Shown piece after piece: positions 1-64,000 of a stretch of 64,000 nt of DNA. The translations under genes were made by a program, and so were the position numbers. Source of the stretch: Dehalococcoidia bacterium. Lineage in GTDB: Bacteria; Chloroflexota; Dehalococcoidia; Dehalococcoidales; Fen-1064. The first letter of the stretch is position 1. Every line of letters begins with the position of its first letter. The notes below the pieces were generated by a model. That model ran no database searches, was not told the origin of the DNA, and was given only the letters and a program-made list of their open reading frames with translations. The stretch lies in NCBI GenBank assembly GCA_011170375.1, contig DUEV01000014.1, positions 51,702-115,701 on the forward strand, written 5' to 3'.

Positions 1-1038
1 CAGGCTGGCAAACAATCGGAGGAGGAAAAGGGCCGGTTGGGTGAAATCGAAGAGCGCCTGGCTCGGAGAGATTTCGCTGCACCCCAGCAGGAGCTTCTAG
101 CCCAGATTGAAAAAGAACTCACCAGCCTCGACTACAACACGCAGCGGCACGAACAGGTACGCCAGCAGCTTTCAGGGCTGGAGCAATATGAAGAGCCGAA
201 ACGAAAGCTCGAAGAAGCCGACCGCCTAATCGACGAAGAAAGAAAGTCGCTTGCCAGAGCAACCGAAGCCAGCCAGCAACTGCGTACCAGCCTCGAAACC
301 GACATTAAGAAGAAGGGTGAGTTAGCACAAGAACTGGCCTCTCTCCCCCAGGTATCCGATGACCTGTCCCGGGCTGAAAGTGAGCACCAGAGTCTTACGT
401 CAGAGCAAGAGCGTGCCCGGGAATTGACCGGAAGCATCAAGGGGAAGCTAGAGCGCTGTGCCGAACTGGAGACAAGGAAAAAGGAAAGGGAGAAGCTTAT
501 CACCGAGACTGCCCGGGAAGAGCAAATCTACCGTGACCTGGTCGAAGCCTTTGGCAAGAAGGGAATACAGGCTTTGCTCATCGAAACAGCCCTCCCCGAA
601 ATCGAGAGCGAGGCGAACCGTCTATTGGGGCGGATGACGGACAACCGGATGAACGTAAAAATCGAAACGCAGAGGGAAACAAAGAAGGGGGACACCATCG
701 AGACCCTCGATATCAACATCGCCGACGAACTTGGGACGCGTAACTACGAGATGTTCAGTGGCGGGGAGGCCTTCCGGATAAACTTTGCTATTCGAATTGC
801 CCTGTCCAAGTTACTGGCGAGGCGGGCGGGCGCACCGCTGCCGACCCTGATTATCGATGAAGGTTTCGGTACTCAAGACACCATCGGTATTGAGAAGCTC
901 CGAGAAGCAATAAACTCGATACAAGATGACTTCGAGAAGATACTGGTGATAACGCATATCGAGGAACTACGGGACGCCTTCCCCACCCGCATCGATGTCG
1001 TCAAGACACCGGACGGTTCGACGCTCAGCTTCGGCTAA
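1..1038 (+). CDS. sbcC: SbcC/Rad50-type SMC-like ATPase, C-terminal part
   Basis: Partial at the left edge: the frame is open from base 1, so the gene begins outside the window. The visible protein has about 150 residues of charged coiled coil and then an ABC-type C-lobe. That lobe carries an FSGGEAFR signature, a Walker B LIIDEGFGTQD and a switch histidine in VITHIEEL. This is the C-terminal half of SbcC, the ATPase subunit of the SbcCD nuclease that processes hairpins and double-strand ends. SbcD would be expected upstream, outside the window. The stop codon lies one base from the convergent HD-domain gene, with no terminator seen between them. Confidence 0.88.
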   Translation, partial: QAGKQSEEEKGRLGEIEERLARRDFAAPQQELLAQIEKELTSLDYNTQRHEQVRQQLSGLEQYEEPKRKLEEADRLIDEERKSLARATEASQQLRTSLETDIKKKGELAQELASLPQVSDDLSRAESEHQSLTSEQERARELTGSIKGKLERCAELETRKKEREKLITETAREEQIYRDLVEAFGKKGIQALLIETALPEIESEANRLLGRMTDNRMNVKIETQRETKKGDTIETLDINIADELGTRNYEMFSGGEAFRINFAIRIALSKLLARRAGAPLPTLIIDEGFGTQDTIGIEKLREAINSIQDDFEKILVITHIEELRDAFPTRIDVVKTPDGSTLSFG

Positions 1039-1039
1039 G

Positions 1040-1591
1040 CTATAGCCCAAGACTGGGGGCAATCTCCTGCATGGCTGTTACTCCCAGTTCAATAAAATCG
1101 TCGAGCTCTATTCCCAGTTCACTGCACCTGGCTATCTGCTCCCGGTTTGCACCAGCAGCGAAGCTCTTCTCCTTAAACCTCTTTCTGACGGACTTCGGCT
1201 TGAGGCTGGCCAGCTTCTTGTCCGGCATCACCAGAGCACCAGCAGTAATCAGGCCAGTCAGCGGGTCAGCACAGAGCAGGGCTTTATCTAGCTTTGTCTC
1301 CGCGGGAACCCCATGCGCCTCGTTATGACATAGAATAGCGTGTGCCATCTCCTCGCTGGCCCCCATCTCGCGGACTAAATCGGCCCCGAGCTGGCTGTGG
1401 GCATTCATGTCACCCTCGGTAAGCTCCACATCAATATCATGCAGGAGACCGGTTATCCCCCAAACCTCCTCATCCTCACCCAGCCGCCTCGCCAAAGCAC
1501 GCATAATGGCCTCGGTGGCCAGCATATGCTTTATCAGGTTCTGGTTTTCAACATTAGCCTCAACCGATTCAAGTGCTTCCTGTCTGTCCAT
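1040..1591 (-). CDS. HD-domain phosphohydrolase
   Basis: 183 residues. An HD metal-binding motif (LLHDID) lies near residue 50, after a helical stretch typical of small HDIG proteins, with a downstream histidine pair (ILCHNEAH). Proteins of this type are metal-dependent phosphohydrolases, often annotated as HDIG-domain hydrolases; the substrate cannot be told from sequence. The start is supported by GGAGGAAAG immediately upstream. It follows uvrA by 12 bases on the same strand, so the two are probably cotranscribed. Confidence 0.8.
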   Translation of the reverse strand: MDRQEALESVEANVENQNLIKHMLATEAIMRALARRLGEDEEVWGITGLLHDIDVELTEGDMNAHSQLGADLVREMGASEEMAHAILCHNEAHGVPAETKLDKALLCADPLTGLITAGALVMPDKKLASLKPKSVRKRFKEKSFAAGANREQIARCSELGIELDDFIELGVTAMQEIAPSLGL

Positions 1592-1603
1592 CTTTCCTCC
1601 AGC

Positions 1604-4453
1604 TTAAACTGATACGGGCGAAATCGACCGGTCGAGTTCTAGATGAGGGGCTAGGTATTTACCGGTTAATGAACCCTTCTTCCGTGCTACCTTTTCCGGC
1701 GTGCCCGTGGCCACAACATAGCCGCCCTGATCGCCAGCTCCCGGCCCCAGGTCGATAATATAGTCGGCACTCTTGATGACATCGGGGTGGTGCTCAATGA
1801 TTACGATGGTGTTTCCGGCATCGACCAAACGATGCAGCACTTTTAGTAAAGCAGCCACATCAGCAAAGGAAAGGCCGGTGGTCGGCTCATCCAGAATATA
1901 CAACGTCTGTCCGGTCGACCTCTTAGAAAGTTCAGTGGCCAGCTTCACCCGCTGGGCTTCGCCACCGGAGAGAGTGGGTGCCGGCTGCCCCAGGCGGATA
2001 TAGCCCAGACCAACATCGTTCAGGGTCTCCAGCCTCCTTCTTATCTTGGGGAAGTGCTCGAAGAAGGCCAGGGCTTGCTCCACGGTCATATCGAGCACTT
2101 CAGCGATGTTCTTGTCCTTAAATCTTATCTCCAAGGCTTCACGGTTATAGCGCTTACCTTTACAGACCTCACAGGGAACGGTAACATCCGGCAGGAACTG
2201 CATCTCAATCTCGATGAAGCCTTCACCACCACAGGCCTCACAACGTCCACCCTTAACGTTAAAGGAGAAACGGCCGGGGGCATAACCCCGCATCCTCGCC
2301 TCGCGGACGGTGGCGAAAAGCTCACGAATCGGGGTGAAGGTACCGGTATAGGTAGCAGGATTGCTCCGCGGCGTCCGCCCGATGGGTGACTGGTTGATAT
2401 CAATCACCTTATCAATATGCTCAATGCCTATAATCTCATCACAGTCGCCGGGTAATACCCGCGACTTATATAATACTTGAGCCAGCTTACGGTAAAGGAC
2501 CTCATCTACCAGGGTGCTTTTACCACTGCCAGAGACCCCGGTGACACAGACAAACATGCCCAGGGGAATACGGACATCAATGTCCTGCAGGTTGTTCTGC
2601 CGTGCCCCCTTGATAATCATCTCCTCCCCAGAGCCGGGGCGACGTGTCTTCGGAAGCGGTATCTGCTTGACCCCACTGAGGTACTGACCGGTCACCGATT
2701 CCTTGCAGTCCATGATATCGTCCACAGTTCCGGTGGCGACAATCCAGCCGCCATGCTCTCCGGCCCCGGGCCCCAGGTCAATGATATGGTCAGCGGTCCT
2801 CATCATGGCTTCGTCGTGCTCGACAATCAGTACAGTATTGCCCAAATCTCGCAGCCGCTTCAAGGTCTCAATCAGGCGGTGATTATCAGCCTGGTGCAAC
2901 CCTACGGTCGGTTCATCACAGATATAGAGAACCCCCATTAGCCCACTGCCAATCTGGGTTGCCAGGCGGATACGCTGCGCCTCACCTCCGCTCAGGGTAG
3001 CCGAGGGACGGTCGAGAGTGAGATAATCGAGGCCGATATCCTTAAGAAAACCCAGACGGGCACGGATTTCTTTGATAATCTGGGTGGCAATCATCTGCTC
3101 CCGTTTAGTGAGGATAGCACGCTTGCTATTTCCGCTCAGAGCAGCTACCCACTTCAGGGCTAGGGCCACTGATTGTCCGGTCACGGCCATGATGTTCTTG
3201 CCACCGATAGTTACCGCCAGTGACTCCGGCTTGAGCCTTTTACCTTCACAGACCGGGCAGAGTCTGGTAACCATGTAGCGCTCTATCCCTGCCCGGGAGT
3301 ACTCGGACTCGGTATCATGATAGAGACGCTCCAGGCGTGGGATGACTCCCTCAAAACCATTAGAGTATTCCCTGACACGCCCGAAGCGGTTTCGGTATCG
3401 TACCCTCTCTCCACCCTCACCATAGAGCAACATGTTGTACTGTTGTCGGCTGAGGTCCTTTACCGGCGTGTTCAGGGGAAAACCACGACGCTGAAGAGAA
3501 TAAAGATACCAGGTATGCGTCTGATAGGGCCTGATAGCCCCCTGGGCAATGGAGAGGTTCTTATTGGGGATAATGAGGTCTTCGTCCAGCTCCTGCCGGT
3601 ACCCCAGACCAGTACAGGCCGGGCAGGCACCATGGGGACTATTAAAACTGAAATTGCGTGGGGCAATTTCACCCAGGCTGATTTCACAATGGACACAGGC
3701 AAAATGCTCGGAGAAGAGCAACTCTTCCCCATCGATAATCGATACCAGCACAATCCCGGCCCCCAGCTTGAGCGCCGTCTCCACAGAGTCGGCAATTCGT
3801 TCCTGGCTATCGCTCTGTCCAATGACCAGCCTGTCCACCACTACCTCAATCGAGTGTTTCTTGTTCTTATCAAGCTGAAACTGCCCGGAGAGGTCATGGG
3901 TCTCCCCATCGACTCGCACCCGCGCGTAGCCAGCCCGGCGCAGGTCATCGAAGACCGCCTGGTACTCACCCTTGCGGTCGCGGACGAGAGGCGCCATAAT
4001 CATCAAACGGGTACGCTCGGGAAGTCCCCTGATAGCGTCGACTATCTGCTCGACGGTCTGGGTGGTTATTTCCCGCCCGCAATTGGGACAGTGAGGGTGA
4101 CCGACCCTGGCGAAGAGGAGCCGTAGGTAATCGTAAATCTCAGTGACGGTCCCCATCGTCGAGCGAGGGTTGCGTCCCGGCCCCTTCTGGTCGATGGAGA
4201 TAGCCGGACTCAGCCCCTCGATGTAGTCAACCTCGGGCTTCTCCATCCGGCCGAGGAACTGCCGGGCATAGGCAGACAACGACTCCATGTAGCGGCGCTG
4301 TCCCTCAGCATAGATGGTATCGAACGCCAGCGAGCTTTTCCCCGAACCGGAAACACCAGTAATGACCACCAGCTTGTCCCGCGGGATAGTCACATCAATG
4401 TTCTTGAGATTGTGCTCACAGGCGCCCTTGACGATGATGGAATCAAGCGGCAT
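1604..4453 (-). CDS. uvrA: Excinuclease ABC subunit A
   Basis: 949 residues, full length for UvrA. Two ABC ATPase modules are present. The first Walker [10 protein letters not shown], lies at residues 33-41 and the second, GVSGSGKST, near residue 650; each module has an LSGGEAQR signature and a DEPT Walker B. Zinc-module CxxC pairs (CPNC, CVHC, CPAC, CPVC, CEAC, CEVC) sit where expected. UvrA dimers scan DNA for bulky lesions and load UvrB in nucleotide excision repair. A purine-rich GAGGGGGGAT lies before the ATG. No clear SOS box was recognised upstream. Confidence 0.98.
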
Positions 4454-4533
4454 CTCTCTGTATATCCCCCCTCACCAGCACCATTGTAGCATCATGACTG
4501 CCGGAGCAACAAGCAAAGATTGACCATAGTATA

Positions 4534-4562
4534 TTGACACTATCATCTTCAGGAAATATAAT
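4534..4562 (+). promoter_or_regulatory. Consensus sigma-70 promoter for the DUF2235 gene
   Basis: TTGACA at 4534-4539, a 17-base spacer and TATAAT at 4557-4562: a perfect housekeeping consensus. Start of transcription is predicted near 4569, leaving about 80 bases of leader before the ATG at 4649. Confidence 0.75.
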
Positions 4563-4648
4563 GAACGTCACCGTAATTCTATCTTTCGGTTCATACTGAG
4601 TTATAGTACGTAATATTAATATCAAGAAACAAAGAGAGGAGTAGAAAT

Positions 4649-5698
4649 ATGGGTAAGAACATCGTGGTCTGCTTCGATGGCACCAGCAATGAGTACGGTA
4701 AGAACAACACAAACGTAGTGAAAACATTTGAAGCACTCGAGATTGATGATTCTCAGGTTGCTTTCTACGACCCGGGCGTCGGAACATTCAGTATATTCGG
4801 ACGTATCATTGGCAGGAAAATCGGTGTTTTGTTAGGGCTGGCATTCGGTTACGGAATTCGTCAGAACATCGAGGAAGGGTATGAATACCTCATGAATACC
4901 TATGAACCGGGAGACGTCGTATATCTCTTCGGATTCAGCCGGGGCGCTTATACGGCACGCGCCTTGGCCGGAATGATTCACCAGTTCGGTATTTTGCGTA
5001 AATACAATACAAACCTGATACCCTATGTTTCAAAAATGTATTTCAGAAAAGACCAGGACACCCTGATGTCCCGTCTCGTCAAGATGCTCCTTAGGCAGGA
5101 TATTAAAAAATACCCGGAGATCATCAAAGGTTTCAAGGCCTTGTTTTCTCAGGATTGCGTACCTTATTTCATCGGAGTATGGGACACAGTAGGTGCGTTG
5201 GGACCGAATTTGAGTAAAAGGTTCCACAATAACACGCTGAATACCGAAATCAAATATGGCTTCCAGGCAATTTCTGTCGATGAAAAACGAAGGCCCTACA
5301 AGGTAGTCTTATGGGATGAGAGCAGTAAGGCAAAGAATCAGATAATAGAACAGGTCTGGTTTCCTGGGGTCCATTCAGAGGTAGGTGGCGGCTGCTCTAA
5401 GGACAATTGCTCTCTCCCGGATATTGCCCTCGCCTGGATGATGGACAAAGCATCTCAGTGTGATTTGAGGCTGAAAGGCGGCTGGCAGAATGGCTTAAGT
5501 CAGGATGCTGCGGCAGATATTCATGATTCTAGTATTTCTTTCCCTTGGTTTATCCCTGGACTAAAAAGGAAACGAGAGATTCCAGATGGAGCCTTAATAC
5601 ATCAAAGCGTTGTTGATAGGATGGAAAAGATAAAAAAATACAGACCACGCTCACCGGAGGGCTACGCTACTGTCAGTACAGATAGCTACCAAAAATAA
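4649..5698 (+). CDS. DUF2235 alpha/beta-hydrolase (phospholipase-like)
   Basis: 349 residues. It opens with an N-terminal FDGTSN motif and carries a GFSRGAYTAR nucleophile elbow at about 95-104 (candidate Ser97). Both are hallmarks of the DUF2235 family, which includes the catalytic domain of type VI Tle1-like phospholipase effectors and many free-standing housekeeping or phage-linked hydrolases. Candidate acid and base residues lie in the WDTVGALG and GVHSEVGGG segments. No signal peptide or membrane segment is seen, so it is probably cytoplasmic. The ATG has GAGAGGAG upstream and a consensus promoter 90 bases away. Nothing nearby encodes a secretion system, so an effector role is not supported here. 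Confidence 0.82.
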   Translation: MGKNIVVCFDGTSNEYGKNNTNVVKTFEALEIDDSQVAFYDPGVGTFSIFGRIIGRKIGVLLGLAFGYGIRQNIEEGYEYLMNTYEPGDVVYLFGFSRGAYTARALAGMIHQFGILRKYNTNLIPYVSKMYFRKDQDTLMSRLVKMLLRQDIKKYPEIIKGFKALFSQDCVPYFIGVWDTVGALGPNLSKRFHNNTLNTEIKYGFQAISVDEKRRPYKVVLWDESSKAKNQIIEQVWFPGVHSEVGGGCSKDNCSLPDIALAWMMDKASQCDLRLKGGWQNGLSQDAAADIHDSSISFPWFIPGLKRKREIPDGALIHQSVVDRMEKIKKYRPRSPEGYATVSTDSYQK

Positions 5699-5722
5699 TT
5701 CCTGTCAGGTAAAGGCGGTTAT

Positions 5723-5878
5723 ATGGAGGTATCCCGACAGCTCGTTTCTTAGAAACAGAGAGGCAACGAATTAAAGGACAAGGGAATCTTAACCGAAGAA
5801 GAGTTCGTGGCCAAGAAACAACAACTCCTGGGTTACAGGATTATAGTAACCAGAAATGACACCATGCTAGTCATTTAA
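5723..5878 (+). pseudogene. Broken SHOCT-domain small protein
   Basis: Frame 5723-5878 begins ATG-GAG-GTA and is interrupted by TAG at 5750-5752. It then encodes ELKDKGILTEEEFVAKKQQL, which is the SHOCT (short C-terminal) domain signature, before a TAA at 5876. SHOCT domains normally end small oligomerising or membrane-associated proteins. Here only the C-terminal motif remains in frame with an internal stop, so this is probably a decayed gene rather than a functional one. Confidence 0.6.
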
Positions 5879-5893
5879 ATAAGGGGGTACGTA

Positions 5894-6310
5894 ATGGCAG
5901 AATCGTATATAAAATATAGGAGCGGTTACAAATACCAGCTGGTAGAAGAGTATCAAGTTAAAGTTAGCATCACTCCCAAAAATGATATCAAAACAGATTT
6001 CATAGAATTGAGTACCGAAGGAATGCTTGTTATTAAAAAGGGCTATGCATGGGATGGGCCTTCCGGGCCCACTATTGATACCCCTAACTTTATGCGTGGT
6101 TCACTAGTGCACGATGCACTCTATCAGCTCTTGCGTAACAAATTAATTGATGAAGGATGGCGTGATGAAGCTGATGAGGAACTAAGAAGGATTTGCATTG
6201 AAGACGGCATGTCAAAGATACGTGCATGGTGGGTGTTTAAAGCTGTCCGTAAATGGGGAAAAGTAGCGGCCTCCCCCGAGTCACGGAAGAAGACTCACAA
6301 AGCCCCATAG
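5894..6310 (+). CDS. DUF1353 family protein (phage-type)
   Basis: 138 residues with the family's core KGYAWDGPSGPTID followed by LVHDALYQLLR, both characteristic of DUF1353. The family is common in phages and prophages and has no established biochemical function. AAGGGGG lies a few bases before the ATG. Together with the preceding SHOCT remnant and the lectin-MOA-like gene near 10.6 kb, it suggests that phage-derived DNA contributed to this accessory stretch. Confidence 0.78.
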   Translation: MAESYIKYRSGYKYQLVEEYQVKVSITPKNDIKTDFIELSTEGMLVIKKGYAWDGPSGPTIDTPNFMRGSLVHDALYQLLRNKLIDEGWRDEADEELRRICIEDGMSKIRAWWVFKAVRKWGKVAASPESRKKTHKAP

Positions 6311-6356
6311 AAGACTTCCACGAAATGAGTCAGGTAATGAAGGCCAAGATACCTCA

Positions 6357-6590
6357 CTACGAACTGACGCGGGAAACCCTGTTGGACATATTTTCGTTAC
6401 GCAGGACGTGCCTGGGAGAAGCCTGCGGCTCCATATTGTAGCCTTGGGCCGAAAGGACCGCTCTCAGGTGTGAGTCATCCCACGGTAGAGGTGATTTTGG
6501 TTTCAGTTCAAGCCAAATGCGGTTAAGAAGACTGTATCCCAGTCTCCTCTCACACTCTTTCTTGAATTCATACCACGTCGCGTACTGCAT
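6357..6590 (-). CDS. Small hypothetical protein
   Basis: 77 residues, not recognised. The first 50 residues look protein-like (aromatic and charged helices, WYEFKKECERRLGY, WLELKPK), whereas the C-terminal third is low-quality Arg/Ser-rich sequence. AAGG lies only immediately before the ATG, so the ribosome site is poor. It is convergent with the DUF1353 gene. It may be a real small gene with a frayed end or chance coding. Confidence 0.35.
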   Translation of the reverse strand: MQYATWYEFKKECERRLGYSLLNRIWLELKPKSPLPWDDSHLRAVLSAQGYNMEPQASPRHVLRNENMSNRVSRVSS

Positions 6591-6890
6591 CCTTATACCA
6601 GATGATTAGGGATTTCTCTCAGACTCACCATCCCTTACCAGTAGTTTAATACCTAAATACTAAACAGAAACTGAATAATTTAGATACGGCACTGACAATA
6701 TCCTGACAAAATTTGTCCCTGGTCAAGCCCCTCTAGTATACCAATATTGTGGTGATTGAATTCAAAAAGCCGGACACAGCCATGTGCTGAAGTAGTACAG
6801 GTTTCTTCTGAAGACTCTGATAAGTGTTTTGATAGCACAGACGATTTTATAACGTGGGCGACTGAATAATACAACAAAAACATTCCCCCG

Positions 6891-6975
6891 TTGACACCCC
6901 TGTCCCTGACCTGTAACATAGCAGAAAACCCTAATTAGCTGAAGCAATAATCTGCGCCACGGTCAGGCTAGAGGG
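6891..6975 (+). repeat. Decayed duplicate of the comM promoter and 5' end
   Basis: The first 31 bases (6891-6921) are identical to 12349-12379. They carry the same promoter, TTGACA (6891-6896)-N17-TAACAT (6914-6919). The next roughly 55 bases match the first 16-17 codons of comM with mutations and small gaps, for example TGCGCCACGGTCAGGCTAGAGGG against TGTGCCACGGTCGGGCTGGAGGG. The comM reading frame is destroyed by a TGA in place of the third or fourth codon. The intact promoter now faces the antiporter gene 63 bases downstream. Confidence 0.8.
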
Positions 6976-6982
6976 TAATTAG

Positions 6983-8320
6983 ATGCAAGATACTGCTTCA
7001 ACCATCGCTTTTGTCGGGATTCTGGTTTTTCTGGCGCATCTCTTCACGAGCATTTTCCAGCGAACTAAGATCCCCGATGTCCTTTTTCTGGTCATCATCG
7101 GCGTTTGTGTCGGCCCGGTATTAGGTCTGACTTCACCTGATCTCTTCGGTGCCGTAGGGCCTGTGTTCACCATAATCACTTTGATTATCATCTTGTTCGA
7201 AAGTGGACTTACCCTGAAACTTAACACTATTCGCTCTGCCCTGGGTGGAGCGATGACCCTGGCTCCTCTTACCTATTTTACAACTATGGGAATCGTTGCC
7301 GGAATTACTCTATGGCTCACGGACCTGGAAGTGCTGCCTGCGTTTATTCTGGGAGCCATTGTCGGTTCTACTTCAGAGGCCATAATCATCCCCCTGGTCA
7401 GGCAGCTAAGAGTAAGAGAAGAAACGACTACGCTACTATCTTTGGAATCATCAGTCAACGACGTTTTTAGCATCATCATCACCGTTACCCTTGTCGAAGC
7501 ATATGTTATCGGCAAATTTGAGGTTGCGTCTGTATCTGGTGACCTGATTGCTTCTTTTATAGTGGCAATAATCTTTGGCATTATTGGTGCTTTTATCTGG
7601 TCGATATTACTAAACAGAATTCATGCCATTAAAAACGCAATGTTCACAACACCAGCCTTTGTCTTCGTTATATTCGGCATTGTTGAGACATTGGGTTTTA
7701 GCGGGGCCATTGCAGCGCTAGTCTTTGGCGTAACGCTCGGTAATATCGAGTCAATCAATCTTTCAATTTTTAGGCCATCAAACGGAAAGGAGCCTGTCGG
7801 ACTTACGGAAACGGAAAGAATATTTTTCAGTGAAGTAGCCTTTCTATTAAAGACATTCTTCTTCGTTTATCTTGGACTTTCATTAGAATTTATAAGTACG
7901 GAGCTTATTATTATTAGCGTCGTTTTAACAATGATAGCTTTTATAATTCGTATACCGGCGACTAGGTTATCTCTTGGACAATCACTACCCCTTAAAGATA
8001 CGTCTATTGTGGCTGCTATGGTGCCTAAAGGTCTGGCTGCGGTGGTGTTAGCCTCTTTCCCTCTACAACAAGGTGTCTTAGGGGGAGAGCTAATCCAAAA
8101 TCTTACCTATGGCGTAGTGTTGCTGAGCATTGTCATCACATCATTTTTAGTGATGCTAATTGACAAAACGAAATTCTACGAAATATATGGTTGGCTTTTT
8201 TCTCCAAGCCTGCCAGATATCTTTGGCAGAAAAAAATCTCAGGAAAAAGAGTCACTGAGTAACTCGGATGATATCGTACCTGCCGGGCCGAAACTTTTCG
8301 GCAAGGCGAGAGAAGAATGA
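6983..8320 (+). CDS. Cation/proton antiporter (CPA family, NhaP-like)
   Basis: 445 residues, highly hydrophobic with about 12 predicted membrane segments, matching the Na+/H+ exchanger fold. The conserved mid-protein ILGAIVGSTSEAIIIPLV and LESSVNDVFSIII segments correspond to the unwound ion-binding helices; the ND pair in SSVNDV is the usual CPA1-type ion site. The cytoplasmic tail is short and charged. It would exchange Na+ or K+ for H+ at the inner membrane. GAGGG precedes the ATG, and the promoter is the duplicated comM promoter at 6891-6919. A 7-base gap separates the start from the degenerate repeat. Confidence 0.88.
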   Translation: MQDTASTIAFVGILVFLAHLFTSIFQRTKIPDVLFLVIIGVCVGPVLGLTSPDLFGAVGPVFTIITLIIILFESGLTLKLNTIRSALGGAMTLAPLTYFTTMGIVAGITLWLTDLEVLPAFILGAIVGSTSEAIIIPLVRQLRVREETTTLLSLESSVNDVFSIIITVTLVEAYVIGKFEVASVSGDLIASFIVAIIFGIIGAFIWSILLNRIHAIKNAMFTTPAFVFVIFGIVETLGFSGAIAALVFGVTLGNIESINLSIFRPSNGKEPVGLTETERIFFSEVAFLLKTFFFVYLGLSLEFISTELIIISVVLTMIAFIIRIPATRLSLGQSLPLKDTSIVAAMVPKGLAAVVLASFPLQQGVLGGELIQNLTYGVVLLSIVITSFLVMLIDKTKFYEIYGWLFSPSLPDIFGRKKSQEKESLSNSDDIVPAGPKLFGKAREE

Positions 8321-8360
8321 CAGTGTTAACTGAAAAAGGTAATACCGCTGGCCTTCAAAG

Positions 8361-9236
8361 TTAACTCGAAGCCCTGTCTCTTACATCGTATAGTACCTCT
8401 TTTACAGCCGCCGAAAGAGGTAGCTTACCTTTACCAGTCTCCTCGAAATAGTGAGTTACGGTCTCCAAAGCCTGCACTTGTAACTCACTCATCTCTACAA
8501 CATCAACAGAAATGTCCTCTGGTTCCCATAAGCAAACCAGGGAGCCTTCCTTGCCCTTTCTCCGCAAATCACTGAGCTTTATTTCTGCCTCATTGACTTG
8601 TTCTGAAGGCAAAGTAATCTCCGCAAGGTCGCCATCGCTATCTAGAACCAGTAAGCGCTGCTGACTTGGTGTCATACTGCTTTCTTGAGGAAGTCGTCCT
8701 AGTAAGATGAGGGGAAAGGTATACTCCGTCTTGTAAATGGGGATGGATACTTCAATATCCTTAGTCCTGTAATAAGGCAACCTACCAAGCACCTTCGATG
8801 AAGGCAGGGATGTGGTTTTGCGAGTCCTTTTCATTTTCTTGGTCACGACTTCCTGGTACTTAGTCTCTCCCAGCCTAATAATTTCTCTTACAGGCCTGAT
8901 AAGTACATCGGGGACTATGGCACTTCTGAAAGCGTGTTCCAGCAAGCGTTCCAGCGCCCAGTTCTCCTTATCTCCTATCTCAACAAAAACAGGGACGTTC
9001 CGATTCATACCAGTATCCCAATAAACGGTAGCGAAATTATTCGGAGACAACTCCCTGCGCTGCGCTTCAGCTTTGATACGCTGGTATACGGACCTTCCAA
9101 TAAGCTGAGTGAACAGGTTCCCCTCGGTATCACACGATAATATCCGCACCTTGTTCTTCGGCCATCGCTCACTTTTAAGCCGTACCGGCATGAGCAAAAT
9201 TGAATGATTAGGTTGATTATGACGAAACAGAGGCAT
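8361..9236 (-). CDS. Hypothetical protein
   Basis: 291 residues, not recognised. Mixed alpha/beta composition with no signal peptide or membrane helix. The middle has a basic patch (KKMKRTRKTT, about 135-144) and the C-terminus is acidic and helical. It lies convergent to the antiporter with a 40-base gap. The ribosome site at the first ATG is weak, and an internal start cannot be excluded. Codon usage looks coding across the whole length. Confidence 0.55.
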   Translation of the reverse strand: MPLFRHNQPNHSILLMPVRLKSERWPKNKVRILSCDTEGNLFTQLIGRSVYQRIKAEAQRRELSPNNFATVYWDTGMNRNVPVFVEIGDKENWALERLLEHAFRSAIVPDVLIRPVREIIRLGETKYQEVVTKKMKRTRKTTSLPSSKVLGRLPYYRTKDIEVSIPIYKTEYTFPLILLGRLPQESSMTPSQQRLLVLDSDGDLAEITLPSEQVNEAEIKLSDLRRKGKEGSLVCLWEPEDISVDVVEMSELQVQALETVTHYFEETGKGKLPLSAAVKEVLYDVRDRASS

Positions 9237-9462
9237 GAGTATACTACCCTACATCATTACATCCAGGTCTATATCGTATATTATTTCGGTCTTATAGTCT
9301 AGCTGACCTGTACACCTTTGCATTCTCACCGGAATGCAAAATTACCTTATGGTCACCCCTGACAGGCTTTGGTGTGATACTTCAAACGAAAAAACGTATG
9401 TATTATCTGGAACGAATTGCAGCGACTTCGCTGTAATACAACATCTAGAAGGGAGAAAGTGT

Positions 9463-10191
9463 ATGAGGAAGAAGGGATTCTTACTAGCTGTGAGTCTGAC
9501 TCTGGTATTGCTCGCTACTGTACTGGCTGGTTGTAGTACGGTCAATCTCACAGGCCAGCAGGAAGGTATTATGGTCTCCGGAGAAGGCAAGATTAGTGCT
9601 GTCCCTGATCTTGCCACGTTGAGTTTAGGTGTGGAAGCTCAAGATACCTCAGTCACCGCCGCACAGAACCAGGCAGCAACCGCTATGGAAATGATAATGG
9701 CGGCCTTAACTGACAACGGGATAACTGAGGAGGATATTAAAACCCAGTACTTCAACATTGACAGCATTACTCGCTGGGACGACGAGACTTGGGAAGAAGA
9801 GGTTATCGGCTACAGAGTCACCAACACGGTATCTGTCAAGATCAGGGACATGGAGAACATTAGCTTAATCATTGACGCTGTAGTTGAGGCCGGGGGAGAC
9901 CTGACACGCGTGAATAACATCAGCTTCTCCGTAGATGACCCATCAATATACTATGAGGAAGCCCGGGAGGAAGCGATGGCTGACGCCAAAGCCAAGGCTG
10001 AAGCTCTTACTGAACTGGGGGGAGTGAGGCTTGGCAAGCCAACCTATATCACAGAGAGCAGCTATCAATCAGGTACCAACTATGTTTCCGGTGCAAGAGT
10101 TGATGAGGCGATGGAGTCAGAAACACCAATCAGTCCGGGCGAAACAGAGATTACTCTGAATGTACAGGTTACATACGACATCCTAAACTGA
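9463..10191 (+). CDS. SIMPL-domain (DUF541) lipoprotein
   Basis: 242 residues from the ATG at 9463, chosen over an upstream in-frame start because GAAGGGAG lies at the right distance. It opens with a lipoprotein signal ending LAGC (Cys24), then the SIMPL domain: ISVSGEGKISAVPDLA-like start (here MVSGEGKISAVPDLATLSL), alternating beta strands and an Ala/Lys-rich helix (EEAREEAMADAKAKAEAL). SIMPL proteins are periplasmic or surface proteins that form ring-like oligomers; their cellular role is poorly defined. It is followed by a strong intrinsic terminator. Confidence 0.9.
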   Translation: MRKKGFLLAVSLTLVLLATVLAGCSTVNLTGQQEGIMVSGEGKISAVPDLATLSLGVEAQDTSVTAAQNQAATAMEMIMAALTDNGITEEDIKTQYFNIDSITRWDDETWEEEVIGYRVTNTVSVKIRDMENISLIIDAVVEAGGDLTRVNNISFSVDDPSIYYEEAREEAMADAKAKAEALTELGGVRLGKPTYITESSYQSGTNYVSGARVDEAMESETPISPGETEITLNVQVTYDILN

Positions 10192-10209
10192 TAATAGATA
10201 GCAGGATAC

Positions 10210-10245
10210 AGGAAGGGACCGGTGCTATGGTACTGGCCCCTTCCT
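10210..10245 (+). terminator. Intrinsic terminator after the SIMPL gene
   Basis: An inverted repeat pairs AGGAAGGG (10210-10217) with CCCTTCCT (10238-10245), and ACCGGT/ACTGGC extends the stem. A T-rich tail (TGTTAGTT) follows. Confidence 0.75.
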
Positions 10246-10321
10246 TGTTAGTTAAATACTGGATCAGTAAAACTGTTCCTACGTAAAGATGGAATTTCGG
10301 TCTGCTAGATAAGGAGATTTT

Positions 10322-10486
10322 ATGGTAATTGGAATAGTATCTACATTTGCCGTCAGTATTGTCTGTTTTGTTTTTTCTTATCTCTCTGTTACACGTGACG
10401 AGGCTTTTCTGACACTCACTTTTCTGGGGATCGGCGTCGTACTGGCCGGGTGTGGTGTTTATTTCACAACAAAGAGTCGAAACTAG
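10322..10486 (+). CDS. Small two-helix membrane protein (54 aa)
   Basis: ATG at 10322, preceded by TAAGGAG with a 6-base gap; stop TAG at 10484-10486. The 54 residues form two hydrophobic segments (about 3-20 and 27-48) separated by SVTRDE, ending in a basic TTKSRN tail. No family is recognised. The excellent ribosome site and the placement just behind a terminator argue for a real gene. It is likely an inner-membrane micro-protein. Confidence 0.6.
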   Translation: MVIGIVSTFAVSIVCFVFSYLSVTRDEAFLTLTFLGIGVVLAGCGVYFTTKSRN

Positions 10487-10552
10487 AGAGAGTCTGACAT
10501 CGGTCTTCAAATATAGATAATGACTCCCTCATCTCTTAGTACGCACACTTGG

Positions 10553-10933
10553 CTATATCATTACTGCAAAAGGAATATATTTCCCCCACTTCCTGTCCCG
10601 GGCACCTGTCTGAGGCTCTATCATCTCGACCTTGCCATTATCCTTAATGACTACACTCCAGTAATGCAGGCCACGGCCAGACCATAGTCCATACACCCGG
10701 CCTACTCCATTCTCCGCTTTTTTAGACGCCTCCGCTTTAAATATATCAGCCGAGTCGTCACAGTCGTGGAAGTTTACCTGATACGCTATTTTCTTCCACG
10801 CCCTTTTTGCGGCCGGTATTATCAGGGCCAGTTGCTGTTCGGTGACAGGCTTGTACCGCTTGTCAGCCAGGAGCACCAGCGGGGTCTTGCAAGCCCAGGC
10901 AAGCTTGAAGTATACCTTCAGCCATGTCATCAT
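10553..10933 (-). CDS. Lectin-MOA-related (Agglutinin_C-like) protein
   Basis: 126 residues. It contains HDCDDSADIFKAEA near residue 55, GLHYWSVVI near 90 and MIEPQTG near 105. That Cys ... His ... Glu order resembles the papain-like C-terminal domain of the MOA agglutinin, which is also found as small stand-alone phage and bacterial proteins. Cysteine-peptidase activity is therefore possible but unproven. The start is supported by TAGGAGGAATGCG. Family assignment rests on motif recall, so moderate confidence. Confidence 0.55.
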   Translation of the reverse strand: MMTWLKVYFKLAWACKTPLVLLADKRYKPVTEQQLALIIPAAKRAWKKIAYQVNFHDCDDSADIFKAEASKKAENGVGRVYGLWSGRGLHYWSVVIKDNGKVEMIEPQTGARDRKWGKYIPFAVMI

Positions 10934-11518
10934 CGCATTCCTCCTATCGGTTAGTCACGTTTTCCACCATAGGCGAAAACATATCCATAATCGCGATAAG
11001 GTGTGGAGTGTCCAGTCTACCTCACTGGTGTAATTTTCACAACCGACATCTTAACGGGCAGAGGTTACAGTATAAAAAGCGTAAACAAGGCATTTCAACT
11101 ACTATCCAGATATCTTAGCGATAAAATTGTTACCTAAATGTTACTCTATTAGGCAAGATTCTTTACGTCATTGTAACCATGTTGAGTTATAGTGGTAGTG
11201 GTAGTGAAGCTAATGTAACCATTAGGTATTATCGAGCCAAGGACGGGGATAGGTGATGAGAAGGACAGCCATAAAATGCTCCGGCTTTCATACTGCCACA
11301 AATGGTGGTTACTACAGACTCCGTCAACGAAGACGTAGCTACCTGTGGCGCCTGTTTCAGCGAAGTAAAGCGCTGGTGAAAAGATAGCAGCAACCAATCG
11401 CCTTTAATCACCTTTCAGAAATACCCACAATCTACCTTCCACCCCCTTCAAGTTTACTCCTGCTTCTTAATGGACTCCGGACTCATCTTTATCTTTATCA
11501 GACTGCAAAATCACCCTA
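10934..11518. other. Non-coding interval
   Basis: About 585 bases without a convincing gene. It is AT-rich and contains short GTAGTG direct repeats near 11190. A minus-strand open frame (11149-11397) has no ribosome site and a TTG start. The right end is the promoter at 11519. It may be a decayed gene region. Confidence 0.4.
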
Positions 11519-11547
11519 TTGACAACACCTCTCCAAAGGACTACAAT
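11519..11547 (+). promoter_or_regulatory. Promoter, copy 1 of a duplicated cassette
   Basis: TTGACA (11519-11524), a 17-base spacer and TACAAT (11542-11547). About 47 bases around it are nearly identical to the minus-strand promoter at 62209-62181, including the spacer ACACCTCTCCAAAGGAC. It drives the membrane-protein gene at 11636 with a leader of about 80 bases. Confidence 0.7.
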
Positions 11548-11635
11548 CAACTCCCCTGTACAATACTAATACACAGTTGTAACTGACTTCTATAGGCAAA
11601 TCTTGGGTTGCTGAAGGATTTGACAGGTATCTCAA

Positions 11636-12154
11636 ATGAAGCGGGCAATACTCATCATTAGTACTGTGATTGGTTTTGTAACACTTTTGCTGGGACTGTT
11701 CTATCACTTTGCTACTACTAAGAGTGGTTGGGATATAGTAACAGAGGCACTTATTTTAATGATTGCAGGTTTAATTCTGGTCATTGTTCCTATTATTATC
11801 TTTCTACCTTGGAAGCGTATCTTGAATCTTTCGAGCATCGCTCGTGTGACGGAGACACAAAAACACACAGAGGCTCGTTCTATGGCTGCCACAGCAGGTG
11901 TTATAGATATGGTCGTTGGTGCTGTTTATTTATGTATATTCTTAATAAGTTCGACAGTTTATGTAAATTTCACAACGCATTCTGATTCTGACATGACGGG
12001 AGCCATATTAATAAACATTTTTTCTGGGGTTTTCGGAGTGTTGGCAATAGCAGGTGGTATCTTCGCACGAAAACTTAGGAAATGGAGATGGGCACTAGCT
12101 GGTTCTATCTGCTCCGTATTTTCTCTTATAGGAATACTAGCGATTTTTTTATAA
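11636..12154 (+). CDS. Four-helix membrane protein, DUF4064-like
   Basis: 172 residues with four hydrophobic segments (about 5-25, 37-58, 88-110 and 122-170, the last containing two turns). A polar loop of roughly 25 residues separates helices 2 and 3. The overall plan resembles DUF4064 small membrane proteins, but no diagnostic motif is seen. The ribosome site is weak (ACAGGTAT). It is transcribed from the promoter at 11519-11547. Confidence 0.6.
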   Translation: MKRAILIISTVIGFVTLLLGLFYHFATTKSGWDIVTEALILMIAGLILVIVPIIIFLPWKRILNLSSIARVTETQKHTEARSMAATAGVIDMVVGAVYLCIFLISSTVYVNFTTHSDSDMTGAILINIFSGVFGVLAIAGGIFARKLRKWRWALAGSICSVFSLIGILAIFL

Positions 12155-12348
12155 TATCATCCAAGGATGAGTTTCAATAGTCCAAACACAAGCTCCTTTC
12201 ATAGGACAAATCCTATCTCATAGTAGTAGGGCAATCTCTGGCATTAAGTATGAGGTGCTTGGGTAAATAGAGGCTAGCAGGTCTCTAATGGTCTGCCAGC
12301 CTTCTTCTATCCCTTAATATACACCCAAACAGCATTGAATGATCATCA

Positions 12349-12377
12349 TTGACACCCCTGTCCCTGACCTGTAACAT
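12349..12377 (+). promoter_or_regulatory. comM promoter
   Basis: TTGACA (12349-12354), a 17-base spacer and TAACAT (12372-12377), 16 bases before the comM ATG at 12393. An identical copy lies at 6891-6919 in front of the antiporter. Confidence 0.65.
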
Positions 12378-12392
12378 AGTGCACGTACCATC

Positions 12393-13478
12393 ATGTTAGC
12401 CAAAGTAATGAGCTGTGCCACGGTCGGGCTGGAGGGGGTCATCATTGAGGTCGAAGTCGATATCTCCCCAGGCCTCCCCTCCTTCACCATTGTAGGTCTG
12501 CCCGATACCGCCGTCCAGGAAGCACGGGAACGGGTAAGGGCTGCCATCCGCAACTCCGACTTTACCTTCCCGATGAAGCGCATCGTCGTCAATTTGGCCC
12601 CCGCCGACCTCAAAAAGGCTGGCCCGGCCTATGACCTGCCGATTGCCGTCGGTATCCTGCTTGGTTTGGAGCAGGCATCTGCCGATGTCTCCCAGACAGT
12701 CTTACTCGGCGAGCTATCGCTCGACGGTAGCCTGCGCCATACCACCGGCGTCCTGCCCATGGTCGCCGCAACCCACGAGAAGGGTTTCTCCGATATCATC
12801 GTCCCCACCGCCAATGCCCAGGAGGCATCCCTGGTGGACGGTGCCCGGATAATGCCTTTCGATACCCTGTCGCAACTGGTCAGCTACTTCCAGGGGGAGA
12901 TAGCCGCGCCCGAGTGCCAAGCTGAAGCAGTCGATGAATATGTAGTACCGCTATGGGCTACTACTGACCTTGCCCATGTCAAGGGCCAGGAGCATGTCAA
13001 GCGTGCTCTGGAGATAGCCGCCGCCGGTGGCCACAACGTCATCATGATGGGACCTCCCGGGGCAGGTAAAACACTACTGGCACGGTCGCTCCCTTCAATA
13101 CTACCACCGATGACCAACGATGAAGCCCTTGAGGTCACCAAGGTGTACAGCATAAGCGGTCTGCTGCCACCGGACAGCCCGTTTATCCGGCAGCGCCCCT
13201 TCCGCTCTCCCCACTACACCGTCTCCAACGTGGGGCTGGTGGGGGGTGGACGCTTCCCCAGGCCTGGAGAGGTAAGTCTCAGTCACCGCGGGGTGCTCTT
13301 CCTCGATGAGTTACCCGAGTTCGGCCACGCCTTGTTAGAGTTATTACGTCAGCCCCTGGAAGACAAGGTAATCACCATCAGCCGGGCACAGGGCAGTCTG
13401 ACATTTCCCGCTAATTTCATGCTGGTAGGAGCGATGAACCCCTGTCCGTGCAGGGTGCAATTACAAAATTGGAACTGA
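12393..13478 (+). pseudogene. comM: Truncated ComM/YifB Mg-chelatase-like AAA+ protein
   Basis: 361 residues against about 500 for the family. Present are the N-terminal ChlI domain ([20 protein letters not shown]), the Walker [20 protein letters not shown], Walker [12 protein letters not shown] and the sequence down to MNPCPC. There the normal continuation of the AAA lid and C-terminal domain is replaced by RVQLQNWN and a stop. No matching continuation was found in the 120 bases that follow. ComM is a hexameric branch-migration helicase for natural transformation; without the lid and C-terminal domain this copy is probably inactive. The break coincides with the arrival of the dehydrogenase gene downstream. 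Confidence 0.8.
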
Positions 13479-13601
13479 GTGTGGGATTAGTGAAGGTGAG
13501 GAGTGTTTGCGGAACTCCTGAATGAGCTACTGCTACTTGCAAAACACCCCAAACCTATTTATTATCTTAGGTGGGAAAAATCATATTAAAGGAGAGAATA
13601 G

Positions 13602-14378
13602 ATGAAACTGGCAGACGTTAAGAGCATTGGCGTTTTGGGCGCCGGTGTTATGGGGGGTGGTATTTCGCAGTCGGCCATCCTGGCTGGCTACAATATCATT
13701 TGCCGGGACCTGACCGATGAAATACTGGCCAGGACCAAGGATACCATCATCAACGGCCGCTTCGGCCTCAAGGGTGGGGTCGAGCGGGGCAAACAGACCC
13801 AGGAGGAGATGGACGCTGCCCTGGCAAGATTGACCCTGACCACCAAGGTGGAAGACCTCAAAGACTGCGACCTTATTATCGAGGCAATCGGTGGCGGTGA
13901 CACCGGCCAGCTGGAGGACAAGCCACTGAAGCTGAGGGTGTTCGCCGAACTGGACGAGATAGTAAAGAAAGAGGCTGTCTTTGCCAGTAACACGTCCAGG
14001 TTTACCATTGCCGACCTGGCAGCGGCCACCCAGCGTAAGGAGCACTTCATCGGAATGCACCTTTTCAGTCCAGCCAACATTATGAAGCTGGTGGAGGTAA
14101 TCTACACGGCCGATACAACCGAGGATACCATCGTGCTGATCGAAGAACTATCCAAGAGCTGGGGCAAGACACCGGTACGCGTTAAGGACGTACCGGGAGA
14201 CACCGGCTTTATCGGGAACCGTGTCATGGGCGCCGCCAGGAGAGAGGCCATGAAGGTAGTCGAGGAAGGAATCGCTACCGCCGAGGACGTCAATACCGCC
14301 ATGATGCTCGGTTTCAACTGGCCGGCTGGCCCATTACCATTGGCTGGTCGTCCTGGTGCCCGCTCCGGTTGGCAGTAG
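13602..14378 (+). CDS. 3-hydroxyacyl-CoA dehydrogenase, short C-terminus
   Basis: 258 residues. A Rossmann GAGVMGGGIS lies at about 14-23; SNTSRF and HLFSPANIMKLVEV supply the substrate-binding Ser and catalytic His, and FIGNRVMGAARREA begins the C-terminal dimer domain. It would oxidise (S)-3-hydroxyacyl-CoA with NAD+ in beta-oxidation-type pathways. The protein stops soon after GFNWPAGPL, roughly 25-30 residues earlier than FadB/Hbd-type enzymes. It may be a genuine short subfamily or a 3' truncation. AAAGGAGAG precedes the ATG and a terminator follows. Confidence 0.8.
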   Translation: MKLADVKSIGVLGAGVMGGGISQSAILAGYNIICRDLTDEILARTKDTIINGRFGLKGGVERGKQTQEEMDAALARLTLTTKVEDLKDCDLIIEAIGGGDTGQLEDKPLKLRVFAELDEIVKKEAVFASNTSRFTIADLAAATQRKEHFIGMHLFSPANIMKLVEVIYTADTTEDTIVLIEELSKSWGKTPVRVKDVPGDTGFIGNRVMGAARREAMKVVEEGIATAEDVNTAMMLGFNWPAGPLPLAGRPGARSGWQ

Positions 14379-14401
14379 TAAAAACATCAAAGTCAGCAAA
14401 A

Positions 14402-14434
14402 AAGACCGGTGTCAACAGATATGGCACCGGTCTT
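14402..14434 (+). terminator. Intrinsic terminator after the dehydrogenase
   Basis: Perfect 10-base stem AAGACCGGTG (14402-14411) with CACCGGTCTT (14425-14434), 13-base loop, followed by CTACTATATAT. It could also act for the converging minus-strand transcript. Confidence 0.75.
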
Positions 14435-14474
14435 CTACTATATATCTGAAATAAGGATAGCCCTTTAGACTAAA

Positions 14475-14732
14475 TCAGCCTACCAGTCCAAATATCCCCC
14501 CGATGATTATCATGACCAGGCCAACGGCGATAGCTATCCAGCCGCCTGCTTTCAGGGCCCCGGGTTCGGCACGAAACGGCCAGCGATCAAAGAACTCGCG
14601 CAGGTCGGTGCGGGTGGTCAGGGCATCGTAATAGCTCTTCTCTTCACGTTTGCCCCAGATTACGGCGCCCAGACCGAGAAGGATAAACACCCCACCAAGA
14701 ATCACTGGTATCAGCCAACCGCTGGAAGTCAT
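14475..14732 (-). CDS. Small two-helix membrane protein
   Basis: 85 residues from the ATG at 14732, chosen because CGGAGGTGAGATTT directly precedes it; an upstream ATG at 14771 lacks a site. There are two membrane helices (about 5-27 and 60-82), the second glycine-rich, with a charged cytoplasmic loop (GKREEKSYYDALTTRTDLREF). Not a recognised family. It lies downstream of rplL on the same strand, where rpoB is found in many bacteria. Confidence 0.65.
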   Translation of the reverse strand: MTSSGWLIPVILGGVFILLGLGAVIWGKREEKSYYDALTTRTDLREFFDRWPFRAEPGALKAGGWIAIAVGLVMIIIGGIFGLVG

Positions 14733-14828
14733 AAATCTCACCTCCGGGAGGCTATTGAGGTAGGATAGCACACCTGAAGTGCACTCATCAACTAGGTCCG
14801 ATATTAGTGTGCGACCCGAGATAAGGTC

Positions 14829-15335
14829 TTACTGCACCTCGACAGTAGCGCCAGCAGCTTCCAGTTTCTCTTTCATACTGGCAGCCTCGTCCTTGGTGAC
14901 CCCTTCTCTCACGTTTGTAGGGGCACTCTCCACCAGGTCTTTGGACTCTTTCAGACCGAGAGATGTCAGTTCCCGCACCGCTTTTATAACGTTAATCTTA
15001 TTGGCTCCGAAGTCCTTGAGTACAATGGTGAAAGCGGTCTGTTCCTCGGCTTCTGCCGCAGGAGCACCCGCCTCAGCTGCGGCTCCCCCTGCCTGAGCAG
15101 CGACTGCTACTGGAGCAGCGGCGCTAACACCGAATTCCTCCTCCAGAGCCTTAACCAGTTCAGACAACTCAAGAACGCTCATGCTCTTGATGGCATTCAT
15201 TATGTCATCAAGAGATGAAGACTTCTTCGCCTTCTCGGCTTTGGCCGGCGCCTTAGCTTTGGTTGCCTTCGGTTTCTTTCCCTCAGCCTCTTCAGCCGTA
15301 GCTTCCTGTGTTACTTCTGTATTCTCTTCAGTCAT
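14829..15335 (-). CDS. rplL: Ribosomal protein L7/L12 with N-terminal extension
   Basis: 168 residues from the ATG at 15335, which has GGAAGGAGCACAG upstream. Normal L7/L12 is 120-130 residues. Here a Glu/Ala/Lys-rich tail of about 45 residues precedes the usual dimerisation domain ([20 protein letters not shown]). The Ala-rich hinge and the conserved factor-binding domain ([30 protein letters not shown]) follow. L12 recruits translation GTPases on the ribosome stalk. It overlaps rplJ by 8 bases, which suggests translational coupling. Confidence 0.95.
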
Positions 15336-15861
15336 TCTGTGCTCCTTCCAGTTGTTCAATTCTAGCCTGTAGTACCCCGGCAAGCCCACGCATCGGACCA
15401 GCGAGGACCCCCACTAATCTCCACAGCGGACTCTGCATCCCGCCAACAACCCTGCCCAGCAGAACCTCACGCGACGGTAACCAGGCAAGGCTATTAACCT
15501 CTTCGGCGGTAAGCATCCGCTCCGGCAGGAAGCCAGCCTTGATACTGGCCGTAGTCCCGGAGGTCCGAATGTAATCGGCCACTGCCCTGGCCATCTGGAT
15601 GATTTCGCCATAGCCAAAGGCTATCGCCACCGGCCCTTCAAAAGAAGCTGCCAGGTCCGGTCGCTCCACCCGTTCGGCAGCAAATCGTGCCAGGGTATTC
15701 TTGACAACCCTGTAAGAGCCGTCCGACTCCTGTACTTTGCGACGCAATGCCGTTATCTCGGAATTTGACAGCCCCCGATAGTCTGTCAGGATAGCGATGT
15801 TACAGTTGGAGAACTCGCTCTGCAAGGCATCAATAATCTTCGCCTTCTTATCTCTAGACAA
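15328..15861 (-). CDS. rplJ: Ribosomal protein L10
   Basis: 177 residues. The N-terminal [20 protein letters not shown] and [16 protein letters not shown] segments are typical of L10, which anchors L12 dimers and binds 23S rRNA at the stalk base. The C-terminal helix that carries L12 is present. GGAGG lies before the ATG. It is preceded by a structured leader and a terminator-like hairpin, and L10 commonly autoregulates through such a leader. Confidence 0.97.
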
Positions 15862-16065
15862 ATGCTCCCACCTCCTTACATCCTGTTAAACCGAATACCT
15901 ATTCAAAAAAGTCCTCGTGCCCGCTGCACGAGGACTTATCATTTCAAACCCAGGGCAGTCGCTACCATTAGCAATGGCAAGCTACTACCACGCATTTTCC
16001 TCGGCAGGCAAGCTTTAAGCCACAACCGGCACCCGCTGTCTCAGGATATTTAATTGTTATTTAAT
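15862..16065 (-). ncRNA. L10-type ribosomal leader
   Basis: Upstream of rplJ on the minus strand the transcript would contain GCTTGCCTGCCGAGGAAAA. This resembles the conserved TGCCGAGG core of the ribosomal protein L10 leader. The attenuator hairpin at 15905-15937 follows. Further upstream, 16066-16140 holds GC-rich inverted repeats (GCTGGGT/ACCCAGC) that could be the end of the thiolase transcript. The assignment is by position and core motif; a covariance search was not possible. Confidence 0.6.
15905..15937 (-). terminator. Attenuator hairpin before rplJ
   Basis: Perfect 12-base stem AAGTCCTCGTGC (15909-15920) with GCACGAGGACTT (15926-15937), 5-base loop, followed on the minus strand by six T residues. 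It lies 44 bases before the rplJ start, so it can only control entry into rplJL. Confidence 0.8.
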
Positions 16066-16145
16066 GATGCTGGGTAGGGGGTTGGCACCCAGCCTGAACC
16101 TGGCACCAGCCCCCATATTAACTAGATAGTATCAGGGGTAACTTA

Positions 16146-17369
16146 CTATACCCCTTCCAGCCCAACGATACCTACGAAAATAGCACAACCAGCCGGACCA
16201 CCACCCAAGTTATGTGTCAGCCCCAGCTTGGGGTTCTTTATTTGCCGTGAAGGCTGTCCCGGATTCAGCATATCGTCTGCTTTGCCCTGGAGCTGCTTGT
16301 ACATCTCGTAGAGCATCCGGATGCCACTGGCACCAATTGGATGCCCGAAGCACTTCAGACCGCCATCCGGTTGCACCGGCAGGCCACCATCTAGGTCGAA
16401 GAAGCCATCCTCAATATCCCGCTGGACCTTTCCCCGCTCGCTAAACCTGAGGTCTTCCATAGTGACCGCCTCGGTGATGGAGAAACAGTCATGGACCTCG
16501 GCCATGCTGATTTGCTCGCGTGGATTGGTTATCCCAGCTTCTTTGTAGGCTGCCTCCCCGGCCCTAACAGTAGCCTCAACATGCATGTAGTCGAACTTCG
16601 TGTTAAGGTTGCCGTCATTGGGTGCCATGGCAATCTGCAGCGCCTTAGCAAACATGGGCGGCTCTTTGCCCTTGCGCAAGTTCTTGGCAATCTCCGGTGT
16701 CGTGATAATCGCCGCTGCCGCACCGTCACTGACACCACAACAGTCGTACAGACCCAAAGGCCAGGCAACCATCGGCGCATTGAGAATTGCATCCATGGTG
16801 ACTTCTCTCTGGAAGTGCGCCTTCTTGTGCCGCTGACCATTGGCATGGCTCTTCCACGATACCCGGCCTATCATGTGCTTGCCTTCCTCGTAGCTGAGAC
16901 CATAATGGTCAAAATAGGTCGTGGCCAGCATAGCAAATGACGCCGGTGGCGGGCCCTGTGCCGCTGCCATCAGACCATGACCAGGGCCAGGTATCGAGCC
17001 ATCGGTCAGGCCGCTGAGACCACTGTCCTTGTACTTGTCGCAACCAATAGCCAGCACGATGTCATATACACCAGCAGCCACAGCATAGCTGGCATTGCGG
17101 AATGCGTCTGAAGCTGTAGCACAGGCATTCTCGACTCTGGTAATAGGAATATACTGGAGTCGTAGAGGCTCAGATATTGTCATACCGGTGCCACCGGTTG
17201 CAGTACCTACCCAAGCAGCCTGGATATCCTCCGGCCCTATTCCGGCATCCTCAAAGGCCTCATAGGCAGCCTCCACAATCAGGTCATCGACACTGGCATC
17301 CCAGCGTTCTCCGAACCTGGTGCACCCCATGCCAGCAACAGCCACCCTATCCTTAATACTTCCTGCCAT
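16146..17369 (-). CDS. SCP2-type thiolase family protein
   Basis: About 407 residues, using the second ATG because GGGAGG sits 8 bases before it but only 2 bases before the first ATG at 17375. It has the thiolase fold with VENACATASDAFRNA (nucleophile Cys about residue 85), VHDCFSITE and CFGHPIGASGIR, so the Cys and His of thiolase chemistry are kept. The C-terminus is NLGGGPAGCAIF. It would form or cleave a 3-ketoacyl-CoA, perhaps acetoacetyl-CoA. The partner is probably the HMGS-like/DUF35 fusion 44 bases upstream. It lies inside the ribosomal protein operon, between rplA and rplJ. Confidence 0.85.
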   Translation of the reverse strand: MAGSIKDRVAVAGMGCTRFGERWDASVDDLIVEAAYEAFEDAGIGPEDIQAAWVGTATGGTGMTISEPLRLQYIPITRVENACATASDAFRNASYAVAAGVYDIVLAIGCDKYKDSGLSGLTDGSIPGPGHGLMAAAQGPPPASFAMLATTYFDHYGLSYEEGKHMIGRVSWKSHANGQRHKKAHFQREVTMDAILNAPMVAWPLGLYDCCGVSDGAAAAIITTPEIAKNLRKGKEPPMFAKALQIAMAPNDGNLNTKFDYMHVEATVRAGEAAYKEAGITNPREQISMAEVHDCFSITEAVTMEDLRFSERGKVQRDIEDGFFDLDGGLPVQPDGGLKCFGHPIGASGIRMLYEMYKQLQGKADDMLNPGQPSRQIKNPKLGLTHNLGGGPAGCAIFVGIVGLEGV

Positions 17370-17413
17370 CTTCATTACCTCCCTGATTATCTATTCTGCC
17401 AGTTAATTATATT

Positions 17414-18841
17414 CTACTCCCTAACCGGTTTTATTTTCCAGAAGTAGCTCTTAGCATTATCTGCGGTCCTTGTCATTCTGAAGGTCATCTCGACATCCAT
17501 ACCCACTTTGCACTCTTCGGGGTCACGGTCGACCAAGTCGAAAAGACCTCTACCGCCTCCTTCGAAGTTAACCACAGCTCGTGTCATCGGTGGATTGATA
17601 CCGCCACCGAGAAAATCGTGACTGAAGGTAACAACCTTACCTGTTTTATCGGAGAAACGATAGGGCTCGAAGTTGTCCTTTGCCTGGCACTCAAGACAGA
17701 CATGAGCACGCATTGAGGAGCCCCTCATATATAGTTGTACAGTGCCACAGTTCCGGCACTTCACGCCATAGAGAGCCAGGCCGAGTTTACGCTCTCTCCA
17801 CTCCGCCGACATGGATATGCCGCCGCGAGCACGTACCTGAGTCGGTACGATATCACGCCAGCGCATGTACTTTCCATAGTTATCTAGTGTTCCTTTAATA
17901 GCCAGATGGCGTTTGATAGCCCTTCTGTCCTTGATTTTCTCAATCTGGTCAGTTATTTTCAGCACAACGGCATCACAGCCGGTACCCCAAGAGACCATCA
18001 GGAACCTCTCGCCTGGCTTGGCATCTTCCAGCGCCGAAATCAGCATCATCAGCGGCTGTGCTACCCCCGTATTACCCACGTTATCGAGAAGTGGGTCTTG
18101 CACCTGCTCGGGTGCGAATCCCATTCTCCTGGCCAGGCCGCCCTGTGCCCTGGCATTGGCACCAGCGATACAGGCCTTGCTGATGTCCTGGGGTGTCAGG
18201 TTCAGTTTTTCCATGAGTTTCTTGACCACTTCAGCGGGTATCTGGCTGTAACCGGCATCACGGCCAAAACGGTCCTCCCAGGAGCGAATGAACTCATCAC
18301 CATCCATTCTCCAGTAATCTGCTAAATCGTCCGAGTAGGTAACACTACCTTCAATCTCAACCGCTACTGCGTCATTTCCCACCAGGAAGGCAGCAGCACC
18401 ATCACCCAGAGCCTGTTCATGCTCCCCCCCAGGAGTTCCCATACGCAGGTCAGAAGCGGTAACTAGGATATTTCCGAGCGAACCTGCGTTCACCGCATCC
18501 ACAGCTGCCATGAGGGCACTGACACCTGCCCTGAGTGAATTACCAAAATCAGCATTCCGCACATCACGGCGAAAGTCAAGGGCATTTGAAACTATGTTTG
18601 AGCCCAACCGCTCGAGATAGGGAGGAGTAGTAGTTGCCAGGTAGACAGCATCAACGGCCTGCGGGTCAGTACCTTTCAGGCAGTCGATACCAGCAGACAC
18701 CGACATACTGACAGCGTCTTCATCATAACCGGCTATGGCCAATTCACCACGTCCACCACCACGCCCCCAAGCGGCCGAGATAACACTTCGGGGCATCCTG
18801 TAATACGGAATGTAAGCTCCATAAGATTTAATACCTGCCAT
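17414..18841 (-). CDS. HMG-CoA-synthase-like protein fused to a DUF35 domain
   Basis: 475 residues. The first 330 or so follow the archaeal-type HMG-CoA synthase/ketosynthase fold (GIKSYGAYIPYYR, VGNTGVAQPLMMLISAL, MVSWGTGCDAVVLKI). The last 120 are a DUF35 zinc ribbon (CRNC ... CLEC) plus OB fold (FSHDFLGGGINPPMTRAVVN). The usual catalytic Cys is not found: its position (about 103) reads NSLRAG instead of ACKAG. The usual Glu and His positions also look replaced. In archaea the synthase, thiolase and DUF35 protein form one channelling complex; here two of them are fused and the thiolase is next. TAAGGAGGAAAA precedes the ATG. Activity is uncertain. Confidence 0.8.
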   Translation of the reverse strand: MAGIKSYGAYIPYYRMPRSVISAAWGRGGGRGELAIAGYDEDAVSMSVSAGIDCLKGTDPQAVDAVYLATTTPPYLERLGSNIVSNALDFRRDVRNADFGNSLRAGVSALMAAVDAVNAGSLGNILVTASDLRMGTPGGEHEQALGDGAAAFLVGNDAVAVEIEGSVTYSDDLADYWRMDGDEFIRSWEDRFGRDAGYSQIPAEVVKKLMEKLNLTPQDISKACIAGANARAQGGLARRMGFAPEQVQDPLLDNVGNTGVAQPLMMLISALEDAKPGERFLMVSWGTGCDAVVLKITDQIEKIKDRRAIKRHLAIKGTLDNYGKYMRWRDIVPTQVRARGGISMSAEWRERKLGLALYGVKCRNCGTVQLYMRGSSMRAHVCLECQAKDNFEPYRFSDKTGKVVTFSHDFLGGGINPPMTRAVVNFEGGGRGLFDLVDRDPEECKVGMDVEMTFRMTRTADNAKSYFWKIKPVRE

Positions 18842-18930
18842 TTTTCCTCCTTAAGATAGTACTACCATCCAGACTACAACGCAGCTATCATTTAGCATAA
18901 ATAACATTTTACTTTCCGGCATTAAATATA

Positions 18931-19644
18931 TCAAGCGGAGGCAAGCGCAAGGGTCGACCTGAGGTCAAGCCTGATACCGGGCCCCATGGTTGTGGTAATA
19001 AAAGCTGACCTGACATACTGCCCTTTAGCGCCACTGGGCTTCGCCTTCATAACTGCATCAATTATTGCCGATAGGTTCTCTACCAGTTTTTCTTTGTCGA
19101 AGCTAACTTTACCCAGAGGCAGATGGATGATAGCCGTCCGGTCCAGCTTGAACTCCACCCTACCCTTACGAGCGTCCTCAATCACTCTGGGCAGATCCTC
19201 CGTCGGTACAACTGTGCCGGACTTGGGATTGGGCATCAGCCCTCTTCTCCCCAGTACCCGACCAAGCCTCCCCACTTTACTCATCATATCGGGGGTAGCA
19301 ATAGCAGTATCAAACTCGACCCAACCCTCCTCTATCTTCTTCGCTAGTTCATCAGCACCGACATAATCCGCTCCGGCGTTCTCAGCGTTCCTGGCAGCTT
19401 CACCTTGAGCAAAGACCAGGACACGCACTGATTTGCCAAGACCATGCGGTAGAAGGGCGACACCACGAACCTGCTGACTAGCATTACGAGGGTCAAGTCC
19501 CATCCGAAGATGAAGCTCGACGGTCTCATCAAATTGGGCGGATGCCGCCTGCTTGGCAAGGTCAACAGCCTCCTCGGGTGAGTAGGCCTTCATTCTATCA
19601 ACCTGCTGGCATGCTCCCAGGTATCTCTTCCCGTGCTTCGTCAT
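18931..19644 (-). CDS. rplA: Ribosomal protein L1
   Basis: 237 residues, standard length. [11 protein letters not shown] start, [24 protein letters not shown] and the C-terminal [10 protein letters not shown] segments are conserved L1 features. L1 forms the mobile L1 stalk and binds 23S rRNA and its own mRNA. Its start overlaps the rplK stop by 4 bases. Confidence 0.98.
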
Positions 19645-20069
19645 TCCTGTTCTATCTCAATCCCCATACTTCGTGCCGTGCCGGCAACAATTCGCTCGGC
19701 AGCCTCGATACTGGTAGCGTTTAAATCCTTGGCCTTTAATTCAGCTATCTCACGCAGCTTCTCTTGCGATAGCTTGGTGAGTTGCTCGCGCCCGGCAGCA
19801 CCAGACCCCTTCTCTACTCCAAGAGCCTTCTTCAACAGGTCGGTAGTCGGTGGTGTCTTGGTGACGAATGTGAATGACCCGTCTTTATAGGCAGTTATCT
19901 CCACCGGGACAATAGACCCTGCTTGGGACGCAGTACGTTCGTTGTACTCCTTGCAAAAGCCCATAATGTTAACCCCGTGCTGACCAAGGGCCGGCCCAAC
20001 CGGTGGTGCCGGGTTCGCCTTACCAGCTTCAATCTGGAGCTTAATTATAGCTTTAACTTCCTTTGCCAC
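19641..20069 (-). CDS. rplK: Ribosomal protein L11
   Basis: 142 residues, standard length. [20 protein letters not shown] and [15 protein letters not shown] are diagnostic of L11, which with 23S rRNA forms the GTPase-associated centre. It overlaps rplA by 4 bases (ATGA) and follows nusG by 21 bases. Confidence 0.98.
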
Positions 20070-20090
20070 CCTGCCTCCAATCTTAGATAG

Positions 20091-20636
20091 CTAGAGCTTC
20101 TCCACCTGGAGAAAATCGAGTTCTACCGGCGTTTCACGTCCAAAAAGGGACAGAAGCACCTTGACCTTACCTTTTTCGGTCCCGATTTCATCCACGATGC
20201 CAACGAAATCGGTAAAGGGTCCGTCCGTTACCCGGACACTCTGCCCCGGCCGAAAACCGACCTTCACCTTGGGTGTTTCGGCACGCATCTGTTTCAGAAT
20301 CTTCTCCGTTTCCTCTTCAGAGAGCGGCACTGGTTTACCCCCGCTCCCGACGAAACCGGTAACCCCAGGGGTATTACGGACAATATTCCAGCTTTGGTCA
20401 GACATGACCATCTCGACAAGGATATACCCCGGCAGTATCTTCCTGGATATAGTGCGCCTTTGCCCACCCCGGATCTCCACCTCATCCTCTGTGGGTATTA
20501 TGACCTGGGCAACCTCACCTTCGGCATCCATAAATTTGACCCGCTGTTCCAAATTCTTTTTAACCCGCTCCTCATATCCGGAGTAGGTATGAATTACGAA
20601 CCAGTCCTTCCCGTTATCGCTCACACGCACCCTCAC
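20091..20636 (-). CDS. nusG: Transcription antitermination factor NusG
   Basis: 181 residues, with an N-terminal NGN domain (WFVIHTYSGYEERVKKNLEQ; ILPGYILVEM) and a C-terminal KOW domain (VRVTDGPFTDFVGIVDEI). NusG binds RNA polymerase and links it to the ribosome or Rho. The first codon is a GTG at 20636; another GTG 12 bases later, with GAGGGTG before it, is an alternative start. Confidence 0.97.
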   Translation of the reverse strand: MRVRVSDNGKDWFVIHTYSGYEERVKKNLEQRVKFMDAEGEVAQVIIPTEDEVEIRGGQRRTISRKILPGYILVEMVMSDQSWNIVRNTPGVTGFVGSGGKPVPLSEEETEKILKQMRAETPKVKVGFRPGQSVRVTDGPFTDFVGIVDEIGTEKGKVKVLLSLFGRETPVELDFLQVEKL

Positions 20637-20684
20637 TCAGATGAAGACCCGGAAAATCAAGCGCACCTCTTAGTCATGGCGCCC

Positions 20685-20930
20685 TTAACCACCCAGGAGA
20701 AGTTTATTAACCAGACTACTGAAGCCGAGGTCAATCAGCCCCAGAATAACACCCATGCTGATAGCAACCAGCAAAACAAGCCCAGTGAGATAGGCGGCCT
20801 CCCGCCTGGTTAACCAGGTCACCTTCCTCATTTCGGCGATGGTGTCAGTGATAAACCTAAATCTAGAAGGACGCCTAGCGGGAGCGGCAGGACGTTTCGT
20901 AGAAGTGCTTGAACGTTTGGCAGATGGCAT
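20685..20930 (-). CDS. secE: Preprotein translocase subunit SecE
   Basis: 81 residues. A basic Ser/Arg-rich N-terminus is followed by the SecE amphipathic helix (FITDTIAEMRKVTWLTRREA) and a single membrane helix. SecE clamps SecY in the inner-membrane Sec channel. It lies between rpmG and nusG, the classical arrangement. Confidence 0.95.
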   Translation of the reverse strand: MPSAKRSSTSTKRPAAPARRPSRFRFITDTIAEMRKVTWLTRREAAYLTGLVLLVAISMGVILGLIDLGFSSLVNKLLLGG

Positions 20931-20945
20931 AGCTTTCGCCTCTAG

Positions 20946-21113
20946 CTACCTCACTTCGCGGTGAAGGGTATGCACACGACAGCGTGGGCAATATTTCTTT
21001 AATTCCAGCCGCTGTGAATCATTCCTTCGGTTCTTTGTGGTCGTATATGTCCTCTCCTTGCACTCCGGACAGGCAAGGTGGATGATAACTCTAGCCTCAG
21101 TCTTTCTGGCCAT
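20946..21113 (-). CDS. rpmG: Ribosomal protein L33
   Basis: 55 residues: [18 protein letters not shown] start, [20 protein letters not shown] and CPRC. The two CxxC pairs make this the zinc-binding form of L33, consistent with the tuf-rpmG-secE-nusG order. The start is one base from the tuf stop. Confidence 0.95.
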
Positions 21114-21114
21114 T

Positions 21115-22323
21115 TTATTCGAGAATCTTGGTAAAGGTACCAGCCCCTACCGTCCGACCTCCCTCACGAATCGCGAAACGTAATCCTGTCTCCAGAGCCA
21201 CCGGGTAAATGAGTTTTATCTTCATAGTCACATTGTCACCGGGCATAACCATCTCCGCACCCTCTGGCAGCTCAATAGAGCCGGTAACATCCGTGGTCCT
21301 TATGTAGAACTGAGGCCGGTAGCCGTTAAAGAAGGGGGTATGCCGCCCTCCTTCGTCCTTGCTCAGGACATATACCTGCCCCTCAGCATAGGTGTGGGGT
21401 TTGATAGTACCCGGCGCTGCCAGTACCTGTCCCCGCTCGATATCGGTACGCTCAACCCCCCTGAGGAGAGCCCCGATAGCATCACCCGGCTCGGCTTCAT
21501 CAAGCGTTTTGTGGAACATCTCGAGTCCGGTTACCACCACCTTACGTGGCTCGTGATGCAGACCGACGATTTCGACTTCCTGGCCAACCTTGATAACACC
21601 CCTCTCAACCCTCCCCGTAGGTACGGTACCACGACCCTTGATGCTGAACACGTCCTCTACCTGCATTAAGAAGGGTTGGTCTTTAGGTCTTACGGGCGTC
21701 GGAATGTATTCATCCACCTCGTCCATCAGCTTCAAAATGGGCCCACACCATTCACACTCAGGCTTACCACAGCCACACTCCAACGCCTTGAGGGCACTCA
21801 CTCTTACTACCGGTATCTCATCACCAGGGAAGTTATATTTAGTGAGCAATTCCCGGAGCTCCATTTCTACCAGTTCTAAGAGCTCCTCATCGTCCATCAT
21901 GTCTACCTTGTTAAGAGCGACGACAATGCGTGGGACTTCCACCTGGCGCGCAAGCAGGATGTGCTCACGGGTCTGGGGCATCGGACCATCCGGGGCGCTG
22001 ACCACCAGAATCGCCCCGTCCATCTGAGCGGCACCGGTGATCATGTTTTTGATGAAGTCGGCATGCCCGGGACAGTCAATATGAGCATAATGCCGCTTAG
22101 CTGTCTCATACTCAATATGAGCAATCGCAATCGTCAGCCCACGGGCCTTCTCTTCCGGAGCATTATCGATGCTATCGAAGGAGCGGAAGCCAGTAGCTCC
22201 AACACCGGCTTTGGAGAGCACCAGCGTTATTGCCGAAGTGAGCGTTGTCTTGCCGTGATCGACGTGACCAATTGTGCCTACATTGCAATGCGGCTTAGTC
22301 CTCTCAAACTTCTGTTTTGCCAT
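21115..22323 (-). CDS. tuf: Elongation factor Tu
   Basis: 402 residues. [10 protein letters not shown] (G1), DCPGHADF (G3) and NKVDMMDD (G4) are intact, with standard domains 2 and 3. EF-Tu delivers aminoacyl-tRNA to the ribosome. A four-cysteine insert ([11 protein letters not shown]) interrupts the G domain before the [10 protein letters not shown] segment and could bind zinc. Switch I reads RGLTIAIAH where most bacteria have RGITINTAH. Four tRNA genes lie directly upstream on the same strand. Confidence 0.97.
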
Positions 22324-22345
22324 TAAAGACCCCCTTCTTTGTCCA

Positions 22346-22418
22346 AGCCCACAACCAGATTCGAACTGGTGACCTTACCCTTACCAAGGGTATGCTCTTC
22401 CTACTGAGCTATGTGGGC
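22346..22418 (-). tRNA. tRNA-Thr(GGT)
   Basis: Minus-strand cloverleaf with acceptor GCCCACA/TGTGGGC, D-arm TAGCTCAGTAGG, anticodon stem TACCC/GGGTA with loop TTGGTAA (anticodon GGT) and T-loop AGTTCGAATCT. CCA is not encoded. It lies 23 bases before tuf. Confidence 0.93.
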
Positions 22419-22462
22419 GCCGGTTCTATTTATTATACAGAATTATACACTACAGTCCAAGT

Positions 22463-22549
22463 TGGTGGAGGGGGCAGGATTCGAACCTGCGTAGCCCTAA
22501 GGGCGACAGATTTACAGTCTGCTCCGATTAACCACTCCGGCACCCCTCC
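22463..22549 (-). tRNA. tRNA-Tyr(GTA)
   Basis: Class II tRNA with long variable arm (CGCCCTTAGGGCTACG), acceptor GGAGGGG/CCCCTCC, anticodon loop with GTA (CTGTAAA), T-loop GGTTCGAATCC and encoded CCA at 22463-22465. Confidence 0.93.
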
Positions 22550-22575
22550 ACGTATCACCACTACACACCACACCC

Positions 22576-22649
22576 AGCCTGAGGAGGGATTCGAACCCAC
22601 GACCTGCTGTTTACAAGACAGCTGCTCTAACCAACTGAGCTACTCAGGC
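22576..22649 (-). tRNA. tRNA-Thr(TGT)
   Basis: Acceptor GCCTGAG/CTCAGGC, D-arm TAGCTCAGTTGG, anticodon stem GCTGT/ACAGC with loop CTTGTAA (anticodon TGT), T-loop GGTTCGAATCC. CCA not encoded. Confidence 0.92.
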
Positions 22650-22723
22650 ATCAATATTACAGCGCTAACCACTGACCTCCAAACTTGCGTATTATAGAAA
22701 TGTACCCAATAAAAAGTCAAGTA

Positions 22724-22799
22724 TGGTAGCGCATACCGGATTCGAACCGGTGATCTCCTCCTTGAGAGGGAGGTGTCCTAACCGCTAGACGAATGCGCC
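22724..22799 (-). tRNA. tRNA-Glu(CTC)
   Basis: Acceptor GGCGCAT/ATGCGCT with a G-U first pair, D-arm TCGTCTAGCGGTTAGGAC, anticodon stem CCTCC/GGAGG with loop CTCTCAA (anticodon CTC), T-loop GGTTCGAATCC and encoded CCA at 22724-22726. First gene of the tRNA-tuf unit. Confidence 0.9.
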
Positions 22800-22932
22800 A
22801 CAAATACCCAGTTCCTAAATCAAAATAGCCCGCAACTCAGGACACCTATCAACCTTTTACGACCCGCCCCCGCCCCGAAGCTGCGTGAGCTACTCAGGAA
22901 ATCAGTGATTTAATAATTCCCAGTTAACGGCT

Positions 22933-22962
22933 ATTATACCAGTGGAAGCCATGGCAAGACAA
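22933..22962 (-). promoter_or_regulatory. Promoter of the tRNA-tuf-ribosomal unit
   Basis: On the minus strand: TTGTCT (22962-22957), an 18-base spacer and an extended TGG-TATAAT -10 (22938-22933). It lies about 130 bases before tRNA-Glu. The interval 22800-23037 holds no gene, but it contains CCTGAGTAGCTC, a 12-base match to the 5' end of tRNA-Thr(TGT). Confidence 0.6.
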
Positions 22963-23037
22963 GGTTCAAGTTCAATAACGGGAACTTTACCTGACAGGTC
23001 CTGAGTTTACAGCAGCTTCTATTGTCAAAATGAGTCC

Positions 23038-24504
23038 CTAATTCGGTACTCTCAGTATTACAGTGGTGCCTTTGCCAGGCTCTGACTGCACAATCAGTGT
23101 ACCCTCAACAAGGCGCGCCCTTTCCCTCATGCCTACTATGCCCAGTTTACCAGACTGAACGAGTTCACTAGTCCTCTGCGGGATATTGAAGCCACGACCA
23201 TCATCACTAATAATCAGTGTCAATGCTGCATCGTCAATGTCTATGCTCATGCTGACCGCCGATGCGTTGGAATGTCTCCTGACGTTGTTGATGACTTCCT
23301 GCGCAACTCGGAAAATAATCAGCTCCTTCTCCGGCGCAAGGCGGCGCTGTTCTCCGTTGATATTCATAGTGGTAGTAATTCTGTGCTGTCCCTCCAGATC
23401 ACTCAGCAGCCACTCCAAGGCTGGGACCAATCCCAGATCATCCAGTATCGAAGGCCTGAGGTCCTGACTAAAACGACGTACTTCTTCCAATGCAGAATCA
23501 GCTACTACACGTAACTTTTGCAAACGCTCTGCCAGAGCTTGCGGTAGCTCGCTTTCGCCAGCCGAAAGCGAAGCAATGTCACGAGATAAACCGGCCAGCA
23601 TCTGGGCTGTCTCATCGTGGAGTTCCCGTGAGATGCGTAAACGCTCATCCTCCTGTGCCCGGGTCACCTGGGTGATGTAGTACTCCATATTCTTGCGGAG
23701 GCGTATTTCCTCAGTCACATCCAGTGCTATTACCTGGAGGCCAACTATCTGGTCACCACTGAGCAGGGGATTTACAGCCAATCTAACATATGCTTCAGCG
23801 CCATCCTTCTTGATCAGACGAAGCTCTTCGGTGCTGCTTACGGTACGGCCTCCCAATCCTTCAGAGAGGATTTCCCTGACTATCTCCGTGTCGAAATTCG
23901 AGAAGAGCCCGTATATAGGGGTATTCATCAGACTTTCCTGGGTACGCCCGGTAAGTAGCTCACATGTCTTGTTTAAGGAAATTATCTCTCCGGTGGTAGA
24001 GCAGACAAATATTGCCTCGCCGGCGCTCTCAAATAGGCCCCGGTAACGTTCCTCAGTAAGTTGCAGTTGTTGTTGCTGCTCTCGAACGGTGTCCAATGAC
24101 CGTATTAGCTCCTGCTGCGCGTCTTCCAGGCGGTGTACTGCTCGCTGCTGTCGGTCAATCAACCAGCTCACGAGAAGTCCCATGGCCAGAAAGGCGATTG
24201 TTTCGGCTATTGCTTCTGGCCTTTGAGTGGAGATAAAGAGGGCTCGGGGCAGGAGTCCAAGACTCACCACGGTAGCGATAATAACACCGCCGCGTAGCCG
24301 GAAGATGAAGGCTGCGTATGCCACCGGGATGATTGACAGGATACGATGTGTTGAATAGCGTGCTAGCTGTATCGGAGCGTCTGTAACAATATCCTGGAGT
24401 ACCGGAATATGGTCAGCGTAATAGATAACTGCCCCAATAACCATAATGACGAGTATGATCCAGAGATGGGGTGTTTTTAAGGTCTGCTTGATTTCAACCT
24501 TCAC
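23038..24504 (-). CDS. PAS-containing NarL-type sensor histidine kinase
   Basis: 488 residues. Roughly four membrane helices occupy 15-125, then a coiled coil, a PAS domain (RYRGLFESAGEAIFVCSTTG), a HisKA_3 box (RLRISRELHDETAQML, phospho-acceptor His) and an HATPase_c domain with N box EVINNVRRHSNA and G box DDGRGFN. It senses an unknown signal and phosphorylates the response regulator encoded 23 bases upstream. The first six residues and a lack of signal peptide suggest a MASE-like membrane input rather than a periplasmic sensor. Confidence 0.92.
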   Translation of the reverse strand: MKVEIKQTLKTPHLWIILVIMVIGAVIYYADHIPVLQDIVTDAPIQLARYSTHRILSIIPVAYAAFIFRLRGGVIIATVVSLGLLPRALFISTQRPEAIAETIAFLAMGLLVSWLIDRQQRAVHRLEDAQQELIRSLDTVREQQQQLQLTEERYRGLFESAGEAIFVCSTTGEIISLNKTCELLTGRTQESLMNTPIYGLFSNFDTEIVREILSEGLGGRTVSSTEELRLIKKDGAEAYVRLAVNPLLSGDQIVGLQVIALDVTEEIRLRKNMEYYITQVTRAQEDERLRISRELHDETAQMLAGLSRDIASLSAGESELPQALAERLQKLRVVADSALEEVRRFSQDLRPSILDDLGLVPALEWLLSDLEGQHRITTTMNINGEQRRLAPEKELIIFRVAQEVINNVRRHSNASAVSMSIDIDDAALTLIISDDGRGFNIPQRTSELVQSGKLGIVGMRERARLVEGTLIVQSEPGKGTTVILRVPN

Positions 24505-24527
24505 CTAGGGCCCCCACATGCCGCTTT

Positions 24528-25193
24528 CTAAGTGATATCATCAGAGGTAAGCCAGCCCCTTCCAAAGGCCTGTATGGTTGCTTCGGTTCTGGAACCCACA
24601 TTCATCTTCCGAAATATATTGGCTAGGTGAGACTGCACTGTTCGGCGGCTCAGATAGAGCTTGTCGGCAATATCTTGGTTATTCATACCCGTGGCCGCTA
24701 GTCTCAGTATCTCCATCTCCCGCTTGCTAAGGTCACTTGGTTGAGGTACTACCTCAGTTGCTGGTTTCAAATTAGCAATGCGGCTAAAGACCTTTTGTGC
24801 AATGGACGGGTGGAGTACGGCTTCACCATCGTGGACGGCACGAATGGCATTGGCAAGCTCTTTACCGCTGACGTTCTTGAGTAGATATCCAGCAGCTCCA
24901 GCCTCAAGCAAGGTAAACACGTACTGGTCATCATCATAGGCGGTAAGGATAAGAATTGCGGTTGCCGGACAACTTGCTTTAACCTGTTTCGTCGCCTCGA
25001 TGCCATTGACTTTAGGCATGGCGATATCGATCAGGGCAACGTGGGGGGAGAGCTGAGTGACCAGCTTGACCGCCTCCTCACCATCACTGGCTTCCCCGAT
25101 GACCTCCATGTCAGGTTCTTGCTCTATCAGATTGCGGGTCCCTTCACGAAACAGAACATGGTCGTCAGCAATAATTACCTTTATCTTACTCAT
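24528..25193 (-). CDS. NarL/LuxR-family response regulator
   Basis: 221 residues. The receiver domain has acidic residues DDH and phospho-acceptor Asp in VALIDIAMPKVNG, the conserved LTAYDDD and the Lys of YLLKNVSG. A LuxR helix-turn-helix follows (LSKREMEILRLAATGMNNQD ... SRRTVQSHLANIFRKMNV). Partner of the kinase immediately downstream; the genes are in one operon, regulator first. Target genes are unknown. Confidence 0.94.
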   Translation of the reverse strand: MSKIKVIIADDHVLFREGTRNLIEQEPDMEVIGEASDGEEAVKLVTQLSPHVALIDIAMPKVNGIEATKQVKASCPATAILILTAYDDDQYVFTLLEAGAAGYLLKNVSGKELANAIRAVHDGEAVLHPSIAQKVFSRIANLKPATEVVPQPSDLSKREMEILRLAATGMNNQDIADKLYLSRRTVQSHLANIFRKMNVGSRTEATIQAFGRGWLTSDDIT

Positions 25194-25475
25194 CTACCAG
25201 CTGCCCACTTCTATAAGCTTGAATACCATTTGTTTCATTTTACAATGAGCGGCACACCAATTCAAAATGGGTAGCCTGGCTCCAATGTAAAAACAGCTTC
25301 CCATCTTATCATTTTCCGCAGGCTACACACATTGCCTAAGCACAGAATCAGCCACGTATACTCAGCAGAATGAGTCGGCTGGCGGATGAACGTTCTCCTC
25401 GCTGATGCTAGTCTGTATCTAGTGGGAGAAATGCTCAACATAGTCCTGCTTCTTGATGGCCCAGGTGCTTGACTA

Positions 25476-25742
25476 ATGTATAAACAACCGGAAGAAAATT
25501 CGAGAGCCCTGTCGGGAGGCGAAGCTATTCTGGAAATACTGGCCAGGGCAGCTGACGACCAGAAGTTTCTAGCGCGGTTGGCAGAGAACCCGCACAAAGT
25601 ACTCGGGGAGTATAACCTCACCCTGGAAGAGAGAGCGGCTTTGGCCAGGGGTGATGTTATAAAAATTGAGGCGTGGGTAGGACAGCTGGACGAACGACTA
25701 AGAACCTGGTTCAAGGTGAGACTAACACAGGAAAGGTGGTGA
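25476..25742 (+). CDS. Os1348-like NHLP-clan small protein (possible RiPP precursor)
   Basis: 88 residues. ILARAADDQKFLARLAENPH followed by LEEYNLTLEERAALA-like sequence (here LGEYNLTLEERAAL) resembles the Nif11/nitrile-hydratase-leader clan, in particular the Os1348 group common in Chloroflexota. Such proteins have a leader-like helical domain, and some are precursors of ribosomal peptides. No Gly-Gly cleavage site or Cys/Ser-rich core is present: the tail is RTWFKVRLTQERW. It sits 6 bases before a zinc-ribbon gene. No modification enzyme is nearby, so a precursor role is unproven. Confidence 0.6.
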   Translation: MYKQPEENSRALSGGEAILEILARAADDQKFLARLAENPHKVLGEYNLTLEERAALARGDVIKIEAWVGQLDERLRTWFKVRLTQERW

Positions 25743-25748
25743 GCGTTC

Positions 25749-25958
25749 ATGTTCTGGCTGAAAGCATGTCCCAGATGTAAAGGTGACCTGTATTTGGACA
25801 TTAATTCACGTGGGAAAGATATAGTGTGTCTTCAATGTGGTTACAGAAGATATATCCTCACACCAGGTGAGCATCGGCCAGTAAGAGGTTACAGGTATAC
25901 TCAGCGTATGCCCCGTTATCAAGAGCCGACTAAAGGTAGAGTACCTATAACACTATGA
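25749..25958 (+). CDS. Small zinc-ribbon protein
   Basis: 69 residues. CPRC (about 8-11) and CLQC (about 27-30) form a zinc ribbon, followed by a basic, Tyr/Arg-rich tail. AAAGGTGGTGA lies before the ATG. It is probably cotranscribed with the preceding small gene. A similar CPRC/CLQC protein is encoded at 29990-30187. Function unknown. Confidence 0.7.
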   Translation: MFWLKACPRCKGDLYLDINSRGKDIVCLQCGYRRYILTPGEHRPVRGYRYTQRMPRYQEPTKGRVPITL

Positions 25959-26100
25959 GCATAACAAGAAATAGAATGGAATCTGGATTACTAAGCAAAT
26001 CCGGCCACTTTGGATGATTATAAGCTGGCCAAAGCCGTGCTTCATCGTGTCAAGACACTACTGCTGATAAAGACTAGATAGACTAGACAGGAAGCGAGAC

Positions 26101-27015
26101 ATGTATAAGAGAATGCTTGTTCCTCTTGAGGGCTCCAAATTAGCCGAGTCTGCCATCACCTACGCGGCCGACTTCGCCGGTAGACTTGATCTGGATGTAG
26201 TATTACTACACGTCTGTCGGCCGATATTACGAGAGTATGCACCCATGCGTCGGATGTATATTGAGCATGCCGCTGAGGTTACAGGTCAGAAGATTAAGCA
26301 TGTCCAGGAAAAGTTGGGTGGAGGCAAGGAGGTGAAAGCGGTTGAGATACGAGGCGAACTGGTAATTGGCTATCCTGCAGAAGAAATTCTTCGGTACGCC
26401 GATGAAAATAAGGCCGACATCATTCTGATGACCACCCACGGCTATTCGGGCCTTTTGCGCTGGGCTATGGGTAGTGTGGCCGATAAGGTCCTTCGCGCCT
26501 CAAGGGTACCGGTATTTCTGGCTCGCGTTGACAGCACTGAGGAAATCACCGATACAAGGTGGTTGCCCAGAATAATTATAGTACCGCTGGACGGTTCGGA
26601 GCTGGCCGAGGCGGTACTCCCCCATGTCGAGACGCTTGCCAGACAACGTGGTGCAGAGCTCGAGGAGATTGTCCTGCTCAAGGTATGTGAATACCCCTTT
26701 GTTGCGGTTGAATATCCGGAGGATGATGGGACAAGATACATCAACTGGGCAATCGAGCAATGCAAGAATGTATCCAAGGAGTATTTGACCAGAGTGAAGA
26801 AGCGTCTCGAGGACACCGGCCTGAAGATAAGTATAGAGGTTCTTATGGGTAACACTGCCGATGAAATTATCGATTATACTAAGCAAAATCCCTGTAATCT
26901 TATCGTCATGTCCACTCATGGTCGCTCCGGAGTTGGTCGGTGGGTATTCGGTAGCGTAGCCAATAAGATCCTGCACGGTGTGTCCAACCCTGTGTTTCTG
27001 GTGCGAGCTGGTTAA
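26101..27015 (+). CDS. Tandem universal stress protein
   Basis: 304 residues made of two UspA domains (about 1-140 and 158-304). Each begins with a beta strand leading to LVPLEG or IVPLDGSE and ends with the nucleotide-binding G-2x-G-9x-G-S/T pattern (MTTHGYSGLLRWAMGSVADK; MSTHGRSGVGRWVFGSVANK). ATP binding is therefore likely. Cytoplasmic stress proteins of this kind are induced under energy or oxygen stress in other bacteria. AGGAAGCG precedes the ATG. Confidence 0.93.
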   Translation: MYKRMLVPLEGSKLAESAITYAADFAGRLDLDVVLLHVCRPILREYAPMRRMYIEHAAEVTGQKIKHVQEKLGGGKEVKAVEIRGELVIGYPAEEILRYADENKADIILMTTHGYSGLLRWAMGSVADKVLRASRVPVFLARVDSTEEITDTRWLPRIIIVPLDGSELAEAVLPHVETLARQRGAELEEIVLLKVCEYPFVAVEYPEDDGTRYINWAIEQCKNVSKEYLTRVKKRLEDTGLKISIEVLMGNTADEIIDYTKQNPCNLIVMSTHGRSGVGRWVFGSVANKILHGVSNPVFLVRAG

Positions 27016-27063
27016 CGCCATACGGTATCGATAAAAATGGGAAATATACTCGGAGGTCAAAAT

Positions 27064-27981
27064 ATGGATAAGAACATACTTGTCCCTTTGGATGGTTCCG
27101 AACTGGCGGAAGTAGCACTACCCTATGCTGAAGAGCTGGCGGTTAGGCTCGGCATCGGTATTAAGTTACTCAGAGTGGTTACTCTGCCCGTGTACTCAGA
27201 ACCGACGGGAGGAGTCTATGCGGTAGAGCAAGAAATTGCCTTGAGGTCAGGTGCCAAGGACTATCTGGAGAAGGTTAGCCATAGCCTAGAAGCAAAAGGG
27301 ATTGCTGTTCAACCTGATATAAAATACAACGCGGCTGCTGAAGGAATCGTAGACTACGCTGCAAGGGATGAAATCGGTCTGGTTGTCGTGGCAACTCACG
27401 GGCGCTCAGGTGTAATGCGCTGGGCCCTAGGAAGTGTTGCCGATAGAGTACTAAGAGGTACAGAGAAACCAGTTATGCTTATCAGGGCTATAGGACAACA
27501 TCCTGCAGCACCCGAACAAGGAATTATAAAGAAGATTCTGGTTCCTCTGGACGGCTCCCCGGAAAGTGAAGCTGTAATTCCACACGTGGCGTGGCTGGCT
27601 TCTGGTCTGGGAGCAGATGTGATTCTCTTCCAGGCACTAGCGGGTGGTTACCACACCATCACTGCCAAGGGTTATGAATATACCGTATACCCCGAGCAAC
27701 AGCTGGCATCCGATAAGGCATTCGCTGAAGACTACCTTACACGTGTTGGAAAGCAATTTAAAGAGAAGGGCGCGAAACCGGGAGCTGAAGTCAGGCCAGG
27801 TGATGCCGCCGAAGAGATTATCGAGTTTGCGGATGAGGTCAGGGCTGATATGGTAGCCATGTCCACCCACGGACGTTCGGGTGTGGGCCGCTGGATTTTT
27901 GGCAGCGTTGCTGAGAAGGTCCTGCATGAGGGCAACAATCCATTGCTTCTGGTGAGGTCCCCTGGTGCCAAGACGAGGTAG
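27064..27981 (+). CDS. Tandem universal stress protein
   Basis: 305 residues from the ATG at 27064, chosen because CGGAGGTCAAAAT precedes it. Two UspA domains, each with LVPLDGS and a THGRSGV-type ATP-binding loop (VATHGRSGVMRWALGSVADR; MSTHGRSGVGRWIFGSVAEK). It is a paralogue of the gene 48 bases upstream and is probably cotranscribed with it. Confidence 0.93.
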   Translation: MDKNILVPLDGSELAEVALPYAEELAVRLGIGIKLLRVVTLPVYSEPTGGVYAVEQEIALRSGAKDYLEKVSHSLEAKGIAVQPDIKYNAAAEGIVDYAARDEIGLVVVATHGRSGVMRWALGSVADRVLRGTEKPVMLIRAIGQHPAAPEQGIIKKILVPLDGSPESEAVIPHVAWLASGLGADVILFQALAGGYHTITAKGYEYTVYPEQQLASDKAFAEDYLTRVGKQFKEKGAKPGAEVRPGDAAEEIIEFADEVRADMVAMSTHGRSGVGRWIFGSVAEKVLHEGNNPLLLVRSPGAKTR

Positions 27982-28246
27982 ATGTTACGAAAAAGACGCC
28001 TAGCCTAATACTGTGTATTGATAAGAGGTATATCTCTAGGACAATACCTGAGAACCGATAGCCCAAAATAGCGAGAAAAAGGGACATCTAGTATTAGAAA
28101 GAAAGGAACCTTTAAGGAGATTGGTTCTCTGGCAGCCATTCAGGGGACTGGATGAAATGCCATGGAAGGGAAAAATAGACGGCTCCATAGTGTACCCCGC
28201 ATTATATGATAGACTCAGGTATTCCAGTGGATGAGGAGACACAGGT

Positions 28247-29365
28247 ATGGAAGAGCTGAAAGCCCGCAGTCTGGAGCAATACCTCCATGATAGCCTGGGG
28301 GGCGTAATCAAACTGAAAAGGGTGGGGGAGATTGGCTCGCTCGATGAGCAAGCAATGAAGCAGTTTGGTTACGGCAGGTCGCTGAAAGTAAACTACGAAA
28401 GAGATGGTAAGGAGGAGCAGGCCGTATTCTCGGTGATGCGCGGGGACAGGTACGGACACCAGTTCTACTGGGACCGGGCAGCGATAATGATGTTTGAGTA
28501 CGATTCCAGTGCCAGGATGGAAAAGCACATCAGGCCGCTGGGACTGGGGTACATCGACGAGGATGGCCAACTTGTGCCGGTGAAGAAACCGAAGGAATTC
28601 TTCATCGTCAACGAGATGGCTGCTGGTGAGCCGTACTCCGTAGACCTGGAAAGGATTCGCGGGGGTGACTTTCGCCCGAGCGACCTGGAGCGTGTGCGGG
28701 AATTCTCACGATGGCTGGCCAGGGTGCACTCTCAGAGGTTTGATAAACCGGATATCTACTTACGGTGTGTGCGTCAGCTTATCGGTGATTCCGAATGTAT
28801 CTGGGGACTGATTGATTCCTACCCTCATCCGTATGAGTATTTCTCACCGGACAGATTCCAGAAACTGGAGAAGGAATTAGTTGACTGGCGCTGGAAACTG
28901 CAGAAGTACACGCATCGCCTCTCTGTCACGCACGGAGATTTCCACCCCTGGAATGTGCTGGTCAGGCCGGATGAAGACTTCTCGGTACTGGACCGCAGTC
29001 GGGGTGAATGGGGTGAACCTGCGGATGATGTCGCCACGATGAGCTGTAATTTCCTTCTTTACGGACTTTATCATAGTCCCCATTTTAGCGGGGCCTTTAA
29101 AGAGATGTACCTGTCCTTCTGGGAAGAGTACCTGGAGAGGACGGGTGATACGGAGATACTTGAGGTCATCGCTCCCTTCTATGTTTTTCGTGGCCTGGTC
29201 ATCGCTAATCCAGAGTGGTATCCAGACCATCCTCTTCACGTACGTCAGGGACTGCTCCAGTTTGTGGAGAACGTGCTTTCCGAGGAGAGTTTCGATTACA
29301 GGAACATAGATAAATATCTGGATTATTCATTCGTGCATTCTGGCCATGAAGAACGAGACAGGTAG
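28247..29365 (+). CDS. Aminoglycoside-phosphotransferase-fold kinase
   Basis: 372 residues. The catalytic loop THGDFHPWNVLV and the downstream metal Asp in SVLDRSRGEWGEPADDVA mark the APH/choline-kinase fold. The N-lobe Lys lies in the SLKVNYERDG region. It phosphorylates a small molecule that cannot be deduced. GAGGAGACACAGGT precedes the ATG. It overlaps the following kinase gene by 20 bases, which suggests the two act in one pathway. Confidence 0.82.
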   Translation: MEELKARSLEQYLHDSLGGVIKLKRVGEIGSLDEQAMKQFGYGRSLKVNYERDGKEEQAVFSVMRGDRYGHQFYWDRAAIMMFEYDSSARMEKHIRPLGLGYIDEDGQLVPVKKPKEFFIVNEMAAGEPYSVDLERIRGGDFRPSDLERVREFSRWLARVHSQRFDKPDIYLRCVRQLIGDSECIWGLIDSYPHPYEYFSPDRFQKLEKELVDWRWKLQKYTHRLSVTHGDFHPWNVLVRPDEDFSVLDRSRGEWGEPADDVATMSCNFLLYGLYHSPHFSGAFKEMYLSFWEEYLERTGDTEILEVIAPFYVFRGLVIANPEWYPDHPLHVRQGLLQFVENVLSEESFDYRNIDKYLDYSFVHSGHEERDR

Positions 29366-29936
29366 CCCCGGCTGGGTAATATGGTTCGTGGGATTGCCCG
29401 GCTCCGGAAAGAGCACTTATGCACAGGCTGTATATGGCGCGCTGAAAGACAGAGGCAAGAGGGTCCAATATCTCTCTATGGATGAACGACGTCGGGTCTA
29501 CGTGCCGGAGCCTAACTACACCAGTCAGGAGCGCAATCAGGTCTACAGACTATTTGCAGAGGAAGCAGCGCGAATCGCCGGCCAGGGTACTAATGTAATC
29601 ATGGATGGAACCGCACCTGAACTATCTATGCGGGAATATGCCCGGGGACTGGTGGAGCGTTTTGCGGAGATATACGTTAGCTGTACTATCGAGACGGCCG
29701 TACATCGCGAAACCAACCGCCCACAAGGTCTGGTTATGGCAGAACTGTACCAGAAGGCAATCAAACGTCAGCAAACCGGAGAGTATTTCGAAGGGCTGGG
29801 GGATGTAATCGGAGTTGATACACCTTTTGAAGAGAATCCTGCGGCTGAATGTGTGATTGACAGCAATAGTGTGAGCGTTGAACAAGGGCGGGACCTCGTT
29901 CTTGAATTCCTAGATTCATGGCAAAGTGTTAAGTAG
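29346..29936 (+). CDS. P-loop kinase, APS-kinase-like
   Basis: 196 residues. A Walker A GLPGSGKST lies at about 16-24, with a substrate-loop YLSMDERR and a later VIMDGTAPEL. The layout matches adenylylsulfate kinase (CysC) and related small-molecule kinases. However, the RDxKGLY segment that marks true APS kinase is not seen, so the substrate may differ. It starts inside the preceding kinase gene (20-base overlap, translational coupling). Confidence 0.72.
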   Translation: MKNETGSPGWVIWFVGLPGSGKSTYAQAVYGALKDRGKRVQYLSMDERRRVYVPEPNYTSQERNQVYRLFAEEAARIAGQGTNVIMDGTAPELSMREYARGLVERFAEIYVSCTIETAVHRETNRPQGLVMAELYQKAIKRQQTGEYFEGLGDVIGVDTPFEENPAAECVIDSNSVSVEQGRDLVLEFLDSWQSVK

Positions 29937-29989
29937 CCAATCTACCTCACGCAAGGCTGCCGATGTCTCATTGGCAACTCCAGTCGCCA

Positions 29990-30187
29990 TTATCTTCTCC
30001 CTCTTTGCAATATCGGTGAAGGCAGGGGCTCCCATCTGGCCTTGCTGTCGTGGTGGCTAGACTCGTTTTCTCGCTCTAGCTCAATAATATGACCACACTG
30101 CAGACAGTACAGATACCAGTCATATTCCTCCCGGGCGAAAAACAGATTGCCACCACAGCGCGGGCAGCTATTTTGCTTATGAGTCAT
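29990..30187 (-). CDS. Small zinc-ribbon protein
   Basis: 65 residues from the ATG at 30187, which has AAGGAGGGTTGGCA before it; a TTG two codons upstream is the alternative. CPRC (about 8-11) and CLQC (about 29-32) form a zinc ribbon, with an acidic then basic tail. It follows the MFS gene by about 40 bases on the same strand. Function unknown. Confidence 0.65.
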   Translation of the reverse strand: MTHKQNSCPRCGGNLFFAREEYDWYLYCLQCGHIIELERENESSHHDSKARWEPLPSPILQRGRR

Positions 30188-30226
30188 TGCCAACCCTCCT
30201 TACAATTTCTATGAGGTTCTATGAGG

Positions 30227-31669
30227 TCAGCTATCATCAAAGAAAGGAGGACTCCGGCTCGCTTCAGTACATTGATATGCCCAGGGTACAACTACTGGTT
30301 TTAGTGACGGTGTCAACATAGCCTCCAACTGAGGTGGGAGAGGAGGTATTACTGATTCCACCCTGTTCTTCAGGCTGGCCCAGAGCAAGACAGGCCTACC
30401 TAAGAGAAGCTCGAAAGTACCCACCCTCTGTACGCGCCGTACTTCTGAAATCTTACGGAGCAGGGAGAAAACTATCAGCCCTCTCAGCAAACCTGATATC
30501 AGGAAAAGGGTAAGGAGATTACTGCCATTGAAATCTGGCAGCCGTGGTGCCAAATACCCACCAGCCAAGGCACCCAGGCACATAGCGACTCCGTTGGTAG
30601 CGTTGAATATGGCGATAGACTGCGTCCGGCTCTCCCGGGAAGAGGCATCGTACAGGAAATTGGCACTGGCCAGGTTGAAGCCAGACCAGGCAAACCCCGC
30701 CACTACCTGTATGGGCATCAGGTAGTATACCTCCCGACTTACCAGCCAGATTAAGGGACATAGGGGAATGATACAGGAGGTAACTTTTATGACCTTAATG
30801 TTACCAGCCCTATCAGCTCGCCTGCCCCAGATGGTCAAGAAAATAGTCGCGGTGATAGTGGATGTGGCATTAATCGCAACATATGTAAGATAGTCAAATT
30901 TCAGATCACGCAGCATGTAGACAGCAAAGAATGGGCCAGCCAGACAGGTAGCGAAGTTTACCAGAGATACAAATACTATAAACCTGCCGAGGTTTGAAGA
31001 CCTCATCTTCCTCATAGCAATCAGCAGACCACCTCTGTTTGTCTGTGTCTTGCTTAGTGGTGGTTCATACATTCTGGAGAGGAAATACCACGAGGACAGT
31101 CGGGACAGGGTAGCGCCACCGAAGATGACGGAGAAACCAAGAAACGGATTACCGGTGGTCCATTGCAGAATGCCACCGGCAGCGAAGGAGACGATCAGCA
31201 TCACGAAGTCGCAGATTCGACCTCTGAGGCCAAAATATCTCCCTCTTCTGTTTTCCGGAACCAGGTCCGCCATCATACTGCCCCAGGCCGGATTGGCCAG
31301 TGAGCCAAAGACGGCAGTGAGTGTCATAAATCCAATCAACCACCATACCTTGTCTCCCGGAAACAGGTAAGGCACAAGCAGGACGGGTATCCACATCAGG
31401 GCATGCATCAATACCACTGCCAGAATGAAGCGCTTACGACTACCAGCCCTTTCCGTTAAACGAGGGGCGAACAACTGAGAGAGGGCCATGGTCAGGCTCG
31501 GGATGCTAGACAGCAGCCCGACCTGTGCAGTGGTAGCCTTGAGCGCCAGGGCGAATGGTATGATATAGCTCTGAGTCAAGCCGAGCATAGCTGAATGGGA
31601 AGCGCCGTCCAGCAGACTGGTCTTCAGCGTTTTTCTTATTATGTCCTGTCGTGGATTGGTGGTTACCAT
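30227..31669 (-). CDS. MFS transporter
   Basis: 480 residues with about 12 membrane helices and the central loop expected of the major facilitator superfamily. The loop after helix 2 carries LTERAGSRKRFI, a GxxxDRxGRR-like motif. The remaining segments (WGSMMADLVPENRRGRYFGL, VAGFAWSGFNLA) are typical of uncharacterised MFS exporters of this group. Substrate unknown. It is followed by the zinc-ribbon gene. The 146 bases between this gene's start and the next gene (31670-31815) show nothing distinctive. Confidence 0.85.
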   Translation of the reverse strand: MVTTNPRQDIIRKTLKTSLLDGASHSAMLGLTQSYIIPFALALKATTAQVGLLSSIPSLTMALSQLFAPRLTERAGSRKRFILAVVLMHALMWIPVLLVPYLFPGDKVWWLIGFMTLTAVFGSLANPAWGSMMADLVPENRRGRYFGLRGRICDFVMLIVSFAAGGILQWTTGNPFLGFSVIFGGATLSRLSSWYFLSRMYEPPLSKTQTNRGGLLIAMRKMRSSNLGRFIVFVSLVNFATCLAGPFFAVYMLRDLKFDYLTYVAINATSTITATIFLTIWGRRADRAGNIKVIKVTSCIIPLCPLIWLVSREVYYLMPIQVVAGFAWSGFNLASANFLYDASSRESRTQSIAIFNATNGVAMCLGALAGGYLAPRLPDFNGSNLLTLFLISGLLRGLIVFSLLRKISEVRRVQRVGTFELLLGRPVLLWASLKNRVESVIPPLPPQLEAMLTPSLKPVVVPWAYQCTEASRSPPFFDDS

Positions 31670-31815
31670 TATCTTTATTCTCTGTCACTGAAAAAATTAC
31701 GGAAGAGTCATGCCAGATTCCTGGCTAACTCTCCCGTTCCTGCTACAGGGGTCACAGAAGGATTAACGTTTCCCCCCGTAATAACTGGGCCTCTGTCCTC
31801 GGGTCGGGCGTGTTG

Positions 31816-32136
31816 TTATTTACTTTGCAGAAATGACCGTCGGTCGGCTACATAAGCCCTTCCTTCTTTGTCGATATATCCTTCATAGAGCAACATGTCG
31901 GGGTGTCTCTCAAGGTCAAAGAGAGCGGTGATATCTATCTTCTGCTGCTGCGCTTTTGTTGGACTGTAGATCCGGTAACGCTTCACTTTCTTATCATCAT
32001 TGACCACACCCTCGAACTCGAAGCACCGCAGGTTTTCCAGATATTCCGGTAACACCCCAAACCTTCGCCTCATGAAGTCGTGGATTGGCCTGGGTAACTT
32101 TCTGGAATGACCATTACGTCCAATATGAAGATTCAT
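31816..32136 (-). CDS. Hypothetical protein
   Basis: 106 residues from the ATG at 32136, chosen because TTGGAGGTAGCCTG precedes it; an upstream TTG/ATG is less likely. The N-terminus is basic (HIGRNGHSRKLPRPIHDFMRR), followed by acidic and aromatic segments. No family is recognised. It may bind nucleic acid, but this is only composition. The interval 32137-32465 has no gene apart from the candidate promoter. Confidence 0.5.
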   Translation of the reverse strand: MNLHIGRNGHSRKLPRPIHDFMRRRFGVLPEYLENLRCFEFEGVVNDDKKVKRYRIYSPTKAQQQKIDITALFDLERHPDMLLYEGYIDKEGRAYVADRRSFLQSK

Positions 32137-32281
32137 CAGGCTACCTCCAAGGCATGCTTCCAGAGCATTTGCCAAACCCCAAGTGTACCAATGTGAGGTA
32201 TTAGCGTAATTTCCTCAAGGCAGATACCACTAAATAATTACCCTAACCGAACTTACTCAATAAACTGACAGACATGCCAGC

Positions 32282-32311
32282 TTGCATTTAATACCCAATT
32301 TATGGTATAAA
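32282..32311 (+). promoter_or_regulatory. Candidate promoter of the winged-helix gene
   Basis: TTGCAT (32282-32287), an 18-base spacer and TATAAA (32306-32311), about 155 bases before the ATG at 32466. Weaker than the other promoters in the window. Confidence 0.35.
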
Positions 32312-32465
32312 GACAGTAGCTTAATGCACGAAATATTAATCATGTCCTTTATATCCTGATAGCGTATACATGAATAAAATAACATGGTTTAATCTTCCTG
32401 TCAATAGTACTATCAGGCTATTTTGAGAGATTTTTAGATATTATTAAGGTGGGAGGTGCTTTACC

Positions 32466-32804
32466 ATGTCGGAGTGGACATTCCTGACGAATCATGCCCT
32501 CGTTCTCAGCTACCTGGCAAAGCATCCGAGCATAACAGCACGAGAAATCTCTATAGACATCGGCATCACCGAAAGGGCGATACGCAAGATAATTGCTGAC
32601 TTAGACGAAGCCGGATACATCAGCAAGCGGAAGGTCGGCCGGGGAACAAGGTACAGAATAAACCCCGACATGTCTCTTCGCAGCGATACCCATGATAATA
32701 TCGCCATTGGCGATTTTCTAGGGGCTTTGGGCTGGAAGAGAAGGCGGCGACGCTCAGGGACTGAAAAGAGTGGCAGTGGTGATACCGTAACAAGCACGAC
32801 TTAG
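32466..32804 (+). CDS. Winged helix-turn-helix regulator
   Basis: 112 residues. LSYLAKHPSITAREISIDIG, ITERAIRKIIADLDEAGYIS and KRKVGRGTRYRIN form a complete winged helix of the MarR/ArsR type. The C-terminal tail is basic and disordered (WKRRRRRSGT). Likely a small DNA-binding transcription factor. GGTGGGAGGTG precedes the ATG. No adjacent sensor is seen, and its targets are unknown. Confidence 0.82.
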   Translation: MSEWTFLTNHALVLSYLAKHPSITAREISIDIGITERAIRKIIADLDEAGYISKRKVGRGTRYRINPDMSLRSDTHDNIAIGDFLGALGWKRRRRRSGTEKSGSGDTVTSTT

Positions 32805-33058
32805 TTCACTATAATCATCATTTCGAGCTTGTTGTTCCGAGTATCGGGCTGGTGGCCAACAGTCTTTTATCTATCTAAACCGTCACCTGTTATGGCTCAG
32901 GCGAAACCATAATGGGAATGGGTATTTTAATGACCTTGGCTGAACACTCGAGACAGATGTCGAAAATTCTTACGACCTGCCCTGTTCTTTAATCTTGAGA
33001 ATAGGAGAAGCGTAAACTGTGTACCCGATGATGTAAGAGAACTGACGCTTACAAGCTC
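32805..33058. other. Non-coding interval before the liv operon
   Basis: About 250 bases with no convincing gene, followed by the liv promoter at 33059 and a long leader to 33391. The whole gap between coding genes is 586 bases. Confidence 0.4.
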
Positions 33059-33087
33059 TTGACACAGCAGCATCTTAGGAGTATATT
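33059..33087 (+). promoter_or_regulatory. Promoter of livJHM
   Basis: TTGACA (33059-33064), a 17-base spacer and TATATT (33082-33087). Transcription would start near 33094, leaving a leader of about 300 bases. Confidence 0.65.
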
Positions 33088-33308
33088 TCCTCTAGAAATT
33101 GTTTGCCAAAGAATAGCGGCAAGAATATACAATACAAGAGTCAACAATCAGCATAGAAAGACAAGCGATTCCTTAATAATAGTTATCGCCTTATACGTCC
33201 GAGGGAGTTTTTGAAACCAGAGTTACTCACTCGTTTAGTCGGCAAAAAATGGCACAATATTGAATAAAACATGAAACACATAGAAGGAGGTGCTTGCCTT
33301 TGTAGAGA

Positions 33309-33391
33309 ATGGGTTCCGAGAGCAGGTGATGATGGGTGGCAGGTCTTGGATAGGTAGAGTATTACTATCAACTGTGCAAAGGAGGTCATAA
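33309..33391 (+). promoter_or_regulatory. Two overlapping mini-ORFs in the livJ leader
   Basis: ATG-GGT-TCC-GAG-AGC-AGG-TGA (33309-33329) overlaps the next ATG at 33329. That opens a 20-codon frame (M-M-G-G-R-S-W...) ending TAA at 33389-33391. Its stop overlaps the livJ ATG as TAATG. Such chained overlaps permit translational coupling, though livJ has its own strong AAAGGAGG. A second good Shine-Dalgarno (GAAGGAGG, about 33282-33289) has no gene after it. Confidence 0.35.
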
Positions 33392-34710
33392 TGTTGAAGA
33401 AGTTGATTCCCTTATTAGTCGTGTGCTCTCTGCTGGTCTTGCTCATTGTCCCTAGTTGTGGTGGTGAAGAAGAAGACAACGTTATCAAGATTGGCGTCAT
33501 CGGGCCAATGCAGTATGTCCAGGGTGAACACCACTGGTACGGGGCTACTATGGCAGCAGAGGAGATTAATGACGCCGGTGGTATTGACGTAGACGGGGAG
33601 ATGTACACGATTGAGCTTATTAAGGCGGACTCGAACGAGATGACGAGCCCAACCGATGCCGCCGCTGCTATGGAGAAGCTAATAACGGTAGACGGCGCCC
33701 AGTTTGTGGTTGGTGGCTTCAGGACAGAATCAGTATTTCCCATGATAGAAGCTGCCATGGACTACGATACAATATTCCTCGGTTGTGGTGCTGCCACCGA
33801 ATCACTCTGCCAGCTTGCAGTTGACGATTATGACCGCTACAAGTACTGGTTCCGGGTAACCCCATTCAACAGTACCAAACTGGTAAGCAACTCGCTGATG
33901 ACCCTGGGCATGGCCGGAGGCATCATGCAGCAGGGACTCGGTTTGGAAGGACCACTGCAGGTTGCTATACTGGCTGAACAGGCGGAATGGGCTGACGCTA
34001 TGGTGGCCGCCTATCAGGCATATGTTCCGGCGATGCTCGGCATGGAGGTAGTTGGCACCTGGAGGCCTTCAGCCACAGCCACCGACCTGAATGCCGAATT
34101 GACGGCTATCGAGGACTCCGGTGCTCACCTGATTCTAACCATTCTGTCAGGCCCGGTAGGTATCCCCTATGCCAGGCAGCTTGGTGAACTAGAGATACCA
34201 GCCGCTTCGGTTGGTATCAACGTCGAGGCACAGAAGGATGGCTTCTGGGATGCGACGGAGGGCTACGGCAACTACGAGACTACCCTGAACACATACGCCG
34301 AGGGTATTGCACTGACCAGCAAAACAGCGGCCTTTGTTGAGGAGTTCATCGAGAGGTTCGATGAGACGCCGACCTATAATGCCGGTACCTATGATGCCAT
34401 CTACCTGCTGAAAGAGGTCATTGAGAGCACCGGTACGCTGGATGCCGACACGATTGTTGAGGAACTCGAGGGGATAGACTACATAGGCGCTGGTGGTAGG
34501 ATTGTCTTCATGGGAACAGACACGACAACCCCGCACGATGTAACCTATGGCCCAGGCTATACGACCGGTATCGCTACCCAGTGGCAGGACGGTGAAATGA
34601 AGGCGGTCTGGCCAAATCTAGGTGTTGGTGAATGGGAAGGTGTTACCTACGAGGGTGTCGTCATGTGGCAGATACCCGATCGGGTAATCGCATATTATAC
34701 CCAAGATTAA
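33391..34710 (+). CDS. livJ: ABC transporter substrate-binding lipoprotein (LivJ-like)
   Basis: 439 residues. Signal with lipobox ending VPSC (Cys23), then the type I periplasmic-binding fold: IKIGVIGPMQ, GATMAAEEINDAGG and FVVGGFRTES. The family binds branched-chain amino acids, amides or aromatic and aliphatic acids. The ligand here is unknown. An AMP-forming acyl-CoA ligase in the linked minus-strand operon suggests a carboxylate. AAAGGAGGTCATA precedes the ATG. Confidence 0.9.
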   Translation: MLKKLIPLLVVCSLLVLLIVPSCGGEEEDNVIKIGVIGPMQYVQGEHHWYGATMAAEEINDAGGIDVDGEMYTIELIKADSNEMTSPTDAAAAMEKLITVDGAQFVVGGFRTESVFPMIEAAMDYDTIFLGCGAATESLCQLAVDDYDRYKYWFRVTPFNSTKLVSNSLMTLGMAGGIMQQGLGLEGPLQVAILAEQAEWADAMVAAYQAYVPAMLGMEVVGTWRPSATATDLNAELTAIEDSGAHLILTILSGPVGIPYARQLGELEIPAASVGINVEAQKDGFWDATEGYGNYETTLNTYAEGIALTSKTAAFVEEFIERFDETPTYNAGTYDAIYLLKEVIESTGTLDADTIVEELEGIDYIGAGGRIVFMGTDTTTPHDVTYGPGYTTGIATQWQDGEMKAVWPNLGVGEWEGVTYEGVVMWQIPDRVIAYYTQD

Positions 34711-34750
34711 TCAGTTCTCCAATATAGGTAGGTTTTATACAGAAGCTCTT

Positions 34751-34791
34751 GCTGGGGACCTTGAGAGGCGGTTGTCGTCTGGGTCCCCGGC
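34751..34791 (+). other. Hairpin between livJ and livH
   Basis: GCTGGGGACC (34751-34760) pairs with GGTCCCCGGC (34782-34791), one G-U pair, 21-base loop, no T-tract. Such stem-loops after binding-protein genes often stabilise the upstream message and lower permease expression. Confidence 0.5.
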
Positions 34792-34843
34792 GAGAAATAA
34801 GATAGATATTTATATTGTAAGGGAAGCGTAGTTGCCATAGGCT

Positions 34844-35716
34844 ATGGTTGAAGGCATCATTATCCAGGGGCTAATAAAAGGCGGGACATATGCCCTGCTT
34901 GCCGTGGGCTTTTCTCTCATATTTGGTGTAGCCCGAATGATAAATCTGGCCCACACCTGTTTTTACATGCTGGCAGCTTATGGCATCTATTACTTCGCCA
35001 AGGAACTCGAAATGCCGCTCGCGGCTGCAGTCGTTCTTTCTCTACTGGCAACAACCGTAATCGGTATCCTCACTTACCGACTATTTATAGACCGCGTGCG
35101 AGAGCACCATGTGACCGTGATGCTGATAACCCTGGCCATGGCAATGATCTTTCAAGAATTCATGATTATGGCCTTTAGCAGCGAACCTCTTGGAACCCCA
35201 AGCTTTGTCTCAGGCTACTGGACGATTATCGGTGTGAAGGTATCCTATCAAAATCTACTGACATTCGGCATCGCCCTGGCTGTCCTTGTATGTGTGTGGG
35301 CACTGCTTTCAAAAACCCGGCTTGGTGTTGCCATCAGGGCAACAGCTCAGGATAGTGAGATCGCAAACCTGATGGGAATAAACGTGCGTCGGATACTGCT
35401 GATAACCATGGCTTTGGCTGCGGCACTGGCAGCTATAGCCGGTGCAGTGGTAACGCCAACACTAACGCTGGTACCAACAATGTGGACTTCGCCGCTGGTA
35501 ATGATTATGGCAATCGTTGTCCTCGGTGGGCTGGGTAGTGTTAAAGGCAGCTTTATTGGGGCTTTTATCATTGGTTTCATTGAGGTACTGGTGGTGTTCC
35601 TTCTGCCTGGCGGCGCTTTTTTGAAAGGAGCATTTGCCCTGCTGGTAATGGTATTAATACTCCTTATTAGACCGGAGGGTCTATTCGGTGTGGCTTTTGA
35701 AGAGGAGAGGTTATAG
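34844..35716 (+). CDS. livH: Branched-chain-type ABC permease LivH
   Basis: 290 residues, about eight membrane helices. GGTYALLAVGFSLIFGVARMIN, the TRLGVAIRATAQDSEIANLMGI loop (the EAA-like coupling segment) and GGLGSVKGSFIGAFIIG are classic LivH sequences. It forms the inner-membrane channel with LivM. The ribosome site is weak. The next gene begins at the base after its stop. Confidence 0.93.
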   Translation: MVEGIIIQGLIKGGTYALLAVGFSLIFGVARMINLAHTCFYMLAAYGIYYFAKELEMPLAAAVVLSLLATTVIGILTYRLFIDRVREHHVTVMLITLAMAMIFQEFMIMAFSSEPLGTPSFVSGYWTIIGVKVSYQNLLTFGIALAVLVCVWALLSKTRLGVAIRATAQDSEIANLMGINVRRILLITMALAAALAAIAGAVVTPTLTLVPTMWTSPLVMIMAIVVLGGLGSVKGSFIGAFIIGFIEVLVVFLLPGGAFLKGAFALLVMVLILLIRPEGLFGVAFEEERL

Positions 35717-36778
35717 TTGCTCAGACGCTTATTAAGAGATTTTCAGGGTGATGTGCTGGCAATTCCCGGCAGACTATTAGCCCTTATTTTCTTCGTAGTA
35801 CTTTTTTTCATTCCCCTCTTCCTCCAGGGTTCTTCTGGTAGCTACTATCTTCGCATCTTCATCTTTGCCAACATGTATGTCATCTTTGCTGTCAGCTGGG
35901 ACCTGCTCTCCGGCTACACCGGTCAGTTAAACTTCGGTCACGCCCTCTTCTTCGGAGTGGCTGCATATACGACGGCTCTGTTGAACATTCACCTCGGCTG
36001 GCAGCCCTGGGCAACGATACCAATCGGGGCACTAGCAGGGGTAATTGCCGGGCTGATTGTCTGTCTGCCGGCGCTCAGATTGCGAGGACCATACCTTGCC
36101 CTGGTCACGCTCGCCTTTCCTCTAATTCTACTTGGCATCATTTTTGCTTTTACTGATTTCACCGGCGGTGAACTCGGTATCTCCGGACTGGATCGGATTT
36201 CTGATTCAAGGACGACTGATTATTACATCTCCGTAGCCGTGATGATTGTCTCGGTGATGATAATGTGGAAACTGACCGACGCCGGTAGTAGTATCATCAG
36301 GACGGGAATTGTGTTTCACGCTATCCGCGAGGACGAGATTGCAGCCCGTGCCAGCGGCATCAACACCATAAGATACAAACTGCTTGCCTTTGCTGTGGCC
36401 GGTTTCTTCGCTGGGATTGCCGGTGCCTTCCACGCCCACTTCATGAGAATTGCTGGCCCCTCCAACCTGGAGCTCGTCTTGTCGTTTCAGGTCATAATCT
36501 GGACGGTCTTTGGTGGTATCACCAGCATCTACGGACCCGTTGTCGGGGTATATATACTCTTTCCTCTAATGGAGTTCCTGCGAGCCGCTCCCGAAGTGCG
36601 GTACCTGATATTCGCTGGTATTGTGGTCATTATGCTCCTCTTCATGCCAGAGGGTATTGCGGTTTGGGTACGTGATAAGATAGAGAGAGAATGCCCACGC
36701 TGCAAACTATCCAATATGGCATTCCGGAAGACCTGCCGGGCCTGTAATACCTACCTGTACGAACACGCGGGAGACTAG
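35717..36778 (+). CDS. livM: Branched-chain-type ABC permease LivM with zinc-ribbon tail
   Basis: 353 residues starting at a TTG directly after the livH stop. It has LivM membrane helices with the coupling segment FHAIREDEIAARASGIN and GGITSIYGPVVG. After the last helix a soluble tail carries CPRCKLSN ... CRACNTY, a four-cysteine zinc-ribbon-like motif of about 30 residues not usual for LivM. Its 3' end overlaps the convergent livF gene by 4 bases. Confidence 0.9.
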   Translation: MLRRLLRDFQGDVLAIPGRLLALIFFVVLFFIPLFLQGSSGSYYLRIFIFANMYVIFAVSWDLLSGYTGQLNFGHALFFGVAAYTTALLNIHLGWQPWATIPIGALAGVIAGLIVCLPALRLRGPYLALVTLAFPLILLGIIFAFTDFTGGELGISGLDRISDSRTTDYYISVAVMIVSVMIMWKLTDAGSSIIRTGIVFHAIREDEIAARASGINTIRYKLLAFAVAGFFAGIAGAFHAHFMRIAGPSNLELVLSFQVIIWTVFGGITSIYGPVVGVYILFPLMEFLRAAPEVRYLIFAGIVVIMLLFMPEGIAVWVRDKIERECPRCKLSNMAFRKTCRACNTYLYEHAGD

Positions 36779-37524
36779 AGCCCCAGATACGTCTTCCTGA
36801 TGGTCTCGTCACTGAGGAGCTCCTGAGCAGTTCCATGAGCAATCAGGTGCCCTCGGGACATAACGTAGCTTCTCACCGCCAGTTCAAAGGCAAAGCTGAC
36901 ATCCTGTTCTGCAAGCAGGATAGTGACTCCAAGCTCGTGATAGATTTCTTCAACGCGCTTGAAAAGGTCCTCTTTTAACCGGGGAGCCAGTCCGCTAGAA
37001 GGTTCGTCTACCAGCAGCATCTTGGGCTGGCGCATCATTGCCCGACCGATACAGAGCATCTGACGTTCACCACCGGAGAGCGTCCCCGATATCTGCTTTT
37101 CCCTCTCTTTCAATCTGGGAAATAGCTCATGAACCCTAGTCAGATTCCTCTCGACCTCTTTATTGTCTTTACAGAGGTAGGCACCGGCTAGCAGATTATC
37201 TCTGACGGTCATCTCAACAAACGGCCTACCCCGTTCCGGGCAGAGGACCAGACCCCTCCGGGCAATGTCGGACGCCGATAGCCCATCTATCCGCTCATCC
37301 TCGAAAGTGATTTCTCCTTCAAAGGTAATATCTGCCTGTCTAGTCCCCCTTAGCACCTCCCTCTCCCATCGAACAAGCCCGGCTATTGCCCTGAGCAACG
37401 TGGACTTACCGGCACCATTGGGACCAACCAACCCTACCAGTTCACCCTTTTCAACCCTGAGACTGGCATCATCAAGCACCGTCGCCGTGTCATAGCGGAC
37501 AGTAACGCCGTTCGCTTCAAGCAA
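36775..37524 (-). CDS. livF: Branched-chain-type ABC ATPase LivF
   Basis: 249 residues from the TTG at 37524, chosen because AAGGAGGTGCTCA precedes it; an upstream ATG at 37554 would overlap livG more deeply. Walker A GPNGAGKST, signature LSGGERQML, Walker B LLVDEPSSGL. Second ATPase of the importer, overlapping the livG stop by 8 bases. Confidence 0.93.
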   Translation of the reverse strand: MLEANGVTVRYDTATVLDDASLRVEKGELVGLVGPNGAGKSTLLRAIAGLVRWEREVLRGTRQADITFEGEITFEDERIDGLSASDIARRGLVLCPERGRPFVEMTVRDNLLAGAYLCKDNKEVERNLTRVHELFPRLKEREKQISGTLSGGERQMLCIGRAMMRQPKMLLVDEPSSGLAPRLKEDLFKRVEEIYHELGVTILLAEQDVSFAFELAVRSYVMSRGHLIAHGTAQELLSDETIRKTYLGL

Positions 37525-38287
37525 TGAGCACCTCCTTGCCGGTGTAAGCCTCAATTACTGTCTGGTTGCGGGATATTTCCTCGGGAGTACCCTGGGCAAT
37601 AACCTCTCCGAAATTGATAACAACCACTCGGTCGACGATTTTCATCAGTTCGCTGAGCTTGTGCTCGATGATAAGCATTGCGGGGCCCTCGCTATGCAAT
37701 CGACCGAACCGTCCACCTTTATGCAACCTTCGTATTGACTTCGCCATGAGCTCTGTCTCCGCTGGATTCAGTCCCCCGAAGGGCTCATCGAGCACCAATA
37801 GCTCGGGGTCAGTGGCGATTGCCCGCGCCACCTCAAGTCTCTTAAGGTCACCGTGGGACAAGATGGATGCTGGCTCCAGGGCAAGATCAGCGATGCCGAC
37901 AAACTCCAGGGCATCCCGGGCTTTAATCTCGATCCTCTTAACCCACTCTCCCCGCTTCTTTACCCGTGGTGCGAGACAGCCTACCATGACATTGGCGATA
38001 ATCGGCAGGCGGCGAAACGGCTTGACCACCTGGAAGGTACCGGCTATTCCCCGGTTGACAACATCCCAAGGACGGTGCCCGGTGATGTCATGCCCCTTAA
38101 ATCTGACCTTCCCGCTATCAGCCCTGAGTATGCCGAGAATGCAGCGTACCAGGGTAGTCTTGCCAGCACCATTAGGACCAATGAGACCAACAATCTCATC
38201 GCGATTAACCTGGAAACTTACTGAATCAACGGCAACCAGACCACCGAATCGTTTGGTCAGGTTTTCTAATTCAAAGAACTCTGCCAT
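37517..38287 (-). CDS. livG: Branched-chain-type ABC ATPase LivG
   Basis: 256 residues. Walker A GPNGAGKTT, LivG-specific RCILGILRADSGKVRFKG and GIAGTFQVVKPF, and Walker B LLVLDEPFGGLNP with the C-terminal IEHKLSELM switch. The signature loop reads LSHGDLKRLEVARA, the Liv-family variant. One base separates it from the acyl-CoA ligase stop; GAGGAGATATAGG gives the ribosome site. Confidence 0.94.
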   Translation of the reverse strand: MAEFFELENLTKRFGGLVAVDSVSFQVNRDEIVGLIGPNGAGKTTLVRCILGILRADSGKVRFKGHDITGHRPWDVVNRGIAGTFQVVKPFRRLPIIANVMVGCLAPRVKKRGEWVKRIEIKARDALEFVGIADLALEPASILSHGDLKRLEVARAIATDPELLVLDEPFGGLNPAETELMAKSIRRLHKGGRFGRLHSEGPAMLIIEHKLSELMKIVDRVVVINFGEVIAQGTPEEISRNQTVIEAYTGKEVLIA

Positions 38288-38288
38288 C

Positions 38289-39998
38289 CTATATCTCCTC
38301 GCTCTCTCTCAACTCTCGCCGCGACACTTTACCAACATCGGTCTTGGGGACTTCACCTCGGAACTCAACTATCTTGGGGCACTTGTAGTGTGCTAGTCTT
38401 TCCTCGCAGTACTTGATGACCTCTCCTTCCATCAACTTCCCCCTAGCCTCAGTCTCGAGAACGACTATAGCCTTGACATTCTCGCCAACATCAGCATCGG
38501 GAACACCGATTACCCCAGCCTCCTTAATCTGGGGATGGCTGGTCAGTACCTCCTCCACCTCCCGGGCAAATACCGCCAGACCCTTGTATTTTATCATATC
38601 CCGCTTCCTGTCGTAGAAGTAGAAATAGCCTTCCTCATCCATACTGGCAAGGTCGCTTGTCCGGAGCCAGGTCTGACCATTTATTTCCACCAGCACTTTC
38701 GCCGTTTCTTCTGGTCGCTTCCAGTACCCCTTCATCACCTGAGGTCCCCTAACCAGCAACTCACCTATCTCACCGACCGGCAGGAAATCAGTACCATCAG
38801 GGTCTGCTATGGCAGCCATGGTATTGGGCAGGGGTGTGCCGAAAGAACCGACCTTTGGCCGTCCATAGGGGCTGAGCATACCAACCGAGCTGGTCTCGGT
38901 CATCCCCCAGCCCTCGTGAATTTTGGTATTGGTCCGCTTCTCCCATCCCCGAGCAGTATCTTCGAGGAGGGCATCCGCCCCGGAGACCAGGAGCTTGACA
39001 CGCTTCCAGTTAACACGGTCGGTCCGAGCATAGTCGCGGAGGGCTTCATATAGAGAGGGAACACTGTAAAAAAGGGTTGCCTTCTCGCTCTCAATCGAGT
39101 TCAGGATGTCATCCAGGTCCGGCGTGGTGAAAATAACCAGGGTATAGCCTTGAGAGATACCACCCAGCATGACAACGGACTGTCCGTAGATGTGGTAAAA
39201 GGGTAGGTATGCCATGACGACTTCCTTGCCGGGCTCAAAGATATCCCCGGAAAATATATTCCCCAGATGTTCTGCTGCCACGATGTTCTTATGGGTTATC
39301 ATGGCGCCCTTGGGCAGTCCAGTGGTGCCGCCGGTATAGGGAAGCGTCACCAAGTCATTATTGATATCAAACTCAATAGTCGGTGGATTAGGCGGGTACT
39401 TCTTCAGTAGTTCCTGGAATTTGTAAAAGCCTTCGCGTTCGAAAATCTCAACCGGTGGTGCCGACATTCTCTGGTAAACGGCACGGAGCATGCTCTTCCC
39501 CAAGATTCTCTTTAGACGAGGCAGATATTCGGTGATGTCTGTTAGTATTACTGCATCCAGTTCTACATTGGCCTTTTCAACATGGTCATAGAGGATATCC
39601 TGGCAGATCAGGATCCTAGCACCACTGTCTTCTATCTGGTGCTTGATTTCCAGTGAGACATAAACTGGGCTGATGGGGGTCAGGGTTGCCCCTGCCTTGA
39701 GTGCCCCGAAGTAGGCAATGATGAACTGGGGAGAATTGAGCAGGAGGAGAGCGACCTTGTCGCCTTTCTTGATTCCAAGGTCAGCCAGAGTAGTGGCGAA
39801 TCTGTCCACCTGGTCTCTCAACTGCCGATAGCTAATCTTACTACCGTAAAAAACCAGCGCTGTTTTGTTTTGCCATTTATCCGTAGCCTTGTCAAATGCA
39901 TCCACCACGGATTCTTCCGGAACATCGACGTCGGACGGAACCCCTTCACGGTAGAATTTCAGCCACGGCCTTTCTTCATAGACAGTTGCTGCTACCAT
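38289..39998 (-). CDS. AMP-forming acyl-CoA synthetase
   Basis: 569 residues of the ANL superfamily. Phosphate loop LPYTGGTTGLPKGAM, EGWGMTETS, the hinge YFYDRKRDMIKYKG and the C-terminal lysine segment (VPKTDVGKVSRRELRE) are all present. It converts a carboxylate to its CoA thioester through an acyl-AMP; medium- or long-chain fatty acid or aromatic acid is possible. First gene of the operon with livG-livF, which implies uptake and activation of the same compound. Confidence 0.92.
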   Translation of the reverse strand: MVAATVYEERPWLKFYREGVPSDVDVPEESVVDAFDKATDKWQNKTALVFYGSKISYRQLRDQVDRFATTLADLGIKKGDKVALLLLNSPQFIIAYFGALKAGATLTPISPVYVSLEIKHQIEDSGARILICQDILYDHVEKANVELDAVILTDITEYLPRLKRILGKSMLRAVYQRMSAPPVEIFEREGFYKFQELLKKYPPNPPTIEFDINNDLVTLPYTGGTTGLPKGAMITHKNIVAAEHLGNIFSGDIFEPGKEVVMAYLPFYHIYGQSVVMLGGISQGYTLVIFTTPDLDDILNSIESEKATLFYSVPSLYEALRDYARTDRVNWKRVKLLVSGADALLEDTARGWEKRTNTKIHEGWGMTETSSVGMLSPYGRPKVGSFGTPLPNTMAAIADPDGTDFLPVGEIGELLVRGPQVMKGYWKRPEETAKVLVEINGQTWLRTSDLASMDEEGYFYFYDRKRDMIKYKGLAVFAREVEEVLTSHPQIKEAGVIGVPDADVGENVKAIVVLETEARGKLMEGEVIKYCEERLAHYKCPKIVEFRGEVPKTDVGKVSRRELRESEEI

Positions 39999-40223
39999 CG
40001 TGATACCTCCTGTTTTACTCTTTAATTGAACCCTACGACATATAGTATAGCACGTTAATAAACTGACTTTTTGGAGAATATACTATATGCTGTGGCCTGT
40101 CAATAATACTGCTGTAGCAGGACACTAGTAGGGATAGTAGAGCTAATCTCATTCACCAGATCCCCGCTGCTGTCGGAGACGAGGGCGATGCCGGAGAGGT
40201 GGTTCTGATATTACCTAAATGAA

Positions 40224-40297
40224 TGGCTGGGGAACCAGGATTCGAACCTGGCCTACATGATCCAGAGTCATGTGTCCTACCGCTAGACGATTCCCCA
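40224..40297 (-). tRNA. tRNA-Gln(CTG)
   Basis: Acceptor TGGGGAA/TTCCCCA, D-arm TCGTCTAGCGGTAGGAC, anticodon stem CATGA/TCATG with loop CTCTGGA (anticodon CTG), T-loop GGTTCGAATCC, discriminator G and encoded CCA at 40224-40226. Confidence 0.93.
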
Positions 40298-40309
40298 GCG
40301 TTCCTCGAC

Positions 40310-40338
40310 ATTATAGCACAGGATTATGTCATGGGCAA
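40310..40338 (-). promoter_or_regulatory. Promoter of tRNA-Gln
   Basis: On the minus strand: TTGCCC (40338-40333), a 17-base spacer and extended TGC-TATAAT (40315-40310), 13 bases before the tRNA. Confidence 0.65.
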
Positions 40339-40369
40339 TTTTCAGCTCTGGCCCTCCACCCGAAACCAT

Positions 40370-40398
40370 TTGACATGTCACCACCGACTGATTAAGCT
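40370..40398 (+). promoter_or_regulatory. Weak candidate promoter of rnc
   Basis: TTGACA (40370-40375), a 17-base spacer and TAAGCT (40393-40398), 38 bases before the rnc ATG. The -10 is poor. Confidence 0.3.
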
Positions 40399-40436
40399 GG
40401 GCATATCCACTGAATACCTGAAGAGGAAGCAATATC

Positions 40437-41138
40437 ATGAACGAGTTGACTGACGTTCAGAAGGTGTTGGGTATCCATTTCAACGACCCGTCACTGCTAC
40501 GGCAGGCATTGATTCATGGCTCTTTTTCAAACGAGAACCCTACTCTTGCCCCCGTCCCTAATGAGCGGTTGGAGTTTCTCGGGGATGCCGTTCTTGACTT
40601 GGTGGTAGCCGCCAAGCTCTACCACGATTTTCCCCGGTTCAGTGAAGGTGATATGACGAAGCTACGGGCGGTGCTGGTGCGGAGGGATACACTGGCACGC
40701 GTAGCTAAGGGCATCGACCTGGGTAACTACCTTTACCTGGGCAAAGGAGAGGATGCCACCGGTGGTCGAGACAAACCAGCTAATCTGGCAGGCACATTAG
40801 AGGCCTTAATCGGCGCTATCTACCTCGACCAGGGGCTGGAAACGACCGCCGTCTTCATCCGGAGACTGCTTGATGCTGAACTGACGGAGGCAGTTACTCG
40901 GCGCACTGATACTAACTATAAATCAGAACTCCAGGAGCTACTCCAGGCCCGGCAGCAACAGAGACCCACCTATCACCTTGTCGAGGCCACCGGACCGGAC
41001 CATGACAGAATGTTTACCGTAGAGGTAAGGCTGGGTGACACCGTACTGGGCAGAGGCTCCGGCAGGAGCAAGAAGACCGCCGAAACAGTAGCCGCACAGG
41101 CGATATTGAAACAACTTCGAGACGACTTTACACATTAG
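40437..41138 (+). CDS. rnc: Ribonuclease III
   Basis: 233 residues. The catalytic box NERLEFLGDAVLDL and LAGTLEALIGAIYLDQG give the nuclease domain with its metal-binding acids. A C-terminal double-stranded RNA-binding domain follows (YKSELQELLQARQQQRPTYH ... KKTAETVAAQAIL). It processes rRNA precursors and double-stranded RNAs. A small basic protein gene follows 60 bases later. Confidence 0.96.
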   Translation: MNELTDVQKVLGIHFNDPSLLRQALIHGSFSNENPTLAPVPNERLEFLGDAVLDLVVAAKLYHDFPRFSEGDMTKLRAVLVRRDTLARVAKGIDLGNYLYLGKGEDATGGRDKPANLAGTLEALIGAIYLDQGLETTAVFIRRLLDAELTEAVTRRTDTNYKSELQELLQARQQQRPTYHLVEATGPDHDRMFTVEVRLGDTVLGRGSGRSKKTAETVAAQAILKQLRDDFTH

Positions 41139-41197
41139 CGCCAGTTTGCTAAACTTCGATTGCAGCCGCAGTCCACCGGTATCAACGGAGGAGCATC

Positions 41198-41359
41198 ATG
41201 GGTAGACGCGATTACCGCCACCGGGAACCAAAGAAGCCAAAGAAGAGCACCAAGAAGACGTTGTCAGTCTCGAGCGTGCCACCACCAATGCCCGTGGAAG
41301 TAATCAGGAAGAGGAAGGAAAGGAGAGAGCCGGAGGAGGAGAGGGAGGAGGAAGAATAG
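41198..41359 (+). CDS. Small basic/acidic protein, 53 aa
   Basis: MGRRDYRHREPKKPKK start, a short hydrophobic middle (VPPPMPVEVI) and a Glu/Arg-rich tail; stop TAG at 41357-41359. ACGGAGGAGCATC gives an excellent ribosome site. No named family is known to me, but similar short RRDYRHRE proteins appear to be widespread in Dehalococcoidia. The charge pattern suggests RNA or ribosome association (inference only). Confidence 0.7.
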   Translation: MGRRDYRHREPKKPKKSTKKTLSVSSVPPPMPVEVIRKRKERREPEEEREEEE

Positions 41360-41364
41360 CTCAG

Positions 41365-42294
41365 GTGGCAATCTATCAGCGGATGCGTCAGACCGGGGAA
41401 CTGAAAACCCGGGTTGAGCAGGCCCGGGCAATGCTTGAGGCCTGCTGTTTGTGTCCCCGCAGCTGTGGGGCCAACCGACTGGCTGGTGAGAGCGGTCAGT
41501 GCCACGTAACCAGGCAGGTCGTCGTTTCCAGCTACGGACCACACTTCAGGGAAGAGTCCCCACTGGTAGGCAGACATGGCTCCGGGACAATATTCTTCAC
41601 CTACTGCAACCTTCATTGTGTCTTCTGCCAGAACTACACGATAAGTCAGCTCGGTGAAGGAAGTCCTGTAAGTAGCGATACACTCGCCAAGATAATGCTC
41701 TCGTTACAGGAAAGGGGTTGCCACAACATAAACTTGGTATCCCCTACCCACGTAGTCCCCCACATCCTAGATGCCTTGGACCTGGCAGCCAGTCAGGGGC
41801 TTAACCTGCCTCTGGTATACAACACCGGTGGCTATGATTCCCAGGATACTCTGAAGCTACTGGACGACATAGTAGATATCTATATGCCAGATATGAAGTA
41901 CTCCGACAGCCACAGCGGTGAGCAGCTATCTGGCGTGAAGGACTACCCGAAGGTGAACCGGGCGGCCGTAAAAGAGATGCACCACCAGGTAGGCGACCTC
42001 CAGATAGACGAACAGGGCATCGCCCAGCGCGGTCTGCTTGTCCGCCATCTGGTTTTGCCTAACGGATTGGCTGGCACAGAGAAGACGGTACGTTTCCTCT
42101 CGCGGGAGGTCTCCCCCAATACCTACCTCAACATCATGGCACAGTATCGTCCTCAATATCAGGCCTACAATATACCACCGATTTCCCGGGCGGTGAGCGC
42201 ACAGGAGTTCCGCGAAGCAATTCGCCTCGCCCGGCACTATGGTATCAGACGGCTGGACAAAGACTATGCCCCGCTCCCCCTTATCTCATCGTGA
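41365..42294 (+). CDS. PflA-like radical SAM protein
   Basis: 309 residues from a GTG at 41365, 5 bases after the preceding stop. The radical SAM cluster CNLHCVFCQN lies near residue 81. It is preceded by CCLCPRSCGANR and GQCHVT, extra cysteines typical of the PflA-like 'AmmeMemoRadiSam'-related or YydG/YgjV-type group often annotated as pyruvate formate-lyase activating enzyme-related. The radical it generates and its target are unknown; no glycyl radical enzyme is encoded here. Confidence 0.85.
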   Translation: MAIYQRMRQTGELKTRVEQARAMLEACCLCPRSCGANRLAGESGQCHVTRQVVVSSYGPHFREESPLVGRHGSGTIFFTYCNLHCVFCQNYTISQLGEGSPVSSDTLAKIMLSLQERGCHNINLVSPTHVVPHILDALDLAASQGLNLPLVYNTGGYDSQDTLKLLDDIVDIYMPDMKYSDSHSGEQLSGVKDYPKVNRAAVKEMHHQVGDLQIDEQGIAQRGLLVRHLVLPNGLAGTEKTVRFLSREVSPNTYLNIMAQYRPQYQAYNIPPISRAVSAQEFREAIRLARHYGIRRLDKDYAPLPLISS

Positions 42295-42303
42295 GGTAAA
42301 GCA

Positions 42304-42594
42304 ATGGATGACCCCGCCGCAGTGCATGCAATCGTACACGGTCGTGTTCAGGGGGTCTATTTTCGCGCCTTTGCCGCAAGAAGAGCCTCCGGGCTGGGTT
42401 TGACCGGCTACGCCCGGAATCTTGCGGACGGAACCGTTGAGGTACGGGCTGAAGGAGAGAGGGAGCAACTGAAAAGACTAATTAGCCACCTTGAAAGTGG
42501 GCCACCAGCAGCCAGGGTGGAAAGAGTAGTGACCGAGTGGTCAGAGTATACCGGAGAATATGAAGGGTTCAGCGTAAAATACTATTCCAGATAG
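42304..42594 (+). CDS. acyP: Acylphosphatase
   Basis: 96 residues. VHGRVQGVYFRAFAARRA contains the phosphate-binding loop and catalytic Arg, and GYARNLADGTVEV carries the catalytic Asn. It hydrolyses acyl phosphates. It starts 9 bases after the radical SAM stop, probably in the same operon. Confidence 0.95.
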   Translation: MDDPAAVHAIVHGRVQGVYFRAFAARRASGLGLTGYARNLADGTVEVRAEGEREQLKRLISHLESGPPAARVERVVTEWSEYTGEYEGFSVKYYSR

Positions 42595-42655
42595 ACTACC
42601 TTCAGTCTGTTCGAATTACAGGATAGCCATCCAGCACAGGCATTACCGTAATGAG

Positions 42656-43099
42656 CTAGGACTTGACCGCTGGTCTTATTCCGTAATACCTGTCGTTCTT
42701 GAGAAGGCGGGACAATATCTCAACCGAGGTACGGTAGGTATCGACACCACGCCGTTCGCTGAGTTGCCTCCCCATCTCAATAAGGTCAAGAGGCTGATTA
42801 CCATTAGCCAAGAAAAGGCGGAAGACGCTTTCCATGATTGGCAGCTCGCCACTAATATAGGCCGGTTCCGTAGAGCAGCAGTCCCTGATAGCAGTCAGGA
42901 GGTCATCCAGAGAGGTCAACTTTCCCTCAGAATCCAGCCGCTTGCGACACTTGGAACAGAGACTACCTCTGACCAGGGCAACCAGCGAGCGTTCATTTGC
43001 CTCAAACCAGTCCATATCAATGGACCAGCATAGCTCTTCTTGTTCAGTACCTACTTCTTCGGTATCTTCTTCTGTATACACAGGTCTTCTCGCTCCCAC
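42656..43099 (-). CDS. Hypothetical protein with CxxC motif
   Basis: 147 residues from a GTG. A CSKCRKRL pair near residue 48 and a CC pair near 73 could bind metal. The C-terminal 60 residues are helical with a winged-helix-like rhythm (MGRQLSERRGVDTYRTSVEI). No family is recognised. It begins 10 bases after the stop of the preceding minus-strand gene, so it is probably cotranscribed with the DUF362-like protein. Confidence 0.55.
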   Translation of the reverse strand: MGARRPVYTEEDTEEVGTEQEELCWSIDMDWFEANERSLVALVRGSLCSKCRKRLDSEGKLTSLDDLLTAIRDCCSTEPAYISGELPIMESVFRLFLANGNQPLDLIEMGRQLSERRGVDTYRTSVEILSRLLKNDRYYGIRPAVKS

Positions 43100-43109
43100 T
43101 CATGAAGTC

Positions 43110-43838
43110 TTATATGTCAAAACCAACCTCGGCCATCTTGATATAGTCAAGATACTCTGTCCTCAGGCCCAGTATTTCTGAAGCCTCACGGTCTACCTGA
43201 TAAGGATCACCAATGAATACTTTTCCGCATTCTTCCACCTCGTCGGCAGAGTCATCAAAGCTGATTAGCTTCTCTCGGGCTTCTATTATTCCCAGGTCAA
43301 AAGGCAGAGTAAAATAGAGATCCGTGACCACCCGGTCCATTCCCAGTTCCAGAAAGGCTGCCCAATCCCCAGGGGTATCACCACCATACTTTTGGCTTGG
43401 TAGTAATGACAACAGATTCCATATACTGAGGGTACCCTTCCCATTTACTACCTTCAGCGGGGCCACGCTAATCAGGTAGTCACTGGACAGGATAACATTC
43501 GGCACCCAGAAGGTAGGTACCGCGAGAGGCTTAGGTAGAGGGTTGTCCACCTCCACCCAGATACAGTCCTTCACATCCAGCATCAGCACCCGTGGGAAGT
43601 TATAGCCCAGGGCCTGGTACACCGGGTAGACCGGCGCTCCGCCGGGGGCACCCTCCAGCAGAACAATGTCGGCATCGGTCACCCGCCTGATACCATCGAT
43701 GATGACCGATAGAATATCACGGCTGGTGCTGACCGGATACGGCACCAGATAAGATGCACTGGGCTTAATCAAAACACGTCGTGCCCGCGACACCGCCGGC
43801 GGTGCCCTAAAGATAAAATCCGAGGCCTCCAGTATCAA
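43110..43838 (-). CDS. DUF362-like protein
   Basis: 242 residues. RVLIKPSASYLVPYPVSTSR followed by VIIDGIRRVTDADIVLLEG and a later DYLISVAPLKV matches the DUF362 pattern, a family of unknown function sometimes fused to ferredoxin domains. No cysteine cluster is present here. It lies between a hypothetical CxxC protein and a metal-dependent hydrolase on one strand. Confidence 0.6.
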   Translation of the reverse strand: MILEASDFIFRAPPAVSRARRVLIKPSASYLVPYPVSTSRDILSVIIDGIRRVTDADIVLLEGAPGGAPVYPVYQALGYNFPRVLMLDVKDCIWVEVDNPLPKPLAVPTFWVPNVILSSDYLISVAPLKVVNGKGTLSIWNLLSLLPSQKYGGDTPGDWAAFLELGMDRVVTDLYFTLPFDLGIIEAREKLISFDDSADEVEECGKVFIGDPYQVDREASEILGLRTEYLDYIKMAEVGFDI

Positions 43839-43872
43839 GCCCTACCTCCTCTATGAATACGGAAACCAATCG

Positions 43873-44514
43873 CTAGAGCATCGGTTTGAGAACAATAATC
43901 TCGGTTTCAGCAGGAAGTTCTCCAGCCTTAAACTCAGCCTCGCTGGAATCCAGCTTACGCACGCTTCCCTTGCCTTCAAGAAAATCATCGACGCCAGAAA
44001 TCGGGAATTCACACTTCTCATTTTTATAATGCATCGGTACAATAACCCTGGGATTCAGCTTATCACATACCTCGGAAGCAACCTTGGCATCGATGGTAAA
44101 GAAGCCTCCCACAGGGATGAGCAATACATCTACCTTCCCGATATCAGCCACCTGCTGGTCGCTTAATGGATGGCCCAGATCGCCGAGATGGCAGACCCTG
44201 ACCCCGTCAATGTCCATGCAGAAGATGGTGTTGTTACCCCGCTCGCTACCGCCACTGGTATCGTGGTAGGTAGGTACTCCTTCAAACTTGATTCCCTTGG
44301 CCTCTCCCGGCCCCTTAACTACCTGAGGGTTACCACCAACTGAGGCGACGTTATTGTGGTCAAAGTGGTCATGGCTTACGGTGACAACATCCGCTGCCTC
44401 TTTTATCTCACCATATCGTAAGCCACTGCCAACTATATAAGGGTCAGTGATGATGCGTGTCCCGTTGTCCAACGTAATCAGGAAAGATGCGTGCCCCAAC
44501 CATTTGATTTTCAT
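43873..44514 (-). CDS. UlaG-like metal-dependent hydrolase (UPF0173)
   Basis: 213 residues of the metallo-beta-lactamase fold. Motif VSHDHFDHNN provides the metal ligands; LGDLGHPL and PMHYKN supply the remaining ligands. The start MKIKWLGHASFLI is typical of UPF0173. It hydrolyses an unknown ester or lactone. It ends a run with pepA 26 bases upstream. Confidence 0.9.
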   Translation of the reverse strand: MKIKWLGHASFLITLDNGTRIITDPYIVGSGLRYGEIKEAADVVTVSHDHFDHNNVASVGGNPQVVKGPGEAKGIKFEGVPTYHDTSGGSERGNNTIFCMDIDGVRVCHLGDLGHPLSDQQVADIGKVDVLLIPVGGFFTIDAKVASEVCDKLNPRVIVPMHYKNEKCEFPISGVDDFLEGKGSVRKLDSSEAEFKAGELPAETEIIVLKPML

Positions 44515-44540
44515 TCTTCTGAGCCTCCTTCTCCAGACCT

Positions 44541-46043
44541 TTATTTTCCGGCAAGAGAAACAACAAGGTTAACCAAAGTGCGCACTGGCACTCCGGTGGC
44601 CCCTTTAACCTCATATTTTCGCGTTTTATCAATCATGTTGGTACCGGCGATATCGAGGTGGACCCAGGGAGTATCACCGGCAAACTCTCCGACAAACAAC
44701 GCTGCAGTAATGGCCCCCGCATTACGACCACCGGTATTTTTAATATCAGCGACCGTGCTCTTGTTCTGCTCCTTATATTCATCGAATATCGGCATCTGCC
44801 ACATCTTCTCACCAGCTTCAGCTCCTGCGGCAATTACCTGGCCCACCAACTCTTGATGATTGCCAAAGACGCCGGTGGTAACGGTACCCAGAGCAACCAC
44901 ACAGGCACCAGTCAGAGTGGCAACATCGACAATACGCTTGGTGCCGTGCTTTCGGGCGTACCCCAGAGCGTCAGCCAGAATAAGGCGCCCCTCAGCATCG
45001 GTGGAGATAATCTCGATGGTCTTGCCCTCCATCGAAGTCAGAATATCAGCCGGTTTGAGAGCATTACCACCGGGCAGGTTCTCCGTGGCAGGAATGACTG
45101 CCATGACATTGATTGCTGGTTTGAGCTGGGCGATAGCCGCCATCGTCGCGATGACAGCAGCACCACCGCTCATATCACCCTTCATATCACCCATATTGGC
45201 CGATGGTTTCAGCGAAATCCCTCCGGAATCGAACGTAATTGCCTTGCCTACCAGAGTTATGTCAATTTCTTCAGCATCACGGCCCTTGTATCGGAGAATG
45301 ATGAACTTGGGTGGCTGGTGGCTTCCTTGGGCGACACCGAGCAAGGCCCCCATCCCCAACTCCTCCATCTGCTCCTTTTCCAAAACCTCAACCGCAAGTC
45401 CATAGTCTTCGGCCACTTTAGAGGCTTCCCGTACCATGTCGGTCGGTGTCATATAATTGGACGGCTCGTTGACCATGTCGCGTGCCAGTATAGTCGCCCC
45501 GGCCAGAACCTCCCCCTTACGAAGGCCCTCCTCCAGCGCTGTTATATTGGACTGGTCAGCCTCAACGATGGTGAGCTGCTCAACCTCACCATGTTCCGGC
45601 TCCTTAGTGATATGACGGCGAAAGGTATAAAGGCCAAGGATGGCACCCTCGACGATTGCCTGAGCAATGGTCTCATAGGTTATCCCGTTAGCCCCAGCAC
45701 CCTGGGCAACCGTAGCAATGCTCTTGACGTTCTTGTCGCGCAGCATCCGGCATGTTCCAGCAACAACACCCCGGACCTTGTCCTGCGTCAGCTCTGTCTC
45801 CTTACCCAGACCAGCAACCACCACCCTGGCAGCCGGAAGCTTAGCCAAAGCGTATATGAGGGTATTCTCACCGAGCTTACCCTTAATTTCACCCTGAGTC
45901 ACCAACCGAGAGATGCTACCGTCCAGGGCAACATCAATCGCGGCCAGTTCACCACTCAGATATTCTGCACCCTCAAACAGGGTAACAATGATTGCATCGG
46001 CCTCGAACTGGCTGATGTCTCCGACAGTGACAGCTATCTCCAA
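44541..46043 (-). CDS. pepA: Leucyl aminopeptidase (M17)
   Basis: 500 residues. The M17 signature STDAEGRLILADAL and metal ligands in VGKAITFDSGGISLKPS and MKGDMSGGAAV are intact. A two-metal enzyme that removes N-terminal residues from peptides. The N-terminal domain is complete. The 12-base gap to the aldehyde oxidoreductase gene upstream suggests cotranscription. Confidence 0.96.
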   Translation of the reverse strand: MEIAVTVGDISQFEADAIIVTLFEGAEYLSGELAAIDVALDGSISRLVTQGEIKGKLGENTLIYALAKLPAARVVVAGLGKETELTQDKVRGVVAGTCRMLRDKNVKSIATVAQGAGANGITYETIAQAIVEGAILGLYTFRRHITKEPEHGEVEQLTIVEADQSNITALEEGLRKGEVLAGATILARDMVNEPSNYMTPTDMVREASKVAEDYGLAVEVLEKEQMEELGMGALLGVAQGSHQPPKFIILRYKGRDAEEIDITLVGKAITFDSGGISLKPSANMGDMKGDMSGGAAVIATMAAIAQLKPAINVMAVIPATENLPGGNALKPADILTSMEGKTIEIISTDAEGRLILADALGYARKHGTKRIVDVATLTGACVVALGTVTTGVFGNHQELVGQVIAAGAEAGEKMWQMPIFDEYKEQNKSTVADIKNTGGRNAGAITAALFVGEFAGDTPWVHLDIAGTNMIDKTRKYEVKGATGVPVRTLVNLVVSLAGK

Positions 46044-46055
46044 CTCAGTCTCCTC

Positions 46056-47924
46056 TTAACTCATTGTTTCAGCTACCCAGCCGATATCCAATTCCTCCAG
46101 CTTGGCCAGGGTGGGTCTACCTTCACTGTCCCAGCCTGCCATACCATAGTAGGTCTCCACGGCCTGGGCCAGTTCCGCCTCCTTAATGGCGGCACCTTCG
46201 AGGGGACCGGAGTCGAAGGGGGTAAGGAAACGCTTCGGCAGAAAGTCATCCGTCCTAGTAGTGCCTTCCCTGACGTTAAAGGCCCTGCCCATGGTGACAA
46301 CCCGCTCACCGACCTTCATCATCTCCCACAGGTTGGTGTTCCAGCCGGTGATGCCGCTAACCAGGTCGACCATCTTATCGGACGTCATCGGAACGAACTG
46401 ACAGAACACCAGGCAGTTCAAGGTATGCTGCCAGAGGCTATGGTAAAGCTGCAGGCGTACCTTCCTAGGGCTCAGCTCCTGACCGGGCATTGTCTCCAGG
46501 ATACCCATAGCACTAGGGTTGCGACCGATGCGCCTTTCGTAAGCAACGTCATACATGTTGTGGCAGTGGTCGGCACCGGTAGGTGAGATGGCATAACCCA
46601 GACCCAGCCCATGCCTGTTCCTCGGGTCATGCATCGGCACCTCCTGCCCCTTGACATGGTTGGCGAATTCCTCAGCGCCTTTACCGATTGTCCTGGCCGC
46701 TCTGGCGCTGCCCTCTGCCAGCACCTTGCCGAAGCCCTCGCGGTGAGCAATCTGCTCAATGAGTTCAAGCATGGCATCGGCATTCCCGAAGTTTAGTTTC
46801 AGACCACCGGTATCTTTCTCCGTCAAAATGCCCTTCTCAAAGCACTCCATAGCGAAGGCAATGGTTACTCCCGTGGATATCGTATCTAGCCCGTAGGCAC
46901 CGCACTGCTGATTGCTCCGGGCAACTGCTTCCAGATTGTCAATGCCACAGCTCGAGCCCAATGCTCCCAGGGTCTCGTACTCCGGTCCGCCATAGTTGGC
47001 GTCTACCTGATAAGCACCTTTCACGGCGACATGCGGCTTGCAACGAATCGGACAGGCATAGCAACCCCCACGCTTCACCAGAATGGTATCATTGATAGTT
47101 GCCGCCGAGAGCTTCTCCGCACCTTCAAAGGTGCCTTGCTGGAAATTCCGCGTCGGCAGGGTACCCATCATATTGAAGCCCGCCACTCCTCCAGCCGTAC
47201 CGTTCTGGCTCATACCAACGGCACCACGGTTTTCCTTACAATCGTCCCGCAGCCACCTGGCCAGGGAATTTACGGCTTTCTCATCGGCCAGCGGTACTTT
47301 ACCATGACCCCGGACAGCGATTGCCCTGAGGTTTTTGGAACCCATCACCGCCCCCATGCCAGTACGACCGGCAGCGTGGTTGATATCGTTAACTATGCAG
47401 GCATAGCGGACTTGGTTTTCTCCGGCTGGTCCTATCTGAGCAACCCGAATAGCGGTACCACCCAGCTCTTTCTGAATTAGCTTCTGCACTTCCAGGGTAG
47501 GTTTTCCCCAGAGGTGATGGGCATCTTTTATCTCCGCCTTTTCGTCCTCAATCCAGAGGTACACCGGATGCTCGGCTTTGCCCTCAATGATGATAGCATC
47601 ATACCCTGTATGACCGAGCTCACTCCCCCAGAACCCGCCTACTTCCGCCTGGCCGAAGCCACCGTTGAGTGGCGATTTGGCACCGACGCTGTTTCTACCA
47701 CTACCAGCTACCGGCACTCCAGTAAGTGGTCCGCCTGCAAAGACCAGCTTGTTTTTCGGGCCAAGCGGGTCCACACCGGGGTCCACCTCCTTGAGTAGGT
47801 AATAGCCGATAAAACCACTGCCACCGAAATAACGGCGATAGAAGGCTTCTTCAGGCTCATCCACTGTAATCTTGCCCTTTGATAAATCCACCCGCAGTAT
47901 CTTCCCACCGTATCCGTAGTCCAT
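46056..47924 (-). CDS. aor: Tungsten aldehyde:ferredoxin oxidoreductase
   Basis: 622 residues, standard AOR length. The Fe4S4 ligands CYACPIRC and later NCLVFC are present, as are the pterin-binding segments (RNSVGAKSPLNGGFGQAEVG, GRTGMGAVMGSKNLRA). AORs interconvert aldehydes and carboxylates using ferredoxin and a tungstopterin cofactor. Strictly anaerobic metabolism is implied. No ferredoxin or tungstate transporter gene is next to it. Confidence 0.94.
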   Translation of the reverse strand: MDYGYGGKILRVDLSKGKITVDEPEEAFYRRYFGGSGFIGYYLLKEVDPGVDPLGPKNKLVFAGGPLTGVPVAGSGRNSVGAKSPLNGGFGQAEVGGFWGSELGHTGYDAIIIEGKAEHPVYLWIEDEKAEIKDAHHLWGKPTLEVQKLIQKELGGTAIRVAQIGPAGENQVRYACIVNDINHAAGRTGMGAVMGSKNLRAIAVRGHGKVPLADEKAVNSLARWLRDDCKENRGAVGMSQNGTAGGVAGFNMMGTLPTRNFQQGTFEGAEKLSAATINDTILVKRGGCYACPIRCKPHVAVKGAYQVDANYGGPEYETLGALGSSCGIDNLEAVARSNQQCGAYGLDTISTGVTIAFAMECFEKGILTEKDTGGLKLNFGNADAMLELIEQIAHREGFGKVLAEGSARAARTIGKGAEEFANHVKGQEVPMHDPRNRHGLGLGYAISPTGADHCHNMYDVAYERRIGRNPSAMGILETMPGQELSPRKVRLQLYHSLWQHTLNCLVFCQFVPMTSDKMVDLVSGITGWNTNLWEMMKVGERVVTMGRAFNVREGTTRTDDFLPKRFLTPFDSGPLEGAAIKEAELAQAVETYYGMAGWDSEGRPTLAKLEELDIGWVAETMS

Positions 47925-47988
47925 ACCTTTCCGTCTCCTTTCAGCCTGCTCTCAACCCTAGATAAACACTGAAAATCTTGAAACCACT

Positions 47989-48573
47989 TTACGCGCGCTT
48001 GACCTCTCTCACGATTTTCTCAATCACTGGATTAATGTCTTGTGAGGTATCGACAACGTAGTGATTACGCTGAATTTTATCGACTGACGACATCATACGA
48101 CGATACACTGACCAGTCAGCATCCGATTTATTCTCCAAGTCTCCCGCCCGGTGCTCCAACCGCTGGTACACTACATCTGGTGGTGCTTCAACTCGCACCA
48201 TGACTAGTTTGACATTGAGACGGTCAACAATACCGTACAGGTGCTCGCGAAACCTCTCAGATAGATTGGTCGCATCCAGTATTAGCGGAATACCCTTCTT
48301 CAGCAACTCCCTAAGCAAAAGGTGAATGACCCGAAAGAGTTGGGAGCTCTCTTGGGAGCTATAGCTCGGCGTCGAAAAGAGTATCTTACGCAGGGCATCA
48401 CTTTCGAGAACAAAGAATGGTAATCTCTCCGCCAACCGTTTACTGAAGTAGGATTTCCCTGTCCCCGGCAATCCACTGACGACGACCAGAACTGGCCTTG
48501 CCAGCGGTTCAGGGAGTTCCCCCAGACTCTCAAGCAACCGTTGGATATCCGAGACCACTTGGGTGTTTTCCAC
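47989..48573 (-). CDS. P-loop kinase of the AAA/zeta-like group
   Basis: 194 residues. Walker A GLPGTGKSY at about 32-40, then ESDALRKILF and LILDATNLSERFREHLY, the pattern of small-molecule kinases grouped as AAA_33 (polynucleotide kinase or zeta-like). Substrate unknown; no antitoxin gene is adjacent, so a toxin role is not supported. Confidence 0.78.
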   Translation of the reverse strand: MENTQVVSDIQRLLESLGELPEPLARPVLVVVSGLPGTGKSYFSKRLAERLPFFVLESDALRKILFSTPSYSSQESSQLFRVIHLLLRELLKKGIPLILDATNLSERFREHLYGIVDRLNVKLVMVRVEAPPDVVYQRLEHRAGDLENKSDADWSVYRRMMSSVDKIQRNHYVVDTSQDINPVIEKIVREVKRA

Positions 48574-48662
48574 ACTATATTATAGTTACTTTTACCCCAT
48601 ATTACTAGATGGTAAGGGAAAAAGTCTGACATCTCTTCGCAGATGGGTATGACCTTTACCGT

Positions 48663-49511
48663 TTAGCCTTCGGGGTAGAAGGCCACCCCCAGAGTCCCGG
48701 TACCACAGGCATATCCCATCAGGGGACTGAACTCGGTCACCCACAGTTCAGCACAGTTGAACTCAGATGATATCCTCTCCTTGAGCATCTCTGCCTGTTC
48801 CTGAGCATAGACATGCATCACAGCAGCATGCAACGGAGAGTCACCCGTCTTTTTCCTTATTATCTCAAGCAACCGCTCCAGTCCACGCTCCCGATTTCTC
48901 ACCGCCCCGATAAAATGGGGTTTCCCTGAAGAGAAGGTAAACAGCGGCTTGATATTCAGCATCGAGCCAGCCACAGCTGCCACCTTTGGTATACGTCCCG
49001 AACGATATATGTAGCGGACAGTGTCCATGTAGGCCACAAGGTCAACCTTATCTCTCATCTCCTCAGCAGTCTTGAGCACTTCGGCCATGTCTTTCCCCTC
49101 TTCAGCCACCCGAGCTGCCTCCAGGGCAATAAAACCCTCAGCGGCTGCCGCTGTTTTCGAGTCTAACACCTGTATCGAAGACCCGGGAAGCTCATCCTTA
49201 GCCTGTTCGGTGGCGTTTTGAGTGACGTCGTATATTACGCTGAGTTTGGCTGACAGAGTAACACACAAGATGTTACTAGCATGCTGGCTGGCCTCACGAT
49301 AGGCTTCCAAGCAGTCTGCCGGTGAAGCCGCCGATGTCTTGAAAGCCTTAGGGTCGTCGAGAAATAACTCGTAGGCCCCGGAAGGTGTTATGTTCACCCC
49401 ATCCCTGTATATCCTGCCGCCAGCATAGAAATTCAGAGGGACGACGCTGATATGATAACGCTCCACCAAATCCGGGGGGAGACAGGCAATGCTATCGGTA
49501 ACAATGGCCAC
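48663..49511 (-). CDS. DegV family fatty-acid-binding protein
   Basis: 282 residues starting at a GTG. IVTDSIACLPPDL and FKTSAASPADCLEAY are the DegV fatty-acid-headgroup motifs, with the conserved Ser/Thr pair; RSGRIPKVAA and the C-terminal GTGTLGVAFY complete the family pattern. DegV (FakB) proteins bind fatty acids for the FakA kinase; no fakA is visible. Confidence 0.92.
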   Translation of the reverse strand: MAIVTDSIACLPPDLVERYHISVVPLNFYAGGRIYRDGVNITPSGAYELFLDDPKAFKTSAASPADCLEAYREASQHASNILCVTLSAKLSVIYDVTQNATEQAKDELPGSSIQVLDSKTAAAAEGFIALEAARVAEEGKDMAEVLKTAEEMRDKVDLVAYMDTVRYIYRSGRIPKVAAVAGSMLNIKPLFTFSSGKPHFIGAVRNRERGLERLLEIIRKKTGDSPLHAAVMHVYAQEQAEMLKERISSEFNCAELWVTEFSPLMGYACGTGTLGVAFYPEG

Positions 49512-49546
49512 CTTTTGCAGAACACACCTCTTTGGAACGATAAAAG

Positions 49547-50461
49547 TCAGGTAATCGCGTGGCGACTACCTTGTCTTATCCAGTGATCGAGAAGGGCTGG
49601 GCCCGACAGGGAAGCCAGTATCAAGAAAATCAAGGCCAGCATGACTGGGAAGCTGAGACTACCAGCCGAGGCGATTATTACCAGAGTTAATGTTTCAGAC
49701 ACAATCAGCACCACTAACCGGAGATGACGCTGCCTTATCCGGAGAAACATGGCTACTGTTAAAGCCAGAATCAGAAAGCTCAGGCCAATCCATGGCGCAA
49801 ATTCATTTAGCTGCTTCAGGTTGAAGCCAGTAAATTTGTCCTCCAACTCGGCCGCCACAAACCACCCAACGAGGCTTGGCACTGGCAGTAGCATCAGGGC
49901 ACTGTATAACCAATCGCTGTTAATAACCTTAATCGTTATGTAGCAGAGTAACCAGATTACCAGAGGGACATAGAGCAGGATTGTAACCCAGGCCCACCCG
50001 ATAGGTAAATACAGTAAGAGCAGGCCGGTAATCACCACCGGCAGCATGGAATAACCCAGCCAGGGGAAAAGCCAGGTCGGCTTACCGTGACACCAGCCAT
50101 AAATAGCAGTAGCAGCCGCCACGCCAAGCACCACCGGCAGCCAGCCAATATTCCACCACTTGAGGGCAAACAGCGCTGCAAAAAAGAGGTGGGGAAGTGC
50201 TGCCAGCAGTGCCTGCCGCCAGGTGCCCTGGCTGTGCGCCTCATATATCTGGCGGGCCACCAGTCTGGCAGAACCCAGCAGCCCGAGACACTTCTCCGCT
50301 GCCTCTTCATCCGATAACCCCGCTTCCCTCATCTCCAGGATTCTCTCCTCAGCGTGTGTCTCCAACTCGCTGATAATCTCCTGCTCAGAAGCAGCGTCCA
50401 ATCTCAGATTGTTCCTGACATCCTTCAGGTAGGCATCCAGTTCGCTGGCCACCTTTACCAC
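49547..50461 (-). CDS. HAAS-domain membrane protein
   Basis: 304 residues. An N-terminal soluble HAAS domain (about 1-75; LDAYLKDVRNNLRLDAASEQ, EAAEKCLGLLGSARLVA) is followed by about seven membrane helices. HAAS proteins are typically encoded beside PadR regulators, and here a PadR gene ends 6 bases upstream. Likely part of a small membrane stress or envelope response unit; molecular role unknown. Confidence 0.82.
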   Translation of the reverse strand: MVKVASELDAYLKDVRNNLRLDAASEQEIISELETHAEERILEMREAGLSDEEAAEKCLGLLGSARLVARQIYEAHSQGTWRQALLAALPHLFFAALFALKWWNIGWLPVVLGVAAATAIYGWCHGKPTWLFPWLGYSMLPVVITGLLLLYLPIGWAWVTILLYVPLVIWLLCYITIKVINSDWLYSALMLLPVPSLVGWFVAAELEDKFTGFNLKQLNEFAPWIGLSFLILALTVAMFLRIRQRHLRLVVLIVSETLTLVIIASAGSLSFPVMLALIFLILASLSGPALLDHWIRQGSRHAIT

Positions 50462-50467
50462 CTCAGC

Positions 50468-50803
50468 TCAGGATTTCGCCGGCTGGAAAATCAGGTTCAT
50501 AGCGGCAAAGAAGTCTTGCCACTGCGCTGTCTGCTCAACCAGGATCCGGCGCCCTTTTTCCGTGATGCTATAGTACCTCCTCTGCCGACTATTGGCGAGC
50601 GTCTGCCAACTCCCTTGAAGCAAACCCGCCTTTTCCAGGCGGTGCAACGCCGGATACAGAGTACCCTCCTTGAACTTGAAGTAACCCTGGCTTCTCCCCT
50701 CAAGCTCCTGCATGACCTGATATCCATACATCGGCTGCTGATTTATTAGACTCAGCAGTAGAGTATCAATATTGCCCTTTATCAAATCCTGTCTTGCTGC
50801 CAT
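50468..50803 (-). CDS. PadR-family transcriptional regulator
   Basis: 111 residues. Winged helix LLSLINQQPMYGYQVMQELE, KEGTLYPALHRLEKAGLL and RRYYSITEKGRRIL are diagnostic of PadR. It likely represses its own operon with the HAAS protein. A consensus promoter lies 50 bases upstream. Confidence 0.94.
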   Translation of the reverse strand: MAARQDLIKGNIDTLLLSLINQQPMYGYQVMQELEGRSQGYFKFKEGTLYPALHRLEKAGLLQGSWQTLANSRQRRYYSITEKGRRILVEQTAQWQDFFAAMNLIFQPAKS

Positions 50804-50852
50804 CTAGGTCACCTCTCCGCTATAGTTACCGCATACATAGAACCGCTAGGTA

Positions 50853-50881
50853 TTTATAACACGTCAACCCCGACTTGTCAA
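50853..50881 (-). promoter_or_regulatory. Promoter of the padR-HAAS operon
   Basis: On the minus strand: TTGACA (50881-50876), 17-base spacer, TATAAA (50858-50853). The spacer contains a second GTTGAC, so GTTGAC occurs twice 14 bases apart, a possible operator element. Confidence 0.65.
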
Positions 50882-51027
50882 CGGCGTATCTATATCTCCC
50901 CATGCCATTCTTTTCAGGTTCTTCAATCTCCTTAATAAGAAAGGAACCAGCACCTATAATCACATTACTATATTACAAGTATACTGGTCCCTTACCTGAC
51001 TACTGGATAGAGGAAATAACCCGAGCG

Positions 51028-51732
51028 CTACTGGGACCCGTCCTCAAGCACTACCCTGGCATCCACCGCGACAGCACCGTCCTTATAGGCAAAGATAGGA
51101 TTAAGGTCAAGCTCCTTTATCTCAGGATGCTTCTCCACGAAATCAGAGACCTTCAGAATCATGTCCTCAAGATTAGCGACGTCAACAGGCTCCTGGCCCC
51201 GGTACCCTTCCAGCAATGGATAGCCCTTAATGTCCCGAATCATCTCGGCAGCGTCCCTCTTGACCAGAGGGACAATCCGGAACGAGACGTCCTTCAGGAT
51301 TTCCACCAGAATGCCGCCAAGTCCAAACATGAGCACCGGCCCGAACTGGGCATCCTTGGACATACCGACGATTATCTCAACACCGGGCCTAGCCATCTTC
51401 TGTACCGATACCCCCTGGATTTTAGCCTGGGGATACGCCTTTTTAATGGCTGCCATGATTTCATCGTAGGCTTTGCCAACCTCCTCCGCTGTTCCCAGGT
51501 CGAGTTTGACGCCACCAGCATCGCTCTTATGAACAACATCAGATGAGGCTATTTTTAACACGACCGGGAAACCGAGCTCCTGGCTGGTGGAAACCGCCTC
51601 ATCCCGGGATGTGGCCAAGCTGGTGTCCACAACACTTATCCCGGCCTGTTTGAGCACTTCCTTGGCCTCTATTTCTGTTAGCAGGCTCCTGCCTTCATTT
51701 TTAGCACGACCTATGACTTCCTGCACCGTCAT
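51028..51732 (-). CDS. ADP-forming acyl-CoA synthetase, ATP-grasp (beta) subunit
   Basis: 234 residues of the ATP-grasp_5 domain. LTEIEAKEVLKQAGI start, VVLKIASSDVVHKSDAGGVKL (phosphohistidine-handling region), FGPVLMFGLGGILVEILKDV and ELDLNPIFAY are conserved. With an alpha subunit it converts acyl-CoA, ADP and phosphate to acid, CoA and ATP. The alpha subunit is not encoded nearby. Single gene between PadR and tilS. Confidence 0.92.
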   Translation of the reverse strand: MTVQEVIGRAKNEGRSLLTEIEAKEVLKQAGISVVDTSLATSRDEAVSTSQELGFPVVLKIASSDVVHKSDAGGVKLDLGTAEEVGKAYDEIMAAIKKAYPQAKIQGVSVQKMARPGVEIIVGMSKDAQFGPVLMFGLGGILVEILKDVSFRIVPLVKRDAAEMIRDIKGYPLLEGYRGQEPVDVANLEDMILKVSDFVEKHPEIKELDLNPIFAYKDGAVAVDARVVLEDGSQ

Positions 51733-51847
51733 CGACGCTATCCTCCAATCTGTAATTCAACAATTCAATTAAACTAGTCTAGCAGATATTACTACTTTTT
51801 GCCAAGCGAAGACGGCACTTCACTCCAACCTGTCATCTTAGCCAATA

Positions 51848-53293
51848 TTAATCATCATCAGGCAAGCGCTCAAAACGCAGACGGAGTACTTTGCTGGTAT
51901 CGGGTGTAACCTTCACCCTGTTATCTATCCGCCAGCCCACCACCCAGAGAATATGCTGGGGCGAGCAGACTACCGGCACCCTCGGTCGCCAGACACGTGG
52001 CACCCGGGCATCAATCATAAATTCACCCAGCTTTTTTGCCTGCCCCATGCCAAGTGGTTGAAACCGGTCGCCACGCCGTCGGGAGCGTACCACCACTTCA
52101 TCACCAACTCCGTCCCAATCTAAATAGGCAATAAGTTCATCATGCTCGTTTTGCATTTCCCCCAGTGTGATGATGGCCGCCTCGACACGCCAGCCCGGCA
52201 GTAATGTCTCACCCGGTACTTTCAAGAGGTAGTCTCCGACCAGCTCAGGCAAGGGACAGAGCAACGATTGGTGGAAACCAAGCAGGTACCGGTCATAGTC
52301 CACTGAGAAGACTATACCTCCCGGCAGGTTGAGGCTGCTTCCCGTCGGCAGGGTCAGACCGGTCACTACCTCCTCGATGTGCCGTGCCTCAATGTCCTTA
52401 ATGCTTACCAGTAGTTCGCCTATCGCCCTTCGCAGAATACTCCTCTGCAGGCCAGCCGCCAGTCCCAAGAAACCATTCCTGTCCAGAATAAAGGTATCTC
52501 CCTGACGCAGGACGGTCTCCTGCCACGACCGGGCACTAAGCTCATCGAGTAAGCTAAGGTCATCTTCAGCGATACGTGCTGTCCGAACCACGGCATCCAC
52601 TATCTGCGGATTGTATTCCTTTAGTAAGGGGAGAAGCTGATGACGGATCCGGTTCCTCAGGGTTGATAATGAGAAGTTGGAGGCATCAATTCTGGGCCGG
52701 AGTCGATGCTGATGACAGTATTCGGCCGTCTCCTGACGGCTTACCTTAAGTAATGGCCGAATTATGGTGAGGCTGCCGGATGCAGTCTGCCACTGGTTAA
52801 GCGGTTGTAATCCCCGGAGCCCAGTGGTACCCGTGCCGCGGATAAGGTGCATCAGCACAGTCTCAACATGGTCATCGAGCGTATGCCCCACAACCACGTG
52901 ATTGGCACCGATGGAGCTGACAACCTCAGCAAGGAAAGCATAGCGAACCTCACGTGCTGACTCCTCCAGCGAGGCACCTCGTTCGGCATGGTAGCTCCAG
53001 ACATCGCGCTGTTCGATGGTAGCGGTGACATTGAGGCGGTGAGCCAAGTTAGTAACATAGCGGGCATCTGCCTTGGAATCAGCACCGCGGAGCCGATGGT
53101 CAAGGTGAGCCACATGCAGCTCAACTCCTAATTCCTCCTTAATCCCAATAAGCACATGAAGGAGGCAAACAGAGTCCTGACCACCGGATACTGCCACCAC
53201 CAACGGGGTGTTCTCCTTCACCAGACGATGTCGCCTGATGAAGTCGAGTACTCGCTGCTCAAGAGACTGCCGATGTTCCGACCTCTTACTCAT
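51848..53293 (-). CDS. tilS: tRNA(Ile)-lysidine synthase
   Basis: 481 residues. PP-loop VAVSGGQDSVCLLHVL near the N-terminus, HLDHRLRGADSKADA, GHTLDDHVETVLMHL and a TilS C-terminal domain (RRRGDRFQPLGMGQAKKLGE). It modifies the wobble base of tRNA-Ile(CAU) and is normally essential. Last gene of the corC-DUF2344-tilS run. Confidence 0.95.
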   Translation of the reverse strand: MSKRSEHRQSLEQRVLDFIRRHRLVKENTPLVVAVSGGQDSVCLLHVLIGIKEELGVELHVAHLDHRLRGADSKADARYVTNLAHRLNVTATIEQRDVWSYHAERGASLEESAREVRYAFLAEVVSSIGANHVVVGHTLDDHVETVLMHLIRGTGTTGLRGLQPLNQWQTASGSLTIIRPLLKVSRQETAEYCHQHRLRPRIDASNFSLSTLRNRIRHQLLPLLKEYNPQIVDAVVRTARIAEDDLSLLDELSARSWQETVLRQGDTFILDRNGFLGLAAGLQRSILRRAIGELLVSIKDIEARHIEEVVTGLTLPTGSSLNLPGGIVFSVDYDRYLLGFHQSLLCPLPELVGDYLLKVPGETLLPGWRVEAAIITLGEMQNEHDELIAYLDWDGVGDEVVVRSRRRGDRFQPLGMGQAKKLGEFMIDARVPRVWRPRVPVVCSPQHILWVVGWRIDNRVKVTPDTSKVLRLRFERLPDDD

Positions 53294-53368
53294 CTCGGAT
53301 GCTTAGTTAGGTCATACTTGATACTTGGCATACCCGTTTCAGGAATAAAGCCACGGAGAAGACAGGGC

Positions 53369-54037
53369 TTATCCTCGCATCTGGGGCTGCTTCCGGGTGC
53401 TGAGAATAAGCTTGGTACGCCGGATTGACACAGGGTATTCAGCAAAGCCCAGAGCCGCGGCGACCTGCTCTGGCCTGCCCGAGCCACTGTTATCACAGCG
53501 CAATTTCATACCTATGGTACAGCGTGAGCCATTCCGCCCCGCCAACCAGATATCGTCAATAAGGGCCCTCAGGTCATAGCTCCGTCGGCCAGTATCCCTC
53601 ATGTGGTACCACGCCAAACGCTCCAGCGATAGAAGCCCAGAAATAGCCACCTCGATTTCTTCGGTACCCTTGTCGGTCTCAATATCAACCTCATACTCGG
53701 CAAAGCAGACCTGTGACTGAAGCGAAGGTATCCCTAGGGCAATTGGGTAAGCCTCCAGTACCCTCATGCCCGGTGGTAGCTGCTGATTTACGGCAGACGT
53801 GAACCAGTGTGGCGAGACCTGACCAGCAAGCACGACATCCATCAACTCGACATCGCTGGTTATGCCTACTGACAGCGGGACCGCCAGTGATATCCGAGGA
53901 TGGGGACTGAACCCTTCGGAGTAGGCCAGCGCAATACGGGCACGGCGGAGGGCCCTTTCCCACAGCCGGACTATGTCCAGATGTGAGATGAATTTCAGCT
54001 CCTCACTCCGACTGAACCTGATCCGGAGACGCTGCAT
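53369..54037 (-). CDS. TIGR03936/DUF2344 radical-SAM-associated protein
   Basis: 222 residues. MQRLRIRFSRSEELKFISHL and ALRRARIALAYSEGFSPHPR define the DUF2344 family. Members are usually encoded beside, or fused to, a B12-binding-type radical SAM protein and near RNase E/G; neither partner is present here. It overlaps the 3' end of the upstream CorC-like gene by 35 bases. Confidence 0.88.
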   Translation of the reverse strand: MQRLRIRFSRSEELKFISHLDIVRLWERALRRARIALAYSEGFSPHPRISLAVPLSVGITSDVELMDVVLAGQVSPHWFTSAVNQQLPPGMRVLEAYPIALGIPSLQSQVCFAEYEVDIETDKGTEEIEVAISGLLSLERLAWYHMRDTGRRSYDLRALIDDIWLAGRNGSRCTIGMKLRCDNSGSGRPEQVAAALGFAEYPVSIRRTKLILSTRKQPQMRG

Positions 54038-55301
54038 ATCCCTCCTTGGTCACCAGGACCTTCTCAATCTTGACTCCCCGCATCTCGGTGATGATTATCT
54101 TCAGTCCCTTATAGCGAAGCTGCTCGTTAGGCTCGGGAATTCGCCCCAGAAGGTGCAAAATGAAACCGGCCACCGTCTCATAGTCGTCTTCCTCAGGAAG
54201 CCCCAGTTCCATCTCTTCGTTGGCCTCCTCGATACGCATGCCACCATCAACCTCAAAGGTATAGGCATTTATCGCCTCGAAGTCCTTTTCCACCGCGGCT
54301 AGCTCATCCCCCACCGGTCCGACCACCTCCTCCATCAGTCGGCTGAGACTGACGATACCGGCAGTGCCACCAAATTCGTCAACCACCACGCACATTCGGT
54401 AGTTCTTGTCTCGCATCTCGGCGAAAAGTTCCCCGACGCGCTTCGTCTCCGGTGTAAAGTAGGCAGGACGAACCAGTTCGTCAATAACACTTTGCTTTGT
54501 CACTGTACTTTTCGCCTGGGCCATAAGGACATCTTTTATGGAGAGAATGCCGACAACGTTATCCATATTTTCCTGGAATACCGGAAAACGGGACAACGGC
54601 GATACGGCATAGAGGGCCAGGAAATCTGAAATCTTGGAACCCTGCTCGATACACACCACCTCGGGTCGCGGCACCATGACCTCACTCACTGGCCGGTCAC
54701 CGAACTCGAAGACTTTGTGCAGCATCTCGGCCTCACTTTCCTCGACCTCACCCTCACTACGCCCTACCGCAATCATCATGCGGATGTCCTCTTCGCCTGC
54801 CAGAGACCGATGCGTTGGCCCACCCCCCACCACCCGGCTAAATCCAGAGGCAATCCAGCTCAATACCCAGACGAATGGGCTGAACAGCCAGGAAAACCAC
54901 TCGATCGGCCGGGCAAACAGATTGGACAGCGTAGCAGCATGCTGGGTAGCTATCGTCTTCGGGGTGGTTTCGGTGAATATCAACAGAACAATCGTCACGC
55001 TGACAGTGGCAATGATAACACCCTGGTCTTGCCCCCATTGTGATACCGCCAGAGCTGTCGCCAGGGCAGCGGCAGCGGTGTTTACCAGGTTATTACCCAG
55101 CAGAATAGTTGACAATAACCTCTCGGGTTTTGCTACTAAACGTGCAATCCGCTCGGCACCCTTCACCCTGGTATTGACAGCGTGTTGTACTCTTACCCGC
55201 CGCAACGAGATAAAGGCAGTCTCCGAACTGGAGAAAAAGGCCGACAACACCAGGCAGACGAATAGTAACACCAGATAAAGTATTACCGTGTTTGATGACA
55301 T
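54003..55301 (-). CDS. CNNM/CorC-family membrane protein with CBS pair
   Basis: 432 residues. DUF21 membrane domain with about four helices (AFFSSSETAFISLRRVRVQH), a CBS-domain pair (MVPRPEVVCIEQ ... VVDEFGGTAGIVSLSRLMEE) and a C-terminal CorC_HlyC domain (FEVDGGMRIEEANEEMEL). The family exports magnesium or cobalt or regulates its flux. First gene of a minus-strand operon with DUF2344 and tilS. Confidence 0.92.
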   Translation of the reverse strand: MSSNTVILYLVLLFVCLVLSAFFSSSETAFISLRRVRVQHAVNTRVKGAERIARLVAKPERLLSTILLGNNLVNTAAAALATALAVSQWGQDQGVIIATVSVTIVLLIFTETTPKTIATQHAATLSNLFARPIEWFSWLFSPFVWVLSWIASGFSRVVGGGPTHRSLAGEEDIRMMIAVGRSEGEVEESEAEMLHKVFEFGDRPVSEVMVPRPEVVCIEQGSKISDFLALYAVSPLSRFPVFQENMDNVVGILSIKDVLMAQAKSTVTKQSVIDELVRPAYFTPETKRVGELFAEMRDKNYRMCVVVDEFGGTAGIVSLSRLMEEVVGPVGDELAAVEKDFEAINAYTFEVDGGMRIEEANEEMELGLPEEDDYETVAGFILHLLGRIPEPNEQLRYKGLKIIITEMRGVKIEKVLVTKEGYAASPDQVQSE

Positions 55302-55946
55302 ATATCATCACCTCACTGTGACTAGGATTCAGTAAATCCGTTAGACAAAATAATAACATCAGCTCTCAGAGGTGTCAAAAGAATGTACTCTATATGGCTA
55401 GTAATGCTCTGTTGTTCACCTCACACGTCCTGTTGAGTAGTGGTGGCCCCATCCCTCTGTGTTCCCCTTCCCCAGTGGGGAAGGGGGAATCTAATGATAG
55501 AGAGGGGCTAGCGCCCCTCCACAACTCACCTTCGACAAAGTAAAGTTTACGATCCCCGATTCTCCTTTAGTGGTGCTTAGAATGCTTGTTTGCCCCAAAG
55601 GCTTCGCCCTTCTTGGGCGCTCCACTTGTAGTCACCGACTAGGCTATTGATAGAATAGAGCGGTACCCTCTAAGGTGCGAACGACCCCTGCCAAGGAATT
55701 ACTCCCACACCGTTTTGGGGTGTTCAAGAGGGGTGAAATCCCTCTTGGCGCCTGCCTGCGCGTAGCCTGCTTACGCTAAAGCTTCAGCGAAGGCAAACCG
55801 CTCCGGCGAAGGCAGGGGGGATTCCAAGGGGGATACCCCCTTGGTTTTCCATGTTCGTAAGCAGAAGCGGAGCAAGAACTAGACGAAGGTAATTAAAAAT
55901 AGTGTCACCAATCTATCCAAACCAGCTAATATGAATATACACCATA
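55302..55946. other. Hairpin-rich non-coding block
   Basis: About 650 bases without a gene but with at least five strong inverted repeats: CCCCTTCCCC/GGGGAAGGGG (55464-55473/55477-55486), GAGGGGC/GCCCCTC (55502-55508/55513-55519), CGCCC/GGGCG (near 55606-55620), CAAGAGGG/CCCTCTTG (55725-55732/55740-55747) and CCAAGGGGG/CCCCCTTGG (55824-55832/55836-55844, then TTTT). GCGAAGGCA also occurs twice. The last hairpin could be a terminator. The block has no counterpart elsewhere in the window. Confidence 0.6.
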
Positions 55947-55955
55947 TGTTATAAT
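55947..55955 (+). promoter_or_regulatory. Extended -10 promoter of tsaD, likely leaderless
   Basis: TGT-TATAAT (TGn extended -10; TATAAT at 55950-55955) ends 8 bases before the tsaD ATG at 55964. No -35 and no Shine-Dalgarno are seen. Transcription would start at or next to the ATG. Confidence 0.5.
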
Positions 55956-55963
55956 CGAACCAT

Positions 55964-56941
55964 ATGAAAGTTCTCGGGATTGAGACCTCCTGCGACGAGA
56001 CCGCTGCTGCCGTCGTCGAGGACGGTCGTCGAATTCTGTCCAACCAGATTGCCTCCCAGGTAGATATCCATGCCCGCTACGGCGGCATTGTCCCTGAGGT
56101 CGCTTCGCGACAGCACACCCTGAGCATCATGCCCATCATAGAACGGGCAATGAATGAGGCCAGGGTGACTTGGGATGATTTGGGCGGCATTGCCGTCACT
56201 ATTGGTCCCGGACTGGCTGGCTCACTATTGACCGGTGTCAATGTCGCCAAGGCAATCAGTCTGGGCCGGGGACTGCCAATCACCGGTGTCAATCACCTTG
56301 AGGGCCACATCTACGCCAACTGGCTGACTGGTGACAGCCTCGACCTGCCAGTGGTCTGCCTCATCGTCTCCGGGGGACACAGCGACCTTGTGCTTGTCAG
56401 GGGACACCACGACTACGTATTGCTGGGTCAGACGAGGGATGATGCCGCCGGGGAGGCCTTCGACAAAGCGTCAAGACTGCTCGGCCTCGGTTACCCGGGC
56501 GGACCGGCTATCGAGCGAGCGGCAAAGTCAGGTACCGCCTCTGTCCCGCTGCCCCGCGCCTGGCTCAAGGGCAGCCACGACTTCAGCTTCAGCGGCCTCA
56601 AGACCGCCCTGCTGAGACTGGTCGAAGATAACAAAATTCCATCGCCACAGGACGCCGCTGCCAGCTTTCAAGAAGCGGTGGTAGATGTATTGGTGACGAA
56701 AACGGTGGCGGCTGCCCGCGAGTACCATGTCAAGCAAGTACTGCTTGCCGGCGGTGTCGCCGCTAACAGTCATCTCCGTCAGTCCCTGACAGAGGCATCG
56801 CCATTACCGGTGCTCGTCCCTGAGCCGATACTTTGCACCGATAACGCCGCCATGATTGCTGCCTGCGGATACTTCCAGTTCTGCGCTGGCAAAGTGGACA
56901 GCCTGGATATGGATGTCATCCCTAACCTCAGGCTGACATGA
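55964..56941 (+). CDS. tsaD: tRNA threonylcarbamoyl transferase TsaD
   Basis: 325 residues. [20 protein letters not shown] start, metal-binding [13 protein letters not shown] (HxxxH) and [19 protein letters not shown] are diagnostic. With TsaB/TsaE it makes t6A37 in ANN-decoding tRNAs. Slightly shorter than most homologues but complete through the C-terminal domain. The start has no ribosome site. Confidence 0.96.
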
Positions 56942-57094
56942 AATACCCGGCGACTGACAACGAGTAAGGGGGTTGAATCTGAATCTCTCCGCCAATCCTG
57001 AGTCGTGCCAGACATCCACGCCCTATTGATTCTCCTATGATCACATGCTAGTATATCTCGCAAAGAAGAAGTGAGCCATAGAAGGAGGAGTTTC

Positions 57095-57352
57095 ATGTTC
57101 AATCAACTACAAACGGTATTCTTAGGAGTAGCGCTAGGTGTACTATTGGCAATCATTGGCATTGGGGCCGAAAGCAAATGGGTGCTCTTAATTGGTGAGC
57201 TAATAATACCGATAGCACTGGTTTGGGGCAGCCTGTTTTTCAAAGACGAGAGTAATGCAATGAGAGCAGTAATGCTAGCCGTAGCCGGTGTTATCATAGC
57301 AGTAACGATCCAATCCGGCGGCCTATTAAGCTCTCTATTAAGCTATTATTAA
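57095..57352 (+). CDS. Small membrane protein
   Basis: 85 residues from the ATG at 57095, chosen because GAAGGAGGAGTTTC precedes it. Three hydrophobic segments (about 6-25, 29-47 and 58-80). Not a recognised family. A possible inner-membrane protein transcribed behind tsaD. Confidence 0.65.
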   Translation: MFNQLQTVFLGVALGVLLAIIGIGAESKWVLLIGELIIPIALVWGSLFFKDESNAMRAVMLAVAGVIIAVTIQSGGLLSSLLSYY

Positions 57353-57505
57353 TTGAAGGCGCAGCATTCAGCTTTCGGATTTAAACACTGCAGCAGGTGA
57401 GTGTTTTTGAGATTTCACACTCAAGCTGAAATTCTTACTGCAGGCGCGACCTATTATCTGAGAACTTCCTTCTGGTCAGGTAACAGATGTCAAAGTTGCT
57501 CCCTC

Positions 57506-57898
57506 TTAATCTGACTTGGCCTTAGTGAATCGGTCTGATAGGTGAAGCAAGAGGAGGGTGCAGAATCCACCAAAACCGATATGCCAGAATATGGTCCCAA
57601 CAGTGTAATCACCACCCAGGTTAGCAGCGGCTGTAAGAATGAGGGCCAACAGAGCCAGTCCGGCCACAACCCAGGCCATTATAAACAGGACAAGGCTATT
57701 TCTAAACCACTTAGAGAGGTAAAGAAGGGTGAAACAACCGGTTGCCCCAAGAAATAGAGCATCGAAAACCACACCAGCAGCGGCTAAACCATTACGCCTC
57801 GAAGCCACAGCATACAAGATGAGAGCCAGGCCGAGGCAGCCTGCTACGACCCAGGCTGAGATAAAGTAGATTTTCTCCATGAAACTCATGTCTTTCAA
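57506..57898 (-). CDS. Four-helix membrane protein
   Basis: 130 residues from a TTG at 57898, supported by TGGAGGTGCAAG directly before it; an ATG nine bases later is the alternative. Four membrane helices with WFRNSLVLFIMAWVVAG in the middle. Not a recognised family. Confidence 0.6.
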   Translation of the reverse strand: MKDMSFMEKIYFISAWVVAGCLGLALILYAVASRRNGLAAAGVVFDALFLGATGCFTLLYLSKWFRNSLVLFIMAWVVAGLALLALILTAAANLGGDYTVGTIFWHIGFGGFCTLLLLHLSDRFTKAKSD

Positions 57899-58024
57899 CT
57901 TGCACCTCCAGATATAGTTTGGGCCATCGCCAGTGTCTCTGTTTAATTTTACACACAAGTGCGCCCATTCTATCAAGGGAACAAATCAAAAGCAAGCGAG
58001 ACGACCTGCAATCTGCTGGTAACA

Positions 58025-59099
58025 TTAATCACAACGCCCCTGCGTGCACAGCGTCCGGTAGATATGCAGGAGCCCCTGCTGCCTCCGAGTTGAGTTGACA
58101 ATTCGATGCCCTACTCTCAACTGGGACATCATGTGCTTCAGCACTGCGTTCGCTGAGAGCTTCGGGTACTGCTGGTATAAACCCTGTACCACAATTGCTG
58201 GTTCCGGCCTGCCGTTAGCCTCACTCCAAGCAAAGGTAAAAGGCAGGAGAACATTGACAATGATATCGGAGACTCGCCCTTTGCCAAGAATAGTCGGACT
58301 CGCCGTCAAGTTGGCCACGCCAAAATCGAAATGGCACGCCCAGTAGTCATCAGCGGTTACCATCAGGCCCTCTTCGAGTTGACGCCAGTCCTGGCCTACC
58401 GGAATACCTCCAGCATAATTTCTCCATAGCCCAGGCAGCAGACCCTCATCCCGGTAACGAGTAACCAGATAGCTCATTGCCACCAGACGGCGTAGCGGCG
58501 AGTTGTACGGTCTGGTGCAGGACAAATGCCACGCATTCAGTGACATCCCAAGACCTTTGCTATATAAAGCCCACAGGCTCTCGACACTTTTGACATACCG
58601 ATGAGTAAATACACCCTGACGGAATATGCTACCTCTCTGTGAGGGCAGCAGCCCGGCGGTACCCAGCAGCCAGGCTTGCAATTGGATAAGGCATTCCTCA
58701 TCCGAGGTAGTCTCGTTCGCTACTGATTCTAGCGTCGCTAGCGGCAGCTTTTCCGCCAACTCAAGAAAGGGCTCCTTGTTCCGCGAGTAACCCAGGGCAG
58801 CCATTTATGCCCCGGTAAAGCACCTGGCTGGCACCCATCTGCACCAGGTCTGCCTTGAACCTGGCAGTCTTGGCGAGGAAGCGCTCATCACCAGCCCGGT
58901 CAAGAAACCCTGCCAGCATCTCTGCATTTTTACCTGAGATACCTCCAGCACACGGTGATAGAGAAGCTGAGGGATATAATGCATCTGAACGGTCTTCTAC
59001 CAAAGCCAATTTGTTAGCATTCAGGGCTAGTACCGGTACTGTACTACCATCATAAAGACTGGTGGCGGCCTTGTCATCATGCCACATCACGAGGTGCAA
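58025..59099 (-). pseudogene. Frameshifted, 5'-truncated DUF2851 gene
   Basis: Two overlapping minus-strand frames encode one DUF2851 protein: residues LHLVMWHDDKA ... QVLYRGI (59099-58761) and MAALGYSRNKEPFLELAEKL onward to 58025. Deleting one A from the AAA at 58803-58807 (ATAAATGGCTGCC to ATAATGGCTGCC) restores ..LYRGI-MAALGYSRN.., the family's normal sequence. The 5' end is also missing: a TAG lies six codons before the first conserved residues, where about 100 family residues should be. DUF2851 has no known function. Confidence 0.75.
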
Positions 59100-59273
59100 T
59101 GATAGGAAAACAGTCTACTGGCCAATCAAGTTTCAGCTACCAGTAAAAGAGGCTGCCCGTACTTGATTCAGACATGATTGTGTTGTGAATTTGTATTAAC
59201 TCACAACAATCAAACATTTCATACATTTTGTTTGATTACTACATAGAGAAAGGTCCTAGCTTATCACCGAACG

Positions 59274-59325
59274 AACATCGGGATGTCTGTCCAGCCATGC
59301 ATACTCGTGGACTATACCATTCGCT
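59274..59325. repeat. Dispersed repeat, copy 1 (coding-like)
   Basis: About 52 bases nearly the same as 62273-62325 (roughly six differences). On the minus strand both copies read HEYAWLD-R/K-HPDV, and several differences are synonymous or conservative, which suggests two relics of one gene family. The palindrome ACATCGGGATGT lies at 59275-59286. The gene-free stretch 59100-59377 holds nothing else recognised. Confidence 0.55.
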
Positions 59326-59377
59326 TTTTCTGTTGGATGGAAAGCGAGGAAAAAAGAACCAATCATTACCAATGTTG

Positions 59378-59412
59378 AAAAAGCGGAGAGAGCCTCTTCA
59401 AAGGCTCTCTCC
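59378..59412 (-). terminator. Terminator of the esterase operon
   Basis: Minus-strand stem GGAGAGAGCC/GGCTCTCTCC (59412-59403/59394-59385), 8-base loop, then GCTTTTTC. Perfect 10-base stem with a T-tract. Confidence 0.8.
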
Positions 59413-59496
59413 TATACTATCAAGCAAGAGAACCTTTTATACTTTGACTTTTGTAGATAACGATATTGCCGCCATGTATCTCTCAATCACCTTTAT

Positions 59497-61179
59497 TCAT
59501 TCCCAGACTTCAAGCACATCGCCATATGGGTTTAACACCAGTTGGCACGGGATGTCAAAGAACATCGTTGCCCGGTCATCGAGAGTGTAAGGTTCCCAGG
59601 TCGGCATCCCCGCGTGGTTGGGGTCTCCGCTGCGGGCGAAGGCTATCCATGCCTTACTCATTATCGTGGCCAGCGCGTCATTAGGTGAATCAGCAGTATT
59701 GTCGAATACGTATGCCACCTCCATGAAGTGGGGTGTCCCAAAATCGGGATAGCGCTCGGATTGCTTGGTAAACAGGTACATGTAGACCGGAGCAGTGCCA
59801 CCCTCCATCTTCCGTTCGGCGAGTATAACGGAGTACCGCCGGAAATATTCATCACTAAGAATCCAGATATACAGTTGCCAGGGTGTGGCTTCGGGGTCAG
59901 CATTCTGGTAAGCGGCGATTATATCATCCGTATTATCACCGTGTGTTTCTGCCAGGCGTTCACGCAGCTCTTCTTCGGTCATGTCCGGGTCAGCGGGAGT
60001 ACCTGCCATCATCATCATGAATGTTATTTCATCATGGTTGGTTCCGATCATTAGAGGGACGTTCGCCGCTGTTGGTGCTGCCACCGGGGTAAATGGGTTT
60101 GCAGGGAGGTAATAGCCATCCACCACCGGGGAGAGGCTACCCGTTATTGCGCCTATGGCATCCAACATTTCTTGTATTGGTACCTGCTGGAGCTGGTCGA
60201 GTTCATCTGCTCCAAGGCCCAGTTCCTCCAGCAGACTTTCGGCGTAGGCTGTGGCATCATCAGGGTCTACACCAGTTAGCCCCGGGCCGCTTTGAACAAT
60301 AGCCTTATGAAATAGGCCCTCTGCTGACGGCATGGCTAGTAGTGTACTTACCTTAGCACCACCACCGGACTCGCCGAAAATAGTGACATTGTCCGGGTCA
60401 CCACCAAAGGCTTCAATGTTATCCCGTACCCACTCAAGGGCCAGTACAATGTCCAGCATTCCGGCCATACCCGAACCGGTAAATTCCTCACCACCGATTT
60501 CGTCGAGGTATAAGTAGCCGAAGACATTAAGCCGGTGGTTGATGGTAACTACCACCACATCACCGCGGTCGGCAAGGTTGGCACCGTTATACGTGGCCTC
60601 CGAACCCGAGCCTGAGGCATAACCACCACCATGTAGCCATACCATGACCGGGCGCTCGCCCCCGTCTCCTACGGCTGGCGTCCAAACATTCAACACCAGG
60701 CAATCTTCACCCTGATTCACGTCTGGAGTGGCAAGACTTCCATACTGCGGGGCGGTCTGACCGTATTCGGTGGCATCGAATACACCTTCCCATGGTTCAA
60801 CCGATTGTGGGGGCAGGAAACGGGCACTGCCTTCTGTAGATTCACCGTAATGGATGCCTTTGAAAGCCAGCACGTCTTTCTCAGTTGTGCCGCGGACTTT
60901 CCCGGCGTTAGTGTTGACAATATATAAGGATTCCTCTATCTCGGCAAGTTCGGCGTTGACGTCATCAAGGTCACTCTGGGCGTCATCAAGGTCACTCTGG
61001 ACAGCATCAAGCAGGCTTTGTACGGTATCAATCTGACCTTGCAGGGTTTCTGCCTGGGCATCTGCCGCATCCGCTTCAGCCAAGATAGCATCGATGTCTT
61101 CCTGCGAAATGGCATTACAGCTGGTGAAGAGTGGTACCATCAGCAATAAAGTTATTCCAAACAAGACTATCCTTTTCAT
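59497..61179 (-). CDS. Lipoprotein type-B carboxylesterase with coiled-coil stalk
   Basis: 560 residues. Lipoprotein signal with FTSC (Cys21), then a heptad coiled coil (about 25-85) containing a tandem 7-residue repeat (QSDLDDA, encoded by a 21-base DNA repeat), then a carboxylesterase/lipase type B domain. HGGGY forms the oxyanion hole and FGESGGG holds the nucleophile Ser; acid and His lie further on. It hydrolyses esters at the cell surface. The stalk resembles that of the lipoprotein encoded upstream. Translation is probably coupled to a short upstream ORF. Confidence 0.9.
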   Translation of the reverse strand: MKRIVLFGITLLLMVPLFTSCNAISQEDIDAILAEADAADAQAETLQGQIDTVQSLLDAVQSDLDDAQSDLDDVNAELAEIEESLYIVNTNAGKVRGTTEKDVLAFKGIHYGESTEGSARFLPPQSVEPWEGVFDATEYGQTAPQYGSLATPDVNQGEDCLVLNVWTPAVGDGGERPVMVWLHGGGYASGSGSEATYNGANLADRGDVVVVTINHRLNVFGYLYLDEIGGEEFTGSGMAGMLDIVLALEWVRDNIEAFGGDPDNVTIFGESGGGAKVSTLLAMPSAEGLFHKAIVQSGPGLTGVDPDDATAYAESLLEELGLGADELDQLQQVPIQEMLDAIGAITGSLSPVVDGYYLPANPFTPVAAPTAANVPLMIGTNHDEITFMMMMAGTPADPDMTEEELRERLAETHGDNTDDIIAAYQNADPEATPWQLYIWILSDEYFRRYSVILAERKMEGGTAPVYMYLFTKQSERYPDFGTPHFMEVAYVFDNTADSPNDALATIMSKAWIAFARSGDPNHAGMPTWEPYTLDDRATMFFDIPCQLVLNPYGDVLEVWE

Positions 61180-61214
61180 TAACAGGTCTCCTTTCCGAAA
61201 TACTGACCGGTCAT
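61179..61214 (-). promoter_or_regulatory. 11-codon upstream ORF coupled to the esterase start
   Basis: Minus-strand ATG at 61214 encodes M-T-G-Q-Y-F-G-K-E-T-C and ends TAA, overlapping the esterase ATG as TAATG. It has its own strong AAGGAGG, and the esterase ribosome site (GAAAGGAGACC) lies inside it. A TGACCGGTCA palindrome (61204-61213) sits near its start, and a CTTGAGA/TCTCAAG hairpin (61228-61250) just upstream covers its ribosome site. Confidence 0.5.
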
Positions 61215-61276
61215 TAGTTTTTTCCTCCTTGAGAACGGACTGCTCTCAAGCCTCTCACTTGGATGGCGGCTGAAAA

Positions 61277-62005
61277 CTAGTCAAATGTCACGGAATTCAT
61301 TATTTCCGTTTTAATGCCCTCATCGGAGAACGGGTAAGAGGATAAGGTATATACTTCAATGATAATCCATTTACCATCCATGACCAGCCCGATGATGAGG
61401 CTGTCGTATGCGCCGTACCCACCGCTATAGGCAACCTCGGCCTGAGTAAATGCGGTGTTGCTAATAGTGACATCGCTCGCTGTGAAGGTATCAATTGTCT
61501 TACCGCCGTCCTCCGCCAGATGAGCGGTGAACACTTCTTCTAGGTTAGCTCCCTCAGCCTCGTCCCGAATAATGACTCTCACGGCGGGTATGAAATACAC
61601 ACCTTCACCTATCCGCACAACAACACTTGGTCCCAGACCTTCCGGCTTTTCTGCCCACTCCTTAGGATACTCCAGAGAGAACCCGTAGTCAGAGTTGGTA
61701 TAGACGGCCGGTTGCTCTGCTTCTGCGGCAGCCTCTTCCAGTTCAACAATCAGTGCTTCCAGGAAGGCAATTTCCGCATTGGCGTTGTCAATGGCTTCCT
61801 GTACAGCATCAAGGTCGTCTTCGGCGGTGTCAAGGTCGTTCTGCAGAGTATCAAGCTGGTTTTGCAGAAGCGTTAATTGCTCCTGTGCAGCGTCTCTCAA
61901 AGCTACAGCAGCGTCATATTCTGCCTGAGAAATACCGCCGCAGCCTGCTACTAGAGTTAATGCCATGAGACAGCTAAGTAATAGCCACGGGATTTTCCTC
62001 TTCAT
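61277..62005 (-). CDS. Coiled-coil lipoprotein with PsbP-like domain
   Basis: 242 residues from the ATG at 62005, chosen because AAAGGAGGTAATCAGGTA precedes it. Signal ends VAGC (Cys22); then a coiled coil (about 26-92) with LDTLQNDLDTAEDDLDAVQE, then a PsbP/Mog1-like domain starting YGFSLEYPKEW. Probably a surface or periplasmic protein. First gene of the operon with the esterase, transcribed from the promoter at 62181-62209. Confidence 0.8.
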   Translation of the reverse strand: MKRKIPWLLLSCLMALTLVAGCGGISQAEYDAAVALRDAAQEQLTLLQNQLDTLQNDLDTAEDDLDAVQEAIDNANAEIAFLEALIVELEEAAAEAEQPAVYTNSDYGFSLEYPKEWAEKPEGLGPSVVVRIGEGVYFIPAVRVIIRDEAEGANLEEVFTAHLAEDGGKTIDTFTASDVTISNTAFTQAEVAYSGGYGAYDSLIIGLVMDGKWIIIEVYTLSSYPFSDEGIKTEIMNSVTFD

Positions 62006-62180
62006 TACCTGATTACCTCCTTTTTGTAGATTTGCTTTCAAACAAATAAGGCACCATCCACTGCCATATTGGTGAATCTGGTGCCTTTTGATATCTTCCA
62101 CCGCCCACCTCCTGACTTACTTTCTTAGTCGTGAGGTTGGGAATTAGTGGTATACGTATGAGAATTGTACTGGGCAGTTG

Positions 62181-62209
62181 ATTGTAGTCCTTTGGAGGGG
62201 TGTTGTCAA
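62181..62209 (-). promoter_or_regulatory. Promoter, copy 2 of the duplicated cassette
   Basis: On the minus strand: TTGACA (62209-62204), 17-base spacer, TACAAT (62186-62181). About 47 bases are near-identical to 11515-11561. It lies about 170 bases before the lipoprotein ATG. Confidence 0.7.
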
Positions 62210-62272
62210 TATGGGAGAAGCAAAGTCAATACCACCGCAAACGTGGGAAGTCAAAGGAAAGTCTATTGAACA

Positions 62273-62325
62273 AACATCGGGATGTTTGTCCAGCCATGCG
62301 TACTCGTGGATGATACCATTTAGCT
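62273..62325. repeat. Dispersed repeat, copy 2 (coding-like)
   Basis: Partner of 59274-59325. The palindrome is extended here to AAACATCGGGATGTTT (62272-62287). A related perfect palindrome, ACATCGCGATGT, occurs at 62910-62921. Confidence 0.55.
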
Positions 62326-62356
62326 TTATTTTGAGGAAGGAAGAAACGTGTGGAAT

Positions 62357-62833
62357 TTAGATCTCCTTAAACATGTTACGACGTGATGATGTATAACCTA
62401 GTCTCTGAAAAAACATTAAGGCATCTTGGTTGAAATCCCAGACATTGAACTCTATTTGCGAAACATTCTTGTCACGTGCCCATTGTTCCACTTTTGTCAT
62501 TAAAGCTTTGCCAATTCCATAACCTCGAAATGCTGCCGTAACCGCAATGCTACTAACATATACATATCGCCTCTTCACCATCAGAGGAAAGCTTGGTGTT
62601 TGTCTGATTTCAATCTCTATAAGACCAACAATTTGATTATCAGATTCAGCTAAGAAAATTGCAGAATTACCACCTCTTAAAATATTAGATATATGTTCCT
62701 TATTTCTTGGTGGTTCGTCAGCTTTCGTGAAAATATGCGGTAAAGCTTTAATATGCAGTAAATCGATTTCATCGAAGATTTGGGTAATGCCTTCGTAATC
62801 TTTTTCTTCTGCATTCCTGATAAAGAAATCCAT
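62357..62833 (-). CDS. GNAT family acetyltransferase
   Basis: 158 residues. VSSIAVTAAFRGYGIGKALM is the acetyl-CoA-binding motif A (RGYGIG), followed by VWDFNQDALMFFQRLGY (motif B). It transfers an acetyl group to an unknown amine. AT-richer than the core genes. Confidence 0.92.
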   Translation of the reverse strand: MDFFIRNAEEKDYEGITQIFDEIDLLHIKALPHIFTKADEPPRNKEHISNILRGGNSAIFLAESDNQIVGLIEIEIRQTPSFPLMVKRRYVYVSSIAVTAAFRGYGIGKALMTKVEQWARDKNVSQIEFNVWDFNQDALMFFQRLGYTSSRRNMFKEI

Positions 62834-63039
62834 AATAATTCTCCAAAAATAGCCTGTTCAACTATTTTGTACAGTAAAAGTATTACACTCAGTCACTTTA
62901 GTCAAATGTACATCGCGATGTTTGTTGCAGTAGGAAGGAAATTGAAAGTTTTCATATTAACAATAAGACTAGCAGACCATTGAAGACCTGCTAGCCTTAC
63001 CAGTAATACATTGCCGTCAAGCAATCATGCCGAATTAAT

Positions 63040-63339
63040 CTAAGTGCTTCCTTCACGGCTTGTTGGACGTCCTACCTTTGTTACTGTGTCTATCTGAGCA
63101 TTGAATCCTTCAATACTAGCATATGGAGTCAGCACACGAACTATCCATTGATTGAACTCGTCTTCCTTCCCTTCATCTACTTCATAGATTGCGTAGGTTT
63201 CCCAACCATATTTCAGGTCGACTCTATTGAACATACCTTGTGTACGTACCGAGTGAGGACGTGCCTCGGACTTGTTGTATAACGCAGCTACTTCAGCACC
63301 TTTATGAGGAGGTTAGGATGTACGAACCATGAAATTCAT
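63040..63339 (-). pseudogene. Small alpha/beta protein with internal stop
   Basis: Minus-strand frame from ATG 63339 (AAGGAG upstream) reads M-N-F-M-V-R-T-S, then TAA at 63315-63313, then continues in frame with PPHKGAEVAALYNKSEARPH through YAIYEVDEGKEDEFNQW to 63040. The neighbouring intact paralogue has TTTYPPSK at this place, so the stop replaces a Tyr codon. About 99 residues in all; a nonsense-inactivated copy, or a sequencing error. Confidence 0.6.
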
Positions 63340-63376
63340 TTTTCTTCTCCTTCACCAATCTTGTTATTGTTAGTAT

Positions 63377-63679
63377 TTAGAGTGGTAATAGTGGTATTGC
63401 TTCTTCTGCCGTTAACATTGGTTCGATTTGATATTTAAATCCTTCGATACCATAGAACAACTCCGCAACTCTCTTCGTCAATTCCTTCATACCGTCAGGT
63501 ACTTTATCATCATCTACTTCAAAAATACCAAGTGACTTTATACCTAGTTCTTGATACGTTGTAATGAGTTGGTGTACTCGCCTGACATAAGTGAACGGTG
63601 TCTCGGTAGATTTGATAAATGTCTTCGCCATCTCAATGGATTTGCTAGGTGGATATGTTGTAGTCAGAACTATGAACAT
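63377..63679 (-). CDS. Small protein, paralogue of the broken neighbour
   Basis: 100 residues. It shares TYPP near the start, GIFEVDDDK and YGIEGFKYQIEPM with the interrupted gene at 63040-63339, which suggests a tandem duplication. The layout (two beta strand-helix units) resembles dimeric alpha/beta-barrel (ABM/DUF3303-like) proteins, but no firm family is assigned. Confidence 0.6.
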   Translation of the reverse strand: MFIVLTTTYPPSKSIEMAKTFIKSTETPFTYVRRVHQLITTYQELGIKSLGIFEVDDDKVPDGMKELTKRVAELFYGIEGFKYQIEPMLTAEEAIPLLPL

Positions 63680-63791
63680 CTCTAATCTCCTTAAAAGTAT
63701 TATTTTGACAACGTAATTATTTTAGTAACTCACTGGGTAATATGATGATAGGAAATATTCTATTGTGTATAGGCATCACCTCCCTGTTTAT

Positions 63792-64000
63792 CTAACTTTG
63801 TGATTGATTTGGTACAATTGGTGGGTCGAGTCTGTGTCCAAGTTGCCACCACATGCCAAGTTCATCCCAATGATCCCACTCTTCAACTATCTTTCCGTTA
63901 TCCATGTGATACAGTATTAAACCTAGACCGAAACCTTCTTTACCCGTTATACGTCCTGCAAACTGTCCTGTATTCGTTCCTTTAATGGTCACTCTGGCAG
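63792..64000 (-). CDS. SnoaL-like protein, C-terminal part
   Basis: Cut by the right window edge; the frame stays open to base 64000. VTIKGTNTGQFAGRITGKE followed by DNGKIVEEWDHWDELGMWWQ is the C-terminal half of the SnoaL/NTF2-like ester-cyclase fold. Function beyond the fold is unknown. The 112 bases between it and the preceding gene hold nothing distinctive. Confidence 0.75.
   Translation of the reverse strand, partial: ARVTIKGTNTGQFAGRITGKEGFGLGLILYHMDNGKIVEEWDHWDELGMWWQLGHRLDPPIVPNQSQS

Follow-up and report, generated by a model that had tools for sequence, protein, structure and literature searches.

The window, i.e., the whole analyzed stretch of 64,000 nucleotides, contains a gene for a fused protein: one half resembles HMG-CoA synthase (HMGS) and lacks its catalytic Cys, Glu and His, and the other is a DUF35 half. 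The lost catalytic residues mark a family, not one odd protein. The fusion probably has no catalytic role and instead binds CoA as a partner of the adjacently encoded thiolase, whose Cys85 would perform the C–C bond chemistry; the pairing of the two proteins is suggested by adjacency and homology. Fusions of DUF35 to thiolase-superfamily members and the inactivity of PhlA have already been noted in an earlier paper (PMC2954200). New here is the proposed fused pseudo-synthase/DUF35 partner, which groups apart from PhlA and has a mirror-image counterpart. A search of the titles and abstract openings of the open-licence literature found nothing that describes the fused pair as a pseudo-synthase or reports the mirror loss.

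Domain Structure and Lost Catalytic Residues

Table 1. Features of the analyzed region (window coordinates) and loci with the mirror-image arrangement.
Feature	Position or loci	Strand	Evidence
rplJ (ribosomal protein L10), start approximate; rplL next	15328..15861	minus	Pfam Ribosomal_L10, Ribosomal_L12
L10 leader RNA, between thiolase and rplJ	15896..16063	minus	Rfam RF00557, 67.9 vs. 44 bits
Partner thiolase, 409 aa, with Cys85, His295 and His345	16146..17375	minus	PRK06157
Codon of the thiolase nucleophile Cys85	17121..17123	minus	
Fusion gene, synthase-like half and DUF35 half, 475 aa	17414..18841	minus	ORF, profile matches, AlphaFold model
DUF35 half (zinc ribbon and OB fold), residues 346–475	17417..17806	minus	OB_ChsH2_C above cut-off; 6esq_E match, E 4e-7
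Four zinc-type Cys (362, 365, 382, 385)	17687..17758	minus	Cys in 290–292 of 293 sequences each
Synthase-like (thiolase-fold) half, residues 1–335, without catalytic Cys/Glu/His	17837..18841	minus	
Ala226 codon, position of the catalytic His	18164..18166	minus	Alignment
Leu103 codon, position of the catalytic Cys of HMG-CoA synthase	18533..18535	minus	Alignment
Thr71 codon, position of the catalytic Glu	18629..18631	minus	Alignment
rplA (ribosomal protein L1), 89 bp upstream of the fusion	18931..19644	minus	Pfam Ribosomal_L1
Mirror loci (intact synthase, Cys-less thiolase), n = 51	L037, L038, L040-L045, L053-L057, L059-L063, L065, L066, L068, L069, L071, L072, L074-L100		

According to the Pfam analysis, the fusion protein matches ACP_syn_III_C and OB_ChsH2_C above their cut-offs, and its DUF35 half matches 6esq_E, which bears out the DUF35 fusion claimed in an earlier note on this DNA. 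That note also considered the zinc ribbon and the OB domain to be retained; the four Cys and the OB_ChsH2_C match agree with this, whereas the zf-ChsH2 model alone stays below its cut-off (12.4 vs. 23.2 bits). Models of HMG-CoA synthase match the fusion sub-threshold, namely, PRK04262 of NCBIfam with 225.5 vs. 244 bits and TIGR00748 with 169 vs. 353.35 bits. The closest named records are Dehalococcoidales/Dehalococcoidia MAG proteins (90–91% identity), and the genome (2.28 Mb, 94.74% complete) contains one copy of the fusion.

The motifs NSLRAG, TTTPPY and CIAGANAR, from which the loss of the three catalytic residues had been read, are present in the fusion exactly as quoted. In the MAFFT alignment with the archaeal HMGS (6esq_I), a comparison that the earlier note had proposed, Leu103, Thr71 and Ala226 stand opposite the catalytic Cys, Glu and His, respectively, so that all three positions are substituted; the nucleophile region of the pairwise alignment is gap-free. 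The note named another cysteine in the active site as evidence against its reading; no Cys of the synthase half is kept in more than 66% of the 293 sequences compared, the best-kept being Cys289 (66%). The column of the lost Glu holds Thr in 265 of these sequences.

Family of Fused Synthase-Like Proteins

The 293 sequences comprise 53 fused proteins from fetched loci and 240 database proteins (the best 120 of each of two lists), among the latter the window's own protein (P0001), its shorter DUF35-less copy (P0073) and the protein used as second query. Of the 293, all but one duplicate (292) are distinct. Since the queries were fused, the fused sample is enriched for fusions. Residue scoring left out ORFs covering fewer than 230 of the 300 synthase columns and loci repeating others.

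Relatives were detected at E 1e-20 in 78 of 301 Chloroflexota genomes. They belong to two classes, fused (mostly 460–500 aa) and unfused (about 350 aa), and the 119 scored synthase-like ORFs of the fetched loci divide into 53 and 66, respectively. None of the 53 fused proteins has the catalytic Cys or Glu; 52 also lack the His, and the remaining one has a gap at its position. Among the database proteins (the best 120 of each list), the catalytic Cys occurs in 0 of 240 and a His in the His column in one. The unfused class keeps Cys, Glu and His in 63 of 66 cases. The three exceptions are L030, a contig-end fragment counted as unfused and probably fused, and L101 and the haloarchaeal L111, whose synthase-like proteins are unfused and have no catalytic Cys.

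Position 259 is Gly in 293 of 293 family sequences vs. Tyr in 63 of 63 intact synthases, and two further family-specific positions, Arg133 (98%) and Trp188 (97%), are near-invariant. The dN/dS values were 0.088–0.127 for the synthase half (five relatives), 0.025–0.075 for the DUF35 half (four relatives; the fifth was not estimable) and 0.038–0.060 for the partner thiolase (four relatives); all should be read as rough values, given silent sites near saturation (in three of the five relatives for the synthase half). Judged by these counts and the low dN/dS, the loss of the Cys is neither chance nor decay, and the synthase half looks remodelled and maintained rather than decaying.

In five plasmid-borne fused proteins (L107, L110, L114, L145 and L148), the lost Cys is replaced by Gln. 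Polyketide chain-length factors have Gln at the same place. Four loci (L005, L007, L008 and L014) carry two or three fusion–thiolase pairs each, with fusions 35–79% identical to the window protein; multiple pairs in one locus suggest different substrates.

Partner Thiolases and the Mirror-Image Arrangement

The neighbouring thiolase reported in the earlier note was found as described: the ORF located 38 bp downstream of the fusion scores above the PRK06157 cut-off (562.1 vs. 403 bits). Its active-site motifs are intact (Cys85, His295 in HDCF at 295–298 and His345 in GHP), and the three residues are invariant across 31 aligned sequences chosen from Cys-keeping thiolases.

A thiolase lies within 500 bp of 49 of the 53 fused ORFs, none being in reach at the other four loci. 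The 49 pairs involve 48 distinct thiolases, as in L007 one thiolase is nearest to two fused ORFs and was counted once. Of these, 47 could be scored, and all 47 keep the Cys; 46 also keep both His, and one is cut by the contig end. The partner thiolase of L149 has a gap at the Cys column. The thiolase is downstream of the fusion in 46 of the 49 pairs, the other three being two haloarchaeal loci and L007 with its shared nearest thiolase. The spacing is −20 to +13 bp in ten annotated bacterial plasmid loci.

The intact unfused synthases exhibit the opposite pattern. A thiolase was found within 500 bp of 54 of the 63, and 43 of the 54 lack the nucleophile Cys (Gly in 36, Asp in 4, Glu in 2, Gln in 1), while 11 keep it. 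In 41 of the 43, one or both of the His positions are changed as well. The Cys-less thiolases are probably inactive. These 43 cases span 21 genera and nine families. Extending the limit to 3 kb for the remaining nine synthases added eight with a Cys-less thiolase and one at a contig end, giving 51 Chloroflexota mirror loci within 3 kb (Table 1), 43 of them within 500 bp. Since the fused pairs keep the Cys in the thiolase and lack it in the synthase half, most of the sampled gene sets of such build have one partner without a nucleophile.

Structural Similarity and Phylogeny

AlphaFold modelling gave confident models of the fusion (pLDDT 90.0, pTM 0.92) and of the thiolase (pLDDT 91.3, pTM 0.92). 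In its model, the synthase half has the HMGS/KAS III fold. The best Z in VIA-align was obtained with 6esq_I for the fusion (Z 48.6, rmsd 1.4, 331 residues) and with 6esq_A for the thiolase (Z 56.7, rmsd 1.8, 379 residues), with BbsB following; the modelled fold thus agrees with the retained HMGS-like fold that had been claimed. Both chains belong to one archaeal complex together with 6esq_E, the match of the DUF35 half. For the thiolase, 6esq_A leads by sequence as well as by structure. The nearest solved relative of the synthase half differs by method: 6esq_I is first by Z, whereas PhlA and CsATase are first by sequence (E 1.5e-37 and 4e-37, respectively, vs. 5.7e-33 for 6esq_I) and, narrowly and for the model, by Foldseek E-value.

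In addition, a quick maximum-likelihood tree of 92 rows was constructed, with SH-aLRT as the sole support measure, no bootstrap and no inferred root; its rows include 16 of the 43 synthases with Cys-less thiolases and none of the nine without a near partner. One clade (SH-aLRT 99) unites the fused proteins with a single split haloarchaeal row, and the intact synthases lie on one side of a branch (SH-aLRT 94). PhlA, MucA (a long branch) and L101 are outside the fused clade, so in this tree the fused family is a clade separate from the PhlA group. As the root was not inferred, a single Cys loss common to the fused family and PhlA is possible. The L101 protein (L101:3028-4110), which groups with PhlA and MucA, is synthase-like and unfused and has Asp in place of the Cys; its gene lies beside that of a Cys-keeping thiolase, and the same genome also has an intact HMGS (L042).

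Genomic Context of the Fusion and Its Relatives

The order of genes around the fusion is nusG–rplK–rplA–fusion–thiolase–leader–rplJ–rplL (Pfam Ribosomal_L11 and NusG were also matched), and apart from the thiolase the operon has no catabolic neighbour. Among 61 genomes of the window's taxonomic order, rplA was found in 55, and the gap between rplA and rplJ was resolved in 51 of these, the other four ending at a contig edge. It is empty in 41 (135–426 bp) and filled in ten, namely, in the window (15862-18930) and in L160, L178 and L180-L186. Thiolase/DUF35-type modules occupy eight of the ten, five of them with the fusion, and in L178 an acyl-CoA dehydrogenase gene accompanies the module; the remaining two combine a DUF1893 gene with a gene for an HpaB-like or a LarA-like protein. 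The fusion occurs in ten of the 61 genomes, and five of the ten copies are elsewhere or in an unresolved position, so its location in the ribosomal gap is recurrent, not universal. It directly follows rplA in six named loci (L002-L007) and is absent from the two other searched genomes of the window's family. A promoter scan gave five sites vs. 4.8 expected, and a terminator scan gave seven vs. 4.5 expected, with one terminator-like hairpin inside the L10 leader. The intact leader points to separate regulation of rplJL.

Matches to the fusion were present in 75 plasmid records. Thirteen annotated loci were read, 12 with a fused protein and one (L111) with a split version; the plasmid relatives are 28–35% identical to the window protein, and this sample leans catabolic because the plasmid collection is rich in catabolic genes. 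The neighbours at the 13 loci include genes of acyl-CoA dehydrogenases, enoyl-CoA hydratases, MaoC hydratases, short-chain dehydrogenases and AMP-binding or other CoA ligases. Ring-hydroxylating dioxygenases are encoded near the relatives in three of the 13 (L109, L114 and L146); two haloarchaeal loci (L112 and L149) have genes for UbiD decarboxylases.

In Novosphingobium sp. ES2-1 (L147:7995-10552), the fusion and its thiolase are located in an edc-like gene order. In the estradiol edc operon OpA, the order is P450, chsH2-like, lipid-transfer protein, hydratase genes, thiolase, “HMG-CoA synthase”, dehydrogenase and acyl-CoA dehydrogenase, and the authors left open the role of the “HMG-CoA synthase” EGO55_13555 (PMC7793797). 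EGO55_13555 is likely a member of the fused family, as its place beside a thiolase and the order of the surrounding genes are those of the fusion in L147, the match being by gene order rather than by sequence comparison.

The genome of the window contains 19 acyl-CoA dehydrogenase and 23 enoyl-CoA hydratase matches, and seven Thiolase_N matches, five above cut-off. The partner of the fusion is not its only thiolase, since there are three ordinary ones and one next to a DUF35-like protein. In the latter pair, outside the ribosomal operon, the thiolase gene (405-aa frame) precedes that of a separate DUF35-like protein, whose Pfam score is below cut-off (contig 10, 92679-94265; L188, L189 and L210). 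In the window itself, the ORFs at 12393-13478 and 13602-14378, for which the three forward frames were read and left unjoined, look truncated at the 3' end; we take them to encode a ComM-like protein and a 3-hydroxyacyl-CoA dehydrogenase, respectively, and their shortness was judged by typical lengths.

Proposed Function and Alternative Explanations

We propose that, by analogy with the archaeal complex and PhlACB, the DUF35 half clamps the pseudo-synthase onto the thiolase, and that the pseudo-synthase walls off and shapes a shared CoA/acyl cavity, because of which a beta-ketoacyl-CoA would reach only the thiolase centre. The thiolase would most likely run in the cleaving direction (thiolysis), as the relatives sit in catabolic clusters; this direction is taken from context alone, because PhlA and CsATase, which belong to biosynthetic acyl transfer, outrank 6esq_I by sequence and Foldseek. 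The pair is probably co-transcribed with rplK–rplA, which, as we suggest, would link its expression to growth. The earlier note had offered two readings, a pseudo-enzyme scaffold for the thiolase or an enzyme with different chemistry. The lack of a conserved nucleophile, the intact thiolase site and the analogy with the non-catalytic PhlA speak for the scaffold, whereas positive evidence for different chemistry was not found.

The synthase half is unlikely to be a second enzyme of different chemistry, for example one that uses Ser/Cys102 or that hydrolyses or decarboxylates the product of the thiolase. The half is evidently constrained, with its near-invariant Arg133 and Trp188 and invariant Gly259, and Ser (138) and Cys (114) together account for residue 102 in 252 of the 293 sequences. 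However, this residue is Ala (27), Gly (7), Thr (4), Asn, Val or His (1 each) in the other 41, lies one residue before the lost nucleophile position in a gap-free alignment, and the Glu and His are lost as well. With this distribution, the Ser102 of the window fusion is ordinary for the wider family. Cys102 occurs in 106 of the 120 nearest relatives (the best 120 of one database list); as it is commonest only among them and the position varies in the wider family, it was rejected as a shifted nucleophile in a general mechanism, although in the subclade of nearest relatives a nucleophilic Cys102 is conceivable. The solved analogue PhlA also argues against a second enzyme: this HMGS-like subunit lacks the Cys and Glu, and only PhlC residues are catalytic in the acyl transfer (PMC6392133).

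We consider it equally improbable that the pair is a PhlACB-like acyltransferase that makes C–C bonds by C-acylation or Claisen condensation in a biosynthetic pathway. PhlACB (PpATase/CsATase) and MucABC have the same three domains, i.e., a Cys/Glu-less HMGS-like subunit, DUF35 and a thiolase-fold subunit with the only catalytic Cys, and among solved structures PhlA and CsATase match best by sequence and come first by Foldseek E-value. Published work on PhlACB reports shared cavities lined by the three proteins and a functional enzyme that needs the whole operon (PMC6392133), as well as an inactive PhlC C88S (PMC12955522). These systems differ from the fused pair in that they are encoded by three separate genes, whereas the A and B parts are one polypeptide in the window and in the 53 fetched ORFs, and their acylation is CoA-independent and biosynthetic. 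The window thiolase is closer to the archaeal and BbsB types than to the PhlACB kind.

Other DUF35-containing systems were also compared with the fused pair. The NCBIfam scores for BbsA and BbsB are below cut-off (14.8 vs. 250 and 152.8 vs. 750 bits, respectively), and, to our knowledge, the BbsAB benzoylsuccinyl-CoA thiolase has no synthase-like subunit. The steroid side-chain aldolases ChsH2–Ltp2 and Shy–Sal likewise have a DUF35 partner of a thiolase-fold enzyme, but they are retro-aldol enzymes with a YDCY motif in Sal, whereas the window thiolase keeps Cys85 and HDCF. VceA/VceB of lignin catabolism were considered as a characterised member and dropped. VceB is called a CoA thioesterase in one paper (PMC11837543), and VceA/VceB are called non-homologous to HpeE/HpeF in another (PMC9618137).

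A role of the pair in translation, to which its location between rplA and the L10 leader and the DUF35 nature of the archaeal translation factor Trf (PMC6996347) could point, is very improbable: around the fusions of the close relatives L008-L012, the fetched flanks contained no ribosomal gene of those queried, and in other genomes the same gap also harbours genes for acyl-CoA dehydrogenase, HpaB-like and LarA-like proteins. A working HMG-CoA synthase with unusual residues can practically be dismissed despite the modelled fold, for which archaeal HMGS is the best solved match by Z, and the PRK04262 score just under the cut-off, as Cys and Glu are missing in 53 of 53 fused proteins, the intact unfused synthases at 63 loci of the sampled phylum keep all three residues, and the genome has no HMG-CoA reductase match (PF00368, 0 matches in the 94.74% complete genome). 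Without such a match, a mevalonate role for the fusion was rejected; ispG of the MEP pathway is present. The archaeal thiolase/HMGS/DUF35 complex (6esq) is alike in its three domains and in the best Z for both modelled chains, but its synthase is active and serves the mevalonate pathway, whereas the synthase residues of the window fusion are gone.

Implications

Taken with the mirror loci, the non-catalytic partner reading allows a broader and more doubtful one. Possibly, the archaeal two-centre machine was made one-way twice, with a dead synthase fused to DUF35 in the catabolic form and a dead thiolase in the form producing HMG-CoA, the dead partner being in each case a direction-enforcing CoA gate. 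The mirror-image loss of either centre in gene sets of one build offers a natural experiment for asking how flux through a common CoA site could be governed by an inactive partner.

Source-named database relatives of the fusion are often labelled “hydroxymethylglutaryl-CoA synthase”. As none of the 240 database proteins (the best 120 of each of two lists) has the catalytic Cys, this label misleads pathway reconstruction. If the broader reading is true, the fused form would be an unnamed and widespread two-gene thiolase class in bacteria and haloarchaea, and the orphan “HMG-CoA synthases” of steroid and aromatic catabolism would be explained. For estrogen degradation, the fused family offers a testable answer for the role of the edc-cluster “HMG-CoA synthase”.
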